A stretch of DNA of 64,000 bases, taken from Prevotella sp. Lineage in GTDB: Bacteria; Bacteroidota; Bacteroidia; Bacteroidales; Bacteroidaceae. The notes under the pieces were generated by a model, which saw only the letters and a list, made by a program, of their open reading frames with translations, made no database searches and had not been told where the DNA came from. Numbering within the stretch: position 1 is the first letter of the stretch; each line of letters opens with the position of its first letter. The position numbers were made by a program, and so were the translations under genes. This document shows positions 1 to 64,000 of the stretch, piece by piece. The stretch covers positions 62,001-126,000 of the forward strand of contig JAFPZD010000014.1 in the NCBI GenBank assembly GCA_017417465.1, in the 5' to 3' direction.

Positions 1-157
1 TGACGATGGCGTCGAAATGCACCCCTGCGAGCTGTTCGCACAGGATGGCAGCCTGCTTGAACCCATTGTCGTTCAGGCAGCCCGGCATCTGTCCCTGCAT
101 CGTCTGACTGGCGTTGTCAACGGTTTCGCCGTGTCGTGCCAAATAGAGTTTTGTCAT
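1..157 (-). CDS. Histidine phosphatase family protein (N-terminal part only)
   Basis: Reading leftward from an ATG at 157, the first 52 residues are open to the window edge and begin MTKLYLARHGET. The LARHGET motif (residues 6-12) is the phosphohistidine signature of the phosphoglycerate-mutase/histidine phosphatase superfamily; His9 would be the phosphorylated residue. Members remove phosphate from small molecules or proteins. The C-terminal half, which holds the second catalytic His, lies outside the window, so the substrate cannot be told. A TACTTTTG -7 element on the minus strand at 179-186 supports this start. It is divergent from the DUF308 gene. Family call is confident; exact role unknown. 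Confidence 0.85.
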   Translation of the reverse strand, partial: MTKLYLARHGETVDNASQTMQGQMPGCLNDNGFKQAAILCEQLAGVHFDAIV

Positions 158-178
158 GCCGTTTTAAGTTTTTGCACA

Positions 179-227
179 CAAAAGTACGGTAAAATAGTGA
201 TAATACCAAATATTTTTCGTACTTTTG
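179..227. promoter_or_regulatory. Divergent Bacteroidota promoter pair
   Basis: Two TACTTTTG -7 elements face away from each other: 179-186 on the minus strand (22 bp before the phosphatase ATG) and 220-227 on the plus strand (27 bp before the DUF308 ATG). Both match the Bacteroidota TAnnTTTG consensus. Confidence 0.7.
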
Positions 228-253
228 CAGCACAATCATTAAATGCAGGCATT

Positions 254-925
254 ATGAAACTGTTATTGTATCCTCTTCTTCGAGCTGTGGCAGCCCTGAT
301 CATAGGCTTCCTGCTCATTCAGTATCCCGACCACACACTGACAGGCCTTACCGTGGCCATCGGCATCCTGTTCCTGGTGGCGGGCGTCATTTCTATTATC
401 GGATGGCTGGTGGAACGTCACCGTAAGCCAGTATTCACAGCTTACGACAGTGGCGTCACCCAACAGGAATCGGCAGCCATCAGTCACACTGCCATGTTCC
501 CTGTGGTGGGCATGGGCAGCCTGGTGTTCGGCCTGTTCCTGTGCTTGATGCCGGCTACGTTCGTCGCCCTGCTGATGTACCTCATTGCAGCACTGCTCAT
601 CCTTGGCGCCCTGAACCTCTACATGAACCTGTTTGCCATGCGTACGATGGGACGAGTGCCTTTTGCCTACTGGATTCTGCCCACGGTGGTGCTCCTGGCG
701 GGCATCTTCGTCGTGGTGAAGCCGATGGAGGCAGCCGAGGTGCCCTTCATCATCCTCGGCTGGGCACTGCTGGTGCATGGCGTGACAGAACTCATCTGCA
801 GCATCAAGTTCTACGCTGTTCAGCGGGCTTTCAACAAGTCACAGACAATAACCGTTGAGGCTACACCTGACTCCTCTGAAGGAGAGGAAACAGCATTAGA
901 TAGCCCTGCCGAGGAGCTATCATAA
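254..925 (+). CDS. HdeD-like DUF308 integral membrane protein
   Basis: 223 residues starting at the ATG at 254, chosen because it follows the -7 element at 220-227 by 27 bp and begins directly with a hydrophobic stretch; the open frame extends further upstream without an initiation context. At least six hydrophobic segments alternate with short loops, as in the HdeD/DUF308 family (acid-resistance-associated membrane proteins in enterobacteria, of unclear function elsewhere). The C-terminal 30 residues are acidic and Ser/Thr-rich and probably cytoplasmic. The gene ends 30 bp from the convergent uridine kinase gene. The family call rests on topology and short patterns, so a function is not assigned. 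Confidence 0.7.
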   Translation: MKLLLYPLLRAVAALIIGFLLIQYPDHTLTGLTVAIGILFLVAGVISIIGWLVERHRKPVFTAYDSGVTQQESAAISHTAMFPVVGMGSLVFGLFLCLMPATFVALLMYLIAALLILGALNLYMNLFAMRTMGRVPFAYWILPTVVLLAGIFVVVKPMEAAEVPFIILGWALLVHGVTELICSIKFYAVQRAFNKSQTITVEATPDSSEGEETALDSPAEELS

Positions 926-955
926 TTCCCACTATTCGGAGAGGGTAGGGAAGGG

Positions 956-1570
956 CTATACGCCCGTGACGATGCCCTCGATGTAAGTCTTCAGGATGTG
1001 GATGCCGGTCTTGTTGTCACCGCCCCAGGGTATGATGACGTCGGCAAACTTCTTGGTAGGCTCGATGAACTGTTCGTGCATGGGCTTGAGCACTTTCTCA
1101 TAGCGGTCGAGCACCATGTCGACGGTACGTCCGCGCTCTACGACGTCGCGGCGAATGTTTCGGATGAGGCGCACGTCGGCATCGGTATCGACGAAAATCT
1201 TCAGGTCCATCATGTCGCGCAGCTTCTTGTAGTGCAGCGTCATGATGCCTTCAAGAATAATGACAGGCTTAGGCTCTACATGGACTGTCTCCGGCAGGCG
1301 GTTTGAAATGATGTATGAGTAGGTGGGCTGCTCGACGGCTTCGCCTGCCTTGAGCTTCTTGATGTGCTCGGTAAGCAGTTTCCAGTCGAAGGCGTCGGGG
1401 TGGTCGAAGTTGATGGCCTGGCGCTCCTCAGGGGTCATGCCCGTGGTGTCGTTATAGTACGAGTCGAGGGGTACTACTGCTGCGCAGTGTGGTGGCAGCG
1501 CCTTGGCAATTTTCTTTACGACGGTGGTCTTGCCCGAACCTGTTCCGCCTGCTATTCCGATGATGTACAT
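956..1570 (-). CDS. udk: Uridine kinase
   Basis: 204 residues. Phosphorylates uridine and cytidine to UMP and CMP in pyrimidine salvage (cytosol). The P-loop GIAGGTGSGKTT is at residues 5-16, followed by the family's PLDSYYND and FDHPDAFDW substrate-binding motifs and the VDTDADVRLIRNIRRD lid region. The length is normal for the family. It is the last gene of a leftward cluster; only 5 bp separate it from the DNA-glycosylase-fold gene upstream, so co-transcription is likely. Sitting next to a secreted nuclease-fold enzyme and a glycosylase, it gives the cluster a nucleic-acid or nucleoside salvage flavour, which is an inference from context. Confidence 0.95.
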   Translation of the reverse strand: MYIIGIAGGTGSGKTTVVKKIAKALPPHCAAVVPLDSYYNDTTGMTPEERQAINFDHPDAFDWKLLTEHIKKLKAGEAVEQPTYSYIISNRLPETVHVEPKPVIILEGIMTLHYKKLRDMMDLKIFVDTDADVRLIRNIRRDVVERGRTVDMVLDRYEKVLKPMHEQFIEPTKKFADVIIPWGGDNKTGIHILKTYIEGIVTGV

Positions 1571-1575
1571 AGGAG

Positions 1576-2202
1576 TTAGGGATTAAGGTAATTAAATACG
1601 GTTTTATAATATTCTGCTTTCTTTTCGATGGCCATGGGGTAGGCCCTTGACGAGGAAGGCATGCGATAGAGCCGCATCTGCCGGCCATCGATGTCGAACG
1701 TCACATAATCGCCCACTTTGGGCTCGCTGACAGCAAACTGCCGACAAGCTATCGTTGTAGCTAACTGCCCGGCAGTGGCCACGGCGCAGCACTGTGGTAG
1801 CCGTCGCAGCATGGCGTGCAGGTCGGTCTCTTCGATTACTGCCAGGTCCTTGTCGCTGGCGGTGTTCTTGGTGCGCACAATCTTGGTGCAGGTGTCGTAG
1901 AGGGCAATCCCCTGTTTACGAAGAAACGGCACCAGCTCGTCGAGCCGGAACCGTTTTTGCTGGTTGTCTACAAAGTGCTGCTTGTCGCCGAAGAAGCAGT
2001 AGCCGACGATGCGCCACATGTCGTTTTGGAAGTTCGGGTAATAGAACTTCATCGACCAGCGCTTCTCTGAGGGAGGGAAGGTGCCAAGCATCAGCAGACG
2101 TGCGTTGGCAGGCAAAAAAGGCTCGAAAGGGTGGTCGTCGCCCACCCCCAGCCGCTCCTCAGGGGAGGGGCGTTTGGTCAGCTCATCCTTCGATGTGGTC
2201 AT
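1576..2202 (-). CDS. Uracil-DNA-glycosylase superfamily protein
   Basis: 208 residues. The pattern LMLGTFPPS near residues 36-44 and MPSSSRAYPM near residues 180-189 match the two active-site blocks of the UDG superfamily (the distant branch often labelled DNA-deoxyinosine or mismatch glycosylase in Bacteroidales); between them is a YPNFQNDMWRI segment typical of that branch. It would remove damaged bases from DNA in the cytosol. The roughly 20 residues after the start (TKRPSPEERLGVGDD) are encoded by a degenerate copy of the palindromic repeat also found in mfd, so this N-terminus is probably repeat-derived. The start at 2202 lies 2 bp from the stop of the upstream gene, suggesting translational coupling. 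Substrate is not assignable. Confidence 0.8.
   Translation of the reverse strand: MTTSKDELTKRPSPEERLGVGDDHPFEPFLPANARLLMLGTFPPSEKRWSMKFYYPNFQNDMWRIVGYCFFGDKQHFVDNQQKRFRLDELVPFLRKQGIALYDTCTKIVRTKNTASDKDLAVIEETDLHAMLRRLPQCCAVATAGQLATTIACRQFAVSEPKVGDYVTFDIDGRQMRLYRMPSSSRAYPMAIEKKAEYYKTVFNYLNP
2140..2182. repeat. Degenerate half-copy of the 113-bp palindromic element
   Basis: The stretch from cccacccccagccgctcctc through gaggggcgtttggtcagc resembles the left half of the element at 33066-33178 and 35868-35980. It lies inside the 5' end of the UDG-superfamily gene but is read in a different frame from the copies in mfd. Confidence 0.6.
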
Positions 2203-2204
2203 TG

Positions 2205-3281
2205 TCAGGGGCGGGCCTCCTTTACCACGTACACAACCGTCGGCAGGTGGTCGCTAAAGCCATCGAGCCAGGCACCGCCAGCATGTGTGCGCATGGTGTT
2301 GCCCTTATACTTTCCCTCTTTCTGGAAGAGGTAGTCGCGCCGGAAGATCTGGTGGCGATAGTACTTCAGTGTGCTGCAGTCGATGTCGCCAACCTTGAAG
2401 TCGGTGCGCCCCTTCATGCCGGGGTCGAGCAGTGATTGTGAGACGATGATCTGGTCGAAGAGGTTCCACTTGCCATCGTACTGCAGGGTGCCTGTTCCCG
2501 ATGCGAGCACATCCCACCAGGGGTTCCACAGCCCGTCGCGCTCCACGTCTTTCATCTTGCGTTTGGCGCCGAGGGCCTCGGCCATCGACTTGTCCTGCGG
2601 GTCGTCGTTCATGTCGCCCATGATGAAGAGCTTCACGTTGGGGTCGTCCTTCATGAGGGAGTCCTTGACGATGTGTATCTGTCGGCCTCCCTCCTCACGG
2701 TAGAACGAACCAGCGAAGCGCGACGGCAGGTGGTTGACAATGATGGTCACATGCTCGTCGGCCAGCGTTCCGCTGACGGTAAGGAATCCACGGGTGGCAC
2801 GGTTCGAGTCGGCAGGCAGCACGTAGACGTAGGGCACCAGCTTCACGTCGCGCACCTTGAAAAGCTTCGGGTTGTAGAGCAGGGCGCAGTCGACGCCACG
2901 CTGGTCGGGACCCTCGACATGTACGAACTGGTAACCACGGGCCTTCAGTGGCTCGGTGTTGCACAAGTCGGTGAGGCACTTTGCATTCTCCACCTCGCTG
3001 ACGCCGATGACGGCACATCCCAGTCCTGGAATCTTGTCGGTTCCCATGTCACCGAGCACGCGGGCCATGTTCTTCAGCTTGCGTGAGTACTTCAGTCCTG
3101 TCCAGCGGTTGCGACCGTCCGGCAGGTACTCGTAGTCGTTCTTGCCCACGTCGTGGCAGGTGTCGAAGAGGTTCTCAAGGTTATAGAAGCCGATGGCGTA
3201 GAGGTTCAGCTTCTTGTCTTGAGCATGGAGGGTGCCGATGCTTGTTAGCAGCAGTGCCAAAAGAATGATGGTCTTTCTCAT
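2205..3281 (-). CDS. Secreted endonuclease/exonuclease/phosphatase (EEP) family protein
   Basis: 358 residues from the ATG at 3281, which opens with a signal peptide (MRKTIILLALLLTSIGTLHAQ, cleavage after HAQ); an ATG 30 bp further up is less likely. EEP-fold motifs are visible in order: FYNLENLFD (metal-binding Asn/Glu), IGVSEVEN, VNHLPSRF, GDMNDDPQD and the terminal GFSDHLPTVV with the catalytic Asp-His. The fold hydrolyses phosphodiesters in nucleic acids or phosphoesters in other ligands; the signal peptide places it in the periplasm or outside. A -7 element TATCTTTG lies at 3309-3316. It is the first gene of a leftward cluster with the glycosylase and udk. Nuclease activity is likely but not proven by motifs alone. 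Confidence 0.87.
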   Translation of the reverse strand: MRKTIILLALLLTSIGTLHAQDKKLNLYAIGFYNLENLFDTCHDVGKNDYEYLPDGRNRWTGLKYSRKLKNMARVLGDMGTDKIPGLGCAVIGVSEVENAKCLTDLCNTEPLKARGYQFVHVEGPDQRGVDCALLYNPKLFKVRDVKLVPYVYVLPADSNRATRGFLTVSGTLADEHVTIIVNHLPSRFAGSFYREEGGRQIHIVKDSLMKDDPNVKLFIMGDMNDDPQDKSMAEALGAKRKMKDVERDGLWNPWWDVLASGTGTLQYDGKWNLFDQIIVSQSLLDPGMKGRTDFKVGDIDCSTLKYYRHQIFRRDYLFQKEGKYKGNTMRTHAGGAWLDGFSDHLPTVVYVVKEARP

Positions 3282-3308
3282 TGTTGTTTCGTTTTCAGTT
3301 ATTTGGTG

Positions 3309-3316
3309 CAAAGATA
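3309..3316 (-). promoter_or_regulatory. -7 promoter element of the EEP-UDG-udk cluster
   Basis: TATCTTTG followed by GCA on the minus strand, 27 bp before the ATG of the EEP gene; matches TAnnTTTG. Confidence 0.65.
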
Positions 3317-3476
3317 CGAAGTTTTTTCGATACCGCCAAATATTAGGCCAAAATTTTGTCTCGGCTCTTTCGTTCCCTTAACTATTTGGTACTTTTTGAG
3401 GGAAAGATGATGTGAGGCATATCCTAAAATGACTTAAAACTGGTCATGAAAGTGATGATAAGTTCAGAATTATTGC

Positions 3477-3484
3477 TATTTTTG
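3477..3484 (+). promoter_or_regulatory. -7 promoter element of the GH3 gene
   Basis: TATTTTTG followed by GCA, 27 bp before the ATG at 3512; matches TAnnTTTG. Confidence 0.6.
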
Positions 3485-3511
3485 CACCAAGGTTACACAT
3501 TATTTATTATT

Positions 3512-6061
3512 ATGAAGAAAGTCCTCGCAATAGCCTTGTGCGCCATGTTGGTCGTTGTACACACATCGGCACAAAGGAGGAGCGCCCTCTCGTTCGATGC
3601 TTACGAGTGGGACTTCGGCACCGTCCAGGCAGCGGCAGGTGCTGTCTGCCACACGTTCACGTTCAAGAACACATCGAAGAACGATGTGAAGATTGGCAGT
3701 GTGAACCCCAGTTGTGAGTGCATCGCAGCCATGGTCCCCGACGGCGTCATCGCTCCAGGGCAGACTGCAGAGGTCATGGTGGCGTTCCATCCTGCCAAAT
3801 CGGTGGGCAAGAGCTTCCGCAGTGTGGAACTGCTCGACGTGAACGGCCAAACCCTTGGTGCCCTGTCAGTGAAGGCGACAGTCAGTGACGAAGGGGCAGT
3901 GACGCAGTACCCCTACCAGAATCCCCAGCTCTCCTTCGCCGAGCGCGTTGAGAACCTGCTCTCGCTGCTGACGCCCGAGGAAAAGGTGGGGCTGATGATG
4001 AACAAGTCAGTCTCAGTCGACCGCCTCGGCATCCCCTCCTACAACTGGTGGAGCGAGGCCTGCCACGGCGTGCGTCAGGATGGCTACACCGTCTTCCCGC
4101 AGCCCATCGGCATGGCGGCAGCCTTCAATCCGCAGCAGGTCTACGACGTGTTCTCGGCAGTAAGCGACGAGGCGCGTGCCAACTGGAACCGCACCGACCA
4201 TCACGACCCCAAGCTATACAACGTGCCCATGGGCGTGACCTACTATCCCGGCAACCCCGAGCTGACCTTCTGGTGCCCCAACGTGAACATCTTCCGTGAC
4301 CCGCGCTGGGGACGTGGACAGGAGACCTGCGGCGAGGACCCCTATCTCACTGCCATTTTAGGCGTGGAGACCGTTCGTGGCATGCAGCAGCCCTGGGGCT
4401 CATATTTCAAGACCCACGCCTGTGCCAAGCATTATGCCGTCCACAGTGGGCCGGAGCCACTGCGTCACACGTACAACGCCTCTGTCTCGATGCGTGACCT
4501 CTGGGAGACCTACCTGCCGGCCTTCAAGGCCTTGGTGAAGAAGGGCAACGTGCGTGAGGTGATGTGTGCCTACAACCGTTACGAGGGACGTCCTTGCTGC
4601 ACCAGCGATCGCCTGCTGGTCGACATCCTTCGCCGTAAGTGGAACTACGAGGCCATTGTCCTCACCGACTGCGACGCCATCAACAACTTTTACAACCGTG
4701 GGCAGCACGAGACCCATCCCGATGCCCTTTCCGCTTCGGTCGATGCTGTGCTTAACGGCACCGACCTGGAATGTGGCAAGGTGTTCATGGTACTGACCGA
4801 GGCTTTAGAAAAGGGGCTCATTCAGGAGCGCACCCTTGACTTCCACCTGCGCAAGACACTGCTCGGGCGTTTCGAGCTGGGCATGTTCGACCCTGCCGAG
4901 ACGCTGCCTTGGGCCGACCTGAAGCCAGCGGTCATCAGCAGCGAGGCTCACAACGACCTCGCCACGCAGGCTGCCCGCGAGTCAATCGTGCTGTTAGAGA
5001 ACAAGCGCCTGCCTAACCCCTCTGCGGGAGGGACGCTCACGCCAGTGCTGCCATTGTCCAAAAGCCTCAGGCACATTGCCGTCGTTGGGCCTAATGCCGA
5101 CAACGTTGAGCTGCTCAATGGCAACTATGGAGGCACGCCCACCAAGGCCCACCAGCACTCGCTGCTCGAGGGCATCCGCAATGCCGTGCCCGGTGCCGAC
5201 GTTGTCTATCGGAAAGCCTGCGAGCTGGCCATTGGCGATAGCACCGACTTGTCCACGTTTGACGACCTTGCACAGGAAGTCCGCGACGCGGATGTCATCA
5301 TCATCATTGGTGGCATCTCCGCACGGATGGAGGGCGAGGGTGGCGACAAGGCCAACATCGAGTTGCCTGCCGTTCAACAGAAGCTGGTGCGGGCCATGCA
5401 TGCCACGGGGCGCCCCGTTGTGTTTGTCAACTGCTCTGGCTCTGCCATCGCCTTTGGCAGCGTGGAGGGCTGTTACGACGCGCTCCTCCAGGCGTGGTAC
5501 CCGGGTCAGGGCGGTGCACAGGCACTGGCCGACGTGCTCTTCGGCGACTACAACCCCAGCGGCAAGCTACCCGTCACGTTCTATCGCTCGAACGACGACC
5601 TGCCCGACTTCCTCGACTACTCGATGGAGAACCGCACTTACCGCTATTTCAAGGGCGAGCCTCAGTACGCCTTTGGCTACGGACTCAGCTACACCACGTT
5701 TGCTTACGGCAAGGGCAAGCTCTCCAAGACGTCGATGAAAGCCGACGGCAAGGTGACGCTCACCGTCCCTGTTACCAACACTGGCAGTCGCGAAGGGACT
5801 GAAGCCGTTCAGGTCTATGTCAAGGCACTCGACTACCCAGAGGCGCCCATCAAGTCGCTCAAGGGCTTCCAGAAGCTTACGCTCGCTGCTGGGCAGTCGG
5901 CACGTGCTTCCATCACGCTCGACGGTGAGGCCTTCGAGTACTACGACCCCTCCATCGACGAACTCTCAACCCGTCCCGGACACTACCAGATTCTCTATGG
6001 CAGCTCTTCTCGCGAACAAGACCTCCAGAAGCTTGACTTCGTGGTAAGACCGGCACGATAA
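3512..6061 (+). CDS. GH3 beta-xylosidase-like glycoside hydrolase with N-terminal DUF1573 domain
   Basis: 849 residues from the ATG at 3512, which begins the signal peptide and sits just after the -7 element. Residues about 25-125 form a DUF1573 immunoglobulin-like domain (WDFGTV, FKNTSKNDVKI, NPSCECIAA). From about residue 140 the protein is a GH3 enzyme of the beta-xylosidase branch: NWWSEACHGV, VFPQPIGMAAAF, DPRWGRGQETCGEDPYL, CAKHYAVHSGPE, the nucleophile Asp386 in LTDCDAI, then the C-terminal alpha/beta sandwich and a fibronectin-III-like domain (FGYGLSYTTFAYG onward). It would release xylose or related sugars from the non-reducing end of oligosaccharides in the periplasm or outside. A DUF1573 fused in front of GH3 is unusual. 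No SusCD pair is adjacent. Confidence 0.92.
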   Translation: MKKVLAIALCAMLVVVHTSAQRRSALSFDAYEWDFGTVQAAAGAVCHTFTFKNTSKNDVKIGSVNPSCECIAAMVPDGVIAPGQTAEVMVAFHPAKSVGKSFRSVELLDVNGQTLGALSVKATVSDEGAVTQYPYQNPQLSFAERVENLLSLLTPEEKVGLMMNKSVSVDRLGIPSYNWWSEACHGVRQDGYTVFPQPIGMAAAFNPQQVYDVFSAVSDEARANWNRTDHHDPKLYNVPMGVTYYPGNPELTFWCPNVNIFRDPRWGRGQETCGEDPYLTAILGVETVRGMQQPWGSYFKTHACAKHYAVHSGPEPLRHTYNASVSMRDLWETYLPAFKALVKKGNVREVMCAYNRYEGRPCCTSDRLLVDILRRKWNYEAIVLTDCDAINNFYNRGQHETHPDALSASVDAVLNGTDLECGKVFMVLTEALEKGLIQERTLDFHLRKTLLGRFELGMFDPAETLPWADLKPAVISSEAHNDLATQAARESIVLLENKRLPNPSAGGTLTPVLPLSKSLRHIAVVGPNADNVELLNGNYGGTPTKAHQHSLLEGIRNAVPGADVVYRKACELAIGDSTDLSTFDDLAQEVRDADVIIIIGGISARMEGEGGDKANIELPAVQQKLVRAMHATGRPVVFVNCSGSAIAFGSVEGCYDALLQAWYPGQGGAQALADVLFGDYNPSGKLPVTFYRSNDDLPDFLDYSMENRTYRYFKGEPQYAFGYGLSYTTFAYGKGKLSKTSMKADGKVTLTVPVTNTGSREGTEAVQVYVKALDYPEAPIKSLKGFQKLTLAAGQSARASITLDGEAFEYYDPSIDELSTRPGHYQILYGSSSREQDLQKLDFVVRPAR

Positions 6062-6099
6062 GAAACTCACGCAGCGCAAGTGTAAAGCTTGCGATGGTA

Positions 6100-6423
6100 G
6101 GAAAGGAGGAAAAGCGGAAAAGCGGAAAGTAGACATTAAGGTATTTTGGGGGGTAGAAATAGGAAATACAATTTTTTAATAAAAACAACGAATTTAACGA
6201 ATTTAACGAATTATACGAATTACGACGCGTAGCAATTCGTTTAATTCGTTTAATTCGTTGTTGGAAAAAGGATTATTTATATATATTATATTTAAATAGT
6301 TATTTATTATAATTATATTAATATTAATAAATATTATTAAAATAACTCCTACTTATAATGTCTTATTTCCGTCTGAAAAAGGCTTAATGTCTACTTTCCG
6401 CTTTTCTGCTTTTCCTCCTTTCC
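6100..6423. repeat. Nested foldback (MITE-like) element
   Basis: The outer arms 6100-6140 and 6383-6423 are 41-bp inverted repeats with a single mismatch. Within them a second inverted repeat (6184-6213 against 6233-6262) is built from tandem cgaattta-type units. The remainder of the interior is very AT-rich (about 6270-6350). There is no open reading frame of note. It fills most of the space between the GH3 gene and the TonB receptor transcript. Confidence 0.8.
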
Positions 6424-6468
6424 CACAACAATGGGATGCCTGAAAGTACGTTTCGTTAAAGTCAATCC

Positions 6469-6534
6469 GTCATTTCCCTCGGAGGGAACCGACACTTCCC
6501 TCGGAGGGAACAGGCAGTCCGCTCGGAGCAACGT
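6469..6534. repeat. 22-bp tandem array, three units
   Basis: Units start at 6469, 6491 and 6513. The first two share the palindromic core ttccctcggagggaa; the third is diverged (gtccgctcggagc). The spacing is exactly 22 bp. Confidence 0.8.
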
Positions 6535-6651
6535 GGGGCCCCTACTGGGTTGCTTTGTCTTTTCTGGTCGTCTAATGACACTTGCCCAGTATGCAAAAGA
6601 GAGGAGAATATGCTGTAAAGCGAGAAAATATGACGAAAAAACAGGAAAATC

Positions 6652-6682
6652 TTTGCAGTATCAGAAATTATTTGTAACTTTG
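6652..6682 (+). promoter_or_regulatory. Promoter of the TonB receptor operon
   Basis: A TTTG at 6652-6655 (-33) and TAACTTTG at 6675-6682 (-7) with about 19 bp between them match the full Bacteroidota promoter; the ATG at 6722 is 39 bp downstream. Confidence 0.7.
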
Positions 6683-6721
6683 CAGCAAATAACGAATAAC
6701 GGAAACCAAAAACAGCAATCT

Positions 6722-9280
6722 ATGGAGAAGAAACTGAAACTTGCAGTGATGGCACTCTGCTGTGCACCGGCACTATGGGCCCAGGACGTGGTTGACTCCC
6801 TGGCCGTAGACGTGCAGACGGAGCAGGCCTTCACCTTCACTGAGGCGCAGCTGGGCGAGGACGACGACGTGACGCAGAACGTCACCATCATCTCCTCAAA
6901 CCGCAACGCCTATGCCAGCCAAGTGGGCTACCGCTTCTCGGCTGCGCGGTTCAAGTACCGTGCCTTCGGGTCGAAGTACAACGACATCTACATCAACGGC
7001 AACCCCGTCAACGACGCCGAGCGTGGCGAGTTCCGCTACTCGTTCGTCGGTGGCCTGAACAACCAGACACGTTCGCAGGAGGCATCGCTGCCCTTCGAGG
7101 ACAACGCCTTCTCGATGGCGGGCATGGGTGGTTCGAACAACTACAACTTCCGTCCCTCAAGCTTTGCCACGGGCCAGCGCCTGTCGGTGGCGGGTGCCAA
7201 CCGTAACTACACCACCCGCTTGATGTACACCTATAACACCGGTGTCCGCGAGGACGGATGGGCCTTCAGCGGCTCGCTCACCTATCGCTGGGCAAGCATG
7301 GGGACGGCCTACATCGACGGCACGTTCTACAATGCCCTGAGCTACTTCGTCGGCGCCGAGAAGCTTATCAACGACCAGCACTCCCTGTCGCTCGTCACCT
7401 GGGGCAACCCCACGGAGCGCGGCGCACAGTCGGCTTCGACCGATGAGATGTACTGGATTGCCAACTCTAACTTCTACAATCCCAACTGGGGCTTCCAGGA
7501 CGGCAAGAAGCGCACCTCGCGTGTCGTCCACGACTTTGCACCGGCAGCCCTGCTGACATGGGACTGGAAGATGAATCCCGAGACAAAGCTCACCACCTCG
7601 CTGCTCGGCAAGTACTCGATGTACAGCAGCTCGCGCCTGAACTACAACAACTCGACCAATCCGTCGCCCGACTACTACTCGCTGATGCCGTCGTACTACT
7701 ACGACGTGTGGGCACCCTTCAACGGCGACCAGTCGAGCACCGCCTTGGCCAACTGGCAGACGGCCTTCGGCTACCTGTCGGCATCGGAAGAGAACCGTCA
7801 GATCAACTGGGACCGCCTCTATTATTCTAATAAGGTGGCATCGCTGCAGGGCGCCGACGCCATGTACTACCTGCAGGCCTATCACGACGACCAGCTGTCG
7901 CTGTCGCTGAGCAGCTATCTCGACAAGACGCTCAACAGCCACTCGTCGCTCCATGCCGGCTTGCAGCTCTCGGCTAACAACGGCCTGCACTACCAGACGA
8001 TGGAGGACCTCCTGGGTGCCTCCCACTTCCGCAATGTCAACACCTACGTTGTGGGCACCTATGCTGAGGGTTCCGACCAGGTGCAGTACGACATGCGCAA
8101 TCCCAACAAGATGGTCAAAGAAGGCGATCGCTTCGGCTACGACTACAACATCCTCGTCAACAAGGCACAGGCCTGGGCTGGCTACACCACCGACCTGGGG
8201 CGCGCCCACCTCTTCCTGAACGGACGTCTCTCGGGCACCACCATGCAGCGCGATGGTAAGATGCAGAACGGACTGGCTCCCGAGAACTCGTACGGCAAGA
8301 GCAAGACTGCCAAGTTCCTCGACGGTGGTGGCAAGGCCGGTCTCCACTTCAACATCGGTCACGGCAACGTCATCGTTCTCGGTGCCGGCTACGAGTGGAA
8401 GGCTCCGACGGCACGCACCGCCTTCAGCGCTCCGCAGATTAACAACGACTTCGCCGTGAACCTGAAGAACGAGAAGGTCTTCTCGTCTGAGTTCGGCTAC
8501 CAGCTGCAGACGCCTTGGTTGCATGCCAACCTGAATGCCTACTTCAGCCGTCTGACCGACGTCACCGAATACTCGATGGCCTACAGCGACGTGGCCCACT
8601 CGTTCAGCTACATCTCGCTGACGGGCATCAACAAGGAGTACTACGGCGTGGAGCTGGGCATGAACATTAAGCTCAACGACGTGCTCAACATCAAGGCGCT
8701 GGGAACCATCAGCGAGGCTAAGTACACCAACAATGCCAACGTGCGCTACATGCTCTCAGAGGATGGGCGCTACACTGACGACATCTGCGTCAACAAGGAC
8801 ATGCGCGAGGGTGGCACACCGCTCACGGCAGCCAGCCTCGACCTGAGCTACCACGCCAATGGCTGGTTCATCGACCTCATTGGTAACTATTACGACCGTA
8901 TCTACCTCTACTATTCGCCCATCACCCGCTACTACAGCGATCTGCCCGACAAGGACAACGACGGCGTGCGCGAGTTCTACGACCAGCAGACGGGCGAGTG
9001 GTACATGCCACAGTCGCAGGCCAAGGGTAAGGGTGGATTCATGCTCGACGCCTCCATCGGTAAGAGCATCTACCTGCCCCACGGACGCCGCATGAGCATT
9101 AACCTCATGCTGACCAACATCCTGAACAATGTGCGCATCGTCACCGGTGGTATGGAGCAGAACCGACGCGACAAGGACGAGAAGGGCGACGACATCCGCA
9201 CCTACTCCTTTGTCGACAGTCCCAAGAAGTTCTATGCCAACGGCACCAACGGCATGCTTATCGTTACCTATAACTTCTAA
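6722..9280 (+). CDS. TonB-dependent receptor-like outer-membrane protein
   Basis: 852 residues from the ATG at 6722 (signal peptide MEKKLKLAVMALCCAPALWAQ), picked over an open extension of 97 codons because the promoter at 6652-6682 lies inside that extension. A short plug-like region follows (about residues 40-140, with NVTIISSNRNAYASQ and DIYINGNPVND), and the rest is rich in alternating aromatic beta strands up to a C-terminal YNF typical of outer-membrane barrels. There is no carboxypeptidase-like or STN domain, so it is not a SusC. It heads an operon with two lipoproteins carrying OB-fold/DUF5689-like domains (12 bp and 26 bp gaps). Such lipoproteins could present a ligand to the barrel; the ligand is unknown, nucleic acid being one possibility from the nearby nucleases. 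Confidence 0.8.
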   Translation: MEKKLKLAVMALCCAPALWAQDVVDSLAVDVQTEQAFTFTEAQLGEDDDVTQNVTIISSNRNAYASQVGYRFSAARFKYRAFGSKYNDIYINGNPVNDAERGEFRYSFVGGLNNQTRSQEASLPFEDNAFSMAGMGGSNNYNFRPSSFATGQRLSVAGANRNYTTRLMYTYNTGVREDGWAFSGSLTYRWASMGTAYIDGTFYNALSYFVGAEKLINDQHSLSLVTWGNPTERGAQSASTDEMYWIANSNFYNPNWGFQDGKKRTSRVVHDFAPAALLTWDWKMNPETKLTTSLLGKYSMYSSSRLNYNNSTNPSPDYYSLMPSYYYDVWAPFNGDQSSTALANWQTAFGYLSASEENRQINWDRLYYSNKVASLQGADAMYYLQAYHDDQLSLSLSSYLDKTLNSHSSLHAGLQLSANNGLHYQTMEDLLGASHFRNVNTYVVGTYAEGSDQVQYDMRNPNKMVKEGDRFGYDYNILVNKAQAWAGYTTDLGRAHLFLNGRLSGTTMQRDGKMQNGLAPENSYGKSKTAKFLDGGGKAGLHFNIGHGNVIVLGAGYEWKAPTARTAFSAPQINNDFAVNLKNEKVFSSEFGYQLQTPWLHANLNAYFSRLTDVTEYSMAYSDVAHSFSYISLTGINKEYYGVELGMNIKLNDVLNIKALGTISEAKYTNNANVRYMLSEDGRYTDDICVNKDMREGGTPLTAASLDLSYHANGWFIDLIGNYYDRIYLYYSPITRYYSDLPDKDNDGVREFYDQQTGEWYMPQSQAKGKGGFMLDASIGKSIYLPHGRRMSINLMLTNILNNVRIVTGGMEQNRRDKDEKGDDIRTYSFVDSPKKFYANGTNGMLIVTYNF

Positions 9281-9292
9281 ATACTTTGAGCT

Positions 9293-10168
9293 ATGACTAT
9301 CAACACCATTAAAACATATCTGTCTGGCCTTCTCGTAAGCTGCAACATTGTTGCAGCCCTCACCCTCGCCGCCACCTTCGGTCTCACCGCCTGTCAGGAT
9401 GGCGACTGGGACGAGCCGACCTTTGCCGAGACACCTTACGGCAACAATGCCCTCACCGAGGAGGGACTGGTCACCATCGCCCAGCTGAAGGCTGATCCAG
9501 ACTATGCCAGTGCCTTCAAGAACAACAAGAGCAAGAAGGTTGAGAAAGTGCTGAAAATCAAGGGCCGCGTCACCGGCAACGACCTTGGGGGCAACCTCTA
9601 CAAGCAGTTCGCACTGCAGGACGAGACGGGCGCCATCATCGTTGCCGTCAACCAGGGTGGCATCAATGGCTACCTGGCCGAGGGGCAGGAGGTGCTCATC
9701 GACATGCAGGGCCTCTACGTTGGTGGCTACGGTGGACAGGCTGAGATTGGCACACCTTACAACGGTAGCATCGGACGCATGTCGAAGGACCTGTGGGCTA
9801 CGCACTTCAAGATCGTGGGCGGTCTGCAGAACGTCAACCCGAACGCCATACAGCCCGTCAACTTCGACGACATCAAGGGCAACATGGACAATGCCGGCAT
9901 GCTCGTCACCCTGAAGGGCGTCCACTTCTCTGCTGCCAACGGCACGCGCACGCTCATCGACGGGGCAGCCTCTGGTGGCAACTACTTCAGCCAGCAGCTG
10001 CGCGAGTATGGCTCGAACGTCATCATCCGCACCAGCTCCTACGCCGACTTTGCCGCTATGGTCATGCCGACGAAGGCTGTCAACCTCACGGGTATTGCCA
10101 CGCGCTTCAACTCCACGTGGCAGATCATGATTCGCAAGACCAGCGACATCGAGATAATTGAGAATTGA
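9293..10168 (+). CDS. DUF5689 domain lipoprotein
   Basis: 291 residues. The signal peptide ends at a lipobox (GLTAC, Cys near residue 34), so the protein is an outer-membrane or periplasmic lipoprotein. After a short acidic linker, ALTEEGLVTIAQLKADPDY leads into a DUF5689-type region with an OB-like barrel: KIKGRVTGND, NLYKQFALQDETGAIIV, LAEGQEVLIDMQGL. OB barrels commonly bind nucleic acids or oligosaccharides. The gene lies 12 bp behind the TonB receptor and 26 bp ahead of a second OB-type lipoprotein, a layout resembling a receptor with accessory surface lipoproteins. The domain name is recognised from pattern; its ligand is not known. Confidence 0.8.
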   Translation: MTINTIKTYLSGLLVSCNIVAALTLAATFGLTACQDGDWDEPTFAETPYGNNALTEEGLVTIAQLKADPDYASAFKNNKSKKVEKVLKIKGRVTGNDLGGNLYKQFALQDETGAIIVAVNQGGINGYLAEGQEVLIDMQGLYVGGYGGQAEIGTPYNGSIGRMSKDLWATHFKIVGGLQNVNPNAIQPVNFDDIKGNMDNAGMLVTLKGVHFSAANGTRTLIDGAASGGNYFSQQLREYGSNVIIRTSSYADFAAMVMPTKAVNLTGIATRFNSTWQIMIRKTSDIEIIEN

Positions 10169-10194
10169 TAATTGACAATTAAATAATAAAAGAT

Positions 10195-11964
10195 ATGAAG
10201 AAACTATTCAGCAAACTGATGCTTGTGGCCATGGCGGCCATGACATTCACGGCCTGTGAGGACGTGCCCGAACCCTATCCCGTCCCACAGCCCACACCCG
10301 AAGAGGAGATAACCTACAAGGGCAGCGGAACCCTCGAGAGTCCCTACACCTGCGACGACGTCATCAAGTATGTGCAGTCGCTCGACGGCGAAGAGTCGGA
10401 GAACGAGGTTTACGTCAAAGGTATTGTTACGGAGGTCACCGAGGAGTTTACTACGAACTTCGGCAACGGTACGTTCAAGATGTCCGACGATGGTGCTCCC
10501 GCCAATGAGTTCACCGCCTACCGCGTGCTCTATCTTGGCAACAAGAAGTACAGCAGTGGTAAAACGCAAGTGAAGGCCGGCGACGAGGTCATCGTCTGCG
10601 GACGCGTGGTCAACTATCGTGGCAATACACCTGAGACCGTGCAGAACACGGGTTACCTCTACTCGCTCAACGGTGTCACCGAGGGTGGCGGTGGTGGTGA
10701 GCAGCCAAAGGGTGAGCCTAAGGGTGACGGTACGTTGCAGAACCCCTTCAACGCTACTGCAGCTAACGCCTACGCCAGTGCACTCGCTGCTGATGCCAAG
10801 AGCGACAAGGACATCTACGTCAAGGGTAAGATTATTTCTATCGATGACAAGAACCAATTCAGTACGCAGTATGGCAACTGCACGTTCTACATCTCTGACG
10901 ATGGCACCGAGGCTGGCGACAAGTTCTATGTCTTCCGCACCCTCTATCTGGGCAATGTGAAGTACACCAGCGGCACACTGCCCAAGGCAGGCGACGAGGT
11001 TATCATCTGTGGCAAGGTGACTAACTTCAAGGGCAATACTCCAGAAACGGTACAAAACGAGAGCTATATCTACTCGCTCAACGGTGAGACGGGTGGCGGA
11101 CAGCAGCAGGAGACGAAGGTCGTGGGCTCCATCGACCAGCCCGTTACTACGACGGATGCCGTTAAGGTCATTGAAAAGCTCTCTGACGGAGCCACCACCG
11201 AGGAGTATTACTATGTCAAGGGAGTCGTCACCAGCATCAAGACCTCGGCAGCCGACATTTCGAAGTACAAGAACATCGACTACTTCATTGCCGATGAGGC
11301 AGGCTCGAACTATGTTCTGCAGATTTTCCGTGGTAAGAACCTCGACAACACCGACTTTACGTCTGCCGACCAGTTGCAGGTGGGCGACGAGGTCATCGTC
11401 TATGGTCAGCTGATGAAGTATGTCAATGACTCTGGCGTCATTCCTGAGATGGCACAGGGCAACTACCTCGTCAAGCGTAACGGCAGCACCGAGGGCGGTG
11501 GCGGTGGTGACACCCCGCAGCCAGGTGGTGAGGTTGGTGAGATTGACGGCAACACCATCACTGCTGCCATGAGTGCATGGGGACTTGAGGACAAGACTGA
11601 CCTTACGACGCTGAAGCTTAAGGATGGCACCACGCTGACCTTCGCCCAAAACGAGGGTAGGAACAAGCCAATGTACTACGCAGGCGACTCGTCGGCACGC
11701 ATCTATGCGCTCAACTCTGTGAAAGTCTCTTCTGACAAGGCTATCACGCAGGTGGTGCTCACTTGTGTTAACAAGGACTACGTAGGCAACGAGACGCTCA
11801 AGGCTGAAGTGACTGACAGCTCCGTGCAGGTGTTCAAGGCTGACACCCAAGTCACCTTCTCTGGCTTCAACGGCAATGCCATCAACATCATCAACGACCA
11901 CACGGGCAACAGTGGTGGCACGCAGCTCCGCATCGTCAGCATCCAAATCACCTACGCCGAGTAA
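10195..11964 (+). CDS. Lipoprotein with three OB-fold-like repeats
   Basis: 589 residues with a lipobox (FTAC, Cys near residue 21). Three homologous modules are visible at about residues 60-155, 190-290 and 320-420. Each runs VKGxVxx, a middle FxxSDDG or FIADEAG block, then a GDEVIVxGxV strand, with NTPETVQN in the first two and Gly-rich linkers (GGGGG) between modules. The C-terminal 150 residues form a different beta-rich domain ending IVSIQITYAE. The modules resemble those of DUF5689/DUF6359-type proteins with OB topology. It is the last gene of the receptor operon and runs into a strong hairpin. Probably surface-exposed and ligand-binding; the ligand is unassigned. Confidence 0.75.
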   Translation: MKKLFSKLMLVAMAAMTFTACEDVPEPYPVPQPTPEEEITYKGSGTLESPYTCDDVIKYVQSLDGEESENEVYVKGIVTEVTEEFTTNFGNGTFKMSDDGAPANEFTAYRVLYLGNKKYSSGKTQVKAGDEVIVCGRVVNYRGNTPETVQNTGYLYSLNGVTEGGGGGEQPKGEPKGDGTLQNPFNATAANAYASALAADAKSDKDIYVKGKIISIDDKNQFSTQYGNCTFYISDDGTEAGDKFYVFRTLYLGNVKYTSGTLPKAGDEVIICGKVTNFKGNTPETVQNESYIYSLNGETGGGQQQETKVVGSIDQPVTTTDAVKVIEKLSDGATTEEYYYVKGVVTSIKTSAADISKYKNIDYFIADEAGSNYVLQIFRGKNLDNTDFTSADQLQVGDEVIVYGQLMKYVNDSGVIPEMAQGNYLVKRNGSTEGGGGGDTPQPGGEVGEIDGNTITAAMSAWGLEDKTDLTTLKLKDGTTLTFAQNEGRNKPMYYAGDSSARIYALNSVKVSSDKAITQVVLTCVNKDYVGNETLKAEVTDSSVQVFKADTQVTFSGFNGNAINIINDHTGNSGGTQLRIVSIQITYAE

Positions 11965-11991
11965 TCTCTCCCCGTAGCATGAAGTAACAGC

Positions 11992-12026
11992 AATGACGGC
12001 TCGCCAAACTTGGCGGGCCGTCATTG
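11992..12026. terminator. Bidirectional terminator hairpin
   Basis: aatgacggc...cgccaa and its complement ttggcg...gccgtcatt form a long stem between the convergent lipoprotein and RAYT genes. The RAYT stop codon (12021-12023) lies inside the right arm. Confidence 0.75.
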
Positions 12027-13286
12027 TTGCTGTTCGCAGATGAGCCTTGCCATCTCGTTCAGTGCCAAGCATTGGTCACGGCGGATGGTCGTTTGCTCGT
12101 TGTGGTGTTCCCACGGGGCAAGGATGAGCATCTGACCACGGGCGCAGGCATCAAATAGCCTTCCGCCAGGCTTCTCCTTTTCTCCGAAGCCGTTCTCACG
12201 GAGGTAGATGACGGGGAAGCCTTCCTTGTAGATGGCGTTCATGATGTCCTTCTCGCCTTGTGAGATGGTGGGGGAAACGAAGACGGCGCCGCGTTTCCCT
12301 GCGGTTATCGCTGCCTCGGTCTTTGCCTGAAGTGCTTCGGGGGTGATGCTTCGGGAGCACTGCACCTGAATCTTCTCCGGGTAGTCGAGCAGGAACAGGT
12401 TGCCCATGGCCTCGAAGGTCAGGCCGGCATAGGTCACACGGTGGTGGATGCGGAAGAACTCCGGGTGAGCACGCTTCACCAACAGCCGCCGGGGGTTGTC
12501 GCGGAGGTAGGCCTTCCATTTGTCCAAGGTGCTGTAGTTATGGAGGATGCGGTCGTTGTAGCCTTTCTCCCAGAGCAGGCCGGCGGCTTTGGGGGAGGCG
12601 GGCCGCGACGATGTCGCGGCATACGAGGAAGGCTGGGCAGAAGGAGCAGGGAATGCCGTGGGGATGCCTGCCGTTGCTTCCTTGGGCGGGAATACCGCGG
12701 GGATGCCTGTCGTCGCTTCCTTGGGCGGGAATGCCGTGGGTATGCCTGCCGCCGCTTCTTTTGGCGGGAATGCCGCGGGGATGCCTGCCGTCGCTTCCTT
12801 GGGCGGGAATGCTGCGGGGATGCCTGCTGCCGCGGTCTGTATCTGGCCTTCCCTCGTAGGCTGCGACATCGTCGCAGCAGGGAACAGCCGCCTGTACGCC
12901 TTGTTGCAGCCCGCCTTGAACCCGCGTATCACCTGCCCCAGATGGATCTCCCCCGCCTCCCGGAAGTAAAGGATGCCATGCAGGTGGTCGGGCATTACCT
13001 GCAGCGCGACGACTGCCACCTGCGGATAGTAGCTGCTGATGCTCCACCACGCCTCACGCACGGCGTCGCCCAGCTCCGTCAGCTGCACATGCGGACAGTC
13101 GGCGCTCCCTTCAGCCGCCTCTGCTCTCCCCACGATGCTTCCCAGCAGTGAGCGCCGTCCCTCTACTGCCATCGTCACCATATAAAAACACGCTTGTGTG
13201 TAGTCATGTTCATCGTCCCGTCTTTTCATCGTCGGCACCTTCTTGCCGGCGTACTTTTGGCGCTCTTGTCGTTGCCTTTCGTCCAT
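12021..13286 (-). CDS. REP-associated tyrosine transposase (RAYT, Y1/IS200-like) with C-terminal Rossmann-like domain
   Basis: 421 residues from the ATG at 13286, the first after the minus-strand promoter at 13308-13315. The HUH motif appears as MPDHLHGILYF near residue 110 and the catalytic Tyr lies in LLWEKGYNDRIL near residue 228, so the single-strand DNA nicking and joining site looks complete. Between them (about residues 150-212) is an expanded array of a 13-residue unit, GIPAAFPPKEATA and variants. A C-terminal region (GAVFVSPTISQGEKDIMNAI, RLFDACARGQMLILAPW) looks like a Rossmann or DprA-like domain. RAYTs act on short palindromic repeats; there is no IS-type partner gene here. Likely domesticated or single-copy, in a window rich in palindromic repeats. 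Confidence 0.85.
   Translation of the reverse strand: MDERQRQERQKYAGKKVPTMKRRDDEHDYTQACFYMVTMAVEGRRSLLGSIVGRAEAAEGSADCPHVQLTELGDAVREAWWSISSYYPQVAVVALQVMPDHLHGILYFREAGEIHLGQVIRGFKAGCNKAYRRLFPAATMSQPTREGQIQTAAAGIPAAFPPKEATAGIPAAFPPKEAAAGIPTAFPPKEATTGIPAVFPPKEATAGIPTAFPAPSAQPSSYAATSSRPASPKAAGLLWEKGYNDRILHNYSTLDKWKAYLRDNPRRLLVKRAHPEFFRIHHRVTYAGLTFEAMGNLFLLDYPEKIQVQCSRSITPEALQAKTEAAITAGKRGAVFVSPTISQGEKDIMNAIYKEGFPVIYLRENGFGEKEKPGGRLFDACARGQMLILAPWEHHNEQTTIRRDQCLALNEMARLICEQQQ
12650..12836. repeat. 39-bp coding tandem repeat inside the RAYT gene
   Basis: About five copies of a 39-bp unit encode GIPAAFPPKEATA, GIPAAFPPKEAAA, GIPTAFPPKEATT, GIPAVFPPKEATA and a partial copy. The array lies between the HUH motif and the catalytic Tyr. 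Confidence 0.9.
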
Positions 13287-13307
13287 CGTTTCTCTGCTTT
13301 TTGCCTG

Positions 13308-13386
13308 CAAAGTTACTAAAAAAAGCGAATTAAGAGCAAAAACGCACCGAAAAGTTTGTTGGAATGGAAAAAAGTTCGTACCTTTG
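13308..13386. promoter_or_regulatory. Divergent promoters of the RAYT and L31 genes
   Basis: TAACTTTG on the minus strand at 13308-13315 (22 bp before the RAYT ATG) and TACCTTTG followed by GCAGC on the plus strand at 13379-13386 (38 bp before the L31 ATG). Confidence 0.7.
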
Positions 13387-13424
13387 CAGCCCGAATTTAT
13401 TATCAACAACAATTAGGAAAAGAA

Positions 13425-13679
13425 ATGAAAAAAGGAATTCACCCCGACAACTATCGCCCCGTCGTGTTCAAGGACATGTCCAACGGCGATATGTTCCTTA
13501 CGAAGTCCACGGCAAAGAGTAACGAGACAGTGGAATTCGAAGGCGAGACTTACCCAGTGATCAAAGTTGAAATCTCGAGCACCTCTCACCCCTTCTACAC
13601 CGGTAAGAGCAAGCTCGTCGACACCGCCGGACGTGTCGATAAGTTCATGAGCCGCTACGGTAAGGCTGCGAAGAAATAA
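13425..13679 (+). CDS. rpmE2: 50S ribosomal protein L31 type B
   Basis: 84 residues starting [18 protein letters not shown] and ending [16 protein letters not shown]. The [10 protein letters not shown] start, the [11 protein letters not shown] block and the GRVDKF end are characteristic of L31. The protein lacks the paired CxxC zinc ligands of type A L31, so it is the type B form often favoured under zinc limitation. The ATG at 13425 is chosen because the -7 element at 13379-13386 lies downstream of an earlier in-frame start. It is a single-gene unit followed by a strong hairpin at 13711-13756. Confidence 0.96.
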
Positions 13680-13710
13680 GATACAGACTCACTGAATAAC
13701 GAAAGATGAG

Positions 13711-13756
13711 AAGGTGCGTTCAAGGTAGTTGCATATACCTTGTACGCACCTTTGTC
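13711..13756 (+). terminator. Intrinsic terminator after rpmE2
   Basis: aaggtgcgt...caaggta pairs with tataccttg...acgcacctt, giving a long stem whose 3' arm runs into tttgtctt. It lies 31 bp after the L31 stop. Confidence 0.8.
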
Positions 13757-13772
13757 TTAACAGACCAACAGC

Positions 13773-14729
13773 ATGAAACTTTTCCCCAGACTGCTTCTTG
13801 CGGCACTGCTGCTCGTCCCGCTGCTGACTGCCTGTGAAGATGACGACAAGCTGCCGAAGGCTAACGACAACGGCCTCTCAGATGCTGAGAACACCAACCG
13901 CAATACGGCCGACCCTACTTCCGATTACGCCCGCTTGGAACTGCCACACCTGAAGGGCGATGCGCAGAGTGTCGTGCTGGTGCGCCGTGTGCCAAACTTC
14001 GGCATCAACTACATCATCGAGTACGACACGCAGAAGCGCTCGCAACGCTGGACGGCCTGGCAGTGGTACAGCGGCAACAGTGGCACGCCCTGGAACCGCA
14101 ACAACTGGGACAAGCAGACCGACAACCCCTGGGCCATGCGTAACCTTCGCGAATACGGGTGGGGCGACCCCTTCCAGCCAGACCCCGACCTGCCTGTCGG
14201 CGTGCGCACTGAGCTTGAGGACTACTACGACAGCGGCTACCAGCGGGGCCACATCTGCGCTTCTGCCGACCGCCTGAACTCCAAGGACGCCAACGAGCAG
14301 ACGTTCTATCTCTCGAACATCATGCCGCAGACTTCCCAGCTTAACAACGGCATCTGGCAGGACATGGAGAACCATGTGCGCAACAAGTGGAACAACAACG
14401 ACTTCCGCCGTGTGCTCTACGTCGTCAAGGGCGGCACCATCGCTGACGACGCCCTGCTTGGCTACACATCCAGTGGCCTGCCCATCCCCAAGTACTTCTT
14501 CATGGCCCTGCTTTGCGAGAGCGATCAGGGACAATACAAGGCGCTCGCCTTCGTTGTGGAGCACTCTGCCCGCAATCAGGGCGGCACCCCGCTGCGCAAC
14601 TACGTTGTCAACATCGACGAGCTGGAGTCGTTGACCGGCATCGACTTCTTCTGCAACCTGCCTGATGCCACTGAGCGCAAGGTGGAGTCGGCCCTGAAGA
14701 GTGATATTGTCAAGGAGTGGAAGCTTTGA
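13773..14729 (+). CDS. Secreted DNA/RNA non-specific endonuclease (NUC1 family) lipoprotein
   Basis: 318 residues. A signal peptide ends at the lipobox LLTAC (Cys near residue 21), so the enzyme is probably anchored to the outer membrane. The catalytic block of the beta-beta-alpha-metal nuclease family is present: YQRGHICASADR with the general base His160, then the metal-ligand region FYLSNIMPQTSQLNNGIW and ENHVRNKW. It would cleave DNA and RNA without sequence preference, with Mg2+. Length and motif order are typical. It lies 2 kb downstream of the TonB receptor/OB-fold lipoprotein operon and in the same orientation, which suggests extracellular nucleic acid breakdown, an inference. Confidence 0.93.
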   Translation: MKLFPRLLLAALLLVPLLTACEDDDKLPKANDNGLSDAENTNRNTADPTSDYARLELPHLKGDAQSVVLVRRVPNFGINYIIEYDTQKRSQRWTAWQWYSGNSGTPWNRNNWDKQTDNPWAMRNLREYGWGDPFQPDPDLPVGVRTELEDYYDSGYQRGHICASADRLNSKDANEQTFYLSNIMPQTSQLNNGIWQDMENHVRNKWNNNDFRRVLYVVKGGTIADDALLGYTSSGLPIPKYFFMALLCESDQGQYKALAFVVEHSARNQGGTPLRNYVVNIDELESLTGIDFFCNLPDATERKVESALKSDIVKEWKL

Positions 14730-14779
14730 CAATAAACTTAAAAAACCGTAATTAGTTTGGCCGTGTGCGTTTTTTTCCG

Positions 14780-14787
14780 TATTTTTG
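14780..14787 (+). promoter_or_regulatory. -7 promoter element of the glutathione peroxidase gene
   Basis: TATTTTTG followed by CCA, 43 bp before the ATG at 14831; matches TAnnTTTG. Confidence 0.55.
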
Positions 14788-14830
14788 CCAAGAAATCTCA
14801 CATTATTTATATTAACGCAAACGAAGAGCA

Positions 14831-15379
14831 ATGAAAACCGTTTATGATTTCACTGTCAAGGACAGAAAAGGTAAGGACGTGTCGCTCCGTGAGTATGCCA
14901 ACGAGGTGCTGCTCATTGTCAACACCGCTACCAAGTGTGGGTTCACCCCCCAGTACGACGAGCTTGAGAAACTCTACGAGAAGTTCCGCGGCGAGGGCTT
15001 CGTCATCCTCGACTTCCCCTGCAACCAGTTTGGCCAGCAGGCTCCCGGCACTGACGAGAGCATCCACGAGTTCTGCAAGCTGAACTTCGGTACCGACTTC
15101 CCACGCTTTAAGAAGGTGAAGGTCAACGGCCCGGATGCCGATCCCCTCTTCCTGTTCCTCGAGTCGCAGAAAGGCTTTGCCGGCTGGGACATGGAGCACC
15201 CCATTGCACACATCCTCGACGACATGCTGTCGAAGGAAGACCCCGACTACGCTCAGAAGCCCGACATCAAGTGGAACTTCACCAAGTTCCTTATCGACAA
15301 GAAGGGACAGGTCGTTGCCCGCTTCGAGCCGACTGAGAAGATTGAAAAGATAGCCCAGCAGATAGCTGAACTGCTTTAA
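14831..15379 (+). CDS. Glutathione peroxidase family thiol peroxidase
   Basis: 182 residues. Reduces hydrogen peroxide and organic hydroperoxides, in bacteria usually with thioredoxin as electron donor. The peroxidatic Cys36 lies in NTATKCGFTPQY, with the family block ILDFPCNQFGQQAPGT (a second Cys there is the likely resolving residue) and the WNFTKFLIDKKG block near the C-terminus that contributes catalytic Trp and Asn. There is no signal peptide, so it acts in the cytosol. It lies 84 bp upstream of trxB on the same strand, which fits thioredoxin-dependent recycling. Confidence 0.94.
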   Translation: MKTVYDFTVKDRKGKDVSLREYANEVLLIVNTATKCGFTPQYDELEKLYEKFRGEGFVILDFPCNQFGQQAPGTDESIHEFCKLNFGTDFPRFKKVKVNGPDADPLFLFLESQKGFAGWDMEHPIAHILDDMLSKEDPDYAQKPDIKWNFTKFLIDKKGQVVARFEPTEKIEKIAQQIAELL

Positions 15380-15463
15380 GTCGGAACCATTTTAACCAAC
15401 CGATCCAACCTTTCACCCTTGTATTGTGTGCCGCGGCTCTGCCGCGGCCCCTTCTTTACTATT

Positions 15464-16396
15464 ATGGAACACGTAAAATGCCTTATTATCGGCAGTGGCC
15501 CCGCCGGTTACACTGCTGCCATCTATGCCAGCCGAGCCAATCTTAATCCCGTGGAGTACTGCGGCCTGCAGCCCGGCGGCCAGCTCACCCAGACCACCGA
15601 AGTAGAGAACTTCCCCGGCTACCCCGAAGGCGTTCAGGGTCCGCAGATGATGGACGACCTGCGCCGTCAGGCGCTCCGCTTCGGAACCGACATCCGCGAT
15701 GGCGAGATTCGCAAGGTCGACTTCTCACAGCGTCCCTACAAAGCTGTCGACGACGAGGGCCGGGAACTGGAGGCCGACACCGTCATTATCGCCACTGGTG
15801 CTTCAGCCAAGTACCTTGGCCTGCCCGATGAGACGAAGTATAACGGCATGGGCGTCTCAGCCTGTGCCACCTGCGATGGCTTCTTCTATCGCAAGAGGAC
15901 GGTTGCCGTCGTCGGCGGTGGCGACACTGCCTGCGAGGATGCCCTCTACCTGAGCGGCCTGGCCAAGAAAGTTTACCTCATCGTTCGCAAGCCGTACCTG
16001 CGTGCCTCCAAGGTGATGCAGCAGCGCGTCATGGAGCGTGAGAACATCGAAATCCTGTTCGAGCACAACACCGTCGGCCTCTTCGGTGAGGACGGCGTGG
16101 AGGGTGCCCACCTGGTGAAGCGCCGCGGTGAGCCTGACGAGGAGATGGTCGACATCGCCATCGACGGTTTCTTCCTCGCCATTGGCCACAAGCCCAACAC
16201 CGACATCTTCCGCGAGTGGCTCGACACCGACGAGGTCGGCTACCTGAAGAAGGTAGACGGCACGCCGCGTACCAAGCTCCCCGGCATCTTCGTCGCCGGT
16301 GACTGTGCCGACCCTGTCTACCGTCAGGCCATCAGTGCCGCCGGCACCGGCTGTCAGGCAGCTATTGAGGCCGAGCGCTTCCTGCTGGGACAGTAA
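15464..16396 (+). CDS. trxB: Thioredoxin-disulfide reductase
   Basis: 310 residues from the ATG at 15464; an earlier in-frame start at 15419 would add a non-conserved 15-residue tail encoded by a GC-rich hairpin. FAD binding is shown by IIGSGPAGYTAAIYASRA, the redox-active pair by CATC (Cys134, Cys137), NADPH binding by VVGGGDTACEDALYL, and the second FAD motif by GIFVAGDCADP. It reduces thioredoxin with NADPH in the cytosol. The pairing with a peroxidase gene immediately upstream suggests an oxidative-stress unit. Confidence 0.96.
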   Translation: MEHVKCLIIGSGPAGYTAAIYASRANLNPVEYCGLQPGGQLTQTTEVENFPGYPEGVQGPQMMDDLRRQALRFGTDIRDGEIRKVDFSQRPYKAVDDEGRELEADTVIIATGASAKYLGLPDETKYNGMGVSACATCDGFFYRKRTVAVVGGGDTACEDALYLSGLAKKVYLIVRKPYLRASKVMQQRVMERENIEILFEHNTVGLFGEDGVEGAHLVKRRGEPDEEMVDIAIDGFFLAIGHKPNTDIFREWLDTDEVGYLKKVDGTPRTKLPGIFVAGDCADPVYRQAISAAGTGCQAAIEAERFLLGQ

Positions 16397-16443
16397 ACTG
16401 CAGCCGTGGCTGCCGTGCTTCACTTGTCCACAGTTCCAATACC

Positions 16444-16488
16444 AACATCCCCGCCATCCGACCCGAAAGGGTTGATGGCGGGGATGTT
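16444..16488. terminator. Bidirectional terminator between trxB and the DUF6242 gene
   Basis: aacatccccgccatc pairs with gatggcggggatgtt around a short loop, 15 perfect base pairs, between two convergent genes. Confidence 0.85.
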
Positions 16489-16511
16489 CTTATTTACGCC
16501 TTCGTGCGTGA

Positions 16512-17993
16512 TTACTTCATCGGCATGTTCCAGATGTTGCCGGGATACGTGTCGGTAGCCTGGGGTGCAGGCCAGTAGCCCTGTGAGATGCTGTTGTCGC
16601 CATCGAAGAGCCAAGCGACGTCGCCGACGACCACTGCTGACGGGAAACGTGTTCCTGCGAACGAAGCAGGCACTGCGACCTCAGTCCATGTGATGCCGTC
16701 CTCTGAACGATACATCTTGTTGTTGATGGTTCGCGTGTCTTCTGCATCGATGATCTCGCCACCAAACAGGTAAACGACGCTGCCATTGCTGAAGGCCTTA
16801 GCCTGGTAGAGCAGCGGCATGCCCTCGGCGAGTGTGCCTTCCATCTTCCAGGTGCTGCCGTCGGTCGTCGAATAGACGATGTTGCTTACGTAGTCGGCTC
16901 CGATAAAGTTCCGGTAACCGCCAATGAGGAAGAGCTTGTTGCCCAAGGTGAAGAAGGCACCGTCGTTGGGAATCACGAAGCCAGCCCCGATCTCATCGAG
17001 CGGGTTGATGCGCTCCCATGTCAGGCCGTCAGTCGACTTCATCAGCACGCGGTTCATCTGCTGCATGCCGAAGCCATACATGTAACCGCCATAGACGTAC
17101 ATGGCGCCGTTGAACACGAAGGCGTTGGCATACGGTGAGTTCCATGTGTTGCTGATGGGGTTTGTCTCGCCGTTGAACGAACCCTTTGAGTCAGCCTCCA
17201 GTGACTTGAAGTTCTCGCCGTCGTCCGAGACGAAGGCCCTCCACACGGGGATGGTGGGTGACGGCCCCATCCAACCATCCTCTACGTCAGGAGCGTTGCC
17301 GAACTTGTCGGTGCCGAGCACGCGCTGACCCAGTAGTACGTACAACTTGTTGTTGAACGGCACCAGACGAGCCCCTTCGCCACCGATGACCTCCTTGTCG
17401 GCGTTGGTCACTTTGTAGTCGACATCGGTCCAGACAATACCGTCGGTTGAGCGCTGCAGGACGTAGGCCTCCTCGGCAGCTCCCGTAGTCTGGTCGGTAA
17501 TCTTGTTGGTGACGGTGAAGGCGTAGAACTTACCCTTGAAGTAGGTAAAGTCGCGCCAGACGACGTTGGTAGCCGGGAGTGCAGCCTTCTTCGTCAGGCC
17601 TTCCACAGCCGTCTTTGCCCGATAGACGTTGACGGTGTAGGTGACGATCTTGCTGCCGTTGGTCACTTGCACGCTGACGGGCTTGGTGGCGTCGACGGTC
17701 ACACCGCTTTCGGTCACCTCCACGCCGCCCACGCTTGCCGTGGCGTTCAGCGTCGGCGTCAGTTTCAGGACGGCTTCCTGCATGGCGGCGTCGGTGACGT
17801 CCCATGCGATGCTGTCGTCCTTGTTGTCGAGCACCCCCTCTGTCAGTGGTGCGAGTTTGTAGGCCACCGTACTCTCGGCAGGCGTGATGGTGCCTGCGAC
17901 AATACCTACTACTTCTTCCTTCTCGTCGTCAGAGCACGACGTGAAGCTCAATGCTGCGATGGCAGCAAGGAAATAAAAGCTTTTCAGTTTCAT
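16512..17993 (-). CDS. DUF6242 lipoprotein with Kelch-like repeats
   Basis: 493 residues from the ATG at 17993 that begins the lipoprotein signal peptide (SFTSCSDDE, Cys near residue 20). Residues about 30-130 form a beta-sandwich region, and the rest holds repeated units of the kind GNKLFLIGGY, GSVVYLFGGE and SEDGITWTEV that build a Kelch-type beta propeller, as in DUF6242 proteins of Bacteroidales. It is the last gene of the ECF sigma-FecR-SusC-SusD-TlpA cluster, 38 bp after the TlpA-like gene. A surface or periplasmic binding role fits the position; no enzymatic motif is seen. Confidence 0.82.
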   Translation of the reverse strand: MKLKSFYFLAAIAALSFTSCSDDEKEEVVGIVAGTITPAESTVAYKLAPLTEGVLDNKDDSIAWDVTDAAMQEAVLKLTPTLNATASVGGVEVTESGVTVDATKPVSVQVTNGSKIVTYTVNVYRAKTAVEGLTKKAALPATNVVWRDFTYFKGKFYAFTVTNKITDQTTGAAEEAYVLQRSTDGIVWTDVDYKVTNADKEVIGGEGARLVPFNNKLYVLLGQRVLGTDKFGNAPDVEDGWMGPSPTIPVWRAFVSDDGENFKSLEADSKGSFNGETNPISNTWNSPYANAFVFNGAMYVYGGYMYGFGMQQMNRVLMKSTDGLTWERINPLDEIGAGFVIPNDGAFFTLGNKLFLIGGYRNFIGADYVSNIVYSTTDGSTWKMEGTLAEGMPLLYQAKAFSNGSVVYLFGGEIIDAEDTRTINNKMYRSEDGITWTEVAVPASFAGTRFPSAVVVGDVAWLFDGDNSISQGYWPAPQATDTYPGNIWNMPMK

Positions 17994-18031
17994 ACTTTCT
18001 TTTTTTTGGTTAGACATTATTGTAATTAGAG

Positions 18032-19171
18032 TTACATGTTCAGTGCCTCGTTGATGGCGTCGCGCAGTGCCTCACCACGCAGGTTCTTGCGGAAGATCTT
18101 GCCGTCCTTGTCGACAACGATGATGAATGGGATGCCGTTGAACTGGTAGAGGTCCATGACCTCCTTGCCGGCATCGGGCGTCCATGTCAGTGTCCAGGGC
18201 ATCTGCTCCTCCTTCATGGCCTTCTCCCAAGCCTCGCGCTTCGAGTCGATGCTGACGCTCAGGAACTCCACCTTCTTCCGGTCCATGTCGGTGTAGATGG
18301 CCTTCATCTTGGGAATCTCGGCGCGGCAGGGTCCACACCATGACGCCCAGAAGTCGATGACGAGCACCTTTCCCTTAAAGTCCTGTGGCCTCACCTTCTT
18401 GCCTTTCTGCGTCAGGCTTGTGAAGTCTGGGGCGACGGCTCCGATGGCACACCGCTCACGGTGCATGCGCTGCTCCTCTTTGTCGGCTTTGTACTTGGCT
18501 ACGAGTCGTGCTGACTGTTCGGACTGTGCTGCGAGCTTGTCCAGTGTGGCGTCGATGAGCTCCTTGTCCTTTTGCTGGTTCAGTCCCTCCAAGGGCACGA
18601 GCACACTGTTTCTGTCGGCGAAGTGCTCCACGAAGAATCGGTCGTAGGCGTCGGCGTTCTCGTTGTTGGCATTGTAGAGGGCCATCGTCAGGTCCTGCTT
18701 GCTCTTGTCGTTGGCGAACTCGGCCTTGTAAACATTCTGCGAGATGGCAATCATCGACTGGTAGTTGCGGTAGGTCTGGAAGTTGATGAGGTTCATCAGG
18801 TCATTGTTCTTTCCGCCTCGGATGTAGACGTAGGGCGGGTTTTTGATCTTGATTTTGGCGGTGTCAACACCGCGGAAATCGATGCCCAGGTCCTCGTTCT
18901 CGAGCCAGATGCGGACGTCCTGCCATCGTCCGCAGTCGACGACGGCGAGACCCGGCTTGGCTACGGGCACGTCGATGGTGTAGTTGTGACTAACAGGGTC
19001 TACGTCGGCCTCGGCGAGGACTTCGCGTCCTGAGCCAGCGTACCGGAAGACCGTCATCTTGAAGTTGTCGTCAATGAACTTGACGTTGCCGCTGATGCGC
19101 ACGGTCTGCTGGGCGCCTGCTGTGAGGCAAGCCAGGAGTGCTACGGCGGTGATTAGGGGTTTCTTTTTCAT
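18032..19171 (-). CDS. TlpA-like thiol-disulfide oxidoreductase
   Basis: 379 residues with a signal peptide (ends AGAQ). The N-terminal half is a DUF4369-like beta domain (residues about 25-130) followed by a helical linker; the C-terminal 145 residues are a thioredoxin fold with the active site WASWCGPCRAE and the cis-Pro loop NGIPFIIVVDKDG. It would exchange disulfides in the periplasm, attached or soluble. Such proteins are common passengers of Bacteroidales SusCD loci. It is 133 bp downstream of susD, and that gap is G-rich with a ggcgcgtt/aacgcgcc hairpin at 19242-19260. Confidence 0.92.
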   Translation of the reverse strand: MKKKPLITAVALLACLTAGAQQTVRISGNVKFIDDNFKMTVFRYAGSGREVLAEADVDPVSHNYTIDVPVAKPGLAVVDCGRWQDVRIWLENEDLGIDFRGVDTAKIKIKNPPYVYIRGGKNNDLMNLINFQTYRNYQSMIAISQNVYKAEFANDKSKQDLTMALYNANNENADAYDRFFVEHFADRNSVLVPLEGLNQQKDKELIDATLDKLAAQSEQSARLVAKYKADKEEQRMHRERCAIGAVAPDFTSLTQKGKKVRPQDFKGKVLVIDFWASWCGPCRAEIPKMKAIYTDMDRKKVEFLSVSIDSKREAWEKAMKEEQMPWTLTWTPDAGKEVMDLYQFNGIPFIIVVDKDGKIFRKNLRGEALRDAINEALNM

Positions 19172-19304
19172 TTTTATTGGGGTTTGGGTTTGGGTGTTAC
19201 GAGGGGTGGGTGAGAGGGGAGGGGGCGGGGAGAGAGGCGGGGGCGCGTTGGCAACGCGCCATACTGAACGACGGGCAGCGGGGGCCGGCGCTCGGGGGCA
19301 CGGC

Positions 19305-20816
19305 CTACCGGTAGCCGGAGTTCTGGCGGATACGCTGCTCCGTCAGGCGGATCTCGTAGTCGGGCACGGGAAGATTCCAGCGGTTGGGGGCGATGGCGGC
19401 GAGGCGTGCGTCGCCCAGCAGGTTGTTGGTGCGCATCAGGTCCCAGCGGTAGTGGCCCTCGTAGGCCAGTTCCAGGCGGCGCTCTTTGAGCACGGCACGG
19501 AGGAAATCGTCCTGTGTCGGGAAGTCGTTCAGGGTGTAGGGTGCAGGCTTCTGCCCCAGGTTGAAGGCTCGGCTACGTACGGCGTTCAGCTCGTCGAGGG
19601 CGTCGGTGGTGATGCGCCCCGTGGCTCTCACCGTTGCCTCGGCGTATGTGAGCTTCATCTCGGCGAGGCGTATGTAGATGACGTCGTCGTAGTTGCCTCC
19701 CAGATACTTTGCCGACGTGAAGTAGTTCGGATTGTCAGTTGGCGAGCCCTGGGCGATGAGGTACGTGCGGCGTACGTCACTGGCGTCGTAGACGTCGATG
19801 GCCTCCTGTGGAATGTAGTAAGCCAGCTTTCGGTAATAGCCCAGCCCGTTGGGGTAGTTGTCGGTGTAGATGCGGCTTGGCTCGAAGAAGACGAGCTCGC
19901 CGCTACGGCTGGTGGGGTTGGGATAGCCGTCGGTCTGTGAATACTCGTTCGACGGGAACAGGTTGTTGACGTATTCGCTGGGCGTGGCCGCGAAGGCGTA
20001 GCCCGGTGTGTCGAGCACCGTCTTGGCCAGGTCGGCGGCCTTTTGCAGCGTCTCGCGGTCGTTCTCTGCCGTTGCCTTGTACAGCAGTACGCGGCTCAGC
20101 AGCGCTTGTGCCACGGCGCGGTTGGCATGAGTGCGCTGAACCGGTGCCGGCACCGCTTCGTCGAGGTCGGGTATGGCCGCCTCCAGGTCGCCGATGATGT
20201 TGGCCCAGCATTGCGCATTGCTGCTGCGAGCCTCCGGCGCGTCGGGGTTGTAGCCGGTGTAGGGCGTTGACTTCAGCACGATGCCGTCGCCCTCCGTATT
20301 GCCTTGCAGCGCCTGGTCGCCGTAGATGGCCAGCAGCATAAAGTTAATGTAGGCACGTATGAACCGCGCTTCGGCGATGTGCCTTCGCTGCTTCTGCTGG
20401 TCGTACTCGCCGTAGGTCTCGATGCCAGTAATGATGTTGTTGGCAAAGTCAATGGCATTGTAGCCATTCAGCCACATACGCGTGAGCACGCCATCGTGCT
20501 CGTTGCTGCTGAACTCGCTGCTCTCGATGGCCACGTAGGATGCCGATGTCTCCTGCACCTTCAGGTTCTCGGTCGTCAGGTCGGCCAGCAGGAAGACGTC
20601 GCCCGTGTTCGAGTAGTTGTTCTGATCCTGCGGTGCTCCTGACAGGAAGACGTTCAGTCGGACGTAAGCACCGGCGAGTGCCGCCTCGGCCGTCTTCTCG
20701 GTTCGGTACACCTTCTCGTCGACGTAGGTGTTCTCAGGTGCGTAGTCCAGCTCGCAGGCGGCCAGCATTGTCGCTGCGATGAGGGCGATGATATGTTGTG
20801 AAAATAGCTTCTTCAT
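19305..20816 (-). CDS. SusD/RagB family nutrient-binding lipoprotein
   Basis: 503 residues with a lipobox (MLAAC, Cys near residue 21). The helical SusD pattern is clear: TEKTAEAALAGAYVRL, an ARFIRAYINFMLLAIYGD helix, RAVAQALLSRVLLY (TPR-like), RLAEMKLTYAEATVR, and the C-terminal ERRLELAYEGHYRWDLMR with the conserved RWDLMR. It lids the SusC barrel on the outer surface and captures a ligand for import. It follows susC by 12 bp. No glycosidase is nearby, so the substrate need not be a glycan. Confidence 0.94.
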   Translation of the reverse strand: MKKLFSQHIIALIAATMLAACELDYAPENTYVDEKVYRTEKTAEAALAGAYVRLNVFLSGAPQDQNNYSNTGDVFLLADLTTENLKVQETSASYVAIESSEFSSNEHDGVLTRMWLNGYNAIDFANNIITGIETYGEYDQQKQRRHIAEARFIRAYINFMLLAIYGDQALQGNTEGDGIVLKSTPYTGYNPDAPEARSSNAQCWANIIGDLEAAIPDLDEAVPAPVQRTHANRAVAQALLSRVLLYKATAENDRETLQKAADLAKTVLDTPGYAFAATPSEYVNNLFPSNEYSQTDGYPNPTSRSGELVFFEPSRIYTDNYPNGLGYYRKLAYYIPQEAIDVYDASDVRRTYLIAQGSPTDNPNYFTSAKYLGGNYDDVIYIRLAEMKLTYAEATVRATGRITTDALDELNAVRSRAFNLGQKPAPYTLNDFPTQDDFLRAVLKERRLELAYEGHYRWDLMRTNNLLGDARLAAIAPNRWNLPVPDYEIRLTEQRIRQNSGYR

Positions 20817-20828
20817 GACGTGTCAGGG

Positions 20829-23800
20829 TTAGAATGTTGCGTTAATACCGAACTGCAGGCTACGTGACGAGGGCATGGTGCTGTTGTCGTAACCCATAGA
20901 AGTCACCGACGATCCGAAGGCACTGACCTCAGGATCCAGGCCACTGTAGCCCGTCAGCGTCAGAACATTGGTCATGGTGACGAACATCCTGAACTGCTTC
21001 ACCAGCCCTATTCTGCTCAGCAGTTCCTGGGGCAGGCGGTAGGCCAGTGTCAGCGTCTTGAGGCGCAGGTACGAGTTGTTCTCGAGGAAGCGGGTCGACG
21101 TGACGGCAGTGGTGTAGTCGTAGGCGCCGATGATCGACGCGTTCTTCAGCTTGGGGATGTCGGTCTGCTGTCCGGGCAGCTGCCACATCTGCAGAATCTC
21201 CTCCGCGAGGTTGTCGGCGTTCTGCGTATAGGTGAGCATGGTGGCGCGGGTGGCGTTCATCATGTGGCTGCCTACGCAGAAGTTCAGGAACACGTCGAGC
21301 TCCAGGTTCTTCCACGTCAGGTTGTTCTTCAGCGACCCGTAGAACGTCGGCGTTGCCGTACCCATGACGAACTTGTTCTGGTTCGAGATGGCCCACTGCG
21401 AGGCAGGAGGCACCGTCGACACCGTACCGTCGCGGAACTCCCACAGGGGGTCGCCCGTCTGGGGATCCACGCCTGCCCACTTGTGCAGGTACCACTGTGC
21501 CGCGGCCTTCCCCTCCTCGTAGTACTTATACGAGCTGTTCAGTTCGTCCAGCTGGTTACCCTCGAAGTTCAGCTTCAGTATCTTGTTGCGAGCCATCGAC
21601 AGGTTGAGCACCGTCTCCCACTGCCAGTCCTTCGTCCAGATGTTGCGCGTGACGAGCTGGAAGTCCAGTCCCGTGTTCAGCATGTCGGCGATGTTCTGGT
21701 TCTCCTTGGTGTACCCGGTGTACATCGGCAGGTTAGACGAGAAGAGCATGTTCGTCGTCTTCTTGTAGTACCAGTCCAGCGTGATGGTGACGCGCCGGCG
21801 TAGCATCTCCATGTCCAGTCCGACGTTCCACGTGATGGTACGCTCCCAGTCGAGGTTGGCATTGCTGGGCTGCGACATCTGCAGGAAGTTCTGTCCGCCG
21901 TAGCTGGTCAGCGTGTTCAGCACGTAGACGGCCTGCGAGCCGTAGTAGCTGTTGTTGCCGTCCTTGCTCGATACGCCCACGCTGGCACGCAGCTTACCCT
22001 CGTCGATGAAGGGCATGGCGTTGTGGATGAACGGCTCGCGCGAGAAGCGCCAACCGGCACTCACTGACGGCGTGCTCAGGTAGCGGTGGTTCTTGTTATA
22101 GTGCGACGACCCGTCGAGTCGATAAGTCACGCCTGCCATGTACTTCATGCGGTACTGATAGTTCAGACGAGCGAATGCTGAGAACAAGGCCGACTGGCGC
22201 ATGTTGGCTCCCAGTACGCGCTTGTCCTGGGCAGCCCCCACGCCGCGCAGGTCGGGGCTGAAGAAGTCGCTGCCGGCCACCGACATCATGCGCTCCTTGG
22301 AGTACTCGTAGCTCTGCCCGAAGACGCCCTGCAGGAAGTGCTGTCCCACCACCTTGTTGATGTTCAGCGTGTTGTTGACGACGTACTTCAGGCTGTTGCG
22401 CTGCGACTCGGTGGCCTGATTGCCGACGACGCCCGTCAGTGTTTCGGGCAACGAGCCCTTGCGGACGTTCGAAAAGACGTTGTACATGTCGGTGCCAATC
22501 TCCGATTTCAGTGTCAGCCAGCTCAGGGGGCTCCACTCCAAGTACATGTTTCCGACGGCACGCGTATCGTCGCTTGTCTCGTCGTTAATATAGGCCATGG
22601 CCACGGGATTATACGCTTCCGGGTCGCCCTTCGCGTTGGGCTGGTAGCCATAGTAGTAGTCGCCGTTGGCGTCGTAGATGGGTAGGTTTGGCGCCTTCTT
22701 GATGGCGTAGCTATAGATGTCCTGGGCCTGCAGGGCATTGTTCTCCAGTCGTGTCAGCGACATGTTGGCGCCCAGTTTCAGGCGCTTGCTCAGCTCGGTG
22801 TCAACGTTCAGGCGAACGGCATAGCGCTGCATGTCGTTGTTGATGATGTACGACTGGTTGTCCGAGAACGACAGACTAAGGAAGTAGGACGTCGACTTGC
22901 TGCCCCCACTGAATGACGCTGACGTATTGTGGCTCACGGCCGTACGTGTGACGGCGTCGATCCAGTCGGTGTTTGTCAGCGGCGGGAAGTTCTGCCCGTT
23001 GAAGTAGCTGCTGTAGACCTGCGCATAACCGTTGCCGTCGAGCAACTTAAGCTTGCCCATCAGCTGGTCGACGCCCAGGGTGTAGCTCACGCTGGCGCGG
23101 GGCTTGTCCCTGACGCCCTTCTTTGTCGTGATGAGCACTACGCCGTTGGCGCCGCGCGAACCGTAGATGGCCGTGGCGAAGGCGTCCTTCAGTATCTCGA
23201 TGCTCTCCACATCCTCGGGGTTAAGCGTGGCCAGTGGGTTCTTCTCGAACGAGTATTTTGCGTCCATGTTGTACTGAAGGGAGCCGCCACCCGTCTGCAT
23301 TCCTCCCATGGCAAAGGCAGGGATGGCGCCACCCGACATGTTCTGCGAGTTGGCAGAACGGTCGGTGCCGTAGATGGGTACGCCGTCGACCACGTAGAGG
23401 GGGTTGTTATCGCCGAGAATACTACTCAGTCCGCGGATGGTCAGCACGTTGGCCGAGCCCAGGGCTCCCGACGAGGTCGACATGAACACGCCGGGTGCGC
23501 GGCCCTGCAGCATCTGGTCGACGGTCTGGAACGATACGTCGTCGGCAAGCTTCACCGACGATACCGAGCCCGTCAGGTCGCGGCGCTCCTGCTTGCTATA
23601 GCCGGTAACCACCAGCTCGCTGAGGCTGTAGTCGCTGCTCTCGAGCACCACGTTCAGGCGGCGGTGACTGCCCACGGCGATGGCCCGTCGCTGGTAGCCC
23701 AGGTAGCTGAAGTGCAGCGTGTCCGAGGCTGTCACGCCGATGCGGTAGGCCCCCGACGCATCTGTCTGTACTGACCTCGTGGTGCCTGCCACGCTCACCG

Positions 23801-24200
23801 TGGCTGATTCGAGCGGCGTGCCGTGGCTGTCGGTGACGTTGCCCGTCACGGTGACGGGCTCGGCCGGCAGTGGTGTGAAGGTGACAATGCCGTTGCTGAT
23901 GTCATAGTCGCACCTGATGAGGCCGGCTATCTGAGCAATGACCTGACGTGCCGACCGCTGTGTCGCCGTCAGCGTGATGCGGGGCCAGCCCTTCACCAGC
24001 TCCTCGCGGTAGACGAAGCTCAGCCCCGTCTGCTCCTGAATGTCCTGGAGCACGCGCTCCACAGGCGCCGACCGCCGGTCGATGCTCACCAACTTGTCCT
24101 GTGGGGGCTCCGCCACTGCTGCCATGCTCACGGCCAGCAGCAGGCCAGTGAGCCACAGCCCCAGTCTGCCAATAGGCGTCTTTCGTCGATTCATTCCCAT
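20829..24200 (-). CDS. SusC/RagA TonB-linked outer-membrane transporter with STN signalling domain
   Basis: 1123 residues from the ATG at 24200 (7 bp after the FecR stop); a second ATG six bases on is also possible. In order: signal peptide (about 1-30), a secretin/TonB short N-terminal (STN) domain (about 33-95, VSIDRRSAPVERVLQDI), a carboxypeptidase-regulatory-like domain (about 105-185), the TonB box/plug start (LSELVVTGYSKQERRDLTGS), plug motif DGVPIYG, then the barrel ending in a C-terminal Phe (GINATF). The STN domain contacts the FecR anti-sigma factor two genes upstream, so ligand occupancy should control transcription of the locus through the ECF sigma factor. Confidence 0.95.
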   Translation of the reverse strand: MGMNRRKTPIGRLGLWLTGLLLAVSMAAVAEPPQDKLVSIDRRSAPVERVLQDIQEQTGLSFVYREELVKGWPRITLTATQRSARQVIAQIAGLIRCDYDISNGIVTFTPLPAEPVTVTGNVTDSHGTPLESATVSVAGTTRSVQTDASGAYRIGVTASDTLHFSYLGYQRRAIAVGSHRRLNVVLESSDYSLSELVVTGYSKQERRDLTGSVSSVKLADDVSFQTVDQMLQGRAPGVFMSTSSGALGSANVLTIRGLSSILGDNNPLYVVDGVPIYGTDRSANSQNMSGGAIPAFAMGGMQTGGGSLQYNMDAKYSFEKNPLATLNPEDVESIEILKDAFATAIYGSRGANGVVLITTKKGVRDKPRASVSYTLGVDQLMGKLKLLDGNGYAQVYSSYFNGQNFPPLTNTDWIDAVTRTAVSHNTSASFSGGSKSTSYFLSLSFSDNQSYIINNDMQRYAVRLNVDTELSKRLKLGANMSLTRLENNALQAQDIYSYAIKKAPNLPIYDANGDYYYGYQPNAKGDPEAYNPVAMAYINDETSDDTRAVGNMYLEWSPLSWLTLKSEIGTDMYNVFSNVRKGSLPETLTGVVGNQATESQRNSLKYVVNNTLNINKVVGQHFLQGVFGQSYEYSKERMMSVAGSDFFSPDLRGVGAAQDKRVLGANMRQSALFSAFARLNYQYRMKYMAGVTYRLDGSSHYNKNHRYLSTPSVSAGWRFSREPFIHNAMPFIDEGKLRASVGVSSKDGNNSYYGSQAVYVLNTLTSYGGQNFLQMSQPSNANLDWERTITWNVGLDMEMLRRRVTITLDWYYKKTTNMLFSSNLPMYTGYTKENQNIADMLNTGLDFQLVTRNIWTKDWQWETVLNLSMARNKILKLNFEGNQLDELNSSYKYYEEGKAAAQWYLHKWAGVDPQTGDPLWEFRDGTVSTVPPASQWAISNQNKFVMGTATPTFYGSLKNNLTWKNLELDVFLNFCVGSHMMNATRATMLTYTQNADNLAEEILQMWQLPGQQTDIPKLKNASIIGAYDYTTAVTSTRFLENNSYLRLKTLTLAYRLPQELLSRIGLVKQFRMFVTMTNVLTLTGYSGLDPEVSAFGSSVTSMGYDNSTMPSSRSLQFGINATF

Positions 24201-24207
24201 AGTATCA

Positions 24208-25575
24208 CTAATAATCAATCATCATTACATTCTGCTTCTCCCGCACCGTGATGCCTGCAACCTTCTCCAGGGCACGCATCGTCGGGCCTATCTGGCCGTA
24301 GCGGTACAGGTTTCCCGACAGCTTCACATGCCGCAGGTCGTCGACAGCAAAGGCAAACTGCTTGCCGTACCACCGCGACAGCACGCTGACAATACGCTCC
24401 AAGGGCCAGTTCGTAAACTGGAACATGCCCTCGTTCCATGCCACATAGGGTGCCGTGTCAACGTCGTCGATTGTCGTCACGGTGCCGTTCATCGACAGCC
24501 GCTGGCCGGGCTGCAGCATCTGCTCGGCGCCGGCCGGGGGCGTCACGCCCAGGCTGCCGCGCACCAGCACGACGTAGGCGTCGGCAGCACCTTCGCCGAC
24601 GGCGGCCGCGTCCATGCCTGCCGCTGCGGGTCGCGTGGCGGCATCGACCGCGGCTGGTGGCTGAAGGGCTGTGCCCGACTTGGCGGTCGCCGTGCCCACC
24701 TCGGGCAACGACGTCGCTGACCGCTGCGCCTTCACCATGAACTCGGTGCCGTAGACCTGCACGTCGCCCTGCGGCGTATGTACGATGAAGGGGTGACGGC
24801 GGTCCTTGCTCACCATGAAATAGGCCTCGCCCTCAAGGTAGACCTCGCGCGTGCCGCCCGTAAAGCGTTCGGGGTATATCACGCGCGTATTATAATTAAG
24901 GTGTACCAGCGAGCCATCGGGAAGCGTCAGCCAGAACTCCTTGTCCGACCGGGTGGTCACGCGCAGTGCCGAGAGCAGCGCCGGCTCGCGGCCAGCTTTC
25001 GCTGACGCGGGGGGCGTGGCCGTGCGGTGACGTGCGCCGGCAGGGTGGCTCGGCTGCGCCGTGGCTGGCTGGCCGTCGGAAAGGGTGGGGACGGGACTTG
25101 TGCCGGCAGGCTGGCCGGGGTGTGTAGCGGGTGGCTGGGCGTCGGCCATGCCCTCTGGGCCAAGACCGCCGCCGAACTCCTTCGGGTCGGGGGTGAGGCT
25201 GATCATCGCCTCCATGCACCCGCTCTCGCGGCTCTGCTTGATGGCCATCTGAAGGGCAGGGCCCAGCTTGGGCGGTGTCACCTTGGCGTACTGGTAGAAC
25301 CACAATGCGCCCGACACGGCCACGACCACCACAGCGGCAGCCGCCCAGCGCAGGCGACGCCAACGCCGCAGTGTCGCGGGCGTCACGCCGTCGGCGTCAT
25401 GGCGCAGCGGGCGCGTGGCGTCGTCGTCACCCGTCCGTATGCGCTCGCGAAGCTGCTCAAGGGCGCCGTCGTCTACGTCGGCGTATGTGGCATAACGGCC
25501 ATGCAGCGCGTCGCCGTCGACATCTCCCTCGACCATCAGTCGCTTCAAGTCGTTGAAATCGTATGGTTTCTCCAT
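24208..25575 (-). CDS. FecR-type anti-sigma factor with low-complexity insertions
   Basis: 455 residues, longer than the usual 320-400. The N-terminal cytoplasmic part (about 1-80) would hold the ECF sigma factor; one transmembrane segment follows (AAAAVVVVAVSGALWFYQYA, about residues 84-103). The FecR domain (LPDGSLVHLNYNTRVIYPERF, REVYLEGEAYFMV, FIVHTPQGDVQVYGTEF) starts near residue 215, and a DUF4974 domain (PLERIVSVLSRWYG) ends the protein. Two Pro/Ala-rich stretches, about residues 140-205 and 285-320, look like insertions. The sigma gene lies 554 bp upstream, separated by a foldback element, and susC starts 7 bp downstream. Confidence 0.92.
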   Translation of the reverse strand: MEKPYDFNDLKRLMVEGDVDGDALHGRYATYADVDDGALEQLRERIRTGDDDATRPLRHDADGVTPATLRRWRRLRWAAAAVVVVAVSGALWFYQYAKVTPPKLGPALQMAIKQSRESGCMEAMISLTPDPKEFGGGLGPEGMADAQPPATHPGQPAGTSPVPTLSDGQPATAQPSHPAGARHRTATPPASAKAGREPALLSALRVTTRSDKEFWLTLPDGSLVHLNYNTRVIYPERFTGGTREVYLEGEAYFMVSKDRRHPFIVHTPQGDVQVYGTEFMVKAQRSATSLPEVGTATAKSGTALQPPAAVDAATRPAAAGMDAAAVGEGAADAYVVLVRGSLGVTPPAGAEQMLQPGQRLSMNGTVTTIDDVDTAPYVAWNEGMFQFTNWPLERIVSVLSRWYGKQFAFAVDDLRHVKLSGNLYRYGQIGPTMRALEKVAGITVREKQNVMMIDY

Positions 25576-25658
25576 CGTCAGTCCTTTTGTTGCTTAATAC
25601 GCAAATTCCGTGGTCAGGGGGACATGACCGAGAAAGGAATTTTGGAAAAGGGGGGAGG

Positions 25659-26065
25659 AAATATGTGGCAGGCCAGCCCGCCAGTGTAGGGGCAGGCCCC
25701 GTGCCAGCCCGTTGGCCCGTTAGGGCCATTGTTCTCGTACGGTCGAATCGCCGTCCTTTCGGCATGGTGCCATCCCCTATTGGCGGGGGTCAAAAAAAGG
25801 CCCCCAAAATGGGGTTTTAAGAAGATACGGTATTGTTGCGAAGAAGATACGGTATTGTTGCGAAGAAGATACGGTATTGTTGCGAAGAAGATACGGTATT
25901 GTTGCGAAGAAGATACGGTATTGTTGCGAAGAGGATGGGGGTGTGTTTTTTTGAGGGTCGTAGGGGCGATTTTTGAAGGCCGTACGCGAACACTGGCCCT
26001 GACGGGCCAACGGGCTGGCACAAGGCCTGCCCCTACACTGGCGGCCTCGCCTGGCACATATTTAT
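25659..26065. repeat. 0.4-kb foldback element with 80-bp arms
   Basis: Left arm 25659-25744 and right arm about 25977-26065 are inverted repeats that agree over roughly 80 bp with about ten mismatches (shared core: gccagtgtaggggcaggcc). The interior holds the 22-bp array at 25821-25930. A further partial copy of the right tip (cctcgcccggcac) follows at about 26088-26101. There is no gene inside. It splits the sigma and FecR genes. Confidence 0.85.
25821..25930. repeat. 22-bp tandem array, five identical units
   Basis: Five perfect copies of a 22-bp unit that begins gaagatacggtattgttgcg, starting at 25821, 25843, 25865, 25887 and 25909; a broken sixth copy follows. Confidence 0.95.
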
Positions 26066-26128
26066 TACCGCCCCGTTGATATTGGCGGCCTCGCCCGGCA
26101 CGTCGGGGGAAACGCCCCGCCACATAAC

Positions 26129-26677
26129 CTATCCCCCTTGCTGATCCATCTCGTCGCGTAGCCGCTCGATGCCCCTTTGCCGCTGCTTCTTGACCGACCC
26201 CGGCTCCAGGCCCAGCTCGCTGGCGATTTCGGCCGTGGTCTTACCCTTGACCACCCGCAGGAACACCTCGCGCTGCCGCGCGGGCAACCGGTCGATGGCA
26301 TTGAGCAGTCGGCGGATGGCCTCCTCGCGCTGGAGCCATTGGCTGTCGGCGTCTGCGTCGTCGGCCTGCAGCCGCCACTCCCTTTCGTACGCCTCCATGC
26401 GGTTCTGCTCCGTGCGCTGCCGGCGCAGGTAGCTGATGCTCTCGTTCCTGACGCTGTTGTAGAGGTAGGCCCTCAGCGCCCCCTCGGTGATGAAGGTGTT
26501 GCGGCGTTGCCATGTCCTGACGAAGATGTCCTGCACAATCTCTTCGGCCACCTGCGTCTGGGCCACTATCTGCACGGAGAAGGCGACGAGTGCTTTATAG
26601 AAATGTCTGTAAAGCATCGTCAGCGCCGTGTCGTCCCAACGGTGTACTGCCTGCATGTCGAGGCGCTCTCTCTCCAT
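26129..26677 (-). CDS. ECF-type RNA polymerase sigma-70 factor
   Basis: 182 residues. Region 2 (about residues 12-85) shows the FYKALVAFSVQIV and AEEIVQDIFVRTWQRR patterns; region 4 (about 125-178) shows LPARQREVFLRVVKGKTTAEIASELGLEPGSVKKQRQRGIERL, a helix-turn-helix. This is the size and layout of the Bacteroidales ECF factors paired with FecR. It should direct transcription of the SusC/SusD locus once released by the anti-sigma factor downstream. A -7 element TAATTTTG lies at 26700-26707 on the minus strand. Confidence 0.95.
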   Translation of the reverse strand: MERERLDMQAVHRWDDTALTMLYRHFYKALVAFSVQIVAQTQVAEEIVQDIFVRTWQRRNTFITEGALRAYLYNSVRNESISYLRRQRTEQNRMEAYEREWRLQADDADADSQWLQREEAIRRLLNAIDRLPARQREVFLRVVKGKTTAEIASELGLEPGSVKKQRQRGIERLRDEMDQQGG

Positions 26678-26699
26678 AGCGTATGCCCTGTTTGGGGTG

Positions 26700-26779
26700 C
26701 AAAATTACGAAAAGAGTTGCAAAAAGCAAAGAAAATGTTGAAAAAATTCTTGCGGATTCGGAAAATCTTTGTATCTTTG
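26700..26779. promoter_or_regulatory. Divergent promoters of the ECF sigma and patatin genes
   Basis: TAATTTTG on the minus strand at 26700-26707 (22 bp before the sigma ATG) and TATCTTTG on the plus strand at 26772-26779 (23 bp before the patatin ATG). Confidence 0.65.
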
Positions 26780-26802
26780 CCGCACTAACTGTACTGACTG
26801 CT

Positions 26803-27909
26803 ATGAATACGAAGATGAGACGTACACTCGTGGCCTGCCTGGCGCTCTGCATGCTGACAACCGGCGCACAGGCACTGACAATGGCCGGCGGCCGCGCTGC
26901 CAACGGCCAAGTGACCACTGCTAACCGCGCTGCCGACGCCGTCGCTGACGAGGCGCCCGACGGCTGCCATGCCCGCCCGAAGGTGGGACTGGTGCTCGGG
27001 GGCGGTGGCGCCAAGGGCGCGGCCGCGATAGGCGCGCTGAAGGTGCTCGAGGAGGCTGGCGTCCGTCCCGACTACATTGCCGGCACGAGCATCGGCGCCA
27101 TCGTCGGCGCCCTCTATGCCGCCGGCTACAGCGCTGCCGAGCTCGAGACGCTGTTCTGCCAGCAGGAGTGGCTCTCGCTGCTCACCGACCGCCGTGCCGA
27201 CCTCAGCGGCGACCCCATGCGGCAGGTCGATGGCGTCACCTACGTCTTCGGCTTCCCCGTCATCAGCCGCGACAATCCCTCGTTCGGCATGCTACGGGGC
27301 GTACAGGTGGAGCAGATGGTCGACTCGATGCTGCTGCTGAAGCACGCCGGCACCTTCGATAGCCTCCGCGTGCCCTTCCGCTGCGTTGCCGCCGAGCTGA
27401 AGAACGCCCTCGAGGTGGTCATCGGCGAGGACGTCGGCGAGTGGGCGGCACCGCCGCGGGTGGCCCGTGCCGTCCGTGCGTCGATGGCCATTCCCGGCCT
27501 GTTCAAGCCGGCACAGATTGGCGGGCGTACGCTCGTCGATGGCGGCATGATGAACAATCTGCCCGTCGATGTGGTGCTCGACATGGGTGCCGACATCGTC
27601 ATCGCCATCGACTTGCAACAGGCTAAGCATGCCGACAAGCAGTCGAAGGACAACCTGGTGTCGGCCATCGGCGACTGGTTAGGGCTGGGGCCGCTGGCCA
27701 ACTGGATAACGACGCGCCCGGATATCAGCAAGTACAATGTCAACAGGCGTCTGGCCGATGTCTACATCAATCCGCCGTTGCCCGACGATGATATGTCGAA
27801 CTTTGGCAACAAGAACATGACGCGGATGGTGCAGGTGGGGCAGACGGCGGCACGTGAGCACCTGGAGAAGCTGCGAGCCATAGCCCAAGAAACGTCAGAA
27901 GGCCGTTGA
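26803..27909 (+). CDS. Patatin-like phospholipase
   Basis: 368 residues from the ATG at 26803, 23 bp after the -7 element. A signal peptide (ends TTGAQA) is followed by the patatin domain: oxyanion hole GGGGAKGAAAIGAL, nucleophile elbow GTSIG with the catalytic Ser, and the catalytic Asp in VDGGMMNNLP. It would hydrolyse acyl chains from phospholipids, in the periplasm or outside. The domain is complete. The last 143 bp overlap, antisense, the tail of the sodium:solute symporter gene. Confidence 0.93.
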   Translation: MNTKMRRTLVACLALCMLTTGAQALTMAGGRAANGQVTTANRAADAVADEAPDGCHARPKVGLVLGGGGAKGAAAIGALKVLEEAGVRPDYIAGTSIGAIVGALYAAGYSAAELETLFCQQEWLSLLTDRRADLSGDPMRQVDGVTYVFGFPVISRDNPSFGMLRGVQVEQMVDSMLLLKHAGTFDSLRVPFRCVAAELKNALEVVIGEDVGEWAAPPRVARAVRASMAIPGLFKPAQIGGRTLVDGGMMNNLPVDVVLDMGADIVIAIDLQQAKHADKQSKDNLVSAIGDWLGLGPLANWITTRPDISKYNVNRRLADVYINPPLPDDDMSNFGNKNMTRMVQVGQTAAREHLEKLRAIAQETSEGR

Positions 27910-29323
27910 CCAGCAGCAGCTCGTAGCCGAAGCGGTAGTGCCACAGGCTGAGCGACAGCTGGCTAAGCCCCCAGCACAGCAGCGGCGACGCCACGCAGAC
28001 CACCGGCACCCACCGGTCGGCCACACCGCGGCGTGTGAACAGCCCGAAGGCGAAGAGGCCCAGCAGCGGGCCGTAGGTGTAGCCGACAAGCGTGTAGATG
28101 GTGTCGATGAGCGACGTGGAGCCCGCCCAACGGATGAGCAAAAGGCCCACGGCAAACAGTCCGCACATCGCAGCGTGGGCGCGGCGGCGGAGGCGCTCGT
28201 CGGCGGGCTGCTGGCGGATGTCGACGCAGTAGCTCGTGGTGAGCGACGTCAGGGCCGAGTCGGCCGACGAGAACGAGGCGGCGACAATGCCCAGGGTGAA
28301 CAGCGGGAGAACGACGTCGTGAAGGGTGAACGCAGCGGATGGAGCTGTCCCGAGGATGCTGCCCTCGACGAACAGCGGCAGCAGGGTGTCGCCCTTCGAA
28401 GGCAGGGGTGCGCCGTGCAGTTCGAACAGCTGTGCCAGCAGAATGCCCAGCCCGAGGAACAGCATATTGGCGGGCAGGAAGCAGACACCGTAGGAGCACA
28501 TGTTGGCCTGTGCCTGCCGCAGTGTGCGGCACGTCAGGTTCTTCTGCATCATGTCCTGGTCGAGGCCCGTCATCACGATGACTATGAAGGCACCACTCAG
28601 CAGTTGTTTCCAGAAGTTCTGCGGCGACAGCCAGTCGTCGAATACGAACACGCGGCTGCGACTGTCCGATGCGATGGCATGCCAGGCGTCGGAGGGCGTG
28701 TAGCCCAGCTGCACCACCACTATATATATAATAAGGAGTAGCGACGTGAAGAGGCACACCGTCTGGAACACGTCGGTGAACACCAGCGTGCGAACACCGC
28801 CGCGACGCGTGTAGAGCCAGATGAGCAGCACCATCGACAACGCGTTGACCACGAAGGGAACACCCAGGGCGTCGAGCACGAACTGCTGCAACAGCAGGCA
28901 GACGACGTAGAACTTCACAGCCGAGCCTGCCAGCTTCGACAGCACGAAGAACCAAGCCCCGCTGAGGTAGCTGCGCCGACCCAGACGCTGGCCAAGGTAG
29001 GTGTAGATGCTCGTAAGGCTGAGGCGATAGTAGAGGGGCAGCAGCACGAAGGCCACGGCAGCGTAGCCCAGGATGAAGCCCAGGCACAACTGCAGGTAGG
29101 TCATCCCCGTAGTGAGCACCATGCCGGGCACTGAGACGAACGTCACCCCCGAGATGCTCGCACCAATCATCCCGAAAGCCACCATAGGCCAAGGGGAGCG
29201 TCTGCCCGCACGAAAGAACGTCTCGTTCGTGGCACGACGCCCAACGGTCAGACGGCTGATGGCGAAGAGGGCGGCAAAGTAGGTCAGGATGGTCAAAAGG
29301 ACAACCACGGTGCAAAGGTACAT
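27767..29323 (-). CDS. Sodium:solute symporter (SSS family)
   Basis: 518 residues if read from the ATG at 29323. About 13 hydrophobic segments with SSS landmarks: FGMIGASISGVTFVSVPGMV, SLTSIYTYLGQRLGRRSYL, GLDQDMMQKNLTCRTLRQAQANM and FSSADSALTSLTTSYCVDI (Na+ site). It imports a small solute with Na+ at the inner membrane; the substrate is not evident. The start is uncertain: a perfect -7 element (TACCTTTGCA) lies at 29313-29320, just inside this ATG, so a GTG or TTG start slightly downstream may be used. The last 30 or so residues (Pro/Ser/Cys-rich) are encoded antisense to the patatin gene, suggesting loss of the original stop codon. Confidence 0.88.
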   Translation of the reverse strand: MYLCTVVVLLTILTYFAALFAISRLTVGRRATNETFFRAGRRSPWPMVAFGMIGASISGVTFVSVPGMVLTTGMTYLQLCLGFILGYAAVAFVLLPLYYRLSLTSIYTYLGQRLGRRSYLSGAWFFVLSKLAGSAVKFYVVCLLLQQFVLDALGVPFVVNALSMVLLIWLYTRRGGVRTLVFTDVFQTVCLFTSLLLIIYIVVVQLGYTPSDAWHAIASDSRSRVFVFDDWLSPQNFWKQLLSGAFIVIVMTGLDQDMMQKNLTCRTLRQAQANMCSYGVCFLPANMLFLGLGILLAQLFELHGAPLPSKGDTLLPLFVEGSILGTAPSAAFTLHDVVLPLFTLGIVAASFSSADSALTSLTTSYCVDIRQQPADERLRRRAHAAMCGLFAVGLLLIRWAGSTSLIDTIYTLVGYTYGPLLGLFAFGLFTRRGVADRWVPVVCVASPLLCWGLSQLSLSLWHYRFGYELLLVNGLLTFLGLWLAASPGAHVPPSAPPAPSASCSCCQSSTYHRRATAD

Positions 29324-29403
29324 AATTATTCCCAGATACTGACATTTTTGCAGAAAAATTGCAATTTTCCTACGAAATGTTTGGTGGATTCGGGAAAAAG
29401 CTT

Positions 29404-29411
29404 TATCTTTG
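29404..29411 (+). promoter_or_regulatory. -7 promoter element of the trp leader
   Basis: TATCTTTG followed by GCAGCC, 26 bp before the leader-peptide ATG at 29437. Confidence 0.75.
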
Positions 29412-29436
29412 CAGCCGGAAACAACAAAAAGAAGTG

Positions 29437-29484
29437 ATGACAATGCACGTTTCAACATATTGGTGGCGCTGCTCAAGACACTAA
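29437..29484 (+). CDS. Putative Trp leader peptide
   Basis: A 15-codon reading frame, MTMHVSTYWWRCSRH then TAA, lies between a good promoter and a strong intrinsic terminator upstream of the TrpB2 gene. Tandem Trp codons TGG TGG at 29461-29466 are the expected charge sensor of a classical attenuator. Its position, size, Trp pair and the downstream hairpins are what support it; expression is inferred. The initiator could be this ATG or the one two codons on. Confidence 0.75.
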   Translation: MTMHVSTYWWRCSRH

Positions 29485-29486
29485 AC

Positions 29487-29568
29487 GTCGTGAGTCGCTG
29501 CCCGTGTGTGGATAAACAGATAAGCACAAAGAGGTCTGCCGTTCTTACGACAGGCCTCTTTTCTTTAA
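29487..29568 (+). promoter_or_regulatory. Trp attenuator: antiterminator and terminator
   Basis: The terminator stem is 29528-29542 against 29548-29562 (aaagaggtctgccgt with acgacaggcctcttt; 15 pairs, one mismatch, one G-U), followed by a U-rich run. The alternative pairing gtcgtgag (29487-29494) with cttacgac (29544-29551), 8 bp, would consume the loop and part of the 3' arm. A ribosome stalled at the Trp codons (29461-29466) leaves 29487 onward free; one at the stop codon (29482-29484) would cover it. This geometry matches transcription attenuation by tryptophan-tRNA level. Confidence 0.7.
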
Positions 29569-29640
29569 GTGAGAAATGTGAAGTGAAAAGTGAATAGTAA
29601 CAAATAGAAAGTATCAATAACCCTTTAAAACTACAACGTT

Positions 29641-30990
29641 ATGAAACAGAAGAAGTTTATCCTTCAAGAGAACGAGATCCCAACACAGTGGTACAACATC
29701 CTGGCCGACATGCCCAACAAGCCGCTGCCTCCCATCCACCCGGCCACCAAGCAGCCACTGACGTGGGAGGACCTGGCACACATCTTCCCGGAGGAGTGCT
29801 CGAAGCAGGAGCTGAACATGACCGACCGCTTTATCGACATCCCGGAGGAAGTGCTCGACCGTTACAAGTACTATCGCTCGACACCACTCGTACGTGCCTA
29901 CGCCCTCGAGCAGGCCATCGGCACGCCTGCCCACATCTACTTCAAGAACGAGTCGGTCAACCCGCTGGGTTCGCATAAGATCAATTCGGCATTGCCGCAG
30001 TGCTACTACTGCAAGCAGGAGGGCACAACCAACGTCACCACCGAGACGGGTGCCGGACAGTGGGGCGCTGCCCTGGCCTACGCCGCTAAGTCGTTCGGCC
30101 TGGAGGCTGCCGTCTATCAGGTGAAGATTTCGATGCAGCAGAAGCCCTACCGATCAAGCATCATGCGTACGTTTGGTGCCGCTGTTACCGGGTCCCCGTC
30201 GATGTCGACCCGCGCTGGCAAGGACATCCTCACCGTCAACCCCATGCACAACGGTTCGCTCGGAACGGCCATCAGCGAGGCCGTCGAACTGGCCCGGACA
30301 ACGCCGCACTGCAAATACGTTCTTGGCTCGGTGCTGAACCATGTGGCACTCCATCAGACCATCATTGGCCTGGAAGCTGAAAAGCAGATGGAGCAGGCCG
30401 GGGAGTACCCCGACATGGTGATTGCCTGCTTCGGCGGTGGATCAAACTTCGGTGGTATCGCCTTCCCCTTCCTGCGCCATAACATCCTCGACGGCAAGAC
30501 GACGGAGTTCATAGCCGCTGAGCCAGAGAGCTGCCCCAAGCTGACGCGCGGAAAGTTCCAGTATGACTTCGGCGACGAAGCCGGTTACACGCCGCTGCTC
30601 CCCATGTACACCCTGGGTCACCAGTTCAAGCCGGCCAACATCCATGCCGGTGGTCTGCGCTACCATGGCGCCGGAATGATCGTCTCGCAGCTCATTAAGG
30701 ACAAGATGATGCGCGGTGTTGACATACCCCAGCTGGAGTCGTTCGACGCAGGCATGCTCTTTGCCCGCACCGAAGGAATCATTCCTGCACCCGAGAGCAG
30801 CCACGCCATCGCTGCTGCCATCCGCGAGGCCAAGAAGTGCATCGAGACGGGTGAGGAGAAGGTTATCCTGTTCAACCTCTCAGGCCACGGCCTCATCGAC
30901 ATGACGGCCTACGAGCAGTACATCAACGGCGACCTGGTGAACTACCAGCTCACCGACGAGCAGATTGCAAAGAACCTGGAGAATAACTGA
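29641..30990 (+). CDS. trpB2: Tryptophan synthase beta chain, TrpB2 type
   Basis: 449 residues, about 50 longer than TrpB1, with the N-terminal extension (LPPIHPATKQPLTWEDLAHIF) typical of TrpB2. The PLP lysine is Lys113 in NPLGSHKINSA; the TGAGQWG and phosphate-cradle FGGGSNF motifs are present, as is the closing SGHG near the C-terminus. It condenses indole and serine to tryptophan; TrpB2 proteins often work without a TrpA partner and may salvage indole. No other trp gene is adjacent. A leader peptide and attenuator lie upstream, giving likely control by tryptophan supply. Confidence 0.94.
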   Translation: MKQKKFILQENEIPTQWYNILADMPNKPLPPIHPATKQPLTWEDLAHIFPEECSKQELNMTDRFIDIPEEVLDRYKYYRSTPLVRAYALEQAIGTPAHIYFKNESVNPLGSHKINSALPQCYYCKQEGTTNVTTETGAGQWGAALAYAAKSFGLEAAVYQVKISMQQKPYRSSIMRTFGAAVTGSPSMSTRAGKDILTVNPMHNGSLGTAISEAVELARTTPHCKYVLGSVLNHVALHQTIIGLEAEKQMEQAGEYPDMVIACFGGGSNFGGIAFPFLRHNILDGKTTEFIAAEPESCPKLTRGKFQYDFGDEAGYTPLLPMYTLGHQFKPANIHAGGLRYHGAGMIVSQLIKDKMMRGVDIPQLESFDAGMLFARTEGIIPAPESSHAIAAAIREAKKCIETGEEKVILFNLSGHGLIDMTAYEQYINGDLVNYQLTDEQIAKNLENN

Positions 30991-30995
30991 TAAAG

Positions 30996-31125
30996 GTCCA
31001 CAACAGGCGCCTGCGTGGACCCCACCAGGCGCCTGTGTAGACCGCATTTGGTGCTTGAGGGGATCTCCCTCGGTGTTTGAGGAGACCTCCCTCGGTGTTT
31101 GAGGAGACCTCCCTAAGCCCTTAAA
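30996..31125. repeat. Degenerate 22-bp tandem array (left)
   Basis: Units start at 30996, 31018, 31040, 31062 and 31083 (one 21-bp step), then a 23-bp unit. Conserved parts are the gacc start, an aggcgcctg or ctcggtgtttg core and the gg end. The array runs into the left arm of the inverted repeat at 31121. Confidence 0.75.
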
Positions 31126-31232
31126 GGAGACCTCCCCTAACCCCTCCTGTAGGAGGGGGATAAGTTACCTTTTCCGCGGAAGAAGTATATTATCCCCCTC
31201 CTACAGGAGGGGTTAGGGGAGGTCTCCTTTAA
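31121..31232. repeat. Perfect 43-bp inverted repeat
   Basis: Arms 31121-31163 and 31190-31232 are exact reverse complements, separated by 26 bp. Each arm contains cctcccctaacccctcc next to tgtaggaggggg, itself nearly palindromic. It lies between trpB2 and a convergent lipoprotein gene and can fold into a very stable hairpin. Confidence 0.95.
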
Positions 31233-31343
31233 GGTCTAGTGTGCTCTCCTTTATGGGCTAGTGTGCTCTCCTTGATGGGCTTGTGCTATCTCCTTACCCA
31301 CCAACTGTGCTCTCCTTACCCACCAACTGCCCTCTCCTTCTCC
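31223..31343. repeat. 22-bp tandem array (right)
   Basis: Units begin with tctcctt at 31223, 31245, 31267, 31289, 31311 and 31333, in strict 22-bp register. Neighbouring units share ggctagtgtgc or acccaccaactg. Confidence 0.9.
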
Positions 31344-31355
31344 CCCCATCTATAC

Positions 31356-31784
31356 TCACCAAGTCGTGACCTCCGGCACCTGTCCCTCACTCTTGACGCC
31401 GCTCGTGCGATGGAAACCGTAAGTCTTCCCATTCCTCCCCAGCGTCAGTGTGCTGTCAGTCAGCCGGAACGTGTAGACTACCCCAGCATAGCTAATGGTG
31501 CCTTCGGTGGCCGATGTCGCTTCGACCCTGTAAGTGCTCTTTAGCGGATAGTTATACCACTTGCCGTTCTCCGTCCACCGACCGAGGATGGCGGTGGGGC
31601 CGTTCGCGGCAATGTCGAACAGAAGGGCGTCGAAGTCGCCGACAGGCAGGTCGCTGCCCTCGTGAATCCATTGGCCAACAGGCCATTTGAAGTTGTTGTC
31701 ATCAGCATCGTCGTTGCTGCAAGATGCCACGATGCACGTCATTGCCAGCAAAAGGGTCATCGCCAGCAGGAGGTTCTTTTTCAT
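31356..31784 (-). CDS. Small lipoprotein of unknown function
   Basis: 142 residues with a lipobox (IVASC, Cys near residue 22), then an acidic linker and a compact beta-rich domain (WTENGKWYNYPLKSTYRV, GTISYAGVVYTFRLTD, LTLGRNGKTYGFHR) that resembles small lipocalin-like lipoproteins of Bacteroidales. No catalytic motif is seen and I do not recognise the family with certainty. It stands alone between the repeat-rich region after trpB2 and the Hsp20 gene. Confidence 0.7.
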   Translation of the reverse strand: MKKNLLLAMTLLLAMTCIVASCSNDDADDNNFKWPVGQWIHEGSDLPVGDFDALLFDIAANGPTAILGRWTENGKWYNYPLKSTYRVEATSATEGTISYAGVVYTFRLTDSTLTLGRNGKTYGFHRTSGVKSEGQVPEVTTW

Positions 31785-31912
31785 TGTATTTTACGGTTTG
31801 GTGTTACTGTGTGTACTTGTTGAATGTGCCACTGAGCGGAGCTGCTTGCAACACAACAAGGCTGGGGGGAACACGTTCCCTCCGGCCTTTATCATGCTTT
31901 CCGCAATGAGCG

Positions 31913-32341
31913 TTAGCCAATCTCGATTTGGCGGCTTACCTTAACCTTCTCTTCGGCGTGCTTAGGCAGCTCGACGGTCAGCACACCATGCTCCACGCGG
32001 GCCTTGATTTGGTCTTTCTCTACGTCATCGGGCAGGATAAGCGTCTGCTCAAACTTCGAGTAAGAGAACTCGCGGCGCAGGTAGCGGGCGTTCTTGTCCT
32101 CGTCCTTCTTCTCCTCCTTCTGCTCCATCTTCACAATGAGGTTGCCCTCGTCGTTGATGTGGACGTTGAAGTCCTCTTTCTTCATACCCGGAGCAGCGAG
32201 CTCCACAATGTAGGCCTTGTCGGTCTCTTTTACGTTAATGGCCGGGGCTGTGCAGTTTGCCTTCGGCATGAAGTCGGTGTCAAACAAATCGTTGAATACA
32301 CTGGGCAGCCAAGCTGCGTTACGTCTCATCATAGGTGTCAT
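31913..32341 (-). CDS. Hsp20/alpha-crystallin small heat-shock protein
   Basis: 142 residues. The alpha-crystallin domain spans about residues 35-135 (KAYIVELAAPGMKKEDF, REFSYSKFEQTLILP, ARVEHGVLTVELPK). It is an ATP-independent holdase that keeps unfolding proteins soluble in the cytosol. The start is supported by an AGGAGG ribosome binding site (complement of 32350-32355), uncommon in this phylum. A sigma-54-like -24/-12 element lies about 80 bp upstream, so nitrogen-type or stress enhancer proteins may control it rather than the usual housekeeping promoter. Confidence 0.95.
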   Translation of the reverse strand: MTPMMRRNAAWLPSVFNDLFDTDFMPKANCTAPAINVKETDKAYIVELAAPGMKKEDFNVHINDEGNLIVKMEQKEEKKDEDKNARYLRREFSYSKFEQTLILPDDVEKDQIKARVEHGVLTVELPKHAEEKVKVSRQIEIG

Positions 32342-32419
32342 AGCTTTGTCCTCCTATTTTAATATGGTTGTTAATGTTGTTTATTCGTACAAGCGCCTTG
32401 CGGTGCTCACCCCTTATAA

Positions 32420-32461
32420 GGCAAGAACAGTGCCAAAGTTGACAGAAGGGACAAATTGTCA
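32420..32461 (-). promoter_or_regulatory. Sigma-54 type promoter with upstream inverted repeat
   Basis: On the minus strand TTGGCACTGTTCTTGCC (32420-32436) matches the sigma-54 -24/-12 consensus TTGGCAC-N5-TTGC, with exactly 10 bp between GG and GC. Just upstream is TGACA-N12-TGTCA (32440-32461), a possible activator site. The Hsp20 ATG is 79 bp downstream. No TAnnTTTG element is seen in between. Confidence 0.6.
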
Positions 32462-32487
32462 TAACGGCCAGACAGAATGACAGCAAA

Positions 32488-32512
32488 CGCCCGATGGCTT
32501 CGTCATCGGGCG
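32488..32512 (-). terminator. Terminator hairpin after mfd
   Basis: cgcccgatg pairs with catcgggcg around gcttcgt, 26 bp past the mfd stop codon. Confidence 0.65.
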
Positions 32513-32538
32513 CTTACCGTATAGTCTTCTTCCGACTC

Positions 32539-35500
32539 TCACTTTCTCTCAGCAATGGCCGCCAATAGGCGCACGGCCTCCCCGACGGAGGAAACGTTGG
32601 CGATGGTCATCGACCGCTTGCCATTCTGCTCGCGGAACTGGCAGCGGCGCGGGTTTTGTGCCACGTAAGTGAGGATGCGGTCGAAAGCCTCACTCTGGTA
32701 GAAGGGGCTCTCAGCGTAGGAGACAAAATAAAGGAACATGCGGCCCTGCTTGAGCAAAATCTTTTCGCAGCCAAGCTGTTTGCCATAGCGCCGCAGGGTG
32801 ACGACGTGTAGCAGTTCCTCAGCCTGCGGGGGCAGTTTGCCGAAGCGGTCGATGAGGCGCAGGCGGTAGGCCTCCAGCTCGCGGTCGTCACGGGTGTTGT
32901 CGAGCTCCCTGTAGAGCAGCATGCGCTCAGAGTCGTTGGGGACGTAGGAGTCGGGGAAGTACATCTCGAGGTCGCTCTCCAGGGTGCAGTCGGCAACAAA
33001 GCCTGTCCCACCGAACCCACCTCCTTCCCCTCCCCAAGGGAGGGGCGTATGGTTACTTTTGGAAGACCCACCCCCTTCCCCTCCCCAAGGGAGGGGCGTC
33101 TGGTCACTTTTGGAGGCGGCTTTATCAGCGGCAGAACTATCCAAGCCCCCCTCCCTTGGGGAGGGGCTGGGGGTGGGTCTGTGGGGGTTGGTCTTGTTGG
33201 GCTCTTCGTTCCTCAGCTCTGCCATGGCCTCGTTGAGAATCTTCTGGTAGGTCTCGTAGCCCAGGTCGCTGATGAAGCCGCTCTGCTCGGCACCAAGCAG
33301 GTTGCCGGCACCGCGGATGTCGAGGTCCTGCATGGCGATGTTGATGCCCGAGCCCAGGTCGCTGAAGTTCTCAAGGGCCTCCAAGCGGCGGCGGGCATCG
33401 GCAGGCAGCGCTGCCAAGGGCGGAGCGAGCAGGTAGCAGAATGCCTTGCGGTTGCTGCGTCCCACGCGTCCGCGCATCTGGTGGAGGTCACTGAGTCCGA
33501 AGTTGTGTGCGGCGTTGATGATGATGGTATTGGCGTTGGGGATGTCGATGCCGTTCTCGACAATGGTGGTCGAGAGCAGCACGTCGTAGTCGTAGTTCGA
33601 GAAGTCGAGCACCACTTGCTCCAACTCTTCGGGTCGCATCTGCCCATGGCCGATGGCCACTCGGCAGTCGGGAATGTACTTTACAATCATGTCCCGCAGG
33701 TTCTGCAGGTCGTTGATGCGGTTATTAACGAAGTACACCTGACCGTTGCGCGACATCTCAAAGTTGATAGCGTCGACAACAATCTCGGCCGAGAAGGTGT
33801 GGATCTCGGTCTGGATGGGGTAGCGGTTGGGTGGGGGTGTCTGAATGATGCTCAGGTCGCGGGCGCCGACAAGCGAGAACTGCAGGGTGCGGGGGATGGG
33901 CGTGGCGGTCATGGTCAGCGTGTCAACGTTAGTTTTCATCTGGCGTAGCTTCTCCTTTGTCGAAACACCAAACTTCTGCTCCTCGTCAATGATGAGTAGG
34001 CCCAGGTCGCGGAACTTCACTTGTTTGCCAATAAGCTTGTGCGTACCTATTATTATATCTATCTTGCCCTCGGCCAGGTCCTTCAGTAGTTCGCTGGTCT
34101 GCTTGGTAGAGCGGGCACGGGTCAGGTAGTCAACGCGGACGGGCATGTCCTTCAGACGGCTGCTGAAAGTACGGAAGTGCTGGTAGGCCAGCACCGTCGT
34201 GGGCACGAGCACCGCCACCTGTTTGCCGTCGGTGGCGGCCTTGAAGGCGGCACGCACGGCCACCTCGGTCTTGCCGAAGCCTACGTCGCCACACACCAGG
34301 CGGTCCATCGGCTGCGGGCGCTCCATGTCGGCCTTCACGTCCTGCGTAGCCTTCAGCTGGTCGGGGGTGTCCTCATAGAAGAAGCTGGCCTCCAACTCGT
34401 GCTGCATGTAGGTGTCGTGACTGAAAGCGAAACCGCGCTGATGGCGTCGGGCGGCATAGAGGCGGATGAGGTCGCGAGCGATGTCCTTGATATGCTTCTT
34501 CGTGCGCTCCTTCATGCGCTCCCATTGTCCCGTGCCGAGGGTCGACAGGCGCGGTGGCTGGCCACCGTCCTGGCTCTTGTATTTCGATACCTTGTAGAGC
34601 GAGTGGATGCTGACGTAGATGGCATCGCCCCGCTGGTAGATGATCTTAATCATCTCTTGGTAGCCGGGCTGCCCCGTATTTCCGGGGCGTCCGGACTGCC
34701 TGGGATTTCCGGATTGTCCGGAATTTCCGGAATTTCCGGAATATCCGGCTTGCCCGGGCACCCCAGAGTTTATCGGCATTCTGACTAGGCCGCCGAACTT
34801 GCCGACGCCGTGGTCCACGTGAACCACGTAGTCGCCAACCTCGAACTCCTGAATCTCCTTCAGCGTCAGGGCCACCTTGCCGCTGCGTGCCTTGTCGCTC
34901 TTGAGGTTGTACTTATGGAAGCGGTCGAACACCTGATGGTCGGTGAACAGGCACACCTTCAGGTCGTCGTCGGCAAAGCCTTCGTGCAGGGTCTTGTTGA
35001 TAAAGATAAATGGACTTGACTGGGAGCCGGAGTTCGAGCTTCCGTTCTCGGCTTCCAGTATCTCCTTCAGACGCTCGTTCTGCTTCTGGCTGTCGGCCAG
35101 CATGTAGATGGCGTAGCCCTTCAGGCGGTAGTCTTCGAAGGTCTGTTTCAGCAGGTCGAAGTTCTTATGGAACAGGGGCTGCGCACTGACATGGAACGTA
35201 ATGGTCACCCCGGGCTCTTGCTTTGACGGGTGTCCTAACTCGATGCGGCGGAAGGGTTCGCTGTCGTTCAGGAACTGTGCAGCGGTGATCATCTGATTCT
35301 CGCGCCGCATCTCCTGTTCTAACTGGTAGCGCTCCACCTCGGTGGCATTCTCTAAACGTTCGGTAAAGGCCTGTGCAGAAAAGCCTTCCTCGTAGATGCG
35401 CCCAATGACGTCGTGAACGTACTGCCTATTCTTGAAGACAAGCACCGTGTCGGCAGGCAGGAACTTCAGCAACGACTCTTTCTGTTCGGCTGTCGTCAGC

Positions 35501-36378
35501 TCGGGCACGATGTCGGCTCTGTCACACCGCTGCTTCGATAGTTGGTTCTCGACCTCGAAGGTTCGGATGGAGTCAATGTCGTCGCCGAAGAAGTCGATGC
35601 GGTAAGGGTACTCATGGCTGAACGAAAAGATGTCGAGAATGCTGCCGCGCAAGGCAAACTGTCCCGGCTCGTAGACGTAGTCCACCTCCTGGAAACCGAA
35701 GTTGCGCAGCGTCGACAGTACCTGCTCGGTGTCGACCGTCTGGCCCTGCTCAAGGGTAAGCATGCGGCTGTCGAGGTTCTCTCGCGTCACCACCTTCTCG
35801 GCGAGTGCCTCGGGATAGGTGACGATAAACCCACCCCCTGCGCCTCCCCAAGGGAGGGGAGTTAGGAACCCACCCCCTTCCCCTCCCCAAGGGAGGGGCG
35901 TCTGGTTACTTTTGGAGGCGGCTTTATCAGTGGCAGAACTATCCAAGCCCCCCTCCCTTGGGGAGGGGTAGGGGGTGGGTTTATCAGCAGAAGAAGTATC
36001 TAAGCCCCCCTCCCTCGAGGAGGGGATGGGGGCGGGTTTCATCTTTGTCAGCACCTCCGTGCGCAGTATCTCGCTGGCGGCATCCTTTTGGCCGTACTTG
36101 ATGGCACGGCGGTAGCTCGACGGGAAGAAGAACACCTGGCTCGTGCCCAGCACCTGGCAGAGGTCGTGATAGAAATAGCCTGCCTCGTCGGCATCCTGAA
36201 GGACGAAAAGTAGTGGGTTACCTGTCTTCAGCGTCAAACCGCTGAACACCATTGGGGCGCTGGAGGCCAATAGCCCCTCGAGGAAAATGGGCTTCGTCCG
36301 CTTTTCCCCTAACGCCTTTGCCAGCTGCTTCACCTGCGGCAGCCGAGCATAAAGTTTCTGTAGTTCCTGAATGTCCAT
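32539..36378 (-). CDS. mfd: Transcription-repair coupling factor Mfd with three low-complexity insertions
   Basis: 1279 residues, about 120-160 longer than usual. Mfd releases RNA polymerase stalled at DNA lesions and recruits UvrA. The N-terminal UvrB-like region is followed by the RNA-polymerase interaction domain (FEVGDYVVHVDHGVGKFGG, about 515-600), a RecG-like translocase with Walker A GDVGFGKTE (about 697-705) and Walker B IIDEEQ, and the C-terminal D7 domain. Insertions: residues about 113-182 and 1059-1124, coded by the 113-bp palindromic element and fragments (PSPREGGLDSS, TPLPWGGEGGG); and about 536-575, a collagen-like Gly-x-x stretch within the polymerase-binding domain. The frame stays open throughout, and all motor motifs are intact, so function is probably kept. 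Confidence 0.95.
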   Translation of the reverse strand: MDIQELQKLYARLPQVKQLAKALGEKRTKPIFLEGLLASSAPMVFSGLTLKTGNPLLFVLQDADEAGYFYHDLCQVLGTSQVFFFPSSYRRAIKYGQKDAASEILRTEVLTKMKPAPIPSSREGGLDTSSADKPTPYPSPREGGLDSSATDKAASKSNQTPLPWGGEGGGFLTPLPWGGAGGGFIVTYPEALAEKVVTRENLDSRMLTLEQGQTVDTEQVLSTLRNFGFQEVDYVYEPGQFALRGSILDIFSFSHEYPYRIDFFGDDIDSIRTFEVENQLSKQRCDRADIVPELTTAEQKESLLKFLPADTVLVFKNRQYVHDVIGRIYEEGFSAQAFTERLENATEVERYQLEQEMRRENQMITAAQFLNDSEPFRRIELGHPSKQEPGVTITFHVSAQPLFHKNFDLLKQTFEDYRLKGYAIYMLADSQKQNERLKEILEAENGSSNSGSQSSPFIFINKTLHEGFADDDLKVCLFTDHQVFDRFHKYNLKSDKARSGKVALTLKEIQEFEVGDYVVHVDHGVGKFGGLVRMPINSGVPGQAGYSGNSGNSGQSGNPRQSGRPGNTGQPGYQEMIKIIYQRGDAIYVSIHSLYKVSKYKSQDGGQPPRLSTLGTGQWERMKERTKKHIKDIARDLIRLYAARRHQRGFAFSHDTYMQHELEASFFYEDTPDQLKATQDVKADMERPQPMDRLVCGDVGFGKTEVAVRAAFKAATDGKQVAVLVPTTVLAYQHFRTFSSRLKDMPVRVDYLTRARSTKQTSELLKDLAEGKIDIIIGTHKLIGKQVKFRDLGLLIIDEEQKFGVSTKEKLRQMKTNVDTLTMTATPIPRTLQFSLVGARDLSIIQTPPPNRYPIQTEIHTFSAEIVVDAINFEMSRNGQVYFVNNRINDLQNLRDMIVKYIPDCRVAIGHGQMRPEELEQVVLDFSNYDYDVLLSTTIVENGIDIPNANTIIINAAHNFGLSDLHQMRGRVGRSNRKAFCYLLAPPLAALPADARRRLEALENFSDLGSGINIAMQDLDIRGAGNLLGAEQSGFISDLGYETYQKILNEAMAELRNEEPNKTNPHRPTPSPSPREGGLDSSAADKAASKSDQTPLPWGGEGGGSSKSNHTPLPWGGEGGGFGGTGFVADCTLESDLEMYFPDSYVPNDSERMLLYRELDNTRDDRELEAYRLRLIDRFGKLPPQAEELLHVVTLRRYGKQLGCEKILLKQGRMFLYFVSYAESPFYQSEAFDRILTYVAQNPRRCQFREQNGKRSMTIANVSSVGEAVRLLAAIAERK
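33015..33178. repeat. 113-bp palindromic element, copy 1 plus half copy (in mfd)
   Basis: A full copy is at 33066-33178, with terminal inverted repeats of about 31 bp (acccacccccttcccctccc at one end, its complement at the other). A left-half copy precedes it at 33015-33063. It is 109/113 identical to the copy at 35868-35980 and read in the same mfd frame. Confidence 0.95.
34655..34768. repeat. Collagen-like 9-bp repeats in mfd
   Basis: Imperfect tccggattg-type units (tccggaatt, tccggattg) encode, on the minus strand, Gly-x-x triplets such as SGNSGNSGQSGN. Very similar repeats occur in dnaX at 45233-45330. Confidence 0.9.
35829..36038. repeat. 113-bp palindromic element, copy 2 with flanking half copies (in mfd)
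   Basis: The full copy is at 35868-35980, flanked by a left half at 35829-35867 and a right half at about 35979-36038. It differs from copy 1 at four bases. The distance between copies (2802 bp) is a multiple of three, so both read PSPREGGLDSS and TPLPWGGEGGG in mfd. Confidence 0.95.
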
Positions 36379-36394
36379 TGCTTGTTTGCGCGTG

Positions 36395-36485
36395 CAAAGT
36401 TACGGCTTTTTGGGCAGTTAAAGAAGTTAAAGGCGTTAAAGGGAGTTAAAGTAGTGCGGAATGTGCGCTAAAATACTTAACTTTG
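36395..36485. promoter_or_regulatory. Divergent promoters of mfd and the glycosyltransferase gene
   Basis: TAACTTTG on the minus strand at 36395-36402 (16 bp before the mfd ATG) and TAACTTTG followed by GCAGC on the plus strand at 36478-36485 (24 bp before the next ATG). Between them are short gttaaag repeats at about 36416-36450. Confidence 0.65.
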
Positions 36486-36509
36486 CAGCATCATAAAGTA
36501 AGGAGACCC

Positions 36510-37265
36510 ATGAACAAGAGCGACTGCATCGTCATTATTCCGACTTACAACGAGAAGGAAAACATCGAGAAAATCATCCGTGCCGTCTTCGGCTTGGAGA
36601 AGTGTTTCCATATCTTAGTCATCGACGACGGCTCGCCCGACGGCACTGCTGCCATCGTCAAAGGACTGATGGCAACGGAGTTTGCCGACCGCCTGTTCAT
36701 CGTTGAGCGCAGCGGCAAACTCGGTTTGGGAACGGCCTACATTGCCGGCTTCCGATGGGCCTTGGAACACGACTATGACTATGTCTTCGAGATGGACGCC
36801 GACTTCAGCCACGACCCCAACGACCTGCCGCGACTCTACTCCGCCTGCCACGACGAAGGCTACGACCTGGCCATCGGCTCGCGCTATGTCAGTGGTGTGA
36901 ACGTGGTGAACTGGCCTATGGGGCGCGTGCTCATGTCGTGGTTCGCCTCGCAGTATGTCCGTCTCGTCACCGGCTTCAAGGTCCACGACACCACGGCGGG
37001 CTTCAAGTGCTACCGCCGCCGCGTGCTGGAGACCATCGAGCTCGACAAGATCCGCTTCAAGGGCTATGGCTTCCAGATTGAGATGAAGTTCACGGCCTAC
37101 AAGATTGGCTTCCGCATCAAGGAGGTGCCCGTTGTCTTTGTCAACCGCCGCGAAGGCACCTCGAAGATGTCGGGCGGCATCTTCTCCGAGGCCTTCTTTG
37201 GCGTCATGCGCCTCCGATGGGACGGCTGGATGCGTAAGTATCCGAAGAAACCGTCGGAAGCATGA
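36510..37265 (+). CDS. Polyprenyl-phosphate mannosyl/glycosyltransferase (DPM1-like GT2)
   Basis: 251 residues from the ATG at 36510. The GT2 start CIVIIPTYNEKENIEKII, the nucleotide-sugar site VIDDGSPDGT, the DxD-type EMDADFSHDP and the IGSRYVSG and FKGYGFQIEM blocks match dolichol-phosphate mannose synthase-like enzymes. It would load a sugar onto a polyprenyl phosphate carrier at the cytoplasmic membrane, for later use in surface glycans or protein O-glycosylation. No C-terminal membrane segments are present, as in the soluble DPM1 form. It lies 30 bp upstream of the alpha-galactosidase gene, perhaps by chance. Confidence 0.92.
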   Translation: MNKSDCIVIIPTYNEKENIEKIIRAVFGLEKCFHILVIDDGSPDGTAAIVKGLMATEFADRLFIVERSGKLGLGTAYIAGFRWALEHDYDYVFEMDADFSHDPNDLPRLYSACHDEGYDLAIGSRYVSGVNVVNWPMGRVLMSWFASQYVRLVTGFKVHDTTAGFKCYRRRVLETIELDKIRFKGYGFQIEMKFTAYKIGFRIKEVPVVFVNRREGTSKMSGGIFSEAFFGVMRLRWDGWMRKYPKKPSEA

Positions 37266-37295
37266 ATCGCCCAGAATTAGACTTAATTAAATAAT

Positions 37296-39023
37296 ATGAA
37301 GAAACTATTCCTGCTGGCAGCTGCCATGCTTGTGGGGCAGGCCTCATGGGCACAAACCGTCAATCCACCGACAATGGGGTGGAGCTCGTGGAACACTTTT
37401 GCACTGAACATCAGCGAGTCACTTATCAAGCAGCAGGCCGATGCGATGGTCAGCACCGGACTGGCTGACGCGGGCTACAACTATGTGAACATCGACGATG
37501 GCTACTGGAACGGCCGTAGCCGCGACGGCAAGCTCATCCTGAACACGCAGCGCTTCCCCAGCGGCATGCGCAGCTTGACCGACTACATCCATGGCCTGGG
37601 ACTGAAGGCTGGCATCTACAGCGATGCCGGCGACAACACCTGCGGCTCGGGCAACAGTCAGGCGTGGGGTCTGAACGTGGGCTTCTTCGACCATGAGGAC
37701 GAGGATTGCCAGCTCTACTTCGACGACTGGAACTTCGACTTCATTAAGGTTGACTACTGTGGTGGCAACCACCTTAGCCTGAACGAGCAGCTGCAGTACA
37801 CCCGCATCAGCAATGCCATACGCCGTCAGGCCGAGAAGCTGGGCAAGCGCATCGTCTTCAACGTCTGCCGCTGGGCTTATCCCGGCACGTGGATCAGCGA
37901 CATTGCCGACTCGTGGCGCACCACGGGCGACATCTGGTGCGACTGGACCTCCGTGCGCGACCTGATAAAGGAGAACCTCTACATCCAGGCTTACACTGGT
38001 GGTGGCCACTATAACGACATCGACATGCTCGAGATCGGGCGCACACTGAGCCACGACGAGGAGGTGACGCACATGGCCTATTGGTGTATCGCCAGCTCGC
38101 CACTGCTCATCGGCTGCGACATGGCCAACATTCCCGAAGCATCACTCGAACTGCTTAAGAACAAGGACCTCATCGCCATGAACCAGGACCCGCTGGGGCT
38201 CGGAGCCCCCGTGGTGCAGCGTATGGGCGATGTCTACGTCGTTGCCAAGGACATGGAGCAGCTGCACGGCCCGAAGCGTGCCGTCGTCGTGATGAACCTC
38301 AGCGATGGCCGCCGTCAAATTTCGCTTGACCTGAAGGCGCTGGAGATGACTGGCGCCGTGAGGATGCACGACTGTCTGACGGGAAAGGATACTGACTATG
38401 CCGCAGGCAGTCGCATTAACGTCGTTATGCCCGCCCACGGCTCGCAGGCCTACTTCATCACCGGCGAGCGCATCGACCGCGTCCGCTACCAAGGCGAGGA
38501 GGCTTGGGCCAATAAGTATCAGGAAATCTCGGGCTTCCCCAGTGCGCGTCACATGGAGGCATCGGGTGCCGATCAGGGCTGGTACATGGGTTGGTTAGGC
38601 AATCTCGTTGGCAACTATATGGAGTGGCGCAACGTTCACAGTCAGCTGGGGGGCCGCTACAAGCTCACCATTCGCTATGCCACCGCCGAGAACCGCAACC
38701 TGCAGATTCACGTCAATGGCGAGGACCTGGGATTCCTCGACAACCTGAACAGTGGCGGATGGGACGACGCTTGGAAAACCGTTGACATCGAGGTGACGCT
38801 GAAGCCTGGCTTCAATGTTGTCCGTTTGGGTGAGCCCGTGGGCTTCGCTCCCAACATCGACTACATTGAGCTGACGCCCTTGCAGTCAGCCTCCATCGAG
38901 GCTGCCGCTGAGGAGCACTTTACCCCCTTGAACCATCGCACCTACGACTTGCAGGGCCGACCCGTCACGGCCTCCACGACGAAAGGCCCCGTCATCATCG
39001 ACAACAGAATTGTTCTGAACTGA
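37296..39023 (+). CDS. GH27 alpha-galactosidase with C-terminal carbohydrate-binding domain and sorting-like tail
   Basis: 575 residues with a signal peptide (ends SWAQ). The GH27 barrel spans about residues 25-390: MGWSSWNTFALNIS, YVNIDDGYW, nucleophile Asp153 in FIKVDYCGG, and the acid/base Asp212 in WRTTGDI, then the Greek-key domain. Residues about 395-545 form a CBM-like beta sandwich (YMEWRNVHSQLGGRYKLTIRYA, NVVRLGEPVGFAPNIDYIEL). The last 30 residues, TYDLQGRPVT...IIDNRIVLN, resemble the C-terminal tails of Bacteroidota secreted enzymes. It releases terminal alpha-galactose outside the cell or in the periplasm. Confidence 0.94.
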   Translation: MKKLFLLAAAMLVGQASWAQTVNPPTMGWSSWNTFALNISESLIKQQADAMVSTGLADAGYNYVNIDDGYWNGRSRDGKLILNTQRFPSGMRSLTDYIHGLGLKAGIYSDAGDNTCGSGNSQAWGLNVGFFDHEDEDCQLYFDDWNFDFIKVDYCGGNHLSLNEQLQYTRISNAIRRQAEKLGKRIVFNVCRWAYPGTWISDIADSWRTTGDIWCDWTSVRDLIKENLYIQAYTGGGHYNDIDMLEIGRTLSHDEEVTHMAYWCIASSPLLIGCDMANIPEASLELLKNKDLIAMNQDPLGLGAPVVQRMGDVYVVAKDMEQLHGPKRAVVVMNLSDGRRQISLDLKALEMTGAVRMHDCLTGKDTDYAAGSRINVVMPAHGSQAYFITGERIDRVRYQGEEAWANKYQEISGFPSARHMEASGADQGWYMGWLGNLVGNYMEWRNVHSQLGGRYKLTIRYATAENRNLQIHVNGEDLGFLDNLNSGGWDDAWKTVDIEVTLKPGFNVVRLGEPVGFAPNIDYIELTPLQSASIEAAAEEHFTPLNHRTYDLQGRPVTASTTKGPVIIDNRIVLN

Positions 39024-39120
39024 GACGACGTACTTGGAGTGTTGTCTTCCCTAACCCCTCTTCAAATAATCCTCTGCAGGTCTGACTTATTGCCCTCCTA
39101 CAGGAGGCGAATTGAACCCA

Positions 39121-39260
39121 GATCGGTCATTAGAAACAATATCCGTAACAGACCTCCCCTAGCTTGAAGAGAAGATTTTGTCCGCTTAAGGACTAAATCG
39201 TGTCCGCTTAAGGACAAAAATCTTCAAGCTAGGGGAGGTCTCTTGTGCTAACGACCGATT
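39121..39260. repeat. Foldback element with nested inverted repeats
   Basis: agacctcccctagcttgaag (39150-39169) is the exact complement of 39222-39241. Inside are two copies of tccgcttaagga (39181, 39202). Outside, gatcggtcattag (39121) is complementary to ctaacgaccgatt (39248) apart from two bases. The 23 bp at 39238-39260 recur exactly at 39932-39954 as a direct repeat. The stretch 39024-39120 before it holds a decayed ccctaacccctc / cctcctacaggagg motif. Confidence 0.85.
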
Positions 39261-39558
39261 CGGCCTTATGGTACATCGCGCTTTCTACCTCGGGGGGCTC
39301 CTCGGCAGTATTCCGCCAGCCTTTCAGCCCTTGCTTCGCAAAAGATTCGGAAAGATGCAAAACCATTCACATCGGATGTAACAGGCTCATTGCAAGCCAC
39401 TTATGGTGAAGGGTTCCTTCGGTCAACCCAACCGCGTGTTTACTCGCCATTGAGGGCACAGCCGATGCCTTGGCATCGGTTGCTCTAGAAACGTGAAGGA
39501 AAGTGTACAAATAGGTCAACTGCTATATCATCGCCTTATTTCTGCTCTATAGCTCATG

Positions 39559-39646
39559 TCGTAAGTATGCCATTTACGAATCGTAAGTATGCCATTTACG
39601 AATCATAAGTATGCCATTTACGGGTCGTAAACCTATGACTTACGAG
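39559..39646. repeat. 22-bp tandem array, four units
   Basis: Units start at 39559, 39581, 39603 and 39625. The first three read tcgtaagtatgccatttacg (with one change in the third) plus two bases; the fourth is diverged. Each unit has cgtaa/ttacg ends, so each can form a small hairpin. Confidence 0.95.
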
Positions 39647-39653
39647 TTTAATT

Positions 39654-39716
39654 CCCGAGAATAAACTCGTAAAACCCGAGAATAAAAACGCGAAACCCGA
39701 GAATAAAACGAAAAAC
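39654..39716. repeat. 21-bp tandem array, three units
   Basis: cccgagaataaa recurs at 39654, 39675 and 39696, a 21-bp step. It directly joins the palindrome at 39710. Confidence 0.85.
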
Positions 39717-39777
39717 ATCCTGCATACCCTGCATACCCTGCACGTGCAGGGTATGCAGGGTATGCAGGATGTTTTTC
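39710..39777. repeat. Perfect 68-bp palindrome
   Basis: 39710-39743 is the exact reverse complement of 39744-39777, with no loop; the centre is tgcacgtgca. Each arm contains two tgcataccc units. No gene lies within 600 bp on the left or 260 bp on the right. Confidence 0.97.
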
Positions 39778-40043
39778 AGTTAAGAACAGAAATAATGATA
39801 GCAACGAGCCCTTGTCAACTACCCAGAAGCCACTTATTCACCAAGAGCAGGACATACGAAACGAACCCTTCACCACATTCTCCTGATACACAGACGTATA
39901 CGCCAAAAGTGAAGGATTAAACCCAAACGCAGTCTCTTGTGCTAACGACCGATTTCCTCTATAAATAGCAACTTTTTATTCTACTGGTGTAAAGGAAATG
40001 CTTTATATGGGTTTGGGTTGAACGAATGAAACGAGTCGACAGA
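39778..40043. other. Gene-free remainder of the 1-kb intergenic region
   Basis: Apart from the direct repeat at 39932-39954 I see no coding potential here. The 39261-39558 stretch left of the arrays is likewise gene-free; it contains tatggtgaagggttcc, whose core recurs inverted as gaacccttcacc near 39873-39884. Confidence 0.6.
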
Positions 40044-40802
40044 TTACTGGTCAGGGTTCTCGACGAAGCCTTGGTATTCGGGCACGAGGGCGGCCATGAC
40101 GGCGTCGTAGGCCTGATTCTTGGTGGCTTCAATATTTTCGGGGCCCTGCCCTACGGGATAGATGGGCTGGTGAATGGTGAGCGATAGGCGGTGCCAATTA
40201 ACAAAGCTCACACCACGCATGCGCGGCAGGATGTCGAACGAACCGTTGATGGTCAGCGGCACCACGGGCAGCTGCAGCTCGTCGGCCAGCGCAAAAGCGC
40301 CTTTCTTGAATTCGCCCATGTGACCTGTGAATGTGCGGGAGCCCTCGGGGAAGACGGTGACGCTGGTGCCCCCTTGCAGGGTCTGACGTGCAGCATCGTA
40401 GGTAGCCTTAATCTTCTTCGGCCCACGCTTGTCAACAAAGATGTGCTTGGCCTTGGCACAGGCCCACCCCACGAGAGGTATGCTGCGCAGCTGGTGCTTC
40501 ATCATCCACTTGAAGTTGCGGTTCAGGTAGCCGTAGATGAGGAAAATGTCGAATGCCCCCTGGTGGTTCGACACGAAGACGTAGCTCTGTGTGCGCTCTA
40601 ACTGCTCGCGGCCCTCCACCTTTACGGGGATGAGCAACAGCCAGAGCACGATACGCCCCCAGAGGTGGGCGGGATAGTAGCCCCAGAAGTGTCCGCCGCC
40701 CAAGGAGCAGCCGATGGCGGTGATCAGTGCCGTCAGGACGGTGGCAAGCAGCCCCAGCGGCAGTGCGATGCATAGCTGATAGACGTAGTATAGATATTTC
40801 AT
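40044..40802 (-). CDS. plsC: 1-acyl-sn-glycerol-3-phosphate acyltransferase
   Basis: 252 residues. The acyltransferase motif HX4D is NHQGAFD (His80, Asp85), with the VFPEGSRTF block for glycerophosphate binding and PVVPLTINGSF downstream. Two hydrophobic segments near the N-terminus anchor it to the inner membrane. It adds the second acyl chain to lysophosphatidic acid. It is the last gene of a leftward operon (DUF4369 lipoprotein, dihydroorotase, phosphoesterase, plsC), 15 bp after the phosphoesterase gene. Confidence 0.94.
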   Translation of the reverse strand: MKYLYYVYQLCIALPLGLLATVLTALITAIGCSLGGGHFWGYYPAHLWGRIVLWLLLIPVKVEGREQLERTQSYVFVSNHQGAFDIFLIYGYLNRNFKWMMKHQLRSIPLVGWACAKAKHIFVDKRGPKKIKATYDAARQTLQGGTSVTVFPEGSRTFTGHMGEFKKGAFALADELQLPVVPLTINGSFDILPRMRGVSFVNWHRLSLTIHQPIYPVGQGPENIEATKNQAYDAVMAALVPEYQGFVENPDQ

Positions 40803-40817
40803 AAGACCAAACCTTTT

Positions 40818-41795
40818 TTACTGTTTTACCTTTTTACTCTTCAGCGTGATGACTACGATTTCGCCTTTCGCACCAAGCCGGAAAGGAATGACGCCTCCCA
40901 CCCCTTTAGACACGTTGAGGGCCCGCTCACCGACATAGTACATGCCGTCGTGTTCGTGGTAGCGAAGGCTGGCTGGCGACCACCCGAAGAGATTGAGTTG
41001 GCCTCCGTGGGTGTGGCCGCTCAAAGTCAGCTGTACGTGAGTGTGAGGCAGGATGCGGCGTCGCCATGAGGTGGGATCGTGTTCCAGCATCACCACGAAC
41101 ACGTCGCGTCCAAGGCCATAGAGTGCCGCGTTGTGGTCGCCCAACTGTGGGAAGCGTCCCTCACCGTCGTTCTCCATGCCGGCAATGACGATGCTGGCTG
41201 AGTCGCGACGTATCTTGCTCCAGGCGTTACATAGCAGGTGCCACCCTAACTCGTAGTGGATGGCGCGTGAGCGTCCCAGCTGCTCGTTGACGACAGCAGG
41301 ATCGCTCTTGTCGATATATTCGGCGTAGTCGTGGTTGCCTAACACGGAGTAGATGCCGTCGGGCGCCTTGATGGTGCTGAGCAACTGGCGGTGGGGCTCC
41401 GCCTCGTCGGCAGAGGCATTGAGGAGGTCGCCAGTGAAAACCACAGCGTCGGGATGCTGTGCGTTAATGCTGTCGACGGTGCGGCGTAGCAGTTCCTGGC
41501 GCCGACCGTTCATCGACCCCACGTGGATGTCGCTGAACTGTACGATGCGGTAGCCGTCGAAAGCCTCGGGCAGGTCGGCACTGGCATACTCCACGTGTCG
41601 TACTTCCAACTGCATCGCGTCGTAATAGCGGCCGTAGACATACGTTAGCAAGGCTGCGATGGAAAAGGTGCCGATGGCTGCCGCCCACCGCTGATGACGG
41701 CGACGAATGAACCAAGCCACGATGATGAACAGACATGGCAAAAGCAGGCAGAGCCAGTCGATGAGATAAACGTGGTGGACAATGAATTTGACCAT
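40818..41795 (-). CDS. Membrane-anchored metallophosphoesterase
   Basis: 325 residues. Two N-terminal hydrophobic segments (about residues 10-30 and 38-58) precede a calcineurin-like phosphoesterase domain with all metal motifs: FSDIHVG, TGDLLN, GNHD and SGHTHGGQ. It resembles the YkuE/UDP-diacylglucosamine-hydrolase-like branch of membrane phosphoesterases. The substrate is unknown, but a position 12 bp after dihydroorotase and just before plsC would fit envelope lipid metabolism. Confidence 0.9.
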   Translation of the reverse strand: MVKFIVHHVYLIDWLCLLLPCLFIIVAWFIRRRHQRWAAAIGTFSIAALLTYVYGRYYDAMQLEVRHVEYASADLPEAFDGYRIVQFSDIHVGSMNGRRQELLRRTVDSINAQHPDAVVFTGDLLNASADEAEPHRQLLSTIKAPDGIYSVLGNHDYAEYIDKSDPAVVNEQLGRSRAIHYELGWHLLCNAWSKIRRDSASIVIAGMENDGEGRFPQLGDHNAALYGLGRDVFVVMLEHDPTSWRRRILPHTHVQLTLSGHTHGGQLNLFGWSPASLRYHEHDGMYYVGERALNVSKGVGGVIPFRLGAKGEIVVITLKSKKVKQ

Positions 41796-41807
41796 AAGCC
41801 GGTGACG

Positions 41808-43157
41808 TCAGCGGAACTCGACGGGGTGGCCGATGTAAGTGTCGTCGACCTGCCCTTTATTATAAATAATGTGGCCGTTGCAGAGTGTCTGCTCGACGTG
41901 CCACTGGTACTGGTGACCTTCGACCGGACTCCAGCCGCAGCGGCTCTCGATGATGTCGGGAGTAACCGTCCATGGGGCATGGGGACGCACGATGACGAGG
42001 TCTGCCTGATAGCCGGGGCGTATGAAACCACGGTGACGCACCTCGAAGAGACGGGCAGGGTTGTGAGCCATCAGCTCCACCAACCGCTCTATGGAAAGCA
42101 CACCGGCATCGACGAGCTCGAGCATGGCCACCAGCGAGAACTGCACCATGGGCATGCCACTGGCAGCACGCCGGCAACCACCCTCTTTTTGTGAGAGCAG
42201 GTGGGGGGCATGGTCGGTGGCGACGGTAGTGATGCGGCCATCGGTGAGTGCCTCGCGCAACATGAACTGGTCGACGGGACTCTTCACGGCCGGGTTGACT
42301 TTGATGCGTGTGCCAAGACGTGAATAGTCGAGGGCTGAAAAGAGCAGGTGGGCAAGTGTGGCCTCGGCGGTGATGGCGGGGAGGGAGGAGGAAACAGCGG
42401 GAGCGAAGAAGTCCAGCTCATCGGCAGTGCTCACATGGGCGATGTGGAGGCGGGCATGGTGCTTCTTGGCCAGTGCAACAGCTTTGGTGGTGGAGGCCAG
42501 GCAAGCCTCTTCGCTGCGGATGAAGGAGTGGAGGGCGACGGCTGGATCGTCATCGCCGCCACGGCGGGTTTCCGCCATGTTGCGCTCGATGATGGCAGTG
42601 TCCTCGCAATGGGCCATGATGGGCAGGGGACTGGCGGCCTGGAAGATGTGGTCGAGGGCGTCGTCACGGTCGACAAGCATGTTGCCCGTCGATGAGCCCA
42701 TGAAGAGCTTGATGCCAGGTATGTGGTGTGGGTCGAGCTGTGCGAAGAGCGGGTAGTTGTCGTTGGTGGCACCAAAGAAGAAGGCATGGTTGACGTGGCA
42801 GCTGTGGGCGGCACGGCGATACTTATCGTCGAGGGCTTCGAGGGTGGTTGTCTGCGGCACGGTGTTGGGCATGTCGAAGATGGTTGTCACACCACCTGCG
42901 GCAGCCGCGCGGCTCTCGCTCTCCATGTCGCCTTTCTCGGTAAGCCCCGGCTCACGGAAGTGTACGTGTGAGTCAATGATGCCGGGCAGCACATAGCAGC
43001 CGGAAGCGTTGATTGAAACTGGGGGATTGAGGGTTGCAGATTGACTTGGGTCAGTGATGACATCGACAATCTGCTCGTCCTCGATAAGCAGGTCTGCCTT
43101 GAAAGAGCGGCCCTCGTTGATGATGGTGCCGCCAGTAATAAGCATTTGTCCGGTCAT
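41808..43157 (-). CDS. pyrC: Dihydroorotase (class I)
   Basis: 449 residues. It closes carbamoyl aspartate to dihydroorotate, the third step of pyrimidine synthesis. Zinc ligands appear in DSHVHFREPG, then GIKLFMGSSTG with the region of the carboxylated Lys, AHCEDT, HIAHVSTADEL and the catalytic Asp in TDHAPH. The start codon overlaps the stop of the DUF4369 gene (ATGA at 43154-43157), a sign of translational coupling. Length and motifs fit class I enzymes (PyrC or the longer type found in Bacteroidales). Confidence 0.94.
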   Translation of the reverse strand: MTGQMLITGGTIINEGRSFKADLLIEDEQIVDVITDPSQSATLNPPVSINASGCYVLPGIIDSHVHFREPGLTEKGDMESESRAAAAGGVTTIFDMPNTVPQTTTLEALDDKYRRAAHSCHVNHAFFFGATNDNYPLFAQLDPHHIPGIKLFMGSSTGNMLVDRDDALDHIFQAASPLPIMAHCEDTAIIERNMAETRRGGDDDPAVALHSFIRSEEACLASTTKAVALAKKHHARLHIAHVSTADELDFFAPAVSSSLPAITAEATLAHLLFSALDYSRLGTRIKVNPAVKSPVDQFMLREALTDGRITTVATDHAPHLLSQKEGGCRRAASGMPMVQFSLVAMLELVDAGVLSIERLVELMAHNPARLFEVRHRGFIRPGYQADLVIVRPHAPWTVTPDIIESRCGWSPVEGHQYQWHVEQTLCNGHIIYNKGQVDDTYIGHPVEFR

Positions 43158-43876
43158 TGGTTCTCGCTGATTTCGCCCTTCATACGCGCCATAATCTCAC
43201 GGGCGGCCCGATAGTACTCACTGACGTAGAAGTCATTGCGGAACTTCGTAGTAGCCTTGCTCATGATTTCCTCAATCTGGGGCGTGAGCATGGGGTACTG
43301 GTAGTCGGCCGTCAGCATGCGGAAGGCATAGGGGCCAAGCACATTGTCGAAATTAGAGATGATGAACTGCGTTTCAAGACTGTCCTTCAGCCGTGGCAAT
43401 TCGGCGGCTTCGGCAGCGAGCTGTTCGTAGATAGCCTTCTCGTCGTAGCCGTCGAGAAACATCTGTGCCTCGCGGTGCGACAGCTCCTCGTGGCGGTTCA
43501 TCAGCTGCATGTGCTTGTCGAGATAGTCGTAGAGCTCGTCGTTCAGCGGTGTGCCGCTGGCCTTCTGCGTAGCTTTCGAGATGGCGATGCTGATGTTGCC
43601 GTTCTCGATGACCACGGGCATGAGGCTCTGGTCGTCCATGAACAGGTAGGCCATCTTTGTGGTGTCGTAGCGTCCGGTAAAGCCGAACACGCCGTGTACG
43701 ACGTCACACGAGTCAAAGTTTGCCAGTGTGCTGTCTTTCGTCACCTTCAGATAGAGTTTGCTGCCATCGAGGAGCGACACCGACGATGAGCCCTTGATGC
43801 TGTAGGTCTCAGTGAAGGTGTCGGCACATGCCGATAAGAGCACGGCCCCCAAGATTGCGTATAGAATTTTGTTCAT
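43154..43876 (-). CDS. DUF4369 lipoprotein
   Basis: 240 residues with a lipobox (LLSAC, Cys near residue 17). Residues about 25-110 form a beta domain of the DUF4369 kind (SSVSLLDGSKLYLKV, GVFGFTGRYDTTKMAYLFMDD, PVVIENGNISIAIS), followed by a helical region rich in charged residues. DUF4369 is usually the front domain of thioredoxin-like proteins, but no thioredoxin fold or CxxC is present here. A -7 element TACATTTG (43907-43914, minus strand) starts the operon that continues into pyrC. Confidence 0.82.
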   Translation of the reverse strand: MNKILYAILGAVLLSACADTFTETYSIKGSSSVSLLDGSKLYLKVTKDSTLANFDSCDVVHGVFGFTGRYDTTKMAYLFMDDQSLMPVVIENGNISIAISKATQKASGTPLNDELYDYLDKHMQLMNRHEELSHREAQMFLDGYDEKAIYEQLAAEAAELPRLKDSLETQFIISNFDNVLGPYAFRMLTADYQYPMLTPQIEEIMSKATTKFRNDFYVSEYYRAAREIMARMKGEISENQ

Positions 43877-43906
43877 AGACGTGTAGCTTTTCTTCGCTTT
43901 CGCCTA

Positions 43907-43914
43907 CAAATGTA
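43907..43914 (-). promoter_or_regulatory. -7 promoter element of the DUF4369-pyrC-plsC operon
   Basis: TACATTTG on the minus strand, 30 bp before the ATG at 43876. Confidence 0.55.
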
Positions 43915-43972
43915 CGACGTTATCTTGAAGTAAGGAAAAAAGTTTGCGCAATTTAAGCATTCTCGCAGGCTT

Positions 43973-44374
43973 TTAGCATTTTTTTGCCTCCTTTTCCAGT
44001 TCGGCACTGATTCTGAGCGTTGTATAGAGTTGCAGCACGGCTGCAATGAGCAGCAGCACCACCCAGTTGTTGCGGACGAGGAAAAGGTACGACAGCCAGC
44101 TCATGCCTAACGGGTTGCCGTTGCCCACGAACATGAGCAGGGCCGTCAAGAGCAGGAGCACGTCGCTGATGAGCATGATGCGTCGCAGGCGGCGAATGAC
44201 GAAGTTGCGACCGTCGTAGCTCTGAAGCATCTGCATACTGACGTATGCCATCGCACCAGGGGCGAATATGTAAGGAGCTACGTTAGGCCAGAACAGTGCG
44301 GCGACGGCTCCAACAACCATCAGCAGTGCGCCGATGGCGAAAATGGCGGTTTGGAGTTTACTCAACTGTCGCAT
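43973..44374 (-). CDS. Small integral membrane protein of unknown function
   Basis: 133 residues with four hydrophobic segments (about 10-28, 32-50, 68-85, 98-118) and a charged C-terminal tail (ELEKEAKKC). The pattern resembles a Bacteroidales-conserved membrane protein that follows the ftsB/divIC-like gene, but no domain or catalytic motif is recognised. Its start overlaps the end of the FtsB-like gene by 17 bp, so the two are probably translated together. Confidence 0.75.
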   Translation of the reverse strand: MRQLSKLQTAIFAIGALLMVVGAVAALFWPNVAPYIFAPGAMAYVSMQMLQSYDGRNFVIRRLRRIMLISDVLLLLTALLMFVGNGNPLGMSWLSYLFLVRNNWVVLLLIAAVLQLYTTLRISAELEKEAKKC

Positions 44375-44711
44375 AGGCTTTGCTCTTTGGGGTGGTTACA
44401 CCTTCGTCGTCACTGAGGATGAACACGTCCTCATCGTCCATCTTCATAAAATAGCGCTCGCGGGCGATGCGCTCAACAGCCCTCGGGTTATGCTGCAGCT
44501 CGTGAATCTGCGACAGGTCGTAGGCGCACTCTGATTCGTAGAACTCTTTCTCCTCTTCCAGCTCAGCGATGCGCTGCTGATGGCTCAGGTGTGCGCGAAT
44601 GCTGTCCTCGCCGACGAATCCGATGAGCAGGACGCCGAGCGTGATGACAATGATGTACTTCTTGTATTTCATGCGTCCAAAGCGCATGAGCATTTCTTTG
44701 ACTTTCTTCAT
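44358..44711 (-). CDS. FtsB/DivIC-like septum formation protein
   Basis: 117 residues: short cytoplasmic start, one transmembrane segment (YIIVITLGVLLIGFVG, about 19-34), a coiled coil (AHLSHQQRIAELEEEKEFYESE) and the conserved NPRAVERIARERYFMKMDDEDVF block. This matches the FtsB/DivIC family of the divisome, which bridges FtsL and FtsQ at the septum. It is 27 bp downstream of dnaX in the frr-rsgA-dnaX cluster. Confidence 0.88.
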   Translation of the reverse strand: MKKVKEMLMRFGRMKYKKYIIVITLGVLLIGFVGEDSIRAHLSHQQRIAELEEEKEFYESECAYDLSQIHELQHNPRAVERIARERYFMKMDDEDVFILSDDEGVTTPKSKAYATVE

Positions 44712-44738
44712 GATGGATATACGTTGTTGAGGGGCGTT

Positions 44739-46580
44739 TCAAGCCAGCTCCAGGTCGAAGGCTTCGCGCAGCTTCTCTATTGATGGGTTCTGGCTGCTCA
44801 TCAGCTCGAACTGTTCGCGGCGGGTCAGTATCTTCACTTTCTCCTCCTGGGCAGCGACGCGTAGGGCGAGGGTGATGGCACTGTTGTGCAGATAGAGCTT
44901 CAGTGTGGCTAGGATGCTACCCTTGATGTTCTCGACCTCGGTCTTGATAATCTCGTTGGGCACCACCAGTTCGATGGCTGGTAATTCGAGAATCTGCGGG
45001 TTCATGTTCTTCATGCGGGTGGCAATGCCACTGAGGCGCTGTGGCATGCGGTTGCACATCGACATCCACTGCAGCTCAAGCTCCTCTTGGGTGAATGACT
45101 CCTGCGGGTCGTCCTTTTTGTTGTCGATGCCTTGGGTGCCTGGCAGGATGGTCATCTTTTGTGGGTGGGCCTGCTGGCGTATGTTCTGCCATGAGAGACC
45201 AAGCTGCGACACTTTGAGGGTGGGAGCGGGGATGCCGGGCTGTCCGGGTTGTCCGGGCTTTCCGGATTGTCCGGAGATTCCGGATTGTCCGGAGATTCCG
45301 GGCTTTCCGGAAATTCCGGGCTTCTCAGAGGCTCCGGTCGTTTCGGCGGGTGTTGCCGGGCGGGGTTCAGCGTTGGCAGCTGCGGCTACCTGCGGGGCCG
45401 ACTGCTTTGTGAGCTGCGTCTGCTGAACAAAGTTTTGGAACAGGGATTTCAGTCGTCTGGGCTTACGCCCACTGGCAGGCCCCTCCTCGGGCTGAGTCAG
45501 CTGGCCAATCTCGATGAGCGTCAGTTCGACGAGTAGTCGCTTGTTGCTCGACTGGCGGTAGCTCAGGTCGCACTGGTTGGTGAGCCGCAGAGCATCGTAG
45601 AGGAACTTCTGAGGCGTGCGCCGAGCCTGCTCGCTGTAGCGCTGTCGCTGCTGCTCGCTCACTTCGAGCAGTGGCAATGTCTGCTGGTCGCGGGCCATCA
45701 TCACGTTACGTATGTGGCGTGCCAAGCCTTGGATGAGCAATCCGCCGTCGAAGCCGTTGTTGATGCACGTGTTGAGCAGCACCATCATGTCGCTGACCTT
45801 GTTTTCAAGGGCGAGGTCGACGAAGCGGAAGTAGTTCTCGGCATCGAGTACGTTGAGGTCCTCGATGACTTTCTGATAAGTGATGTTCCCCTGACAGAAC
45901 GATGCCGCCTGATCGAAGATGCTGAGGGCATCGCGCATGCCGCCGTCGGCTTTCTCGGCAATGACGGCCAGCGCCTCCTCCTCGTACTGGATGCCCTCCT
46001 TTGCAGCCACCGACTTGAGGTGGTCGATGGTGTTTTGCACCGTCATGCGCTCGAAGTCGTAAATCTGGCAGCGCGAGAGGATGGTGGGCAGAATCTTGTG
46101 CTTCTCGGTTGTGGCGAGAATGAAGATGACGTGTGCCGGTGGTTCCTCAAGGGTCTTGAGGAAAGCATTGAAGGCCGACGTCGAGAGCATGTGCACCTCG
46201 TCGATGATAAACACTTTGTAGCGGCCTACCTGCGGCGGGATGCGTGTCTGCTCCATGAGCGTCTTGATGTGCTCGACGGAGTTGTTCGATGCTGCGTCGA
46301 GCTCGAAGATGTTAAGCGACCGCTGTTCGTTGAACGACTGGCAGCTCTCGCACACGCCGCAGGCTTCACCATCGGCCGTTGGGTTCTGGCAGTTGATGGC
46401 CTTGGCAAAGATGCGCGCACAGGTGGTCTTGCCGACGCCACGCGGCCCGCAGAACAGGTAGGCGTGGGCCAGCTTGCCGCTCTTCACCGCGTTCTTCAGC
46501 GTGGTCGTCAGAGCCGCCTGTCCCACGACGGTGTCGAAGGTCATGGGGCGGTATTTGCGTGCTGATACGATGTAGTCCAT
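44739..46580 (-). CDS. dnaX: DNA polymerase III subunit gamma/tau with collagen-like linker
   Basis: 613 residues. The clamp-loader ATPase region is complete: Walker A FCGPRGVGKTTCA (about 44-56), four zinc Cys in the CGVCESC region, DEVHMLS, and the arginine-finger region ILSRCQIYDF. Domain III (about 235-365) follows, then a variable linker and the tau-like C-terminus. In the linker (about 416-449) are Gly-x-x repeats (PGISGKPGISGQSGISG) coded by tccgga repeats of the same kind as in mfd. It loads the sliding clamp. It lies 94 bp behind rsgA; the gap has short tandem repeats. Confidence 0.95.
   Translation of the reverse strand: MDYIVSARKYRPMTFDTVVGQAALTTTLKNAVKSGKLAHAYLFCGPRGVGKTTCARIFAKAINCQNPTADGEACGVCESCQSFNEQRSLNIFELDAASNNSVEHIKTLMEQTRIPPQVGRYKVFIIDEVHMLSTSAFNAFLKTLEEPPAHVIFILATTEKHKILPTILSRCQIYDFERMTVQNTIDHLKSVAAKEGIQYEEEALAVIAEKADGGMRDALSIFDQAASFCQGNITYQKVIEDLNVLDAENYFRFVDLALENKVSDMMVLLNTCINNGFDGGLLIQGLARHIRNVMMARDQQTLPLLEVSEQQRQRYSEQARRTPQKFLYDALRLTNQCDLSYRQSSNKRLLVELTLIEIGQLTQPEEGPASGRKPRRLKSLFQNFVQQTQLTKQSAPQVAAAANAEPRPATPAETTGASEKPGISGKPGISGQSGISGQSGKPGQPGQPGIPAPTLKVSQLGLSWQNIRQQAHPQKMTILPGTQGIDNKKDDPQESFTQEELELQWMSMCNRMPQRLSGIATRMKNMNPQILELPAIELVVPNEIIKTEVENIKGSILATLKLYLHNSAITLALRVAAQEEKVKILTRREQFELMSSQNPSIEKLREAFDLELA
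45233..45330. repeat. Collagen-like 9-bp repeats in dnaX
   Basis: Repeated tccggattg and tccggagat units, coding on the minus strand for Gly-Gln-Ser, Gly-Ile-Ser and Gly-Lys-Pro triplets in the linker of the tau region. The unit matches that in mfd. Confidence 0.9.
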
Positions 46581-46590
46581 TCTAATCTAT

Positions 46591-46672
46591 GAGGAGTTAA
46601 GGGGAGTTAAGGGGAGTTAGGGGGAGTTATGGGACGTTAGTTAGGGGGAGTTATGGGACGTTAGTTCTGGGG
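46591..46672. repeat. Short tandem repeats before dnaX
   Basis: Four 10-bp units of the ggggagttaa type, then two copies of a 24-bp unit containing gggggagttatgggacg. They fill the gap between rsgA and dnaX. Confidence 0.85.
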
Positions 46673-46673
46673 G

Positions 46674-47690
46674 TTAATAGCTTTCGCGATACTTGGCTTC
46701 GTCTTTGTCGGCCATCATCGAGAGGTAGCTCTGGTAGCGGCTCTGGGCGATGAGGTGGTCGTCTAATGCCTGCAGCACCGCACAGCCCGGCTCGTGGGTG
46801 TGGGTGCAGTTCGAGAAGCGGCAGTCGCGGGCGAAACGGAAGATCTCGGGGAAGTAGCTCGTCAGCTCCTCTGGCTCCATGTCGAACGAGCCGAAGCCCT
46901 TGATGCCCGGCGTGTCGATGAGATAGGAAGTCCCTCCCAGCTTTTCCTGACTGGGTGACGTGGCTGCATCAGGACTTTCCGTTGAAGTGGTTTCTCCTTG
47001 TTGGGGCGGGGTGACAGTAGGCACCTCAATCATTTCCGAGAATGTCGTGGTGTGCATGCCCATTCCCCACGCCTCGCTGAGGGCAGCCGTGCGCAGGTTG
47101 GCACCAGGCACTAAGCGGTTGATGAGTGTCGACTTGCCCACGCCGCTGTTGCCGCTGAGCAGGGTCACCTTGCCGTTGAGCAGCGGTCGCAGCTCCTCCA
47201 CGCCTACGCCAGTTTGAGCTGAGATGGCGCGGCAGTCGTAGCCGATGGTTTGGTAGAGGTGCATCATCATTTGCTGGTAGTGACGCTCTTCGTCACTGAG
47301 CAAATCGCTTTTGTTGAACAGCAGTACCACGGGCACGCGGTAGGCTTCGGCGGATGCCAAGAAGCGGTCGATGAAAGTCGTTGATGTGGGTGGGTAGTTT
47401 ACCGTGATCAAGAGCAGAGCCAAATCGACGTTGGCCGCCAGGATGTGGCTTTGCTTCGACAGGTTCTGCGACTTACGGATGATGTAGTTGCGACGGTCTT
47501 CAATCTCGGTGATCCACATGCCTGAGCTGGCTTCCCCCCCAACCACCACACGGTCACCCACAGCAACGGGGTTCGTGCTGCGGATGCCCTTCAGGCGGAA
47601 GTTGCCCTTGACCTTGCACTCCACCAGCTGCCCGTCGTCGGTGCGGACGGTGTACCAGCTGCCAGTGTTCTTGACGACGAGGCCCTTCAA
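46674..47690 (-). CDS. rsgA: Ribosome small-subunit-dependent GTPase A
   Basis: 338 residues. RsgA helps mature the 30S subunit. The N-terminal OB domain is followed by a circularly permuted GTPase: NKSDLL (G4), GNSGVGKST (G1), DTPGIKGFG (G3), then the zinc-binding C-terminus [14 protein letters not shown]. There is no ATG before conserved sequence, so a TTG at 47690 is taken as start, 17 bp after the frr stop. A roughly 25-residue Ser/Thr/Gln-rich insertion (around residues 222-248) sits just before the G3 motif and is absent from typical members. Confidence 0.94.
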
Positions 47691-47707
47691 TGGTTAATGA
47701 TCAATGG

Positions 47708-48268
47708 TTACACGGTCATAATCTCCTTGTTCTTCGCGTCGAGCAGTTCATCAAGTTTCTTGATGTACTTGTCGTGAATCTTCTGGAGCTCCAGCTCGGC
47801 GTCCTTCTCGTTATCCTCCGACAAACCGTCCTTGATGGCTTTCTTCAGCTTGTCCTTGATGTCGCCGCGCACGTTGCGCACCTCGACTTTTGCCTTCTCG
47901 GCAATCTTGGCACACTGCTTGGTAAGGTCGCGGCGGCGCTCCTCGGTAGGCTGGGGGATGGCCAGACGAATGACCTCGCCATTATTCTCAGGCGTGATAC
48001 CTACGTCGCTGCCCATGATGGCCTTCTCGATGTCCTTAATCTGCTTGCGATCCCACGGCTTGATAGCAATGGTTCGCGCGTCGGGGCAGTTCACTGTTGC
48101 CACCTGGTTCAGGGGCACCTTCGATCCGTACGATTCCACACGCACGCCGTCAAGGATGGCCACGTTGGCGCGACCTGCACGAATGCGGCTCAGCTCCTCT
48201 TCCAGGAACATGGCAGCCATCTCCATTCTCTCTTCCGCTTTCTTAAGCGTCTCTTTTACGTCTATCAT
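47708..48268 (-). CDS. frr: Ribosome recycling factor
   Basis: 186 residues from the ATG at 48268. It dismantles the post-termination ribosome together with EF-G. The full-length signature is clear: RIRAGRANVAILDGVRV, ESYGSKVPLNQVATV, ARTIAIKPWD, the LAIPQPTEERRRDLTKQ hinge and the final helix KIHDKYIKKLDELLDAKNKEIM. A -7 element TAATTTTG lies at 48301-48308 (minus strand). It heads the frr-rsgA-dnaX cluster and is divergent from the AraC regulator. Confidence 0.96.
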   Translation of the reverse strand: MIDVKETLKKAEERMEMAAMFLEEELSRIRAGRANVAILDGVRVESYGSKVPLNQVATVNCPDARTIAIKPWDRKQIKDIEKAIMGSDVGITPENNGEVIRLAIPQPTEERRRDLTKQCAKIAEKAKVEVRNVRGDIKDKLKKAIKDGLSEDNEKDAELELQKIHDKYIKKLDELLDAKNKEIMTV

Positions 48269-48300
48269 ATTTTTTATGCCTGTGTTAGGTTTTCTGTTCA

Positions 48301-48401
48301 CAAAATTAGTGCTTTTATTTGGATTGCGCAACAAAATCGCACAGTTTTTAAAAAAAAAACGCAAAGAAAAGGCATTTTTAGCAAAAAAACTCGTATCTTT
48401 G
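48301..48401. promoter_or_regulatory. Divergent promoters of frr and the AraC regulator
   Basis: TAATTTTG on the minus strand at 48301-48308 (32 bp before the frr ATG); TATCTTTG followed by GCACC on the plus strand at 48394-48401 (44 bp before the regulator ATG). Confidence 0.65.
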
Positions 48402-48445
48402 CACCTACATTATCCAATACTCGTTACCTAAACTATATCGCGCGT

Positions 48446-49327
48446 ATGTCAAAGCAAACCAGCAAGTACCTCCTCGCCAGTGACCGCGATGACCTTTGGG
48501 GGCTCACCATCACTACTGTTGGCTACGAGGAAATTCTGCCCGGCGACCCTTATCCCACCCACGGGCATGCCGACGGTTACTATTTTGACCTCACGAAGGG
48601 CCGCGTGCTCAGTGAGTACCAGATGCTCTACGTCGTCGAGGGTAGTGGTGTGTTCCACAGCCATAACGTCAAGGAGGCCAAGCTCAGCGAGGGCGACATC
48701 TTCCTGCTCTTCCCTGACGAGTGGCACTCTTATCACCCCTCCGCCAAGACTGGCTGGAAGAAGTATTGGATAGGTTTCCGTGGCTATATCATGGACGACC
48801 GCGTGCGTGCCGCCTTCCTTTCACCAACCAAGCCCATCTATCATGTGGGTTACTCGCCTGAGATTGTTCACCTTTACAAACAGGCCTACGATACGGCTTT
48901 CGAGGAGGCTGCCTACTCACAGCAGTTGTTGGCAGGCATCGTCAACCACCTGTTGGGATTGATGTACATGAAGGAGCGCAACATTGTGCTGATGAATCGT
49001 AACCAGAGCCACGTCGACATGATTGCCCGTGCTCGTATGCGCATCCGTGAATCGCTCGAAAACCCCATCACCATTCAGCAGATAGCTGAGGATATCGGCG
49101 TCAGCTACTCTAGTTTCCGGAAGCTCTTCAAGGAGCACACTGGTTTCTCGCCAGCCACCTATCAGCAGGATCTCCGCCTCCAACGTGCCAAGGAACTGCT
49201 CTCGACTACCGATATGAGTATCAAGGAGATAGCCTATCGTCTCAATTTTGAGTCCCCAGACTATTTCTCTGCCAAGTTCAAGCAGAAGACAGGTCGCAAG
49301 CCCAGCGAGCTACGCAATTTTAGGTAA
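48446..49327 (+). CDS. AraC-family regulator, probable rhamnose regulator
   Basis: 293 residues from the ATG at 48446. The N-terminal cupin-like sensor domain (about 20-150, with YPTHGHADGYYFDL and GDIFLLFPDEWHSY) binds an effector, and the C-terminal double helix-turn-helix (about 195-293, ITIQQIAEDIGVSYSSFRKLFKEHTGFSPATY, IKEIAYRLNFESPDYFSAKFKQKTGRKPSE) binds DNA. Its position directly in front of rhaB suggests L-rhamnose control, like RhaR of Bacteroides. A 22-bp repeat array follows immediately after its stop codon. Confidence 0.93.
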   Translation: MSKQTSKYLLASDRDDLWGLTITTVGYEEILPGDPYPTHGHADGYYFDLTKGRVLSEYQMLYVVEGSGVFHSHNVKEAKLSEGDIFLLFPDEWHSYHPSAKTGWKKYWIGFRGYIMDDRVRAAFLSPTKPIYHVGYSPEIVHLYKQAYDTAFEEAAYSQQLLAGIVNHLLGLMYMKERNIVLMNRNQSHVDMIARARMRIRESLENPITIQQIAEDIGVSYSSFRKLFKEHTGFSPATYQQDLRLQRAKELLSTTDMSIKEIAYRLNFESPDYFSAKFKQKTGRKPSELRNFR

Positions 49328-49481
49328 CTCCGAGAAGTCTCACAGTTTGCTCCGAGAGGTCTCACACACTTCTCCGAGAAGTCTCACACACTTCTCCGAG
49401 GAGTCTCATGGTCTGCTCCTAGAAGTCTTATAGTCTGCTCCGAGCGTACTCATTGTTTGCTCCGAGCGGGCTTCCCTCCCT
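49328..49481. repeat. 22-bp tandem array, seven units
   Basis: Units beginning ctccgag or ctcctag start at 49328, 49350, 49372, 49394, 49416, 49438 and 49460 in exact 22-bp register; neighbours share gtctcacaca or gtctg. The array begins within 1 bp of the AraC stop codon. Confidence 0.95.
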
Positions 49482-49569
49482 ACAACTGACGTTTCGGACT
49501 CATCTTTTTTTATACGCGTGCGCGCAACCTTAGATAAATATAAGGTATTCCCACAAATAATCGCCTTTC

Positions 49570-49599
49570 TTATCAAAAACCGTGGTTGTATTATCAAAA
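49570..49599. promoter_or_regulatory. Candidate operator: TTATCAAAA direct repeat
   Basis: TTATCAAAA occurs at 49570-49578 and 49591-49599, 21 bp apart (two helical turns), upstream of the rhaB promoter. The same 9-mer is at 59851-59859 between rhaD and aldA. A 21-bp spaced direct repeat is typical of AraC-type sites; the link to this regulator is inferred. Confidence 0.4.
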
Positions 49600-49627
49600 T
49601 GTAATGTTTTGCATCAAGAAAAAACCG

Positions 49628-49635
49628 TATCTTTG
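49628..49635 (+). promoter_or_regulatory. -7 promoter element of rhaB
   Basis: TATCTTTG followed by GCACG, 41 bp before the rhaB ATG. Confidence 0.7.
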
Positions 49636-49676
49636 CACGCTAGAAAACCTGATTAAAACTAATCTAAAGAATAAAT

Positions 49677-51161
49677 ATGGAGCAGAACAAGTATTTCTTC
49701 GCTGTAGACCTTGGTGCTACCAGTGGAAGAACCATCGTAGGCAACATTGCCGACGGCCACATTGCCTTGGAGGAGGTGACACGCTTTCCCAATAACCTTA
49801 TAGAGCAGGGAGGCCACTACTACTGGGATATTCACGCCCTTTACTTCGAGATTATCAAGGGTCTGAAAGAGGTGGCTCGGCGTGGATTGGAGATTACCTC
49901 CATCGGCATCGACACTTGGGGCGTCGACTTCGTTTGCATTGGTGACGACGGTGCTATCCTTCGCAATCCGCGTGCCTATCGCGACCCCATCACCTTCGAT
50001 GCCATGGACGACTACCTGAAACATGTCATCTCTAAGAAGGAGGTCTACGACGTGACGGGCATACAGTTCATGAACTTCAACTCGATCTTCCAGCTCTATG
50101 CCATGAAGCGTGAGCAGAACAGCGCCTTCCGCAATGCAGCGAAGATACTCTTCGTGCCTGACGCCTTGTCGTGGATGCTCACCGATAACATGGTGTGCGA
50201 ATACACCATCGCCTCCACCTCGCAGCTGCTCGATCCGCGCACGAAGCAGCTCGACGAGCGCCTGCTGGCCTCGCTGGGCCTCTCGCGTGCCAAGTTCGGC
50301 CGAATGGTGCAACCAGGAACCGTCATCGGCGTGCTCACCGACGAGGTGCAGCGTCTCACGGGTCTCGGTCCTGTGCCTGTCATCGCCGTCGCTGGTCACG
50401 ACACTGGCTCGGCTGTTGCCGCCGTGCCCGCCAAGGACGAGCATTTCGCCTACCTGTCGAGCGGCACGTGGAGCCTTATGGGCATCGAGACGAAGGATGC
50501 CATCATCAGCGACCTGAGCTATGAGCGCAACTTCACCAACGAGGGTGGCATCGAGGGCACGACCCGCTTCCTGAAGAATATCTGCGGCATGTGGCTCTAT
50601 GAGCGCTGCCGCTTGGAGTGGCCCGAGGAGGTGCGCAAGCTCTCGCACCCCGAACTGCAAGGACAGGCCATGACCGTCGAGCCTTTCCGCTCGATCATCA
50701 ACCCCGACGACCAAATGTTCGCTGCCCCGTCGAGCATGATTGGTGCCATTCAGCAGTACTGCCGCGACACCAACCAACCCGTTCCCGAAACACCTGCTGA
50801 GATCTGCCGCTGCATCTTTGACTCGCTCGCCCTCCGCTACCGTCAGGTGTTCACGTGGCTGCAGGAGTTTGCCCCGTTTAGCCTCAACGTGCTGCACATC
50901 ATTGGTGGCGGCTCGCTGAACAAGTATCTCAACCAGTTCACCGCTAACTCGACAGGAGCCACCGTGCTGGCTGGCCCTCAGGAGTGCACCGCCATTGGCA
51001 ACATCATGATGCAGGCAAAAGCTGCAGGCATGGTGGACGACATCTGGCAGATGCGCGCCATCATCGCTGCCTCAACCGAAATGGTGAAGTACGAGCCGCA
51101 GGACAAGGAGCAGTGGGATGCCGCCTACGAGAAATACCTATCAATAGTAAACAAGAAGTGA
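49677..51161 (+). CDS. rhaB: Rhamnulokinase
   Basis: 494 residues. Phosphorylates L-rhamnulose at O-1 with ATP, in the cytosol. FGGY kinase motifs: FFAVDLGATSGRTIVG at the N-terminus (phosphate 1), IGIDTWGVDF, VAGHDTGSAVAAVP (second ATPase motif) and HIIGGGSLNKYLNQFTANSTG near the C-terminus. The AVDLGATSGR form and the overall length are those of rhamnulokinases. It is followed by a GxxExxY cassette, then rhaA, in the same orientation. Confidence 0.96.
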   Translation: MEQNKYFFAVDLGATSGRTIVGNIADGHIALEEVTRFPNNLIEQGGHYYWDIHALYFEIIKGLKEVARRGLEITSIGIDTWGVDFVCIGDDGAILRNPRAYRDPITFDAMDDYLKHVISKKEVYDVTGIQFMNFNSIFQLYAMKREQNSAFRNAAKILFVPDALSWMLTDNMVCEYTIASTSQLLDPRTKQLDERLLASLGLSRAKFGRMVQPGTVIGVLTDEVQRLTGLGPVPVIAVAGHDTGSAVAAVPAKDEHFAYLSSGTWSLMGIETKDAIISDLSYERNFTNEGGIEGTTRFLKNICGMWLYERCRLEWPEEVRKLSHPELQGQAMTVEPFRSIINPDDQMFAAPSSMIGAIQQYCRDTNQPVPETPAEICRCIFDSLALRYRQVFTWLQEFAPFSLNVLHIIGGGSLNKYLNQFTANSTGATVLAGPQECTAIGNIMMQAKAAGMVDDIWQMRAIIAASTEMVKYEPQDKEQWDAAYEKYLSIVNKK

Positions 51162-51166
51162 ATTTG

Positions 51167-51672
51167 GAACCTTAAATTCTCATAAATCTCTCACAAAATC
51201 TTTTGTAGGATGAACTTAGAAGATAAGAGAAGAGACTACTTGAACAAGATGTACAACATCATTGGTGCAGCCATGGATTTGTACAATGAGTTAGGTTATG
51301 GCCTTTCAGAACCTATATATCAGGAGTGTCTCTCTATCATCTGTTCCGAGAAAGATATTCCCTGGGAACGCGAAAAGACGATGACAATGTCATTTCACGG
51401 ACATGAACTGAAAAAGAAATACATAGCAGACTTCGTTTGCTACGGTGACTTGATAGTTGAACTTAAAGCCGTTTCAGAAATAAATGCTGACCATCGAGGA
51501 CAATTATTCAACTATCTGCGCATGACTGATGCATACGCCGGTCTTCTTATCAACTTCGGAAATCCCAAACGACTCGTATCGGAGCGTTACATCTACGACT
51601 ATGTTACTGGTAATTATGAATATGTTAGGAGTCAAAAAGATTTTGTGTCCGATTTGTGAAAATTTAAGGTTC
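51167..51672. mobile_element. 0.5-kb inverted-repeat cassette carrying a GxxExxY gene
   Basis: Terminal inverted repeats 51167-51204 and 51635-51672 agree at 33 of 38 positions (tip gaaccttaaatt). TTTG flanks both ends (51163-51166, 51673-51676), possibly a target duplication. The single gene inside fills the space between the repeats, and its stop codon lies in the right one. It is clearly more AT-rich than rhaB and rhaA on each side. It starts 6 bp after the rhaB stop. Confidence 0.75.
51210..51659 (+). CDS. GxxExxY family protein (PD-(D/E)XK nuclease-like)
   Basis: 149 residues. The signature GLSEPIYQE (G-x-x-E-x-x-Y) at about residues 31-39 defines the family, and the later block IADFVCYGDLIVELKAV gives the D...ExK pattern of a PD-(D/E)XK nuclease core. 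YLRMTDAYAGLLINFGN follows, also typical. Function in this family is not established. Base composition is lower in GC than its neighbours, and it is enclosed by inverted repeats between rhaB and rhaA, so it is probably an acquired unit rather than part of rhamnose metabolism. Confidence 0.88.
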   Translation: MNLEDKRRDYLNKMYNIIGAAMDLYNELGYGLSEPIYQECLSIICSEKDIPWEREKTMTMSFHGHELKKKYIADFVCYGDLIVELKAVSEINADHRGQLFNYLRMTDAYAGLLINFGNPKRLVSERYIYDYVTGNYEYVRSQKDFVSDL

Positions 51673-51712
51673 TTTGGAATAATACAACTTAGTTAAATAC
51701 ATAGTTAAAGTT

Positions 51713-52963
51713 ATGAAAGCAAATCTTATTGAACAGGCTTACGCCGTAGCAAAAGAGCGCTACGCAGCCATTGGCGTCGACACCGACGCAGTACTTAACC
51801 AGCTTCAGAAGCAGCAGCTCTCACTGCACTGCTGGCAGACCGACGACGTTGTCGGCTTCGAGCGCAACGAGGCTCTCTCGGGTGGCATCCAGACCACTGG
51901 TAACTATCCCGGCCGTGCTCGTACCATCGACGAGGTGCGCCAGGATATCGAGTTCGTGAAGACCCTCCTCGGCGGCAACCACCGTCTGAACCTCCACGAG
52001 ATCTATGGCGACTTCGGCGGCAAGTTCGTCGACCGCGACCAGTGCGGCGTCGAGCATTTCCAGAGCTGGATTGACTGGGCCAAGGAGAACAACATGAAGC
52101 TCGACTTCAACAGCACCTCGTTCTCACACCCCAAGAGCGGCGACCTCTCGCTGGCCAACCCCGACAAGGGCATCCGCGACTTCTGGATTGAGCACACCAA
52201 GCGCTGTCGCCGCATTGCCGATGCCATGGGTAAGGCTCAGAACGACCCCTGCATCATGAACATCTGGGTACACGACGGCATGAAGGACATCCCCGTGCAG
52301 CGTAAGAAGTACCGTGAGATCCTCGCTGCCTCGCTCGACGAGATCATGGAGGAGAAGCTCGACGGCGTGAAGAACTGCTTCGAGGCTAAGCTCTTCGGCA
52401 TCGGCCTGGAAAGCTACACCGTCGGTTCACACGACTTCTACACCGCCTACTGCGCTACCCGCAAGCAGATGTACACCCTCGACACCGGCCACTACGAGCC
52501 CACCGAGAACGTCTCCGACTTCGTCTCGACGCTGCTGATGTACGTGCCCGAGCTGATGCTCCACGTCAGCCGCCCCGTGCGCTGGGACAGCGACCACGTG
52601 ACCATCATGAACGACCAGACGCTCGACCTCTTCAAGGAGCTCGTCCGCAGCGACGCCCTCGACCGCGCCCACGTAGGTCTTGACTACTTCGATGCCTCCA
52701 TCAACCGCATCGGTGCCTACATCATCGGCAGCCGCGCCACCCAGAAGTGCATCCTCCAGGCCATGCTCGAGCCGAAGGCTAAGCTGCGCGAGTACGAGGA
52801 CAACGGACAGTACTTCGAGCGTCTCGCCCTGATGGAAGAGGCCAAGTCGATGCCGTTCGGCGCTGTCTACGACTACTTCAACCTGAAGAACAACGTGCCT
52901 GTTGGCGAGGAGTTCATCGCTGCCATCCAGCAGTACGAGAAGGATGTCACCAGCAAGCGCTAA
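51713..52963 (+). CDS. rhaA: L-rhamnose isomerase
   Basis: 416 residues. Interconverts L-rhamnose and L-rhamnulose, using divalent metal, in the cytosol. The N-terminal helix pattern AYAVAKERYAAIGVDTDAVL, the block LHCWQTDDVVGFE, NLHEIYGDFGG, LDFNSTSFSHPK (substrate and metal site), WVHDGMKDIP, and DTGHYEPTENVSDFVS all match RhaA. Length is normal. A hairpin at 52984-53020 ends the transcript before the pectic lyase gene. Confidence 0.97.
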   Translation: MKANLIEQAYAVAKERYAAIGVDTDAVLNQLQKQQLSLHCWQTDDVVGFERNEALSGGIQTTGNYPGRARTIDEVRQDIEFVKTLLGGNHRLNLHEIYGDFGGKFVDRDQCGVEHFQSWIDWAKENNMKLDFNSTSFSHPKSGDLSLANPDKGIRDFWIEHTKRCRRIADAMGKAQNDPCIMNIWVHDGMKDIPVQRKKYREILAASLDEIMEEKLDGVKNCFEAKLFGIGLESYTVGSHDFYTAYCATRKQMYTLDTGHYEPTENVSDFVSTLLMYVPELMLHVSRPVRWDSDHVTIMNDQTLDLFKELVRSDALDRAHVGLDYFDASINRIGAYIIGSRATQKCILQAMLEPKAKLREYEDNGQYFERLALMEEAKSMPFGAVYDYFNLKNNVPVGEEFIAAIQQYEKDVTSKR

Positions 52964-52983
52964 TCTTTTCCGTTCATAACAAC

Positions 52984-53020
52984 AAGAGAGAGGATGCATT
53001 TCCGTGCATCCTCTTCTCTT
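52984..53020 (+). terminator. Terminator after rhaA
   Basis: aagaga-gaggatgca pairs with tgcatcctc-ttctctt around tttccg, 21 bp after the rhaA stop codon and 19 bp before the next ATG, so it might also attenuate read-through into the lyase gene. Confidence 0.7.
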
Positions 53021-53038
53021 ACACCAACCATACCACAC

Positions 53039-55102
53039 ATGAGAACTATTACTACCCTGATGCTTCTGCTGTTTGTGACAGCAACAGCTGTGGCTGATGA
53101 ACTGAGAGAAGGCTTTGAACAGGGAATGCCCACGTCGGCACCCTCGTCGGAAACCACTGTGACACTGTCGTCGGGACAATGGCGGCTGAAAGGTGTCTAT
53201 GCCAAAAGTGATAATGGCAGCAAGCGAGCCACCATGAGTGGCAATGGCTACTTGGTGACGCCAGTGCTCAGCCAGCCCGGCAGAGTGTCGTTCGTCCACC
53301 GGGCATCGGGTAGTGGAAAGAAACTGCTGGTGGAGAAGTCTGTCGATGGGGGAAACTCGTGGACAGAGATTGGCACGTCTACCGTGTCGTCGTCGACACC
53401 CTATGGCAGCAGTTCCTACAAGGTGAACTCCACGGAAGCTGATACTGAGGTGCTGCTGCGCTTTACTGCCCTGAGTGCCACCATTTACATCGACGATATC
53501 GTCATCACCCTCCAGTCGGCCACGCCTGACACGCCAGCCGAGCCGGAGGATTCAACCTATATCACCACCGGCATACCCATCCCCACAAAACCCTTCCCAA
53601 CACCGCTGCACGAATACTTCATTGCGCCCGATGGCAGCGATGAAAGTGGTGACGGCAGCATTGAGAAACCTTGGCAGAACCTACAGTATGCGGTCGACAA
53701 GGCTGTAGCAGGCGATCATATCGTGTGCCGTGGAGGAACGTATAAGCCGACGATGAAGAAAGACGGGAAGAAGTATACCGTGCGTATCACGACTTCAGGC
53801 ACGGCTGAGGCTCCCATCGTCATCCGCAACTATCAGGACGAACGCCCCGTCTTCGACTTCGAGCAGCAGCTCATCGACCAGAGCGTGGGCGACCGAGGCG
53901 TCTTGATGACGGGCAACTACTGGTGGCTTTTCGGACTGCATATCACCCATGCGGCTGACAATGGCATCAAGCTTGAAGGATCGCACAACCGCATTGAGCG
54001 CTGTGAGTTCAGCTACAATCTCGATACGGGCCTGCAGCTGGGCTTCGGCCATAAGTTTAGCGACACCTTCCCCAACCTCAGCAAGAACGATGGCACCTAC
54101 TGCGCCTATAACGACATCATCGACTGCGACTCCCACCACAACTGCGACTACGACTCTAACTATGGCAGCGATGCCGATGGCTTTGCCTGCAAGATGCACA
54201 ACGGGCGCGGCAACCGCTTCATACGCTGTCGGGCTTGGCACAACAGCGACGATGCGTGGGATCTCTATGAGACCGACTTCGACGTCATCCTGGCTGAGTG
54301 CTGGGCATGGGACTCCGGCAAGGCCGAAGACCATCTCTGGGTGAAGGATTACATCAGGAAGAGCAGCAACATGTCGTTCTCGGGCAATGGCAACGGCATT
54401 AAGCTGGGGGGCAATGGCGAGGGCGGCTCATCGCGGGGCATTCACTATGCCTACAACTGCATCGCCTTTAACTGCAATGCCGGCAGCTCCGTGAAAGGCT
54501 TCGACTGCAACAGCCACAAGGACGGGCACGTCATCATTGGTTGTCTGGCCTTCAACAACAGCTATGACTACATGTTTGAGTCGGGCGGCTCTGATACTAA
54601 TACCAAGTTCTACAACAATATCTGTCTGGGCAGACAGGAGATCTCTGTCGGAACCGATGACTACAATGCCCTGGCGACACCCATGTCGAAGAACGGATGG
54701 ACTCATCATCTGGTAACCGGCATCGGGCAGGACGACTTCCTCTCGCTCGACGAGGAGGATGCGCTCAAGCCCCGTGCCATCGACGGCTCGCTGCCCCGTC
54801 GCTTTGGCCGACTGGCTGCTGATAGCCGAATGATCGATGCCGGCAATGCTGCCTACGACGTTCCCGACAACCTGATTGCTGACTTCCCCTTCCTGAAGCG
54901 TACCTTGACGGGCACTGCTCGTGACCTCGGCCCCTACGAGCGTTCGCAAACCGATGCTTCCTGCATTGACGCCTTGAACTGCTTTGAGCTAAGCACTTTC
55001 AGGAACAAGCAGATAGAGCATGGTCGTTTGGTTATCATTGATAGCGCTGGCCATCGCTATAACGCTATGGGACAAAGATGTGCAAACAGCATGAATAGAT
55101 AA
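53039..55102 (+). CDS. PL9-type pectate/rhamnogalacturonan lyase-like secreted protein
   Basis: 687 residues from the ATG at 53039 with signal peptide (ends AVA). Residues about 20-160 are a beta-sandwich module; from about 195 a right-handed parallel beta helix begins (FIAPDGSDESGDGSIEKPWQ). The PL9 active-site region is recognisable: GSDADGFACKMHNG with the putative catalytic base Lys385, then NRFIRCRAWHNSDDAWDLYE with acidic Ca2+ ligands. It would cut pectic polysaccharide, possibly rhamnogalacturonan I given its place in a rhamnose region. The C-terminal HRYNAMGQR resembles sorting-like tails of this phylum. Confidence 0.85.
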   Translation: MRTITTLMLLLFVTATAVADELREGFEQGMPTSAPSSETTVTLSSGQWRLKGVYAKSDNGSKRATMSGNGYLVTPVLSQPGRVSFVHRASGSGKKLLVEKSVDGGNSWTEIGTSTVSSSTPYGSSSYKVNSTEADTEVLLRFTALSATIYIDDIVITLQSATPDTPAEPEDSTYITTGIPIPTKPFPTPLHEYFIAPDGSDESGDGSIEKPWQNLQYAVDKAVAGDHIVCRGGTYKPTMKKDGKKYTVRITTSGTAEAPIVIRNYQDERPVFDFEQQLIDQSVGDRGVLMTGNYWWLFGLHITHAADNGIKLEGSHNRIERCEFSYNLDTGLQLGFGHKFSDTFPNLSKNDGTYCAYNDIIDCDSHHNCDYDSNYGSDADGFACKMHNGRGNRFIRCRAWHNSDDAWDLYETDFDVILAECWAWDSGKAEDHLWVKDYIRKSSNMSFSGNGNGIKLGGNGEGGSSRGIHYAYNCIAFNCNAGSSVKGFDCNSHKDGHVIIGCLAFNNSYDYMFESGGSDTNTKFYNNICLGRQEISVGTDDYNALATPMSKNGWTHHLVTGIGQDDFLSLDEEDALKPRAIDGSLPRRFGRLAADSRMIDAGNAAYDVPDNLIADFPFLKRTLTGTARDLGPYERSQTDASCIDALNCFELSTFRNKQIEHGRLVIIDSAGHRYNAMGQRCANSMNR

Positions 55103-55257
55103 TGCTTAACTAGGATTTTTTTTAAAAAGTGATAGTACGCTCGTAATTTCTGCAGTATCAGGTTTGTGGTTTGCAGATAGGCCGTATGTTCTTGCAAACA
55201 GAATCTTCGGCAATGAAAATTTAGTTGTAAAAGTTTGGCTGTAAAGAAAATAATTCG

Positions 55258-55265
55258 TACCTTTG
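55258..55265 (+). promoter_or_regulatory. -7 promoter element of rhaT
   Basis: TACCTTTG followed by GCAAAG, 30 bp before the rhaT ATG. Confidence 0.7.
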
Positions 55266-55295
55266 CAAAGTAAATAAAACAAATCTCTAAAACGT

Positions 55296-56333
55296 ATGGA
55301 AATTTTAATCGGACTTATCATTATTGCCATTGGCGCATTCTGCCAATCGTCGTGCTACGTACCTATCAATAAGATCAAGGACTGGTCGTGGGAGTCGTAC
55401 TGGATTGTGCAGGGCGTGTTTGCATGGCTAGTGCTGCCGTTCCTCGGCGCACTGCTTGCCGTCCCCGAGGGACAGTCGCTGTTCGGACTCTTTGCTAGTG
55501 CACCGTCGTTCAACGTGTGGATGACCATTCTCTTTGGTGTCCTCTGGGGCGTGGGCGGCCTGACGTTCGGCCTCAGCATGCGCTACCTTGGTGTGGCACT
55601 TGGCCAGTCCATTGCGCTTGGCACCTGTGCCGGCTTGGGCACCATCATGGGGCCCGTGCTGCTCAACATCTTCTTCCCCGAGACCGACCCGCTGTCGAAG
55701 CTGACCTTTGCCGTCATCCTGGGCGTCGTGGTTACGCTGGTTGGCATTGCCATCATCGGCGTGGCAGGTTCGATGAAGTCGGCATCGCTCTCTGAAGAGG
55801 AGAAGAAAGCTGCGGTGAAGGACTTCAACTTCCCCAAGGGCATTGTTATCGCCCTGCTCGCCGGCTTCATGAGCGGCTGCTTCAATGTCGGTTTGGAGTT
55901 CGGTAAGGACATCAACTTCGGCGAGCTCACCGACCCGATGTTCCGTACGTTGCCGGCCACGTTCCTCGTGACGCTGGGTGGCTTTGTCACCAATGCCGTC
56001 TACTGTTTCTACCAGAACCAGAAGAACCACACGTGGGGTGACTATGCCAAGAAGGCCGTTTGGGGCAACAACCTGCTCTTCTGTCTGTTGGCCGGCGCCC
56101 TGTGGTACTCGCAGTTCTTCGGATTGTCGCTCGGACGCTCCTTCTTCGAGACAGGCGGCACGATGGACACCCTCTCGTTCTGCATCCTCATGGCACTGAA
56201 CGTCGTGTTCTCAAACGTCTGGGGCATCATCCTCAAGGAGTGGAAGGGCTGCTCGCAGAAGACCATCATGGTACTCGTTTGTGGCATCATCGTGCTCATC
56301 ATCTCCTCGTTCCTGCCACAGTTCATTGGCTAA
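55296..56333 (+). CDS. rhaT: L-rhamnose/proton symporter
   Basis: 345 residues with about ten transmembrane segments. The sequence IGAFCQSSCYVPINKIKDWSWESYW, FGVLWGVGGLTFGLSMRYLG and LGTCAGLGTIMGP are characteristic of RhaT. It imports L-rhamnose with a proton across the inner membrane. It has its own promoter and a strong terminator at 56391-56433. It is located between the pectic lyase and the rhaD/aldA side of the region. Confidence 0.95.
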   Translation: MEILIGLIIIAIGAFCQSSCYVPINKIKDWSWESYWIVQGVFAWLVLPFLGALLAVPEGQSLFGLFASAPSFNVWMTILFGVLWGVGGLTFGLSMRYLGVALGQSIALGTCAGLGTIMGPVLLNIFFPETDPLSKLTFAVILGVVVTLVGIAIIGVAGSMKSASLSEEEKKAAVKDFNFPKGIVIALLAGFMSGCFNVGLEFGKDINFGELTDPMFRTLPATFLVTLGGFVTNAVYCFYQNQKNHTWGDYAKKAVWGNNLLFCLLAGALWYSQFFGLSLGRSFFETGGTMDTLSFCILMALNVVFSNVWGIILKEWKGCSQKTIMVLVCGIIVLIISSFLPQFIG

Positions 56334-56390
56334 GTAGGTAGAGGAAAACAGTCCCTTGGCCAAGTAGCAAGAGAAAGCAGAAACAATCGT

Positions 56391-56433
56391 CCCGCACTTT
56401 CCCCACCCCAAAAGCGGGTGTGGAGAGTGCGGG
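56391..56433. terminator. Bidirectional terminator after rhaT
   Basis: cccgcactttccccaccc pairs with gggtgtggagagtgcggg around a short loop, between the convergent rhaT and a secreted-protein gene. Confidence 0.8.
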
Positions 56434-56438
56434 TTATT

Positions 56439-57092
56439 TCAATAGTCCAGAGACCATGTCCCTAAGCGCTTCAAAGGGCCTTTGGGAATGGTGGTCCACT
56501 TTTCGCGCGGCTTGATGCTGTCGTCGAAGGCGTTGGAGACGACCTGCTGACGCTTGTGTGTCAGGTAGTTATAGCTGATGGTCTCGTCCTCCCCCGACAT
56601 GCGCGACAGGGAGTGCTGTTCTTCGCCAATGAGGTAGAAGTCGCCGTCCTGAAAGCGGAAAACGTAGGTGACGTTTGGCGAGCCGTAGCTACCCATGGTC
56701 ATGAACGCCTCGATGCCAATGGTCATCGTGCCGCGCGGCGTGATGTTGATGGCGTAGTCGATCATTGTGTACTCGTCGACAGTGGCAGGCATCACCTCGT
56801 CGTACGTTTTCCATAGTCGAAAGCGCCCACCGTCGGTGCCAAAGTAGATGGCCAGCAGGGGCTGGTTGAAGTTGTAGGCATAGCCATCGTCGCGCACTTT
56901 GATATGTGCCGAGTCGTTGGGCAGTGCGATGAGGGCCAAGTCGGCAACGCCGTCCTTGTTCAGGTCGCCGACGCTCTCGGTGTGCCACCACCCTTCGGGC
57001 ACGATGTAATCGACCGATGTGCCTGTGGACTTCAACTCCTGTGCTCCGCAGAGCAGTGGCAGCAAGGCCAGTAATGTCAGTAGTTCTTTCAT
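56439..57092 (-). CDS. Secreted protein of unknown function with an FG-GAP-like motif
   Basis: 217 residues from the ATG at 57092 (signal peptide MKELLTLLALLPLLCGAQ). VGDLNKDGVADLALIA resembles an FG-GAP/Ca2+-binding repeat; the remainder is beta-rich (LLAIYFGTDGGRFRLWKTYDE, VTYVFRFQDGDFYLIGEEQ). Similar Bacteroidales proteins are annotated only as hypothetical. A -7 element TATCTTTG lies at 57213-57220, giving a leader of about 115 nt that contains the inverted repeat at 57108-57169. Confidence 0.7.
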   Translation of the reverse strand: MKELLTLLALLPLLCGAQELKSTGTSVDYIVPEGWWHTESVGDLNKDGVADLALIALPNDSAHIKVRDDGYAYNFNQPLLAIYFGTDGGRFRLWKTYDEVMPATVDEYTMIDYAINITPRGTMTIGIEAFMTMGSYGSPNVTYVFRFQDGDFYLIGEEQHSLSRMSGEDETISYNYLTHKRQQVVSNAFDDSIKPREKWTTIPKGPLKRLGTWSLDY

Positions 57093-57107
57093 ACCTTCTA
57101 TATTACA

Positions 57108-57169
57108 CACCACAGAGACACAGAGTTCACAAAGAAATAAACCTCTGTGTTCTCTATGTCTCTGTGGTG
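57108..57169. repeat. Inverted repeat in the leader of the FG-GAP-like gene
   Basis: caccacagagacacagag (57108-57125) is complementary to 57152-57169 at 17 of 18 positions; a second, inner pair (cacagag with ctctgtg, 57119 and 57143) overlaps it. It would form a hairpin in the 5' untranslated region. Confidence 0.8.
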
Positions 57170-57212
57170 AATTTATTCTCGTTGTCTGCTTTCATCTTTG
57201 AAAAATGCGCTG

Positions 57213-57220
57213 CAAAGATA
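57213..57220 (-). promoter_or_regulatory. -7 promoter element of the FG-GAP-like gene
   Basis: TATCTTTG followed by GCAGCG on the minus strand, 120 bp before the ATG. Confidence 0.6.
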
Positions 57221-57280
57221 CATATTTCCCGCGACACGACCAAATATTCCTGCCTTTTTTTCAGGCCGCCACCCTCTGCG

Positions 57281-58579
57281 TCAAGCACCGGTGAACTTGC
57301 CGACAAAGAGAATGACGCCAGAGGAGGCTTCGCGAATGACGTAGACGAAGGGATGGTCGGCGTGGAAAGTGGCCGTGGGAATGGTTTCGGGCATAGCAGC
57401 ATTGACATAGCCCTCTGCAACTGTCACTGCTGCCGCCTCCGAGCCTTCTTCATTCACCTTGATTTTGGCCTTCTGGCGCATCATGGAGATATAGACAGGA
57501 AGACTGCACATATTGCATATCTCAGTATTGTTGGAGTCGAAAGTCCGATGGATGCCCATCTTCTGTAACAAGCTGATCAGTCCGCCTTCCATGTTGTCGG
57601 TATCCGAGGATGTCTCATAGCGGGGCAACTTCAGGTCAACCTCGTGGGTGCGGGCACCACTCATCGGTGTGTTGGCGTAGCCCAGTGTCCACCCCGTTTG
57701 CGCGAGGTAGTCAATGACGTCGTCGGTAGTCTTTCCATCTTCGGGCAGCAGCACGGTCATGGTCCACATTTTATTGCCATAGGGTATTTCGACGGCCGAG
57801 TAGGTTTCGTTCTTGGTATATCTTATCAGCACGTCCTGGTGCATCATCGGCAACTTTGTGGTACCGCCTTGGGTGGTGAAGGTCTCGTTCTTGGTGTTTT
57901 TGGGGTCGAATTTTGAGGTCCAGTCCGCCTTGAAGTAGATGGCATTCAGCAGGTACGACATCGCGTCGGGCTTGACCGCATCAATAATGTTCGGAATCAT
58001 GCCTCTGGTCTTCTCGTTACACCATTTGTTGATGGCTTCCGTCGACTTCTTGACATCATTAAAGTCGAGCGTTGCAGCCTTTGCATCATAGTAGGTCTTC
58101 ATGTCGGCTTCGAACTGCGACTTCAGCACGTAGTTCTTGTTCAAGAAGATGGCGTTCGCAATGTTCAGCGTCACCTTCTCGTCCACCTTTGGCAGATTGT
58201 CAATGAGGTTCTTGCAGTAGTCGTTCACGGCCTGGATGCCACCCTCGTGGAAGCCGAGTGTCTGCTCGAGTTCCTTCTCCGTCTGACCTGTGGTCGCATC
58301 GTTCACCATCCCTAAGACGTAGGTGATGCTCAGCGGTGAGTAGATAAAGCTCTTCTCACTCTTGTCAGCATCATTGGCTGTCTTCAAGTAGTTCAGCGCA
58401 AACTGGTTGTTGTCGTTAACAAACAGCTTTTGCGGTTCGGTCAACTGAATCGGCTTTATGTCCGCCACCATGTTCACAACTTTCTTGACCGTATCAGAAT
58501 CTTCGTCTGATGTGGAGCACGACAGCATCAGCATGCTGCCAATGGCCATTGCCGCCATAAGGAATAAATACTTTTTCAT
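57281..58579 (-). CDS. Serpin lipoprotein
   Basis: 432 residues with a lipobox (LMLSC, Cys near residue 21). The serpin fold is complete: NQFALNYLKTANDADKSEKSFIYSPLSI, NAIFLNKNYVLKSQF, LLNAIYFKADW, and the reactive-centre hinge VNEEGSEAAAVTVAEG, whose small residues permit loop insertion, so it is likely an inhibitory serpin. The end, FHADHPFVYVIREASSGVILFVGKF, is the serpin signature. Anchored at the surface or periplasmic face, it would trap serine or cysteine proteases of host or competitor. The scissile bond lies about 15-18 residues after the hinge (AAMPETIPTA) but cannot be fixed. Confidence 0.94.
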   Translation of the reverse strand: MKKYLFLMAAMAIGSMLMLSCSTSDEDSDTVKKVVNMVADIKPIQLTEPQKLFVNDNNQFALNYLKTANDADKSEKSFIYSPLSITYVLGMVNDATTGQTEKELEQTLGFHEGGIQAVNDYCKNLIDNLPKVDEKVTLNIANAIFLNKNYVLKSQFEADMKTYYDAKAATLDFNDVKKSTEAINKWCNEKTRGMIPNIIDAVKPDAMSYLLNAIYFKADWTSKFDPKNTKNETFTTQGGTTKLPMMHQDVLIRYTKNETYSAVEIPYGNKMWTMTVLLPEDGKTTDDVIDYLAQTGWTLGYANTPMSGARTHEVDLKLPRYETSSDTDNMEGGLISLLQKMGIHRTFDSNNTEICNMCSLPVYISMMRQKAKIKVNEEGSEAAAVTVAEGYVNAAMPETIPTATFHADHPFVYVIREASSGVILFVGKFTGA

Positions 58580-58685
58580 CTTGTTGTTTCAATTATTGTT
58601 TTTGCATATAGAACGTGGGAAAAGGCAAAACTTGCACGGACAAACGTTAAAGAGTGCAAACAAGTCCACTGCTCATAATGAAAAA

Positions 58686-58711
58686 CCCTCAACGCTTCAC
58701 AGCGTCGAGGG
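58686..58711 (-). terminator. Terminator after rhaD
   Basis: On the minus strand ccctcgacgc pairs with gcgttgaggg and is followed by TTTTT. It is 194 bp past the rhaD stop; the interval 58712-58904 has no recognisable gene. Confidence 0.75.
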
Positions 58712-58904
58712 CCCCTATAATTGTCAGTAGTTGTTTTTTAAATCTTTTACCTTAAAAGAACGTCATACCATCAAACCTTGCTTATGAAACATCGATTATT
58801 TTTTATGCTATGAGAACTTCGTTACCCTGAATGCCTTTCTGGTATTGACCCGCAGCTGCCACGAGGACTGCTGCCTAAGATTATATATGAACGCGTATGT
58901 AACT

Positions 58905-59714
58905 CTATCGTGGCAGGTTGAACGCACGGCTCATCTCCTGCATCTGCTCATCGCTCATGCCCTCGGGTTCGTAGCCCATGCCCTTGGCGTTGATGTAGAT
59001 TTTGGCAGACTTCGAGAGCACGTCGATCTGATCGAAGGCGTCCATCACGTCGAGGCCTTTGGCGAAGACGCCGTGCTTCTCCCACATGACCACGTCGTAG
59101 TCTTCGAGCTCCTTCAGTGTGGCGTCGGCCAGCTCGTTGGAACCAGGCAAGGTGTAGGGCACAATGCCCAAGCCTAACGGGCAGAAAGCCTTCGTCTCGG
59201 GAATCATCGACCAAAGGATGCGCGTCAGCACGTCCTTGCCTAAGAACGCACGATTGTGGCTCATGGCAACCAGCTCTATGGGGTGAGTGTGAACGGTGGC
59301 CCGATAGGGTGAACCGCTCTCGATGAGGTGGGCGTGCACCGTCAGGTGGCTGGGCAGCTCGCTGGTGGGCATCACAGCCTCGTCGGCGATGATGACGTAG
59401 CTGGCGCAGTCGTCAAGGATGCGGATAATGCTACCGTTCTGCATTGGCCAGCGGGCGAGGTCGCGCATGCGCTTGCCCGTACCTTTACAATAAAAGTAGC
59501 AGCCTTTCAGTGCGGGCAGTGTCACGCCGATCTGCTTGACGTCGCTGATGGCGGGCAGCTGCCGAATGTCGTCGTCGACCAGCTCAGTGACGTTCACGGT
59601 GATGTTGCCGCCATTGCGCTCGGCCCACCCGTTTTGCCACAAGTAGCCAGCCACCTCAGCAATCTTTTCCACCTCGCACTTCAGTGCCGGTCTTCCTTCA
59701 AGAATACTCTTCAT
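58905..59714 (-). CDS. rhaD: Rhamnulose-1-phosphate aldolase
   Basis: 269 residues. Splits L-rhamnulose 1-phosphate into dihydroxyacetone phosphate and L-lactaldehyde; Zn2+-dependent class II aldolase of the RhaD/AraD fold. GWAERNGGNITVN near the N-terminus, the zinc-binding HTHP in ATVHTHPIELVAM, the catalytic region SGSPYRA and the second ligand motif VVMWEKHGVFAKG are all present. Length matches the family. Divergent from aldA with a shared 230-bp regulatory gap. Confidence 0.96.
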   Translation of the reverse strand: MKSILEGRPALKCEVEKIAEVAGYLWQNGWAERNGGNITVNVTELVDDDIRQLPAISDVKQIGVTLPALKGCYFYCKGTGKRMRDLARWPMQNGSIIRILDDCASYVIIADEAVMPTSELPSHLTVHAHLIESGSPYRATVHTHPIELVAMSHNRAFLGKDVLTRILWSMIPETKAFCPLGLGIVPYTLPGSNELADATLKELEDYDVVMWEKHGVFAKGLDVMDAFDQIDVLSKSAKIYINAKGMGYEPEGMSDEQMQEMSRAFNLPR

Positions 59715-59753
59715 ATTTATTATCAGTAGTAATGGTTCTTGGTTTACGGCTGC

Positions 59754-59904
59754 AAAGGTACGGCTTTTTTGGGTGTGTAAACATCACTATTTGATTTTTT
59801 GCCCCGAAAATCTGACATGTGGTGCAGAAAAGTGTCTGTGAACTCTTAATTTATCAAAAAAATACAGCCGTATGCTTCTTTTTCGCAACTTTTTAGTATC
59901 TTTG
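59754..59904. promoter_or_regulatory. Divergent rhaD/aldA promoter region
   Basis: TACCTTTG on the minus strand at 59754-59761 (40 bp before the rhaD ATG) and TATCTTTG on the plus strand at 59897-59904 (43 bp before the aldA ATG). TTATCAAAA, also seen twice upstream of rhaB, lies between them at 59851-59859. Confidence 0.65.
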
Positions 59905-59946
59905 CAGGCAGTTTGTTTAACTCTACTAAACCAAAACATTATTCTT

Positions 59947-61383
59947 ATGAAAGACTTACAAATGTACATTAATGGCCGCTTTTGCGAGAGCCGCAGTGGG
60001 AAATGGATTAACGTGTTGAACCCCTCGACTGAGGAAGTCATATCACGCCAGCCGGAAGGCACCATCGAGGACGTGAACGAGGCACTCGACGCCGCACGTG
60101 CCGCCCAGAAGGCTTGGGCCAAGACTCCCGCAATCGAGCGTGCTGGCTACCTGCTGAAGATTGCTGCTGGCATCAAGGCCCGCGAGCAGGAGTTCACTGA
60201 GATTATCATGCGCGAGCAGGGTAAGACCCGCAACTGGGCTGCCATCGAGGTGGGGGCTACCATCGCCTACTTCGAGTATATGGCATCGTTCGCACGCCAC
60301 ATCGAGGGTGAGATTATTCCCAGCGACCGCCCCAACGAGACCATTCTGCTGACGAAGAAGCCCATTGGCGTCGTCGCCGGCATCCTGCCTTGGAACTTCC
60401 CCTTCTTCCTAATTGCCCGCAAGGCCGGTGCTGCCCTCATCGCTGGTTGCACCATTGTCATCAAGCCCAGCCAGCTGACGCCTGAGAACTGCACCGAGTT
60501 TGCCAAGGTTGTGGCTGAGACGGGCCTGCCCGCTGGTGTCATCAACATCGTCACGGGTAAGGGTAGCGTCATTGGTAACGAGATGGCTGGAAGCCCGAAG
60601 ATCGATATCGTCAGCGTTACGGGTAGCGTCTCGGCTGGCGAGAGCATCATGGCTGCTGCTTCGAAGAACATCACGAAGGTGAGCCTCGAGCTGGGTGGCA
60701 AGGCTCCCGCCATCGTCATGAAGGATGCCGACCTGGAGCGTGCTGCACAGTGGATCGTCGACAGCCGCATTGGCAACAATGGCCAGATCTGCAACAACGC
60801 TGAGCGCGTCTACGTGCAGAAGGATGTGAAGGATGAATTTACGAAGATACTGGTCGAGAAGATGAAGGCCGTCAAGGTGGGAGACCCTTGCGCCGACGAG
60901 AGCGTCGACATGGGCCCGCTGGTGGAGGCCCGTGCACTGGAGAGCGTCACCGAGAAGGTGGAGCGCGCCATCAAGCAGGGTGCCAAGCTGCTCTGCGGTG
61001 GTCACCGCGTGGGCGAGAAGGGCTACTTCTATGCTGCCACTGTGCTCGACGACTGCCGTCAGGACATGGACATCATCCATGAGGAGACCTTCGGCCCTGT
61101 CATCCCGCTCATCACGTTTGAGACACTCGATGAGGTCATCGCCATGGCTAACGACTGTGAGTATGGCCTGGCTAGCTCCATCTTCACCAACGACCTGAAC
61201 ACGGCCGTCAAGGCATGCCGCGAGCTCGAGTTCGGCGAGACCTATGTCAACCGCGAGCACTTCGAGGCCATCCAGGGCTTCCACGCTGGCGTGAAGAAGT
61301 CGGGCATTGGTGGTGCCGACGGCAAGCATGGCGTCGACGAGTACCTCGTCACCCATGTCACGTATTTGGATACTTGGGAGTAA
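59947..61383 (+). CDS. aldA: Lactaldehyde dehydrogenase
   Basis: 478 residues from the ATG at 59947. Oxidises L-lactaldehyde to L-lactate with NAD+, in the cytosol. The aldehyde dehydrogenase landmarks are present: PWNFPFFLIARKAGAALIAG, the Rossmann motif region VSVTGSVSAGE, catalytic Glu in KVSLELGGKAP, and catalytic Cys282 in NNGQICNNAERVYV (the NNAERVYV end is specific to AldA-like enzymes). Followed by lutA after 21 bp, so lactaldehyde and lactate oxidation appear co-transcribed. Confidence 0.95.
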   Translation: MKDLQMYINGRFCESRSGKWINVLNPSTEEVISRQPEGTIEDVNEALDAARAAQKAWAKTPAIERAGYLLKIAAGIKAREQEFTEIIMREQGKTRNWAAIEVGATIAYFEYMASFARHIEGEIIPSDRPNETILLTKKPIGVVAGILPWNFPFFLIARKAGAALIAGCTIVIKPSQLTPENCTEFAKVVAETGLPAGVINIVTGKGSVIGNEMAGSPKIDIVSVTGSVSAGESIMAAASKNITKVSLELGGKAPAIVMKDADLERAAQWIVDSRIGNNGQICNNAERVYVQKDVKDEFTKILVEKMKAVKVGDPCADESVDMGPLVEARALESVTEKVERAIKQGAKLLCGGHRVGEKGYFYAATVLDDCRQDMDIIHEETFGPVIPLITFETLDEVIAMANDCEYGLASSIFTNDLNTAVKACRELEFGETYVNREHFEAIQGFHAGVKKSGIGGADGKHGVDEYLVTHVTYLDTWE

Positions 61384-61404
61384 CTATAGCCCCCTTACGA
61401 CACT

Positions 61405-62139
61405 ATGAAAATCGGACTATTCATTCCATGTTACGTCGACGCGCTCTACCCCGAGGTAGGCGTGTCGACATTTAAGTTGCTTAAGAGCCTTGGCGTCGAC
61501 GTCGACTACCCCGAGAAGCAGACGTGCTGCGGACAGCCGATGGGCAACGCAGGCTTCGAGCGCATGGCAGTGCCACTGGCCGAGAAGTACGACGAGCTAT
61601 TCAGTGGCTACGACTACGTGGTGGCACCGTCGGCCAGTTGTGCCGCTTACGTGAAGGTGTTCCACCCCAACCTGATGAAGGGGAAGACGTGCGTCGCCGC
61701 CCAGAAAACCATCGACGTGGTGGAGTTCCTCCACGATGTGTTGAAGGTGCAGTCGCTGCCCGCCCGTTTCCCTCACAAGGTCAGCGTGCATAACTCATGC
61801 CATGGCGTGCGCGAGCTGGGCCTCTCATCGCCATCTGAACGTAACGTGCCACGCTTCAACAAGATCATCGACCTGCTGCGCCTTGTCGATGGTATTGAAA
61901 TCTTCGAGCCAGAACGCCCCGATGAATGCTGTGGCTTCGGCGGTATGTTTGCCATCGAGGAGCAGGCCGTCTCTGAGCGTATGGGCATCGACAAGGTGAA
62001 GCGCCATATCGCCACTGGTGCCGAGTATGTCACTGGTCCCGACTCGTCGTGCCTGATGCACATGCAGGGCGTGGCGCAGAAGCAGGGGCTCCCCATCCAG
62101 TTTATTCATGTCGTTCAAATTCTTGCTGCCGGCCTATGA
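61405..62139 (+). CDS. lutA: L-lactate oxidation iron-sulfur subunit LutA
   Basis: 244 residues. Two CCG domains carry the motifs QTCCGQP and DECCGFGGMF, plus PSASCAAYV and NSCHGVREL, together binding a 4Fe-4S type cofactor, as in LutA/YkgE. With LutB and LutC it oxidises L-lactate to pyruvate. Stop and lutB start overlap as ATGA (62136-62139). It is the first lut gene and follows aldA closely. Confidence 0.95.
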   Translation: MKIGLFIPCYVDALYPEVGVSTFKLLKSLGVDVDYPEKQTCCGQPMGNAGFERMAVPLAEKYDELFSGYDYVVAPSASCAAYVKVFHPNLMKGKTCVAAQKTIDVVEFLHDVLKVQSLPARFPHKVSVHNSCHGVRELGLSSPSERNVPRFNKIIDLLRLVDGIEIFEPERPDECCGFGGMFAIEEQAVSERMGIDKVKRHIATGAEYVTGPDSSCLMHMQGVAQKQGLPIQFIHVVQILAAGL

Positions 62140-63536
62140 GTACCTTACATTCAAAAGCTGCGCAGGACTACCTGCGCGACGACGCCGTGGTGAGTCGCCA
62201 CGACAACACTTTCTTTGGCATACGTCAAAAGCGCGACCGCATGGCACAGGCACTGCCAGAATGGGAGGACCTGCGCGAGGCCGCCAGCCAGATTAAGAAG
62301 CACACCGTCACCCACCTGGCCGACTATCTCGAGCAGTTCGAGGCACGTGCCACTGAGAACGGCGCCCACGTACACTGGGCGAAAGATGCCGACGAGTACA
62401 ACCGCATTGTACTCGATATCCTCAACGCCAAGGGCGTGAAGAAGGTTGTCAAGAGTAAGAGCATGCTCACTGAGGAGTGTCATCTCAACGAGAGCCTTGA
62501 GCGCAATGGCATCGAGGTGGTGGAAACCGACCTTGGCGAGCGCATCCTGCAGATGATGAAGCTGGCCCCCAGCCACATCGTCGTGCCTGCACTCCATGTC
62601 CATCGTGAGGACATCGGCAACTGCTTCCGTAAGAAGATTGCCGACTACGAGGCCATTGCCGACAGCTATCCCGGTGGTCGCCCGCAGGATGAGAACGACC
62701 CCACGTTCCTTACCTATGTGGCACGCATGCACCTGCGCCAGCAGTTTATGGAGGCCGGCGCCGGCATGACAGGTGCCAACTTCGGTATCGCCGCTACTGG
62801 CGACATCGTCGTTTGCACCAACGAGGGCAACGCCGACATGTCGACAAGCATCCCTAAGCTGCACATCGTCTCGATGGGTATTGAGAAGCTTATACCCGAC
62901 TACAAGTCGATGGGCGTCTTCCAGCGCATGGTGGCCCGCAACGGCACCGGTCAGGAGACGACCGTGTACACCAGCCATTTCCGTGGCCCACGGCCAGGCG
63001 GCGAGATGCACATCATCCTCGTTGACAACGGGCGCAGCGATATCCTCGGCAACGAGGAGCACTGGCAGACGCTGAAGTGCATGCGCTGCGGCGCCTGCAT
63101 GAACACGTGTCCCGTTTACCGCCGCTCGGCTGGCTATAGCTACACCTACTTCATCCCCGGCCCCATCGGCCTGAACCTCGGCATGCTGCGCGACCCGCAC
63201 AAGTACCACGACAACGTGTCAGCATGTTCACTCTGCTGCTCGTGCGACAACGTCTGTCCCGTCAAGGTCGACCTCTCTACACAGGTCTATCGGTGGCGGC
63301 AGCAGCTCGAGAGCCTCGGACACGACAATAAGCAGAAAAAGCTGATGTCGCAGGGCATGGGATTCCTCTTCAATCATCCTGCCCTCTACACAGGCGCTCT
63401 GCGCCTCTCGCCAATGGTCAACTGGGTGCCAGGACCACTTATCAACCTGTCCATCAATCCCTGGGCCTATAGTCACAAGATGATGAAGTTCCCCAAGAAG
63501 TCGTTCCACCAAATCTGGAAGGAGAAAAAGCTATGA
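62136..63536 (+). CDS. lutB: L-lactate oxidation iron-sulfur subunit LutB
   Basis: 466 residues from the ATG at 62136 overlapping the lutA stop. The LUD domain covers about residues 65-300 (VKKVVKSKSMLTEE, MTGANFGIAATGDIVVCTNEGN), followed by two 4Fe-4S clusters (CMRCGACMNTCPVY near 314 and CSLCCSCDNVCPVK near 363) and a C-terminal helical part (NWVPGPL). This is the standard LutB/YkgF architecture. Its stop overlaps the lutC start. Confidence 0.95.
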   Translation: MSTLHSKAAQDYLRDDAVVSRHDNTFFGIRQKRDRMAQALPEWEDLREAASQIKKHTVTHLADYLEQFEARATENGAHVHWAKDADEYNRIVLDILNAKGVKKVVKSKSMLTEECHLNESLERNGIEVVETDLGERILQMMKLAPSHIVVPALHVHREDIGNCFRKKIADYEAIADSYPGGRPQDENDPTFLTYVARMHLRQQFMEAGAGMTGANFGIAATGDIVVCTNEGNADMSTSIPKLHIVSMGIEKLIPDYKSMGVFQRMVARNGTGQETTVYTSHFRGPRPGGEMHIILVDNGRSDILGNEEHWQTLKCMRCGACMNTCPVYRRSAGYSYTYFIPGPIGLNLGMLRDPHKYHDNVSACSLCCSCDNVCPVKVDLSTQVYRWRQQLESLGHDNKQKKLMSQGMGFLFNHPALYTGALRLSPMVNWVPGPLINLSINPWAYSHKMMKFPKKSFHQIWKEKKL

Positions 63537-64000
63537 GTACAAGAGAAGACATCCTTGCAACGCTTCGCCGTAACACCCGCGAAACGTATGACATGCCCGA
63601 CCTCGACGCGCTGAGGCCCATCACCTACGCTGACACCTTGGCGGAATTCAAGACGAAGGTCACCACCGTGGCTGGTGCCAAGCTGATTGAGATGAAAGCT
63701 GGCGACACACTCGACGACGTGGTGCGGCAGGCCTATCCTGACGCAGGAATAAAGGCCAGCAACCTGCCCGGCGTTACTGCCGACATGAATCCTGACACCG
63801 TCAGCGAGGTACAAGAGTTGGAAAAGGTCGACGTCGGTATCGTCGAGGGCCGCATCGGCGTGGCTGAAAACGCCTGCATCTGGATACCACAGCAGATGAA
63901 GGAGCGTGCACTGCTTTTCGCCAGCCAGCGTCTCGTCGTCGTGCTCAGTCGCGACGCCATCGTTAACAATATGCACGAGGCCTACAACCTTATCGACAAG
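63533..64000 (+). CDS. lutC: L-lactate oxidation subunit LutC (C-terminus cut by window end)
   Basis: 156 residues visible, open to the window edge; starts at the ATG at 63533 overlapping the lutB stop (ATGA). It matches the LUD-domain protein LutC/YkgG: an N-terminal helix (STREDILATLRRNT), then KVDVGIVEGRIGVAENACIWIP, the conserved central block. Third subunit of the lactate-oxidising complex. The last residues of the family lie beyond the edge. Confidence 0.93.
   Translation, partial: MSTREDILATLRRNTRETYDMPDLDALRPITYADTLAEFKTKVTTVAGAKLIEMKAGDTLDDVVRQAYPDAGIKASNLPGVTADMNPDTVSEVQELEKVDVGIVEGRIGVAENACIWIPQQMKERALLFASQRLVVVLSRDAIVNNMHEAYNLIDK

Follow-up and report, generated by a model that had tools for sequence, protein, structure and literature searches.

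In-frame copies of a palindromic repeat family in mfd and other Prevotella genes, and palindromes at one Mfd linker in related species

The mfd gene in a 64,000-nucleotide stretch of Prevotella DNA (the window) carries two nearly identical 113-bp palindromic segments, which raises the question of how such sequence came to lie in the coding region of a large repair enzyme. An initial annotation of the locus had interpreted the segments as two insertions of a palindromic element tolerated by the protein, comparable to the Rickettsia palindromic elements, and had set against this the possibility that they are conserved in all Mfd orthologues and have no other copies in the genome. We examined the two copies, their relatives in the host genome, and the corresponding sites in other species.

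The two copies in mfd and the repeat family of the host genome

The copies are identical at 109 of 113 positions, and this identity ends at the element termini, with 30-base flanks agreeing at only 7 and 8 of 30 positions. Each is an inverted-repeat pair with arms of 48–49 nt (82–85% complementary) and a spacer of 19 nt. The corresponding mRNA segments are predicted to fold with −82.3 and −80.4 kcal/mol (z = −7.3 and −7.4), and none of 200 shuffled sequences was as stable. Both copies are read in one frame, as PSPREGGLDSS...TPLPWGGEGGG, in a gene that is otherwise intact, and half copies lie beside both (Table 1); the initial observation of the two copies was borne out. Comparison with RNA families yielded three matches, mir-4433 (35.1 bits, 77 needed, E = 0.0002) and whalefall-1 twice, none of which reached the gathering score.

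Table 1 Positions of mfd and of element-related sequences in the window.
Feature	Position	Strand	Remarks
mfd	32539..36378	-	1279 codons, uninterrupted
Pfam domains of Mfd	residues: UvrB_inter 207-293, CarD_TRCF_RID 512-600, DEAD 672-832, Helicase_C 867-975, TRCF 1136-1227		
113-bp palindromic element, C-slot	33066..33178	-	between Helicase_C and TRCF domains
51-bp tandem duplicate, in frame, of the C-slot element's 3' half	33013..33063	-	90% (family D2)
Second 113-bp copy, N-slot	35868..35980	-	upstream of UvrB_inter domain
Half copy next to the N-slot element, on its 3' side in translation	35827..35867	-	D2, I6, I12
Half copy next to the N-slot element, on its 5' side in translation	about 35981..36039	-	third copy of D1, I12; 57-bp spacing to the inner copy
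Third site of variable length in mfd, within the RID domain	34666..34761	-	low-complexity SGNSGNSGQSG peptide; not the 113-bp element
Degenerate half copy, N-terminal in the 1576-2202 ORF	2140..2182	-	core with 2 mismatches; other frame

The core palindrome occurs eight times in the window with up to two mismatches, compared with a mean of 0.06 and a maximum of 2 in 100 shuffles. The initial annotation had counted three DNA-repair or DNA-handling genes of the window with repeat-derived peptide; element sequence could be traced to two, mfd and the 1576–2202 ORF. The degenerate relative that had been described at the start of the latter is present and is translated in a different frame, as RPSPEERLGVGD; this ORF, labelled UDG-superfamily, gave no Pfam match at E ≤ 1e-4.

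The element is a dispersed, multi-copy palindromic repeat in the host genome, a metagenome bin of 278 contigs (90.8% complete, 5.53% contaminated). A search with the element gave 126 matches, and the core palindrome was found 62 times per strand, with none for a reversed-pattern control. Each unit has a pair of GC-rich hairpin arms, CCCACCCCC-nn-CCCCTCCC-nnn-GGGAGGGG, inverted relative to each other and separated by a variable centre whose inner ends, TGGTTAC/TGGATAG, recur, and the family includes 21 paired elements in which the inverted arms form one unit. Twelve sites are in frame, in 11 proteins with Mfd counted twice; the remaining hosts are a UvrA-type protein, RecG, LigA, MutS2, DnaG, FtsY, a MetH-like protein, GH3, a hybrid histidine kinase and a VapE-like protein. 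Mfd is thus one place of insertion, as had been described, among a wider set that comprises these ten other host genes and an orthologous slot in other species. The inserts lie between domains or at a break within one domain, and recognisable domains surround or adjoin the sites in several unrelated proteins. Six of the 11 interrupted genes belong to DNA repair or replication, a striking proportion, given here as a bare count with no p-value. All 12 in-frame sites use the PSPREG frame. That this is the only open frame is only partly true, since stops occur in 29 of 82 units in the PSPREG frame and in 27 of 82 in the PPQGRG frame; stop codons therefore account for the common frame in part only.

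The mfd copies are 96% identical to each other, whereas all other full-length genomic matches reach at most 81%, so that one is probably a recent copy of the other. The proposal that the element was inserted twice holds in that both copies are real, but they may not be independent insertions. Local duplication of half elements has contributed to both mfd sites, and half-element tandem duplications are also present in the UvrA-type and MetH-like genes.

Occupied and empty sites in related species

In the linker before the last Mfd domain (the C-slot), an inverted pair that exceeded all 40 codon shuffles was detected in 47 of 88 distinct orthologous slots at a score of at least 13, a cut-off chosen after the scores were seen; one of these slots (L144, score 13) was equalled by 2 of 22 control segments from its own gene. 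The other 41 slots contained no significant palindrome, and 9 of 110 mfd genes yielded no slot. The arms fall into at least five mutually dissimilar groups. A count by eye of at least seven unrelated arm families was lowered to this number because of a weak likeness among the purine-rich arms and a resemblance between the CTCCAAAGGAGG and GC arms. The occupant of the slot tracks the Mfd tree only weakly. Along 96 distinct mfd genes, inverted repeats clustered at a small number of places: they fell in the C-slot bins in 44 and 5 genes; elsewhere they were found at approximately residues 120–180 (11 genes), 440–480 (10) and 560–600 (4), and in bins 40, 400, 520 and 880 (one gene each).

Dispersal of the foreign inserts varied: that of another species (G097) has 52 matches in its own genome, the best other copy being 95% identical over 118 nt, and a further one (L030) is barely dispersed, with 7 matches in its genome, of which 2 lie at the insert site itself. 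Additional residues at the C-slot are present in many Mfd orthologues of the clade, with sequences that differ widely between species, and in distant members the linker is short and acidic (EFQDLYAEQLAEGEELTGED). Part of the linker, with a SKSNQ-like motif ahead of the 3' arm, may be shared by descent among species. The closest different species compared has 79% Mfd identity (residues 184–1276), with no strain-level empty site, so that insertion is inferred across large distances; the sole near-identical record (L137) has the same N-slot copy.

Empty sites were apparent in LigA, in which the slot spans 82 residues in the host and 9–20 in all 22 relatives extracted; the insert is absent from LigA of these relatives. 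They were drawn from 30 genomes, 8 of which were left out (3 with no match and 5 with only a 30–33% match lacking the slot motif), and three loci were additional pieces of genomes that had been counted. The DnaG slot was parsed in 21 of 25 relatives and did not parse in the other 4. It comprises 8 residues in 13 relatives, 16–20 residues with no palindrome in 4, and a palindromic insert in 4; each of these four inserts, like that of the host gene, exceeded 40 of 40 codon shuffles. The DnaG site, for which empty and filled states were both seen, is held by at least two dissimilar arm groups. The host UvrA-type gene is divergent, its relatives matching at 35–45% in alignments that end before the insert, and no empty-site statement is therefore made for UvrA. 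The different palindromes at the same Mfd and DnaG positions of related species point to repeated re-occupation of tolerant sites.

Possible origins of the inserts

A REPIN consists of two inverted REP-like hairpins that form one mobile unit of approximately 100 bp, and REPINs are mostly extragenic. The Prevotella element is likewise an inverted pair of REP-like hairpins forming one unit, but it differs from the REPIN/RAYT system in that no RAYT association was found in 150 genomes. A Y1_Tnp match was present in 26 of 39 element-positive and 62 of 111 element-negative genomes (p = 0.26), a negative genome being one with no element found among up to five candidates scored at E ≤ 1e-6; strong matches alone gave 9 of 39 and 22 of 111 (p = 0.65). 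The host genome has two Y1_Tnp genes, and no element unit was found in the surrounding 3.2–3.3-kb stretches. At this search depth, a Y1/RAYT transposase was accordingly rejected as the mover. Nor did the 21 paired elements show the target-site duplication of a MITE moved by a DDE transposase: an adjacent direct repeat of 2–9 nt was absent from all 21, with edges set by the pattern, such that an offset duplication could escape.

We consider it likely that these are non-autonomous REPIN- or MITE-like palindromic elements, of which in-frame copies are kept where tolerated and by which a few linkers are re-occupied repeatedly. The 113-bp unit would be a member of such a family in Prevotella, the whole element spreading in a copy-and-paste manner, perhaps through a single-stranded hairpin, and with no target duplication. 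Genic copies would survive if their length is a multiple of three, the frame is open, and the insertion point lies in a flexible linker or loop. A small number of linkers, and the one before the last Mfd domain in particular, would be emptied and refilled by the active repeat family of the lineage, with the inserted peptide and mRNA hairpin being mostly neutral passengers.

Recombination rather than transposition might instead have generated the N-slot copy, the C-slot copy having served as the source for ectopic gene conversion or duplication via arm homology, with slots overwritten through recombination with genomic repeats. The resemblance of the mfd copies to each other relative to all other full-length copies favours such a process, and the half-element tandem duplications at the two mfd sites, as well as those of the UvrA-type and MetH-like genes, indicate that slippage or recombination at the arms clearly acts. 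Yet the identity of the mfd copies stops at the element termini, a single slot can hold arm groups between which no similarity for recombining was detected, and in relatives neither the LigA slots nor most of those in DnaG offer an arm from which to start; we therefore regard this account as unlikely. An ancestral, conserved Mfd segment is scarcely credible and was rejected: extra residues at the site are present in many orthologues of the clade, but their sequences vary widely, distant members have the short linker, and the element is dispersed in the genome. An artefact of assembly, which the nature of the host bin might suggest, is very improbable. The N-slot recurs in contig JAFPVW010000106.1 with 2 differences in 5,482 bp, although this contig ends before the C-slot and may share samples with the host bin; palindromic slots are present in many other assemblies; and that of the complete genome of P. 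communis E15-14 (L160; score 17) exceeds 40 of 40 shuffles.

It is also conceivable, if doubtful, that certain linkers in Prevotella enzymes of DNA maintenance, before the last Mfd domain and in the DnaG N-domain loop, serve as dedicated palindrome slots, repeatedly refilled by dissimilar families because a DNA or mRNA hairpin is useful, for example if a polymerase or ribosome stalls at the hairpin and the repair enzyme thereby regulates its own synthesis. Selection of slots in repair and replication genes to hold any local palindrome, whether for ribosome pausing before a domain or for structure-dependent autoregulation, appears improbable. The convergence of dissimilar arms on one position in Mfd, and likewise in DnaG, would fit such selection, as would mRNA hairpins of about −80 kcal/mol, the share of repair and replication genes among those interrupted, and the conspicuous place of repair genes among REP carriers elsewhere (PMC3733652). 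Against it, 41 of 88 Mfd slots have no significant palindrome, 17 of 21 DnaG and 22 of 22 LigA relatives dispense with one, and the enrichment of repair genes lacks a proper background.

Relation to known repeats and implications

Ogata and co-workers reportedly described Rickettsia palindromic elements as in-frame palindromic DNA tolerated in many unrelated proteins. The Prevotella element appears to work in the same way; its host is different, and here palindromes of several kinds occupy one slot. The insert is absent from orthologues for LigA (22 of 22) and DnaG (17 of 21 parsed) in comparisons above the strain level. The comparison made in the initial annotation is thus supported, given 126 genomic matches and segments that are not conserved in Mfd orthologues, the opposite of the situation that it had set against its own proposal.

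Palindromic repeats in frame within repair genes had been noticed before, in Rickettsia and, as REPs of other bacteria, in a survey of 2013. That survey describes GTAG- or CGTC-tagged REPs in frame within ORFs, singly, in pairs or in groups, in genes that include uvrA, uvrB, recB and those for DNA polymerase I, DnaE2 and ligase, sometimes with several inserts in one gene; its authors suggested flexible linkers or loops as the sites (PMC3733652). It also records CGTC repeats from Bacteroidetes and notes that in two Xanthomonas species recB carries unlike REPs at nearly the same position (PMC3733652). The Prevotella element resembles these REPs as a short in-frame palindrome found notably in repair and replication genes, but it has neither tag: beside the stem of 82 units, GGCT occurred 18 times, AGTT 12 times and CGTC twice, and GTAG was not among the 15 commonest 4-mers. 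The enterobacterial RU-1, RU-2 and RU-3 repeats are, by description, similarly MITE-like and genic with open frames, lying within annotated genes and in some cases encoding predicted signal peptides (Delihas 2007, PMC2759123). The available portions of the RU report mention no recurrent orthologous slot, and those of the 2013 survey no slot common to dissimilar palindromes across many species, unlike Prevotella Mfd; our literature search found no report of such a slot.

If dedicated slots did exist, they would represent convergent selection on structure with sequence turning over, and would explain the long-noticed REPs in repair genes. With the Mfd site occupied by a palindrome in about half of distinct slots, and by at least five arm groups, the route of such repeats into repair genes becomes testable as chance tolerance, target preference or selection. 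The Mfd and DnaG slots also make testable which enzyme moves small palindromic repeats in Bacteroidota, and they reveal where large repair enzymes accept tens of additional residues.

Two element copies within mfd

The initial annotation described a 113-bp palindromic element inserted twice in mfd, and both copies were recovered at its coordinates with 109 of 113 bases identical. This identity is bounded by the element ends, with only 7/30 and 8/30 flanking bases matching. Each copy is an inverted pair with arms of 48–49 nt, for which an mRNA hairpin of about −80 kcal/mol is predicted. The remainder of Mfd was confirmed to be whole, with the UvrB_inter, RID, DEAD, Helicase_C, and TRCF domains all detected with Pfam, and half copies were indeed present beside both elements. 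The 3' half of the C-slot copy is duplicated in tandem (51 bp), and the N-slot copy has a half-element on each side, with a spacing of 57 bp. These two flanking halves would represent either an older element that has a newer copy within it or half-elements duplicated locally.

Features of mfd, other repeats of the window, and a possible fusion (window positions unless a locus is named)
Feature	Position	Strand	Remark
mfd	32539-36378	-	
Element copy, C-slot	33066-33178		linker before last (TRCF) domain
Element copy, N-slot	35868-35980		upstream of UvrB_inter domain
Low-complexity peptide	34666-34761		SGNSGNSGQSG in RID domain; length varies among relatives
Inverted repeat	25650-25742 + 25980-26072		93 nt, 87% complementary, 237 nt apart; absent among window matches to GC core
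Inverted repeat	6097-6147 + 6376-6426		GGAAAAGCGG-type palindrome; apparently between main ORFs
Inverted repeat	31116-31237		apparently between main ORFs
Inverted repeat	39710-39777		34/34 complementary, no loop; apparently between main ORFs
DUF559-IspF frame	L074 (host genome):3042-3983		half element links the two domains in one frame

Dispersal and in-frame placement in the host genome

The element is dispersed in the host genome, a bin of 4.42 Mb in 278 contigs. At least 126 matches to the 113-mer (E ≤ 0.01) were obtained with 40 of 72 first-look candidates scored and the two strands of one palindrome counted as separate matches. Each strand carries 62 occurrences of the core palindrome and none of its reversed control, and 40 fetched stretches contained 48 distinct element clusters (≤2 substitutions). 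A contig from goat abomasum (Prevotella sp. RGIG1522, JAFPVW010000106.1) shows 2 differences from the window in 5,482 bp, which identifies the host as this species or a very near one. Within the genus, the 113-mer was detected at the limited search depth applied in at least 39 of 150 genomes (E ≤ 1e-6), one of which is the host. For a strict 30-base arm pattern, 25+27 occurrences were counted in the host and one in 392 other sampled genomes of the order; the two of these that belong to the same genus had none.

We identified 12 in-frame sites in 11 genes of the host: two in mfd and one in each of ten others with recognizable domains, namely those for FtsY, RecG, a UvrA-type protein, GH3/OlsH, a MetH-like protein, LigA, a VapE-like protein, MutS2, DnaG, and a hybrid histidine kinase. 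Three ambiguous sites, namely a second one in the MetH-like ORF (L070), one in an LptD ORF (L060), and one at the DUF559-IspF junction (L074), were left out of this count; the last of these is a possible repeat-made gene fusion. Six of the 11 interrupted genes, mfd counted, have a role in DNA repair or replication. According to Pfam borders, the sites in FtsY, RecG, the MetH-like and VapE-like proteins, the histidine kinase, and the Mfd C-slot lie between domains, that in MutS2 lies just upstream of a domain, and those in the LigA adenylation domain, DNAG_N, and GH3_M lie within domains, probably in surface loops. The 5' arm is read as PSPREG or a near variant at all 12 sites, and the 3' arm as PLPWGG or a near variant wherever retained. 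Stop codons account only partly for this single shared frame: among 82 units, they are present in 60 in the PLPKGG frame, 29 in the PSPREG frame, and 27 in the PPQGRG frame. The UvrA-type protein (L063) contains four repeat units and is divergent; it matches proteins in 20 of 25 relatives at 35–45% identity, with every match ending before the insert.

The 3' arm was also observed, as ILAPLPWGGVGGGLLLTSC, in the signal peptide region of ten predicted exported proteins of the host (L076, L079, L080, L081, L085, L087, L089, L090, L092, and L097; nearest upstream Met taken as the start). Seven of these matched SusD, one fasciclin, and one S41 peptidase in Pfam, and one was without a match. An arm core is located no more than 160 nt upstream of the assumed start in eight of the ten. 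The translation start would then lie between the two hairpins of the pair.

Changing occupants of orthologous slots

We assembled mfd genes from 30 loci of genus genomes (host included) and 80 named records, with some species in both sets, and extracted the C-slot from 101 of these 110 genes (88 distinct; 9 unparsed). The slot corresponds to a position between residues 992 and 1007 of E. coli Mfd (6x26). In 47 of the 88 distinct slots, we found an inverted-repeat pair with a score of 13 or more that exceeded every one of 40 codon shuffles; the remaining 41 scored 4–11. One slot holds dissimilar palindromes: about nine kinds of arm were distinguished by eye, and pairwise alignment of one representative per kind gave five groups without detectable mutual similarity. 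These are the GC arm together with CTCCAAAGGAGG; GCCCCC...GAGGGGG; ATTGACCATTCACC; AAAGTGAAGAAGG; and a purine-rich group (TGAGAACGGAGAAC, ATGAGAAATGAGG, GAACGAGGAAGGAG, and GAAAGATGAGAG) with weak mutual resemblance in several pairs. The occupant in genome G097 is clearly a dispersed repeat, with at least 52 matches in that genome (40 of 140 candidates scored), the best other copy being 95% identical over 118 nt, and 23 matches in the host. The insert of locus L030 is much rarer: of its 7 matches in genome G105, 2 are the query site itself, and the host has 10 matches, most of them partial.

A scan of 96 distinct full-length mfd genes showed that strong inverted repeats cluster at few places, the C-slot being far ahead (two bins of 44 and 5 genes, with 11, 10, and 4 at other places). 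Twelve genes also have a repeat at the extreme 5' end, a region in which upstream DNA may be part of the stop-to-stop frame. Slot state requires 36 changes on the Mfd tree (96 genes, 8 of unknown state; no support values used), compared with a mean of 41.6 and a minimum of 36 for 200 label shuffles. There is thus some phylogenetic signal, yet turnover is nearly as frequent as in random dealing.

Relatives without the insert were apparent for LigA, whose slot comprises 82 residues in the host but 9–20 in 22 relatives. DnaG repeats the recurrent-slot pattern of Mfd. Among 21 of 25 relatives parsed, its slot comprises 8 residues (such as IENERGLY) in 13, 16–20 residues with no palindrome in 4, and a palindromic insert in 4, in addition to that of the host. 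Judged from their peptides, the occupants are GC-type in three genomes, host included, TGAGAACGG-type in G022, and RYEV-type in G051.

Spread of the elements and significance

The palindromic insertion in mfd is thus real and more general than first described. We suggest that whole elements spread by copy-and-paste, that frame and position filter which copies survive, that the effect of the inserts may be near-neutral, and that slots would become refilled. No adjacent target duplications were seen beside the elements. A Y1/RAYT transposase was considered as the mover, with no support from co-occurrence or gene neighborhood.

PMC3733652 describes REPs located in-frame within genes for repair and replication and notes that the recB genes of X. 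campestris and X. oryzae hold different REPs at roughly one position; it proposes flexible linkers or loops as insertion places and speculates on mutator effects. The general phenomenon of in-frame REPs in repair genes is therefore already known. A description of this palindromic family or of the Mfd and DnaG slots was not found among titles and abstract beginnings, with few subscription journals covered. The orthologous slots, whose occupants change, are of more interest than the two copies within one gene.
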